Shown one piece after another: positions 1 to 12,065 of a stretch of 12,065 nucleotides of DNA (within the stretch, counting starts at the first letter, position 1; every line of letters begins with the position of its first letter). Position numbers and translations under genes: made by a program. Under the pieces are notes generated by a model that saw only the letters and a list, made by a program, of their open reading frames with translations, was not told where the DNA came from and searched no databases. Source of the stretch: Deltaproteobacteria bacterium (GTDB lineage: Bacteria; Desulfobacterota; GWC2-55-46; UBA9637). Location: the NCBI GenBank assembly GCA_016234985.1, contig JACRNK010000029.1, positions 1 to 12,065 on the forward strand, written 5' to 3'.

Positions 1-798
1 CAAGACAAGGACGAGCTTATAATAACCCAGACAAGGTTTGACTTTCTTCAAAACGAATTGGAAAAGGCATATAAAAATCTTCAGGATGTAAAGTCTCAGG
101 TTGAACAGTCGGAAAAGCTGGCCTCTATCGGAAGATTGTCGGCAGAGCTTGCGCATGAAATCAACAATCCTCTGGATGGAATAAAGAATTGCCTTACGGT
201 TATTAAAAATGAAACAGAGGACCCGCAGCGAAAAAAAAGATACTTTGAGTTGATAGACGAGGCTTTATATGATATTGAATGCGCTGTCAGAGACCTTCTT
301 GACTATGCAAAGAAACATGAGCCTGTATGGGGAGAAGTGGATATAAACGGTGTTTTAGAAAGGACTATTATTATGGCTGATTATAAATTACAGAAGACAG
401 GGATAAAAGTTGAAACCGGTTTTGAGGCCGGCCTTCCCCGTATAACCGGAGATTCTCATCAACTGCAAGAGGTCTTTTTTAATATCATACTGAATGCGAT
501 AGACGCAATGCCAAAAGGCGGCAGGCTCACCATAGAGACGGCAAAGATAGGCAACTTTGCAGATATAAAGATAATTGATACCGGCGTCGGCATCCGACAG
601 GAGGATATGGCTAATATATTTAATCCCTTCTATACAACCAAACAACTGGGCGAAGGGACAGGGCTTGGATTGTCTGTAAGCCTTGAAATTGTGAGAAAGC
701 ATGATGGAGATATAAATGTTTACAGCGAGACAGGAAAAGGAACTGCCTTCAGTATAACCCTGCCGATAGTTGGTAAAGAGCCGAATATTAGGTGTTAG
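1..798 (+). CDS. Sensor histidine kinase, 3' part (partial at window start)
   Basis: C-terminal catalytic part of a two-component sensor kinase. It autophosphorylates on His and donates the phosphate to the response regulator encoded just downstream. The frame is open from base 1, so the gene begins outside the window; the TTG at 58 is not a credible start. Order of domains: a short coiled segment, a HisKA dimerisation helix with the H-box AELAHEINNPLDG, then HATPase_c with the N-box (FFNIILNAIDAM), G1 (DTGVGI) and G2 (GEGTGLGLS). All ATP-binding boxes look intact. The HEINNPL H-box is typical of NtrB/ZraS/HydH-type kinases that partner NtrC-family regulators. The sensory N-terminus is not visible, so the signal cannot be read. 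The stop lies 29 bp before the regulator gene, so the two are probably co-transcribed. Confidence 0.93.
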   Translation, partial: QDKDELIITQTRFDFLQNELEKAYKNLQDVKSQVEQSEKLASIGRLSAELAHEINNPLDGIKNCLTVIKNETEDPQRKKRYFELIDEALYDIECAVRDLLDYAKKHEPVWGEVDINGVLERTIIMADYKLQKTGIKVETGFEAGLPRITGDSHQLQEVFFNIILNAIDAMPKGGRLTIETAKIGNFADIKIIDTGVGIRQEDMANIFNPFYTTKQLGEGTGLGLSVSLEIVRKHDGDINVYSETGKGTAFSITLPIVGKEPNIRC

Positions 799-827
799 AG
801 AAAATAAAAGGAGGGGTAGCATAATTC

Positions 828-2222
828 ATGAAAATTCTCATTGTAGAAGATGAAAAGATAAAGAGGATAACATTGACGGATGCGCTTTTAAAGGAAGGTT
901 ATGATGTCCTTGCCATTGATAATCCTGTTGAGGCGCTTAACATATTCAAAGAGAGAGAGTTCGATGTTGTGATTACCGATATAAGGCTTCCGCACATGGA
1001 TGGCCTGGCCTTTTTAAAAGAGATAAAGGCATTAAAACCAGACACTACGGCTATTGTAATGACTGCATATGCTACCGTAGATACGGCTATAAAGGCAATG
1101 AAGCTTGGGGCTTATGACTACATTACAAAACCGTTTTCCTCTGAGGAATTGCTGCTCATCCTGGAAAGGCTTAAAGATTTCAGGAGGCTTGTTGAAGAAA
1201 ATATAAAACTTAAGCAAGAAATAACAGAAAGGTACAGTTTTGGCAACATAGTTGGCAAGAGCAAAAAGATGAAGGGCGTTTACGAGCTGATTGAAACCGT
1301 TGCCCCGCGGGATGCGACAGTGCTTATTATCGGAGAAAGCGGGACAGGCAAGGAACTCATTGCAAATGCCATACATTACAACAGCCCCCGCAAAGATAAG
1401 CCTTTTGTAAAATTCAGCTGTGCAGCCCTTGCCGAGAGCTTGCTGGAGAGCGAGCTTTTCGGACATGAAAAAGGCGCATTCACAGGCGCCGTTAAAGAGA
1501 GAAGGGGGCGGTTTGAGCTTGCCAATAACGGGAGCATATTTTTAGATGACATAGATGACATCCCTCTTTCCATGCAGACAAAACTATTAAGGGTTTTACA
1601 GGAAAAAGAGATAGAAAAGGTGGGCGGCACAAAGACCATTAAGGTGGATATCCGCATAATATGCGCCACCAAGGTTGACCTCTTAAAATTGGCAAAGCAG
1701 GGCAAGTTTAGAGAAGACCTTTATTACCGGTTAAACATAGTCCCTATAAACCTTCCGCCTTTGCGGGAAAGGAAAGAGGATATTCCGCTGATTGTAGAGT
1801 ATCTGCTTAATAAATACTCATCTAAAATGGGAAAAAAAACCTTTTGCCACGAAGCAATGAAGCTCTTGATAAACTATGATTGGCCCGGCAATGTCAGGGA
1901 ACTGGAAAATGTGGTAGAAAGAGTAGTAACTCTTACAAAATCAAATGATATTAGAGTTGAGGATCTTCCTGATTTTCTCATGGCATCACCTGAAAAATTA
2001 TGTGACAGACATCTAATCGATGTTATGGAAGAGGCTGCCTCATTTGAGGATATGATAAAGGATATGGAAATAAGGCTTCTTACACTGGCCATTAAAAAAG
2101 CAAGTGGAAATAAGAGCGAGGCCGCAAGGATTCTCAAAATGAAAAGAGAAACATTCAGGGACAAGGTAGAAAAACATGGCATAGTATTGGAACCGCCGCA
2201 AGCTACAAATGGAAAACCCTGA
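828..2222 (+). CDS. NtrC-family sigma-54-dependent response regulator
   Basis: Enhancer-binding transcription activator of 464 residues, full family length. Receiver domain about 1-115 with the acidic pair E7/D8, phospho-acceptor D51 (VVITDIRLP) and K101 (TKPF). AAA+ domain about 138-370 with Walker A GESGTGKE at 169-176, the sigma-54 contact loop GAFTGA at 216-221, and a Walker B read as FLDD (240-241) where most relatives have FLDE. A Fis-type helix-turn-helix fills about 425-455 (NKSEAARILKMKRETFRDK). A GGAGGGG ribosome site stands 11 nt before the ATG. The intact GAFTGA means it should open sigma-54 promoters. Two such promoters, each with a matching upstream palindrome, lie in this window (see 2252-2403 and 3610-3758), so these are its likely targets. 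That link is inference. The partner kinase is immediately upstream. Confidence 0.95.
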   Translation: MKILIVEDEKIKRITLTDALLKEGYDVLAIDNPVEALNIFKEREFDVVITDIRLPHMDGLAFLKEIKALKPDTTAIVMTAYATVDTAIKAMKLGAYDYITKPFSSEELLLILERLKDFRRLVEENIKLKQEITERYSFGNIVGKSKKMKGVYELIETVAPRDATVLIIGESGTGKELIANAIHYNSPRKDKPFVKFSCAALAESLLESELFGHEKGAFTGAVKERRGRFELANNGSIFLDDIDDIPLSMQTKLLRVLQEKEIEKVGGTKTIKVDIRIICATKVDLLKLAKQGKFREDLYYRLNIVPINLPPLRERKEDIPLIVEYLLNKYSSKMGKKTFCHEAMKLLINYDWPGNVRELENVVERVVTLTKSNDIRVEDLPDFLMASPEKLCDRHLIDVMEEAASFEDMIKDMEIRLLTLAIKKASGNKSEAARILKMKRETFRDKVEKHGIVLEPPQATNGKP

Positions 2223-2251
2223 ATACCCTTAAAGCCCCACCATCCTGCATC

Positions 2252-2290
2252 TGGCGGTATTTTTCCGCCACATCTGGCTTTTTTCCGCCA
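2252..2290. promoter_or_regulatory. Tandem putative enhancer sites (copy 1)
   Basis: Inverted repeat TGGCGG-N7-CCGCCA at 2252-2270, followed by the weaker related site TGGC-TTTTTT-CCGCCA at 2275-2290, centres about 21 bp apart. The first site is centred about 154 bp upstream of the start predicted for the sigma-54 promoter at 2389-2403. The same two-site arrangement recurs at 3610-3646. The position and dyad shape fit binding sites of a Fis-type HTH dimer such as the adjacent regulator. Read as RNA, the first site would also form a 6-bp hairpin after the regulator gene, but its T-tract lies in the loop, so it is a poor terminator. Confidence 0.65.
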
Positions 2291-2388
2291 ATCCACCGTT
2301 ACCAACCATTGAACCCTTAACCCCCATACTTACTGTATCTCCTTGATTTTGTGTCTAAAATCCTCAAATTAAATACCTTCGGCTTAAC

Positions 2389-2403
2389 TGGCACACTTGT
2401 TGC
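2389..2403 (+). promoter_or_regulatory. Sigma-54 (-24/-12) promoter of the M48 peptidase gene
   Basis: TGGCACA-CTTG-TTGC matches the RpoN consensus TGGCACG-N4-TTGC at all but one position. GG is at 2390-2391 and GC at 2402-2403, the required 12-bp phase. The predicted start is near 2415, only about 4 nt before the ATG at 2419. The mRNA would therefore be almost leaderless, or translation starts differently than assumed. Confidence 0.75.
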
Positions 2404-2418
2404 GATATAGTTAAAGAT

Positions 2419-2973
2419 ATGAAAGAGGCTGTATCAGGACATTCATATCAAAGGTATTTTAAAATCATAACCATCTTCAGTTTACTCATAGTCTTCCTTG
2501 GCTTTAAACCTGCCTTGAGTATGGATATGACAAGGGTGCAGGCCATAGCCGATAAGCTGGAAGGATTGACAGGCCGGCATGTTAAGATTGCAGTGGAAAA
2601 CTACGACAAACCGGATGCATACCTTCATCCTATGGGATATATAGTTATAACCAACGGCCTGATGAATTTTTTTGAAGATGACGCAGAGATGGCCTTTGTC
2701 ATAGGCCACGAATGGGCGCATGTTATAAAGGGGCATTATAAAGACGGGCAAGACATTTTGGGCATTTCAAAAGAAACCTCCATATCCGATAAGCTTAAAA
2801 AAGAGATGGAGGCCGATGCATATAGCCTGGATTTTATTAAAACCGCCGGTTATGAACCTTCAGCCTCTCTTAAGGTCTTAGCCGGATTACGCCAGATTAT
2901 GGGCCAAAACGGCATGGGGTATTCGTCATCATTGCAGGAAAGAATGCATGCCTTGAAGGAACTGCTGAATTGA
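2419..2973 (+). CDS. Small exported M48-family zinc metallopeptidase
   Basis: Periplasmic or membrane-associated zinc protease of 184 residues, little more than the catalytic core. An N-terminal hydrophobic segment about 14-34 (after a KIITIF start) ends at PALS and looks like a signal peptide. The zinc site is H97-E98-W-A-H101, and the third ligand is E131 in EMEADAYS, the usual M48 ExxxD context. The C-terminus SSLQERMHALKEL matches the conserved family end. BepA-type relatives carry a TPR domain, which is absent here. There is no Shine-Dalgarno before the ATG, and the sigma-54 start predicted at about 2415 leaves almost no leader; no other in-frame ATG precedes the hydrophobic segment. Control by sigma-54 suggests an envelope-quality role linked to the neighbouring two-component system (inference). 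Confidence 0.88.
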   Translation: MKEAVSGHSYQRYFKIITIFSLLIVFLGFKPALSMDMTRVQAIADKLEGLTGRHVKIAVENYDKPDAYLHPMGYIVITNGLMNFFEDDAEMAFVIGHEWAHVIKGHYKDGQDILGISKETSISDKLKKEMEADAYSLDFIKTAGYEPSASLKVLAGLRQIMGQNGMGYSSSLQERMHALKELLN

Positions 2974-2993
2974 CTTTGAATTGAAGGCAGAAA

Positions 2994-3028
2994 ATATAGA
3001 AGGGGCCTTAGGCCGGCCCCTTCTATAT
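2994..3028. terminator. Bidirectional terminator between convergent genes
   Basis: Perfect 14-bp stem (2994-3007 with 3015-3028) and a 7-nt loop, G/C-rich in its upper half. On the minus strand it ends in a TTTT run, so it is a good intrinsic terminator for the minus-strand gene ending at 3036. It probably also serves the peptidase gene ending at 2973. Confidence 0.8.
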
Positions 3029-3035
3029 CCATTGA

Positions 3036-3416
3036 TTAGAGATTAATCTTAACACCGGTAATTACATCCCCTGACTGGATAAGGGTTACATTCTTGTCTT
3101 TGGGCGTAAGACCATACGCCTCATAGGCTGCATACTCATTTACCATACGGAACCCTTCAATTCCTGTCTTTTCCGCGCATTGTCCCGAAAGGCACACTGT
3201 CCACTTAACATCGCCGGCCAGGTTAAAGCTTGTTGCCTTTTTCTCAGGACCGGCCAGACCGAGAACCTCTACGTTCACCACAACATTGCTCTGCTGGGAA
3301 TTTCCAGAAATGAATTGTCCCCTTATTTCTTTTGCCTCATTTGCAAAAGCCGATGCCGCAAACAACATCACTGCTGCCAGGGATAAAAAACCCATTGCTT
3401 TTTTCATTGTCTTCAT
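3036..3416 (-). CDS. Small exported protein of unknown function
   Basis: 126-residue protein I do not recognise. A clear signal peptide (MKTMKKAMGFLSLAAVMLFA, cleavage likely after ASAFA near residue 26) is followed by about 100 residues rich in beta-branched amino acids, suggesting a small beta-sheet domain. Two close cysteines, C75 and C80 (CLSGQC), could form a disulfide or bind a ligand; there is no CXXCH heme motif. A strong AGGAGG ribosome site stands 9 nt before the chosen ATG; the second Met (MKKAMG) is less well placed. The gene has its own promoter with a CRP/FNR-type palindrome at the activator position (3463-3503) and a terminator after the stop. It is transcribed away from the nirS operon, so a role in the same nitrogen-oxide or redox response is possible but unproven. 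Confidence 0.75.
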   Translation of the reverse strand: MKTMKKAMGFLSLAAVMLFAASAFANEAKEIRGQFISGNSQQSNVVVNVEVLGLAGPEKKATSFNLAGDVKWTVCLSGQCAEKTGIEGFRMVNEYAAYEAYGLTPKDKNVTLIQSGDVITGVKINL

Positions 3417-3462
3417 TTGATTTCACCTCCTTTCATGGCCTGTTTTTATTTTTTATGTTTAA

Positions 3463-3503
3463 ATTATAGCTTATATTAAATTTGATAATGTGACAAATGT
3501 CAC
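3463..3503 (-). promoter_or_regulatory. Activator-type promoter with CRP/FNR-superfamily site
   Basis: Minus-strand -10 hexamer TATAAT (3463-3468) with no good -35 box. The perfect 14-bp palindrome GTGAC-AAAT-GTCAC (3490-3503) is centred 40.5 bp upstream of the inferred start, the class II activator position of CRP/FNR-family regulators. The half-sites (TGTGA-N6-TCACC) resemble CRP and HcpR boxes more than the FNR/DNR TTGAT box. HcpR is known to control nitrosative-stress genes, but which family member binds here cannot be told. Confidence 0.65.
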
Positions 3504-3512
3504 CTTTTCGGT

Positions 3513-3580
3513 CTGAAGACTTCAGGCTGAAAATTTCTGTTTTTACCCCTTTTCCTTTTCATGTTTTTATCTTTTCAGCC
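3513..3580. repeat. Small inverted repeats in the gene-free region 3417-3800
   Basis: This 384-bp stretch holds no credible gene. Besides the regulatory sites listed separately, it contains CTGAAG-A-CTTCAG (3513-3525) and a 9-bp inverted repeat GGCTGAAAA (3525-3533) with TTTTCAGCC (3572-3580). These may be operators or transcript hairpins; no function can be assigned. Confidence 0.4.
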
Positions 3581-3609
3581 ATCCACCTCCTTCTTGATTG
3601 TTTTAAGTT

Positions 3610-3646
3610 TGGCGGCGCTATGCCGCCAAATGGCTATTTTACGCCG
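3610..3646. promoter_or_regulatory. Tandem putative enhancer sites (copy 2)
   Basis: TGGCGG-N7-CCGCCA at 3610-3628 (extended to a 9-bp perfect stem, 3608-3630) is followed by TGGCTATTTTACGCCG at 3631-3646, which matches the secondary site of copy 1 at 13 of 16 bases. The first site is centred about 151 bp upstream of the start predicted for the sigma-54 promoter at 3744-3758. The spacing nearly equals copy 1 (154 bp). A role as upstream activator sites for the NtrC-type regulator is inferred from this repetition. Confidence 0.68.
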
Positions 3647-3730
3647 TTTTTTAGAGGCTGCAATAATAATCACACCTTTGGATTTATGCTGCACTGCCAA
3701 GAAATATCTACATTTTTTTGTTAATTTTAC

Positions 3731-3797
3731 TTCGCAGAGGGGATGGCATGGTTGTTGCATTATAATAAAAATCAGCTACAATTATCCCCTCTGTGAA
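3731..3797. repeat. 14-bp inverted repeat bracketing the sigma-54 promoter
   Basis: Left arm 3731-3744 (TTCGCAGAGGGGAT) and right arm 3784-3797 (ATCCCCTCTGTGAA) pair at 13 of 14 positions, with a G-T at the exception. They enclose 39 bp that hold the -24/-12 promoter. Only the right arm lies downstream of the predicted start, so the pair would act as DNA (paired operator sites or cruciform) rather than as an RNA hairpin. Confidence 0.55.
3744..3758 (+). promoter_or_regulatory. Sigma-54 (-24/-12) promoter of the nirS operon
   Basis: TGGCATG-GTTG-TTGC matches the RpoN consensus, with GG at 3745-3746 and GC at 3757-3758 in correct 12-bp phase. The predicted start is near 3770, giving a leader of about 31 nt to the ATG at 3801. 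A TATAAT at 3761-3766 overlaps it but lacks a -35 partner. Confidence 0.75.
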
Positions 3798-3800
3798 AAT

Positions 3801-4175
3801 ATGGCAGGAAATTCTGCTGAAAATCGTTGTATAGAGCTTTTGCGAAAGATTCGCTGGCCCGGCGGGGTAAAATGCCCCAGATGTCATAGGGAGCATATTA
3901 TAGAGGTCGGATGCATGAGAACTTTTCCGGAACATAAACGTTATTATTGCTCAGGGTGCAGATATACCTTTTCCGATACATCAATGACCATATTCCACGG
4001 CAGCAGACTCTCTTTAAGCAAATGGTTTGACGCCATTATACTTGGGGCAAAAGGCTCATCTGCCATGGGTATTAAAAGAGAGCTGCATATTACCTATAAG
4101 GCGGCGTGGCGTATAAAGCATCTCATGGGTGAAGATTCTCTTGCTCAGGAGATAAAACAAAGGCTGTTAAAATAA
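3801..4175 (+). CDS. Zinc-ribbon/HTH protein derived from an IS1595-type transposase (no DDE domain)
   Basis: 124-residue protein matching the N-terminal part of IS1595/ISXO2-type transposases. RCIELLRKIRWPGGVKCPRC leads into a zinc ribbon with knuckles C25-x2-C28 and C50-x2-C53 (CSGC), then the family's TIFHGSRLSLSKWF segment and a helix-turn-helix-like region (SAMGIKRELHITYKAAWRIKHLM). Family transposases continue about 200 more residues with the catalytic DDE domain; here the frame stops cleanly at RLLK. No inverted repeats or target duplication of an insertion sequence were seen. It is the first gene after a sigma-54 promoter and heads the nirS run, so a domesticated DNA-binding regulator is plausible; a decayed transposase fragment is the alternative. 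There is no Shine-Dalgarno before the ATG. The frame is open further upstream, but an earlier start would precede the predicted transcription start. Confidence 0.72.
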   Translation: MAGNSAENRCIELLRKIRWPGGVKCPRCHREHIIEVGCMRTFPEHKRYYCSGCRYTFSDTSMTIFHGSRLSLSKWFDAIILGAKGSSAMGIKRELHITYKAAWRIKHLMGEDSLAQEIKQRLLK

Positions 4176-4185
4176 ATTTGAATAT

Positions 4186-4326
4186 AAAAAGGAGGTGAAA
4201 GACAGGGGATGTAAAGCTCAAACCTATAAGGTTTGAGTTGCTAACAGCCGCAGGCGTTAGCATGCGGCAACTCAAGGCATTAACCTTGAAAACAAAAAAG
4301 GAGGTTAGACAGATGTTAGCTCAATT
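4186..4326 (+). repeat. Degenerate duplication of the nirS translation-start region
   Basis: The segment from 4186 (AAAAAGGAGGTG, then AGACAG, ATGT, AGCTCAA to 4222) recurs from 4295 (AAAAAGGAGGTT, AGACAG, ATGT, AGCTCAA to 4324) with a few small indels. The downstream copy starts nirS. In the upstream copy the ATG (4209) is followed directly by TAA, giving a start-stop mini-ORF behind a good ribosome site. It looks like a local duplication whose first copy decayed or became a leader element. Confidence 0.55.
4215..4288 (+). ncRNA. Structured nirS leader with overlapping hairpins
   Basis: Three stem sets share arms. H1: CTCAAACC (4217-4224) with GGTTTGAG (4230-4237). H2: TTGAGTT (4233-4239) with AACTCAA (4269-4275), enclosing GCCGCA (4247-4252) with TGCGGC (4263-4268). 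H3: TCAAGG (4272-4277) with CCTTGA (4284-4289). H2 competes with H1 for its left arm and with H3 for its right arm. Inside H2, GCTAAC (4240-4245) is complementary to GTTAGC (4256-4261), an alternative pairing or pseudoknot. The structure ends a few bases before the nirS ribosome site. It fits a cis-acting RNA switch or attenuator, but I recognise no known riboswitch class. Confidence 0.45.
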
Positions 4327-5953
4327 AGACACAAGAGTAATGGCTGTAATTAAAAAAACGGGCTTGTCAGTAGTCTTGTCCGCTCTTATGATAATAGGAG
4401 TAGCTTACAAGGCTCAGGCAAACCCAGACTTAACGGCTGAGGAGTTGATTAAGGCAAAAGGTCTGTTTTTCAATAGATGCGCCGGTTGCCACGGAACACT
4501 TAGAAAAGGCGCTACAGGGCCGAATATCACGGATGCAAAATTAAAGGAAAAAAATTACGACACTAATATAATCAAGGCATTCATTACCAATGGAACCGGC
4601 GGCGGAATGCCGACGTGGGGAGAGTATCTCTCCGCTGATGATATAGACCTTCTGGCAAGATTTCTCCAGAACCCCCCGCCTGCCCCGCCTGAGATGAGTT
4701 TGGCCGAGATGAAAGAGAGCTGGAGGCTTATAGTGCCTGAAGCTCAAAGGCCAAAGAAGCCTGAGCACAGCAGAAACTATCAGAATTTCTTTGGCATTGT
4801 CTTAAGAGATGCAGGCAAGGTCGCCATTATTGACGGAGATACCAAAGAAATCGTCAATGTTGTTGACACAGGTTTTGCAGTTCATATACTGCGCACCTCC
4901 GCTTCAGGCAGGTATTTTTATTCCATTGGAAGAGATGGAAAGGCAACCATGATAGACCTCTGGATGAAAACGCCTGACAAGGTGGCTGAGGTCAAAACCT
5001 GTTTTGATGCAAGAAGCATTGACAGCAGTAAATATAACGGCAAAAAAGGGAACTTTCTGGATAAACTGGCAATTGTAGGATGCTATTGGCCGCCTCATTT
5101 TGTGGTTCTTGACGGCCAGACGCTGGAACCCAAGAAGGTCGTAAGCACCAGGTCTTACTCGTACGATACAAACGAATATATCCCTGAGGCGAGGGTTGCG
5201 GCTATTATTTCAGCGCATAAAGAGCCTGAATGGATAATCAATGTCAAAGAGGCGGGTTATATATGGGCAATAGACTACTCTGACCTCAAGAATCTCAAAA
5301 TTACACAGATAGAGACGGAGAGGTTTCTCCACGACGGCGGTTGGGATGCAAGCAAAAGATATATCATGATGGCAGCCAACATGAAAAACAAGATGGTGAT
5401 TGTGGACAGCGAGACCAAAAAGCAGATTGCCCAGATTGAGACAGGTCAAAAACCTCACCCTGGCAGGGGCGCTAATTGGACAGACCCGGAATTTGGTCCT
5501 GTTTCAGCCACGCCTCATCTCGGTGAAGGGCTGGTTGCGGTATACGGCAGCGACCCAAAGGGCCATCCCAAAAATGCGTGGAAGGTTGTAAGGAAGATAG
5601 AGACCCTCGGCGGCGGCGGTTTGTTTGTGAAAACACACCCAAAGGCGGAACATGTGTGGGTTGACCATACACTTAATCCTGATGACAAGATAAAGAGGAG
5701 TGTCTGCGCCTTTGAGAAAAACCACCCCAATGAGAAGCCCAAGTGCTTCCAGGTAGCTGACCACGGCAGGGTTGTGCACCTTGAATACAACAAAACAGGC
5801 ACCGAGGTGTGGGTAGCGGTGTGGGATAAGGCGGGAGAGATTATAATCTTTGATGATAAGACCTTGAAAGAAAAATCAAGGATTAAAGCAGATTGGCTTG
5901 TAACACCAACAGGCCACTTCAATGTATACAATACAATGACGGATACTTATTAA
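4313..5953 (+). CDS. nirS: Cytochrome cd1 nitrite reductase
   Basis: Periplasmic enzyme reducing nitrite to nitric oxide in denitrification; 546 residues from the ATG at 4313. That start has an AAAGGAGG site 8 nt upstream, and the frame's earlier TTG at 4238 lies in the leader. Signal peptide 1-36 (cleavage near KAQA). Heme c domain with C56-AGC-H60 and probable Met ligand M99 (GGGMPTWG). The rest is the eight-bladed d1 propeller: proximal d1 ligand H191 (GFAVHILR) and the active-site pair H340 (FLHDGGWD) and H382 (KPHPGRGAN). The C-terminus TPTGHFNVYNTMTDTY is nearly identical to the Pseudomonas/Paracoccus enzymes. Oddities: the N-terminal arm carrying the d1-capping Tyr is missing, H489 replaces a Gln known from classical NirS, and four non-heme cysteines (C230, C257, C465, C478) are present. 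The d1 maturation genes nirJ and nirF follow downstream. Confidence 0.96.
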   Translation: MLAQLDTRVMAVIKKTGLSVVLSALMIIGVAYKAQANPDLTAEELIKAKGLFFNRCAGCHGTLRKGATGPNITDAKLKEKNYDTNIIKAFITNGTGGGMPTWGEYLSADDIDLLARFLQNPPPAPPEMSLAEMKESWRLIVPEAQRPKKPEHSRNYQNFFGIVLRDAGKVAIIDGDTKEIVNVVDTGFAVHILRTSASGRYFYSIGRDGKATMIDLWMKTPDKVAEVKTCFDARSIDSSKYNGKKGNFLDKLAIVGCYWPPHFVVLDGQTLEPKKVVSTRSYSYDTNEYIPEARVAAIISAHKEPEWIINVKEAGYIWAIDYSDLKNLKITQIETERFLHDGGWDASKRYIMMAANMKNKMVIVDSETKKQIAQIETGQKPHPGRGANWTDPEFGPVSATPHLGEGLVAVYGSDPKGHPKNAWKVVRKIETLGGGGLFVKTHPKAEHVWVDHTLNPDDKIKRSVCAFEKNHPNEKPKCFQVADHGRVVHLEYNKTGTEVWVAVWDKAGEIIIFDDKTLKEKSRIKADWLVTPTGHFNVYNTMTDTY

Positions 5954-5983
5954 TACAAACGCATTTAGTAAATTGACATTATT

Positions 5984-6068
5984 CACCCTCCCCTTAATCC
6001 CCTCCCGTCAAGGGAGGGGAAACTTTAAGACTCCCTCTCCCCTTGCGGGAGAGGGTCGGGGTGAGGGG
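5984..6068. repeat. Dispersed palindromic repeat, copy A
   Basis: 85-bp G/C-rich element made of two hairpins: CCCCTCCC-GTCAA-GGGAGGGG and CCCTCTCCC-CTTGC-GGGAGAGGG, ending in GGGTGAGGGG-like sequence. It is nearly identical to the copy at 6649-6734, from which it differs by one extra A and two substitutions. It fills most of the gap between nirS and the next gene, where it could stabilise or process mRNA. The sequence type resembles REP-like elements common in environmental genomes. Confidence 0.85.
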
Positions 6069-6089
6069 TAGACAAAAAAAGGAGAAAAC

Positions 6090-6638
6090 ATGAAAAAGAT
6101 ATTTTTATCAGCATTAGCAGCAGTAATGATATTAGCAGTAATGACCGGCAGTAGTTTTGCGGCGGAAAAAAAGGGAGCAAAGGCGGCGGCTTCAGCGGAA
6201 AAGGCGCCGGCAAATTACTGGGACAAGTGGACAAAGACTATTTCTCTGGACATCTTCCCTGATTGCGGCATAAATGTTCTTGGCGCAGGCGGGGATGACG
6301 TACTCCAGCAAACCGTAGATACCTACTGCGCGGTAAAACCGGGCGGGTATATCGGTTATGTCAATCCAAAAGTGATGGATATATACAAGAAGAAGGGTAA
6401 CAAGTATCCCGATGGCAAGCTCGCTGTTCTTGTCTTTAAAAAGATCGGCGCTGCATTTACAACAGACATCGTAAACGGGCAGCCGGTTTATGATGTCGTT
6501 GCTATTGCAGACGGCAAGTCGATTGCATCAAAAGAGGCAAAGCATCCATTAAACCCGGCAACCTGCGCAACATGCCATTTAACTGCGCAGAAGGGTGTAT
6601 GCGCAAAATTGGGCTTTGTCTGCGGCAACAGGATGTAG
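6090..6638 (+). CDS. Exported monoheme c-type cytochrome, P460-like
   Basis: 182-residue secreted cytochrome. Signal peptide 1-24 (MKKIFLSALAAVMILAV..., cleavage after SSFA), an Ala/Lys linker, then a domain with a single C-terminal heme c site C159-ATC-H163. The order of features (GYIGYVNP..., YPDGKLAVLVFK about residues 106-117, and a late CXXCH) resembles the cytochrome P460/c'-beta family, in which the heme can bind or transform NO and hydroxylamine. I cannot identify the P460 Lys cross-link. Four further cysteines (C59, C80, C171, C178) may form disulfides. A GGAG site precedes the ATG. The position between nirS and the d1 genes suggests an electron donor to NirS or an NO-binding partner; both are inferences. 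Confidence 0.8.
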   Translation: MKKIFLSALAAVMILAVMTGSSFAAEKKGAKAAASAEKAPANYWDKWTKTISLDIFPDCGINVLGAGGDDVLQQTVDTYCAVKPGGYIGYVNPKVMDIYKKKGNKYPDGKLAVLVFKKIGAAFTTDIVNGQPVYDVVAIADGKSIASKEAKHPLNPATCATCHLTAQKGVCAKLGFVCGNRM

Positions 6639-6648
6639 AAAGCACTAC

Positions 6649-6734
6649 CACCCTCCCCTTAATCCCCTCCCGTCAAGGGAGGGGAAAACTTTAAGATTCC
6701 CTCTCCCCTTGCGGGAGAGGGTCAGGGTGAGGGG
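6649..6734. repeat. Dispersed palindromic repeat, copy B
   Basis: 86-bp second copy of the two-hairpin element at 5984-6068, same orientation, differing by one inserted A and two substitutions. It fills the gap between the P460-like cytochrome and the NirN-like gene and ends shortly before that gene's weak GAAGG ribosome site. Confidence 0.85.
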
Positions 6735-7093
6735 AAAAAGAAAAGAAGGCCCCCCATGAAGAAGATATTTACTCTTATTGCATTTCTAATCCTTACAGCC
6801 GGCCTTGCATGGGCTGATGACGGCAAAGGGCTTTATATGAAACACTGCGCCTCCTGCCATCATACCGAAAGATACGGCCTCAAAGCCCCGGCCTTAATAC
6901 CCGAAACCCTGAAGGCATATAAAAAGACGGCCTTGCCGCAAGCCAGATGCCGGCATTTAAAGGGCTGTTGACAGACGCCGATATTGACAAAATAATCTCT
7001 CACATAACATTGCCCCTGAATAATGTAAGATGGACAAAGGAAGATATTGTTAAAAGCAGAGAGTTTTTTGCAGAAACAAAATCTCAAAAAACA

Positions 7094-7141
7094 ATCCCCC
7101 CTGCATCCCCCCTTTACAAAAGGGGGGAAGAAAAGGGGGTT
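7094..7141. repeat. Palindromic repeat inside the NirN-like coding sequence
   Basis: CCCCCCTTT-ACA-AAAGGGGGG (7107-7127, 9-bp stem), flanked by further C- and G-runs. It is read in frame as PPASPLYKRGEEKG, the linker between the heme c and d1 domains. This is a different element from copies A and B, of a type commonly dispersed in genomes of this sort. Confidence 0.75.
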
Positions 7142-8068
7142 GATTACGAAAATATAACGCTTGTTGTTGAAAGCGGTAAAAGCGTGACTGTTATGGACGG
7201 CCAGAACTTTAAGGCGCTTGATAAGTTTCAGGTAGGCGCCATTCACGGCGGACCTAAGTTCTCTTACTCGCTCCGTTACATATATGCCCCAACAAGGGAC
7301 GGCATAATAACAAAATACGACCTTTGGACATTGAAAAAAGCGGGAAGCGTAAAGGTGGGTATAAATACGAGAAATATAGCCATATCCGATGATGATAAAT
7401 GGGTGGCTGCAGCAAACTACCTCCCCGGCAATATCGTATTTTTAACCGATGAATTAACCCCGACTTATATTTTAGAAACATCAGGCAAGATAGGCGGGAT
7501 ATACACTTTGACTTCAGAAAAAAAGTTTGTGTGTTCTTTCAGGGATATGCCTAATCTATGGCTTATAAATTATACAAAGGGCTTTGAAATAGAAAGGCTT
7601 GCCTTGCCGGAACCATTTGAAGATATATCACTAAGCCCGTTTGAGGACATCATTATAGGCTCTTCAAGAAAAGGGACAATACTCTATATTTACAGTTTAA
7701 AGGAGAAAAAGATTATAAATACCTTTGAGACAGACGGCATGCCGCACCTTGCCTCTGCCCGGTTTTTTTGTGAGGACGCATCAAAATACGCCGTTTATAT
7801 GGGTTGATACAAATACGGATGCAATCCAGATTATAGATAAGGCAACCTTGCAGGTTGTGAAAACGCTTACTCCTTCAAAGGATAAAAAGGCCATGCACAT
7901 TGAATTTACAAAGGATGGGAGATATGCGCTGGTCAGCATTTATGAGGAAGAAGGCGCGGTGGTCATCTATGACGCCTTTAAATTAGAGGAGATAAAGAGG
8001 CTGCCGTTTAAAAAACCTGCCGGCAAATATAATGCGTTGAACAAAACATATCCGAAGATACAGGCAAA

Positions 8069-8117
8069 CCCCTCACCCTCCCCTCTCCCCTTGGGGGAGA
8101 GGGCAAAGGGTGAGGGG
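8069..8117. repeat. Long palindrome at the 3' end of the NirN-like gene
   Basis: Outer 11-bp arms CCCCTCACCCT (8069-8079) and AGGGTGAGGGG (8107-8117) enclose a 10-bp stem CCCTCTCCCC / GGGGAGAGGG with a 3-nt loop. It is related to the second hairpin of copies A and B. It is translated as PSPSPLPLGERAKGEG near the C-terminus, so it extended the reading frame. Confidence 0.8.
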
Positions 8118-8139
8118 CAAGAGGCAATGGGTAAATAAA

Positions 8140-8168
8140 CCCTCACACCAAAGATTTTGGTGTGGGGG
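8140..8168 (+). other. Intercistronic hairpin between nirN-like gene and nirJ
   Basis: 13-bp stem with one G-T pair (8140-8152 with 8156-8168; core CACACCAAA-GAT-TTTGGTGTG). It starts just after the nirN-like stop and ends 5 nt before the GAGG ribosome site of nirJ. No T-tract follows, so it is more likely an mRNA-processing or translation-tuning element than a terminator. Confidence 0.6.
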
Positions 8169-8183
8169 TAAACGAGGTTATCT

Positions 8184-9449
8184 ATGCTGGGCGTTACAAA
8201 ACTTTTATGTGAAACAATAAAGACCGAGCAAGGCGCCGGCCATAAAAGACACGGGCATGGGCCTGCCCCTGCAGGCCTGCCCTCGAATGGTTCTATCGGG
8301 GGTTGCAAGCAGGGGGCATCTGCAAGACTCCTCCAGTTTGCAGAAGACAAAAGACCGGTAGTTGTCTGGAACATTACCAAGCGATGCAACCTGAAATGCA
8401 TCCACTGCTATTCTGATTCTTTGAATAAAGACTATGCCGGCGAATTAAGGACTGAAGAGGCAAAGGCTGTAATAGACGACCTTGCCGCGTTTGGCGCTCC
8501 TGTTATCATCTTCTCAGGCGGAGACCCTCTTTTAAGGGAGGATATATTTGAGATTGCCAAATATGCCGGCAGCAAAGGCATCAGGTGTGCGCTCTCCACA
8601 AACGGGGTTTTGATAGATAAAAAAACGGCGCAGGCAATCAAGGAAGCAAATTTTGCCTATGTCGGCGTGAGCATAGACGGGATTGGAGAATTCAACGACA
8701 GGTTCAGAGGCATGATTGGCGCATACAATATGGCATTGGAAGGCATAAGAAGCTGCAGAGACATCGGCGTCAGGACAGGGCTTCGCTTTACATTAAACAA
8801 GAGGACTTTGCCGCAGCTTCCAGCCATATTTGATCTGGCAGAGAGAGAGGATATTCCGAGGATATACATTTCGCACCTTGTATATTCAGGAAGGGGAAGA
8901 AAAATAAGCAAGGATGATCTGAGCCACGAGGAAACAAGGCAGACGCTTGACTTTATATTTAAAAAGGCAATGGAGTTTGATGATAAGGGTATGGAAAAAG
9001 ACGTCCTCACAGGCAATAATGACGCAGACGGCATTTATCTTTATATGAAGGTTAAGAAGGAGAATCCTGATAAGGCAGAAAGGGTTTATAAGCTTTTGAA
9101 GATGCGGGGCGGAAACAGCTCAGGCGTGGCCATAGGCTGCATTGACAACCTCGGCAATGTGCACGCAGACCAATTCTGGAGCCACTATTCGTTTGGGAAT
9201 GTAAAACAGAGGCCATTCAGCGAGATATGGACAGACAAAAAAGACCCGATTATGAGAGGGCTGAAAAATAAAAAAGAATCTGTTATGGGCAGATGCAGCC
9301 AGTGCGCATTTCTTGATATATGCGGCGGCAACTACAGGGTCAGGGCAGAGGCCATATATGGAAATGTCTGGGCAGAAGACCCTGCCTGTTATCTGACCGA
9401 CGAAGAAATAGGAGTTAAAAATCAATGCGCAGTGAAAATTGCAAAATGA
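8184..9449 (+). CDS. nirJ: Radical SAM heme d1 biosynthesis protein NirJ
   Basis: Cytoplasmic radical SAM enzyme of 421 residues, acting in heme d1 synthesis, where NirJ replaces propionates of 12,18-didecarboxysiroheme by oxo groups. The SAM [4Fe-4S] motif is C68-x3-C72-x2-C75 (CNLKCIHCY), followed by the SAM-binding SGGDP and STNG segments and a VSIDG strand. A SPASM-like C-terminal cluster region has C371-x2-C374-x5-C380 and C402 (RCSQCAFLDICGG ... PACYL). The GAGG site stands 6 nt before the chosen ATG. The first 50 residues (His/Gly/Pro-rich GHKRHGHGPAPAG) are an unusual extension before the conserved core. The C-terminal tail NQCAVKIAK runs into an A/T-rich repeat overlapping nirF. NirJ-like proteins also occur in alternative heme synthesis (AhbC/D), but the nirS and nirF neighbours favour d1. 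Confidence 0.92.
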   Translation: MLGVTKLLCETIKTEQGAGHKRHGHGPAPAGLPSNGSIGGCKQGASARLLQFAEDKRPVVVWNITKRCNLKCIHCYSDSLNKDYAGELRTEEAKAVIDDLAAFGAPVIIFSGGDPLLREDIFEIAKYAGSKGIRCALSTNGVLIDKKTAQAIKEANFAYVGVSIDGIGEFNDRFRGMIGAYNMALEGIRSCRDIGVRTGLRFTLNKRTLPQLPAIFDLAEREDIPRIYISHLVYSGRGRKISKDDLSHEETRQTLDFIFKKAMEFDDKGMEKDVLTGNNDADGIYLYMKVKKENPDKAERVYKLLKMRGGNSSGVAIGCIDNLGNVHADQFWSHYSFGNVKQRPFSEIWTDKKDPIMRGLKNKKESVMGRCSQCAFLDICGGNYRVRAEAIYGNVWAEDPACYLTDEEIGVKNQCAVKIAK

Positions 9450-10678
9450 AAAATAAAAATTTGAAAAATCTGAAATTTGCAATATGTGCGAGCCTTCTGG
9501 CATTCTGGATAATTTTCAATGCCGCAACAACCTCCCATGCAGGAGACACTGACGGCACTGCCTCTTTAATGGTTATTGTTGAAAGAGAATCCGGAAGCGT
9601 CATTGTCATAGACTCCTCAAAACATAAATTCCTCGGCAGGGTTTCCGGCCTCGGCAATCTCATACATGCAACAGTCAAATTTTCAAAAGACGCGCAATAT
9701 GCCTATGTAATAGGAAGGGACGCCAATGTAAGCAAGATAGACCTTGTCAAGCTGAAACTTATAAAAAGGGTAAAGGCCGGGGATGATTCTGTAGGCGGCG
9801 TAATGACTCAGGACGGCAAATATGTCGCGCTCAGCAACTATGTGCCGGGCGAGGTGAGAATACTTGATGCAGAGACCCTGGAAACGGTAAAACAAATCCC
9901 GGCAGAAAAAGAACTTCCTGATGGGAAAAAGATAGCAGCACGGGTTGTCGGCCTGGTGGATGCGCCGGGCAATCTTCTTATATTTTCAATGATGGATAAC
10001 GACGGGACATGGGTTGTGGATGCAGGCAAAAAGGATTTCCCTGTAATAAGGAAATTCTGGGATATAGGCGAGACCCCGTATGACGGACTCATAACGCCTG
10101 ACGGCAGATATTATATTGCCGGCCTTTTAAATTCCAACTGGGTTGGGCTTTTGGATACATGGGACATGTCAGAGATAAAAAAGATTACAACCATAAAGAC
10201 AAAAGATGACAGAGGGACAGGAGAAGATATTGTCCCGTTGTGGAAGATACCGCATCTGAAAGGGTGGGCAATTGCAGGCGGTTATGCCGTGCTTCCTGCC
10301 ATAAAAAGAGAGGTGGCTCTGGTTTACAATACAAGGGACTGGAGCATTGTAAAAGAAGTGCCTCTGGTCGGCACTGCGCTTTATACGGTTGCAGGGCCTG
10401 ACGGAAGATATGTATGGATAGACCTGGTTGGAAAAAACGGGGATACAATTCAGGTTATAGACCTTAAAACCCTTGAGGTCATAAAAACCTTTTCACCGGG
10501 CAAAGGCGCAACCCATCCGCAGTTTACGCCAAAGGGCGATGCGGTTTACATATCGTTGATGGACGAGGGAAAGGTGGTAGTTTACGACCCCCTCACCTTT
10601 GAAAAAATAACAGAATTTCCGGCAAAAAGGCCATCGGGCATATTTTCAACAGAGCGGGCGCATAAATTCGGCATGTAG
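9425..10678 (+). CDS. nirF: Heme d1 biosynthesis protein NirF
   Basis: Periplasmic d1-propeller protein required for heme d1 maturation; 417 residues. It lacks the heme c domain and CXXCH of NirS and NirN. N-terminal signal segment about 17-39 (FAICASLLAFWIIF... SHA), no clear lipobox. Propeller repeats include VIERESGSV-like VIVERESGSVIVID, H81 in NLIHATVKFS (position of the d1-interacting His of the family), YVIGRDANVSKIDL, ATHPQFTPKG and KVVVYDPLTFE. The start at 9425 has AGGAG 10 nt upstream and overlaps nirJ by 25 nt; the ATG at 9446, which overlaps the nirJ stop as ATGA, is an equally good start for the signal peptide. Translational coupling to nirJ is likely either way. It is the last gene of the run, and a terminator follows. 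Confidence 0.93.
   Translation: MRSENCKMKNKNLKNLKFAICASLLAFWIIFNAATTSHAGDTDGTASLMVIVERESGSVIVIDSSKHKFLGRVSGLGNLIHATVKFSKDAQYAYVIGRDANVSKIDLVKLKLIKRVKAGDDSVGGVMTQDGKYVALSNYVPGEVRILDAETLETVKQIPAEKELPDGKKIAARVVGLVDAPGNLLIFSMMDNDGTWVVDAGKKDFPVIRKFWDIGETPYDGLITPDGRYYIAGLLNSNWVGLLDTWDMSEIKKITTIKTKDDRGTGEDIVPLWKIPHLKGWAIAGGYAVLPAIKREVALVYNTRDWSIVKEVPLVGTALYTVAGPDGRYVWIDLVGKNGDTIQVIDLKTLEVIKTFSPGKGATHPQFTPKGDAVYISLMDEGKVVVYDPLTFEKITEFPAKRPSGIFSTERAHKFGM
9438..9483. repeat. A/T-rich inverted repeat across the nirJ/nirF junction
   Basis: ATTGCAAA (9438-9445) and TTTGCAAT (9476-9483) flank an A-rich 30-bp spacer. It covers the nirJ stop and the nirF N-terminus and could form a weak hairpin masking the second nirF start. 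Confidence 0.4.
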
Positions 10679-10696
10679 ATTTTGAAAGTCTTTCCT

Positions 10697-10719
10697 GGAA
10701 CAGCTGGGGCCGCTGTTTC
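10697..10719 (+). other. Hairpin after nirF
   Basis: AACAGC (10699-10704) pairs with GCTGTT (10712-10717), extended by two further pairs, with a 7-nt loop. It lies 20 bp after the nirF stop, ahead of the stronger terminator, and may contribute to 3'-end formation. Confidence 0.45.
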
Positions 10720-10727
10720 ATAGAAAG

Positions 10728-10768
10728 AGGGGAGGCTCTTTATAGAATATTCTATAGAGGCCTCCCCT
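10728..10768. terminator. Bidirectional terminator between nirF and uvrD
   Basis: Near-perfect long hairpin: AGGGGAGG (10728-10735) with CCTCCCCT (10761-10768), continued by an A/T-rich inner stem TATAGAAT / ATTCTATA. A T-rich tail follows on the plus strand and CTTTC on the minus strand. It sits between two convergent genes. Confidence 0.8.
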
Positions 10769-10777
10769 AAATTATTT

Positions 10778-12065
10778 TCAGGCATCCGGCATAGAAATAT
10801 ATTTAGCTATCAGTTTTTTCGGCCCCATACTCTGAAACATAATTGTAAGTTTCGCATCCTCGCCAATGCCTTCCTTTGCCTTTATAATCCCGATGCCAAA
10901 GCTTGGATGTTTTATCCTCATGCCTATTTTCCAAGGGTCGTTTCCCTGAATATCATCATAAACTATTCTTGGTTCTTCCATGCTTGTTTCAGATTGAGCA
11001 TCTCTTCTGAATTCTGGATTCTGAGTTCTGGATTCCGGGTTGATTATCTCCACATAGTCAGGGTTTATCTCGTCTATAAATCTTGATTGCCCCTGAAATC
11101 TTGATTCGCCATAGATAGTCCTCTCTCTTGCGCCGAGCAAAAACAACTTCTTCATCGCCCTTGTCATACCCACATAACAAAGCCGCCTTTCTTCCTCAAG
11201 CTCATCCTCGCTGTCTCCATTCACAGATCTTGAGTGCGGAAACAGCCCCTCTTCCATGCCCACCATGAATACAACAGGAAACTCAAGCCCCTTTGCTGCG
11301 TGAAGCGTCATAAGCGTAACCCTTCCCTGATTAAAACCTTCAGGGACATGGTTATGCTCATCCTCTAAAGTGTCTATATCGCTGATAAGCGCCACGTGGT
11401 CAAGAAAGTCAGCAAGGCTGACGCTCTCCCTGCCTTTTTCAAAATCCCTCATTGCCGATATGAGCTCGTGCAGGTTTTCTATTCTTGCCTCTGCCTCTTC
11501 TGTATGTTCGTCCTCCCACATCTTTATGTAGCCGCTCTCTTCCAACAGCATCTTGGCAAGTTCATGGATGCTGCATCTTGCTTCTTGCAGCTTGCTGCTG
11601 AACCTTCCAATCAGGTTTATAAAACTCTGCCCTTTATGCGGCGGCAATATGCCTCTTTCAATAGCCAGCTTAAAGGCTTCGAAAAGCGGCATGCCGCGCT
11701 CTGTTCCCAATGCGGCAGCCCTGTCAACGGTCGTCTTTCCGATGCCGCGCGGAGGCGTGTTGATTATGCGCATAACGCTTAATGAATCGCTCGGATTTGC
11801 AATAACCTTCAGATAGGCGATGGCATCCTTGATTTCCCTTCTTTCGTAGAATCTTAACCCACCGACAATATTGTATGGCAGGCCGCTTCTTATGAAATGC
11901 TCTTCAAATATTCTGGACTGGGCATTGGTGCGGTAAAAGATTGCAAAGTCTTTGTATGATAGTCCTTCTTTTTGACTCTCCGACTCTTTGACTCCTCTTC
12001 TTATCATCTCCTCTATCTTATTATACACAAGGCTTGTCTCATGATGCTCATCCCTTGCCATCTGA
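10778..12065 (-). CDS. UvrD/PcrA-type DNA helicase, C-terminal part (partial at window end)
   Basis: Superfamily 1A ATP-dependent 3'-5' DNA helicase used in repair and removal of replication or transcription blocks. Only about the last 429 residues are in the window; the frame is still open at 12065, and full proteins have about 700, so Walker A and motifs Ia-III lie outside. Visible are motif IV (FAIFYRTNAQSR), the 2B-domain region, motif V with VTLMTLHAAKGLEFPVVFMVG, EEGLFPHSRS, and motif VI (RRLCYVGMTRAMKKLFL). A C-terminal domain (GMRIKHPSFGIGII ... ITIMFQ-like LTIMFQS) is the Tudor-like tail found in PcrA/UvrD that contacts RNA polymerase. Two linkers are encoded by short tandem repeats (11005-11032 and 11974-11997). 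It is convergent with nirF and functionally unrelated to it; it marks the end of the nitrite-reductase region. Confidence 0.93.
   Translation of the reverse strand, partial: QMARDEHHETSLVYNKIEEMIRRGVKESESQKEGLSYKDFAIFYRTNAQSRIFEEHFIRSGLPYNIVGGLRFYERREIKDAIAYLKVIANPSDSLSVMRIINTPPRGIGKTTVDRAAALGTERGMPLFEAFKLAIERGILPPHKGQSFINLIGRFSSKLQEARCSIHELAKMLLEESGYIKMWEDEHTEEAEARIENLHELISAMRDFEKGRESVSLADFLDHVALISDIDTLEDEHNHVPEGFNQGRVTLMTLHAAKGLEFPVVFMVGMEEGLFPHSRSVNGDSEDELEEERRLCYVGMTRAMKKLFLLGARERTIYGESRFQGQSRFIDEINPDYVEIINPESRTQNPEFRRDAQSETSMEEPRIVYDDIQGNDPWKIGMRIKHPSFGIGIIKAKEGIGEDAKLTIMFQSMGPKKLIAKYISMPDA
11005..11032. repeat. Two 14-bp tandem repeats in a helicase linker
   Basis: TTCTGAATTCTGGA followed by TTCTGAGTTCTGGA (13 of 14 identical), read on the minus strand as the low-complexity ESRTQNPEF linker before the Tudor-like C-terminal domain. 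Confidence 0.7.
11974..11997. repeat. Three 8-bp tandem repeats in the helicase gene
   Basis: Units GACTCTCC, GACTCTTT and GACTCCTC, read on the minus strand as part of the polar GVKESESQKEG linker just before motif IV. They look like a replication-slippage insert tolerated in a surface loop. Confidence 0.55.

Follow-up and report, generated by a model that had tools for sequence, protein, structure and literature searches.

Two candidate sigma-54 promoters with a shared tandem motif suggest two-component control of an M48 peptidase gene and a nirS unit in an uncultured deltaproteobacterial family

Results

Genes of the locus

The window, by which we mean the whole 12,065-nucleotide stretch analysed here, opens with a sensor histidine kinase gene (HisKA and HATPase_c domains; positions 1-798, forward strand) that is cut at its 5' end by the end of the contig and whose orthologue at locus L061 encodes 454 residues with, as judged by eye, a hydrophobic N-terminal half. 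Downstream on the same strand lies a gene for an NtrC-type response regulator (828-2222) with a receiver domain, an AAA+ domain and a Fis-type helix-turn-helix (HTH); its intact GAFTGA loop and its HTH, both described in an earlier note on this DNA, were confirmed. A short M48-type peptidase gene follows (2419-2973, forward strand; HEWAH and, by eye, an N-terminal hydrophobic segment), and then a reverse-strand gene (3036-3416), divergent from the nir unit, for a small protein with a signal-like N-terminus (by eye) and no Pfam match.

The nir unit is encoded on the forward strand and begins with znR (3801-4175), the gene for a 124-residue zinc-ribbon protein with a probable HTH that is related to the N-terminal domain of IS1595 transposases. 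The second gene is nirS (4313-5953), whose product scored 577 bits against the solved NirS chain 1bl9 versus 126 against 6rtd and possesses the heme c domain, the d1 propeller and two aligned histidines that we take to be active-site residues. The 137-bp gap between znR and nirS could hold another promoter. Further downstream are genes for a putative c-type cytochrome (6090-6638; CATCH by eye, no Pfam match), a cytochrome c/d1-domain protein (6756-8138) whose several broken frames in the window correspond to a single open frame in four relatives, an AhbC/NirJ-like radical SAM protein that scores below curated cut-offs (8184-9449) and a d1-domain protein that we name NirF-like from its position and domain (9425-10678). 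No nrf family match was obtained among the 10 window proteins scanned, and an Rfam scan of the window returned 0 matches.

Tandem sites upstream of two -24/-12 promoters

Exact copies of TGGCGG-N7-CCGCCA (site A) were confirmed at 2252-2270, starting 30 bp past the regulator stop codon, and at 3610-3628, and each is followed by a related dyad (site B) at 2275-2290 (TGGCTTTTTTCCGCCA, TGGC-N8-GCCA) and 3631-3646 (TGGCTATTTTACGCCG), the two B copies being identical at 13 of 16 positions; no strand is assigned to any of these palindromic features. In both regions a gap of 2-4 bp separates the 19-bp dyad from the 16-bp dyad downstream of it (centre spacing of 21.5 bp at the M48 and 19.5 bp at the nir promoter), and the tandem lies some 140 bp ahead of a consensus -24/-12 promoter on the forward strand. 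These promoters are present at 2389-2403 (TGGCACACTTGTTGC, M48) and 3744-3758 (TGGCATGGTTGTTGC, nir unit), with predicted transcription starts near 2415 and 3770. With 142 bp (M48) or 139 bp (nir) between the centre of site A and the last base of the -12 element, and the start expected about 12 bp beyond, the distance of 151-154 bp from centre to start proposed earlier agrees with our measurements. The M48 ATG begins only 15 nt past its promoter, so its transcript would be nearly leaderless.

The earlier note held that two such copies are not expected by chance, and genome scanning bore this out: across the 1,490,514 bases of the whole assembly, exact matches number just 2 (reversed control 0), one at each sigma-54 promoter and none elsewhere. 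When matches with as many as three mismatches were counted within the window, 9 were found versus a shuffle mean of 3.67 (a total of 9 was reached in 4 of 200 shuffles), a mild excess that leaves the weight of the motif evidence with the two exact copies. The strict promoter pattern TGGCAY-N5-TTGC was found 20 times in the source assembly (reversed control 3), with motif copies upstream of 2 of the 20. The gene for sigma-54 itself, rpoN (PF04552), whose absence had been named as evidence against the proposal, scored above cut-off in the source assembly and in the 10 other genomes searched (11/11).

Conservation within and beyond the family

We compared the source assembly (G000) with genomes of its taxonomic family (G001-G007) and of the sister family (G008-G010). 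Tandem site and promoter recurred, some in degenerate form, at 5/5 M48 and 6/6 nir promoters found in the family: the exact motif with a -24/-12 element at similar spacing lies upstream of znR-nirS in G002, G004 and G006, a two-mismatch motif with such an element in G003 and G007, and a partly degenerate tandem site at the M48 promoters of G002, G005, G006 and G007, with the left half of site A lost in G005 and a poor site B in G002. Strict TGGC-N7-TTGC is kept at 10 of the 11 orthologous promoters, the exception being TGTC at -24 in G007. Mean pairwise identity among the six ZnR promoters was 0.89 at the fixed bases of site A, 0.86 at the ends of site B, 1.00 at the fixed promoter bases and 0.49-0.53 in the flanks; sites and promoters entered this comparison by their motif, and a motif-blind alignment brought the same columns together. 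Gene dS between the genomes ranged from about 0.3 to saturated, and where the upstream gene differs the site still stays with the promoter.

Ten scored family sites, separated from the end of the -12 element by 129-191 bp, reached 31-50 bits with a matrix built from these same sites, while the best score in nine loci of other families was 13.3 and four shuffled loci gave 0.5-5.9. A loose tandem pattern matched 10 times in 11 genomes, always at M48 or nir promoters and on the right strand (reversed control 6); as the pattern was written after viewing the family sites, these matches are no independent discovery, and the scan tests only whether anything else in the 11 genomes matches. Gene content varies within the family: M48 is absent from two of the six nirS genomes (G003, G004), G005 keeps the regulator, M48 and part of the site and lacks nirS, and G001, rated 100% complete, jointly lacks nirS, ZnR, M48, the sites and a close regulator orthologue (best 48%).

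Regulator orthologues of the sister family share 63-71% identity and a near-identical HTH, and nirS is present there; no tandem sites were found in G008-G010, whose nir and regulator loci scored nowhere near the family level. Across 22 genomes, 13 exact occurrences of site A alone were counted (4 for the reversed control), six of them at M48 or nir promoters and the remaining seven with no strict TGGC-N7-TTGC within 300 bp. In a GTDB species collection, which may omit records of the window's own genome, site A followed after 98-128 bp by TGGCAY-N5-TTGC was found in 16 stretches, three from the family (L116, L124, L131) and 13 from loci of 57-68% GC that wholly or partly overlap long reading frames. 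Eleven of these 13 showed no match to any window protein; L126 has a partial regulator match (33%) and an intergenic site with a second TGGC-N8-GCCA dyad downstream, and L130 has a regulator match of 40%, its site falling within a gene that encodes a sigma-54 activator. We take most of the 13, L126 and L130 apart, to be chance occurrences. The full tandem was found in 395 genomes of the phylum, a set with just three family members (G000, G001 and G002), only in G000 (two) and G002 (one). The arrangement of tandem candidate enhancer and predicted -24/-12 promoter is accordingly kept in the family, and the tandem appears in no other genome searched.

The regulator subfamily

In each of the 10 aligned orthologues, Walker B of the regulator has D-D in place of D-E. 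Reduced ATPase activity is reported for PspF E108D in the part of the source available (PMC4132715), and we considered that D-D might denote a weakened activator; this was set aside because 112 of the best 120 among 8000 scored regulators share it (seven have E and one was not read), which indicates that D-D marks a subfamily.

ZnR and the repeat around its promoter

An inverted repeat, with arms at 3729-3744 and, in the predicted leader, 3784-3799 (no strand assigned), flanks the nir core promoter; it is conserved around the ZnR promoters, and its left arm reaches the -24 element. ZnR matches the IS1595 zinc-ribbon domain with 34.3 bits (cut-off 25.4), znR is under purifying selection, close copies were found only beside nirS, and the two genes adjoin and are codirectional in 6/6 genomes. 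A length-limited search returned 13 database homologues of 88-145 residues, 12 of which list only PF12760 and one none, and a PDB sequence search gave only weak zinc-finger and similar matches. For one of these homologues (P0001) and one of the scored regulators (P0028) the longest contig on record measures 11,087 bases, and the two may share a contig. At 11 loci with full-length IS1595 relatives, terminal repeats were seen in four, none clearly like the promoter-flanking repeat (by eye), a comparison that neither supports nor excludes descent of ZnR from IS1595 elements.

Discussion

We consider it probable, judging from sequence features, that the two sigma-54 promoters stand under one two-component system and form a local regulon of kinase, NtrC-type activator and RpoN. 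The kinase would phosphorylate the regulator, whose dimers would bind sites A and B and assemble into a hexamer; the hexamer could then loop to sigma-54 RNA polymerase and open the promoter using ATP, such that the M48 peptidase gene would be transcribed from one promoter and znR, nirS and the following nir genes from the other. The regulon proposed in the earlier note is thereby supported by a motif that is not genome-wide, by the presence of rpoN and by the retention of the sites in the family. Its joining of M48 to nirS holds in that both promoters carry tandem sites and is qualified by the loss of M48 from two of six nirS genomes and by the position of nirS behind znR.

Such a regulon has to be weighed against other readings of the same sites. 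An unlinked enhancer-binding protein might activate genuine sites and sigma-54 promoters while the adjacent pair serves other targets: 46 regulator-like candidates were counted in the source assembly at first look, so another activator could bind the sites, the HTH is retained in the sister-family orthologues whereas the sites are missing there, and in three of the six nirS genomes (G002, G004, G006) nirS and the kinase-regulator pair are found on separate contigs. However, in four of the seven family genomes that have the regulator gene (G000, G003, G005, G007) no other gene stands closer on the upstream side of an enhancer, and both the joint loss in G001 and the retention of regulator, M48 and part of the site in G005 without nirS speak for the adjacent pair, making an unlinked activator unlikely. 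That the palindromes are terminators or a dispersed hairpin repeat can be argued from their ability to form hairpins, from the closeness of one to the regulator stop codon, from a scan that marks 3607-3631 as terminator-like, from the GGGCGGGCTGYGCCCGCC-type near-matches scattered through the source assembly and from one exact copy in G007 (L056) that has no strict -24/-12 element and is surrounded by hairpin-rich sequence. This reading was rejected as most improbable, since the source assembly has no exact copy away from the two sigma-54 promoters, the site stays at the promoter even next to a different upstream gene, distance and second dyad are both conserved, and the nir copy has a divergent gene as its nearest upstream neighbour, with the M48 end 637 bp before it.

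It is also conceivable that nirS obeys mainly an FNR/HcpR-type regulator or a promoter within the 137-bp znR-nirS leader, leaving the sigma-54 promoter to znR alone. A CRP/FNR-like dyad, TGTGA-N6-TCACC (3489-3504, no strand assigned), lies in the nir intergenic region, and several relatives carry weak FNR-like dyads (1-2 mismatches) in this region or in the ZnR gene. Yet the dyad sits on the side of the divergent gene in all four genomes where that gene was found, as variants in the other three, and in the window it would fall around -41 relative to a sigma-70-like promoter that could serve this gene, as read by eye; moreover, ZnR and nirS stay adjacent and codirectional, and a scan for sigma-70-like promoters at 2200-4400 found 4 versus a shuffle mean of 5.8, not above shuffles. 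We hold this explanation to be quite unlikely. In the window, neither M48 nor znR-nirS is preceded by a match to TTGAT-N4-ATCAA with up to two mismatches.

Returning to the two-component regulon, its nir branch may include a further element. We raise as a tentative and rather doubtful idea that a transposase N-terminal domain was recruited to regulate nitrite respiration: ZnR, which the nir unit encodes first, might bind the repeat around its own core promoter, block sigma-54 polymerase and so limit expression, which would amount to negative feedback on nirS. NO, the product of NirS, is toxic. If ZnR does bind the repeat, a transposase-type DNA-binding domain would be the operon's own regulator at a sigma-54 promoter. 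More broadly, the locus suggests how an uncultured lineage, some members of which come from groundwater, might control NO-forming nitrite reduction beyond FNR/DNR alone, in a circuit that can be tested, and it supplies a concrete candidate binding motif for an uncharacterised two-component system.

Several known systems resemble parts of this arrangement. ZnR shares its zinc ribbon with IS1595 transposases but consists of just that ribbon and a helical part, without the catalytic domain; our search of the open-licence literature found nothing on IS1595 zinc-ribbon transposases, and no paper joining sigma-54 enhancer-binding or NtrC two-component control with nirS, while some papers do mention nirS, rpoN and denitrification together. 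In NCBIfam, kinase and regulator most resemble, among others, AtoSC- and ZraSR-type systems, and because the scores fall below curated cut-offs (210.8 versus 646 for the kinase, which is truncated here, and 489.3 versus 714 for the regulator) we do not file the pair with them. DNR, NnrR and FNR control the same target gene, nirS, and an FNR-like box, CTTGATnnnnATCAAG, is given in the portion of PMC1274295 available. The same portion presents NorR as an NtrC-family sigma-54 activator in nitrogen-oxide metabolism; NorR responds to NO and serves detoxification genes, whereas the window regulator carries a receiver domain and is encoded next to a kinase, and a NorR-like pattern was absent, within two mismatches, from the two control regions. 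The earlier note had called control of nirS outside FNR unusual, a view that the dyad in the nir intergenic region and the precedent of NrfS-NrfR (DVU0621) temper. As far as the accessible parts of the sources go (PMC6456213, PMC5701242, PMC4641369, PMC3333781), NrfSR is a sigma-54-dependent two-component system that controls nrfHA in Desulfovibrio, and so shares with our locus such control of a nitrite reductase in a delta-proteobacterium through 16-bp upstream sites; these parts mention no zinc-ribbon gene or flanking repeat, and the sites they give for the similar LurR/NrfR motif, roughly GTCC-N8-AGAC, differ from the window sites. The target of NrfSR is a cytochrome c nitrite reductase, whereas the sites of our locus precede M48 and ZnR-nirS rather than nrfHA, and the reductase is a cytochrome cd1.

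Two sigma-54 promoters share a tandem enhancer motif

The DNA elements on which the earlier note had built a sigma-54 regulon were recovered: the two exact copies of the 19-bp dyad TGGCGG-N7-CCGCCA (site A, 2252-2270 and 3610-3628), the second site just downstream of each (site B, a 16-bp dyad, TGGC-N8-GCCA at the M48 promoter) and the -24/-12 promoters at 2389-2403 (M48 promoter) and 3744-3758 (nir promoter). The genes run in the order histidine kinase (cut), NtrC-type regulator (828-2222, + strand), enhancer and M48 promoter, M48 peptidase, a small divergent gene whose product has a signal-like N-terminus, enhancer and nir promoter, znR (3801-4175, + strand), nirS (from 4313), putative cytochrome, broken d1 gene, AhbC/NirJ-like radical SAM gene, second d1-domain gene and, on the other strand, UvrD/PcrA helicase. 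Against the solved chain 1bl9, NirS gives a 514-residue alignment at 577 bits (the next kind of match, 6rtd, reaches 126 bits); the two active-site histidines line up in it. The cytochrome c/d1-domain gene at 6756-8138 is split over several frames in the window and forms a single open frame in the family genomes G002, G004, G006 and G007, reflecting either decay or assembly error. By eye, CCCTCCCCTTAATCCCCTCCCGTCAAGGGAGGGG/CTCTCCCCTTGCGGGAGAGGG-type repeats separate the nir genes at 5982-6069, 6648-6736 and 8070-8118.

The exact motif was found at only 2 places in the window's own assembly (1.49 Mb, 281 contigs, 62.8% complete), both upstream of a -24/-12 element, and rpoN, which the earlier note presupposed, is present in 11/11 genomes. 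The strict pattern TGGCAY-N5-TTGC matched 20 sites in this assembly versus 3 for the reversed control, 30 versus 0 in G002 and 19 versus 2 in G007; because such sites far exceed the reversed controls, sigma-54 promoters are a real class in these genomes. Two of the 20 strict sites are preceded by the exact motif, at nearly equal distances. Across 22 genomes exact site A alone occurs at 13 places (reversed control 4), 6 of them at M48 or znR-nirS promoters; the other 7 have no strict -24/-12 within 300 bp. A hairpin, GGGCGGGCTGYGCCCGCCA, and its variants, one-mismatch look-alikes of site A, are dispersed in the assembly (e.g. C42:10721, C43:854, C98:4488 and C108:9473).

The tandem site is conserved within the family

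A nirS match (E <= 0.001) was present in 42/147 genomes, the window's own counted, and close nirS genes (80-90% identity) in G002, G003, G004, G006 and G007, which belong to the same family as the window. The family members that the GTDB scan retrieved are MAGs named 'Deltaproteobacteria bacterium', 2/3 with the NC_groundwater label. At the nir locus of these five and of the window, a -24/-12 promoter is followed in succession by znR, nirS and the putative cytochrome. Site A stands upstream, 129-141 bp from the end of -12 in the five and 139 bp from it in the window; G002, G004 and G006 have the exact form, G003 and G007 one with two mismatches. M48 orthologues (53-66%) occur in G002, G005, G006 and G007 besides the window; a search at E <= 1e-15 found none in G001, G003 and G004, and distant ones (31-36%) exist in the sister-family genomes G008-G010. 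The tandem site stands, at least in part, at 5/5 family M48 promoters: site A is exact in the window and G007 (whose -24 element is TGTC) and has two mismatches in G002, where site B is poor, and in G006, while G005 retains an intact site B and only the right half of site A. The M48 ATG lies 13-15 nt past the end of -12 in 4/5 genomes (window 2389-2421, G002, G005, G007) and 10 or 26 nt past it in G006; an ATG so close would mean nearly leaderless sigma-54 transcripts for M48.

A loose tandem pattern run on 11 genomes recovered 10 of the 11 family promoters compared (6 nir, 5 M48), missing that of G002 M48, and hit no other place (reversed control, 6 matches); in the 10 scored family sites the centre of site A lies 142, 139, 163, 141, 131, 141, 141, 129, 191 and 129 bp from the end of -12. 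The conservation in relatives that the earlier note asked for holds at 11/11 family promoters, some degenerate; in the nirS-bearing sister family the loose pattern found no tandem site. By sequence evidence, these promoters would form a conserved and lineage-specific two-promoter sigma-54 regulon. An intergenic stretch of Pseudomonas sp. dw_358 (L126, 5027-5176) also carries exact site A, a TGGC-N8-GCCA dyad (TGGCGAAAAACCGCCA) and TGGCAC-N5-TTGC; in this unrelated lineage the set may reflect chance, hairpins or independent use of the motif.

The adjacent regulator is the probable activator

Six further family genomes carry regulator orthologues (81-91%), and one of the six is G005, in which nirS was searched for and not found; G001, whose best match at the cut-off used is 48%, has neither targets nor sites. 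The kinase-regulator pair adjoins an enhancer in 4/7 genomes and lies on a different contig from nirS in 3. A difficulty is the sister family: G008-G010 keep nirS and the regulator (63-71%, HTH nearly identical), and no tandem site was found in them. Either the regulator's targets were rewired or an activator other than the adjacent regulator binds the sites. We consider the adjacent regulator fairly likely to activate both promoters, and another activator the lesser prospect; the adjacent one is the probable cognate regulator of the two-promoter regulon. Walker B reads LDD, not LDE, in 112 of the 120 nearest regulator homologues among the matches listed (P0014-P0133); this marks an enhancer-binding-protein subfamily, the regulator at 828-2222 included, with Asp replacing the catalytic Glu.

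ZnR and an inverted repeat accompany the nir promoter

ZnR (124 aa), the first gene product behind the nir promoter, scores 34.3 bits against the zinc ribbon of IS1595 transposases (cut-off 25.4). The length-limited database search gave 13 homologues, all short (68-89%). At E <= 1e-8, 13/147 genomes had matches, own counted: 6 nirS-carrying family genomes at 68-100%, beside nirS every time, and 7 at 35-40% whose frames are longer (177-343 aa) and are taken as transposases. The dN/dS of 0.11-0.24 in 11/15 pairs (those with computable dS) marks ZnR as a kept protein and not as debris. Its structure, predicted from a 14-row alignment with a mean pLDDT of 83, comprises one helix, three short strands around the cysteines and four C-terminal helices, and may be read as a zinc ribbon with an HTH.

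In 6/6 genomes the nir core promoter lies between the arms of a 16-bp inverted repeat, which have 12-14/16 positions paired and stand 39-65 bp apart; by eye, no such repeat was seen at M48 promoters. Its consensus CTTCRYRARGGGGAT, derived from these same arms, has 6 exact matches in 11 genomes, all at the nir locus of G002, G004, G006 and G007. In the window the left arm differs from this consensus at one position, and when one mismatch is allowed many further places match, mostly a recurrent CTCCATGAGGGGGAT. Because ZnR and the repeat are constantly associated, we infer that ZnR may bind the repeat; feedback by ZnR on the nir promoter is a good hypothesis.

A CRP/FNR/HcpR-like dyad lies upstream of the small divergent gene (3489-3504), with variants of 1-2 mismatches in all four genomes where that gene was found (window, G002, G005, G006). 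Right after znR (window 4175-4313), a Shine-Dalgarno-like AAGGAGGTGAA is present in 6/6 genomes, none with a conserved ORF behind it; it sits about 100 nt or more ahead of nirS, which has its own GGAGG.

Relation to known systems

A comparative nitrogen-oxide study places FNR-like DNR boxes before nirS and other denitrification genes and describes NorR as a sigma-54 regulator in NO defence (PMC1274295). The main text of a 2025 sigma-54 regulon survey does not contain nirS, and a literature search, mostly short of full text, found no description of this target, motif or ZnR/repeat arrangement. Desulfovibrio NrfSR/nrfHA is already an established case of a nitrite reductase under sigma-54 two-component control (PMC6456213, PMC5701242, PMC4641369, PMC3333781), so the kind of system is known; the target is nrfHA for NrfSR and znR-nirS in the window.
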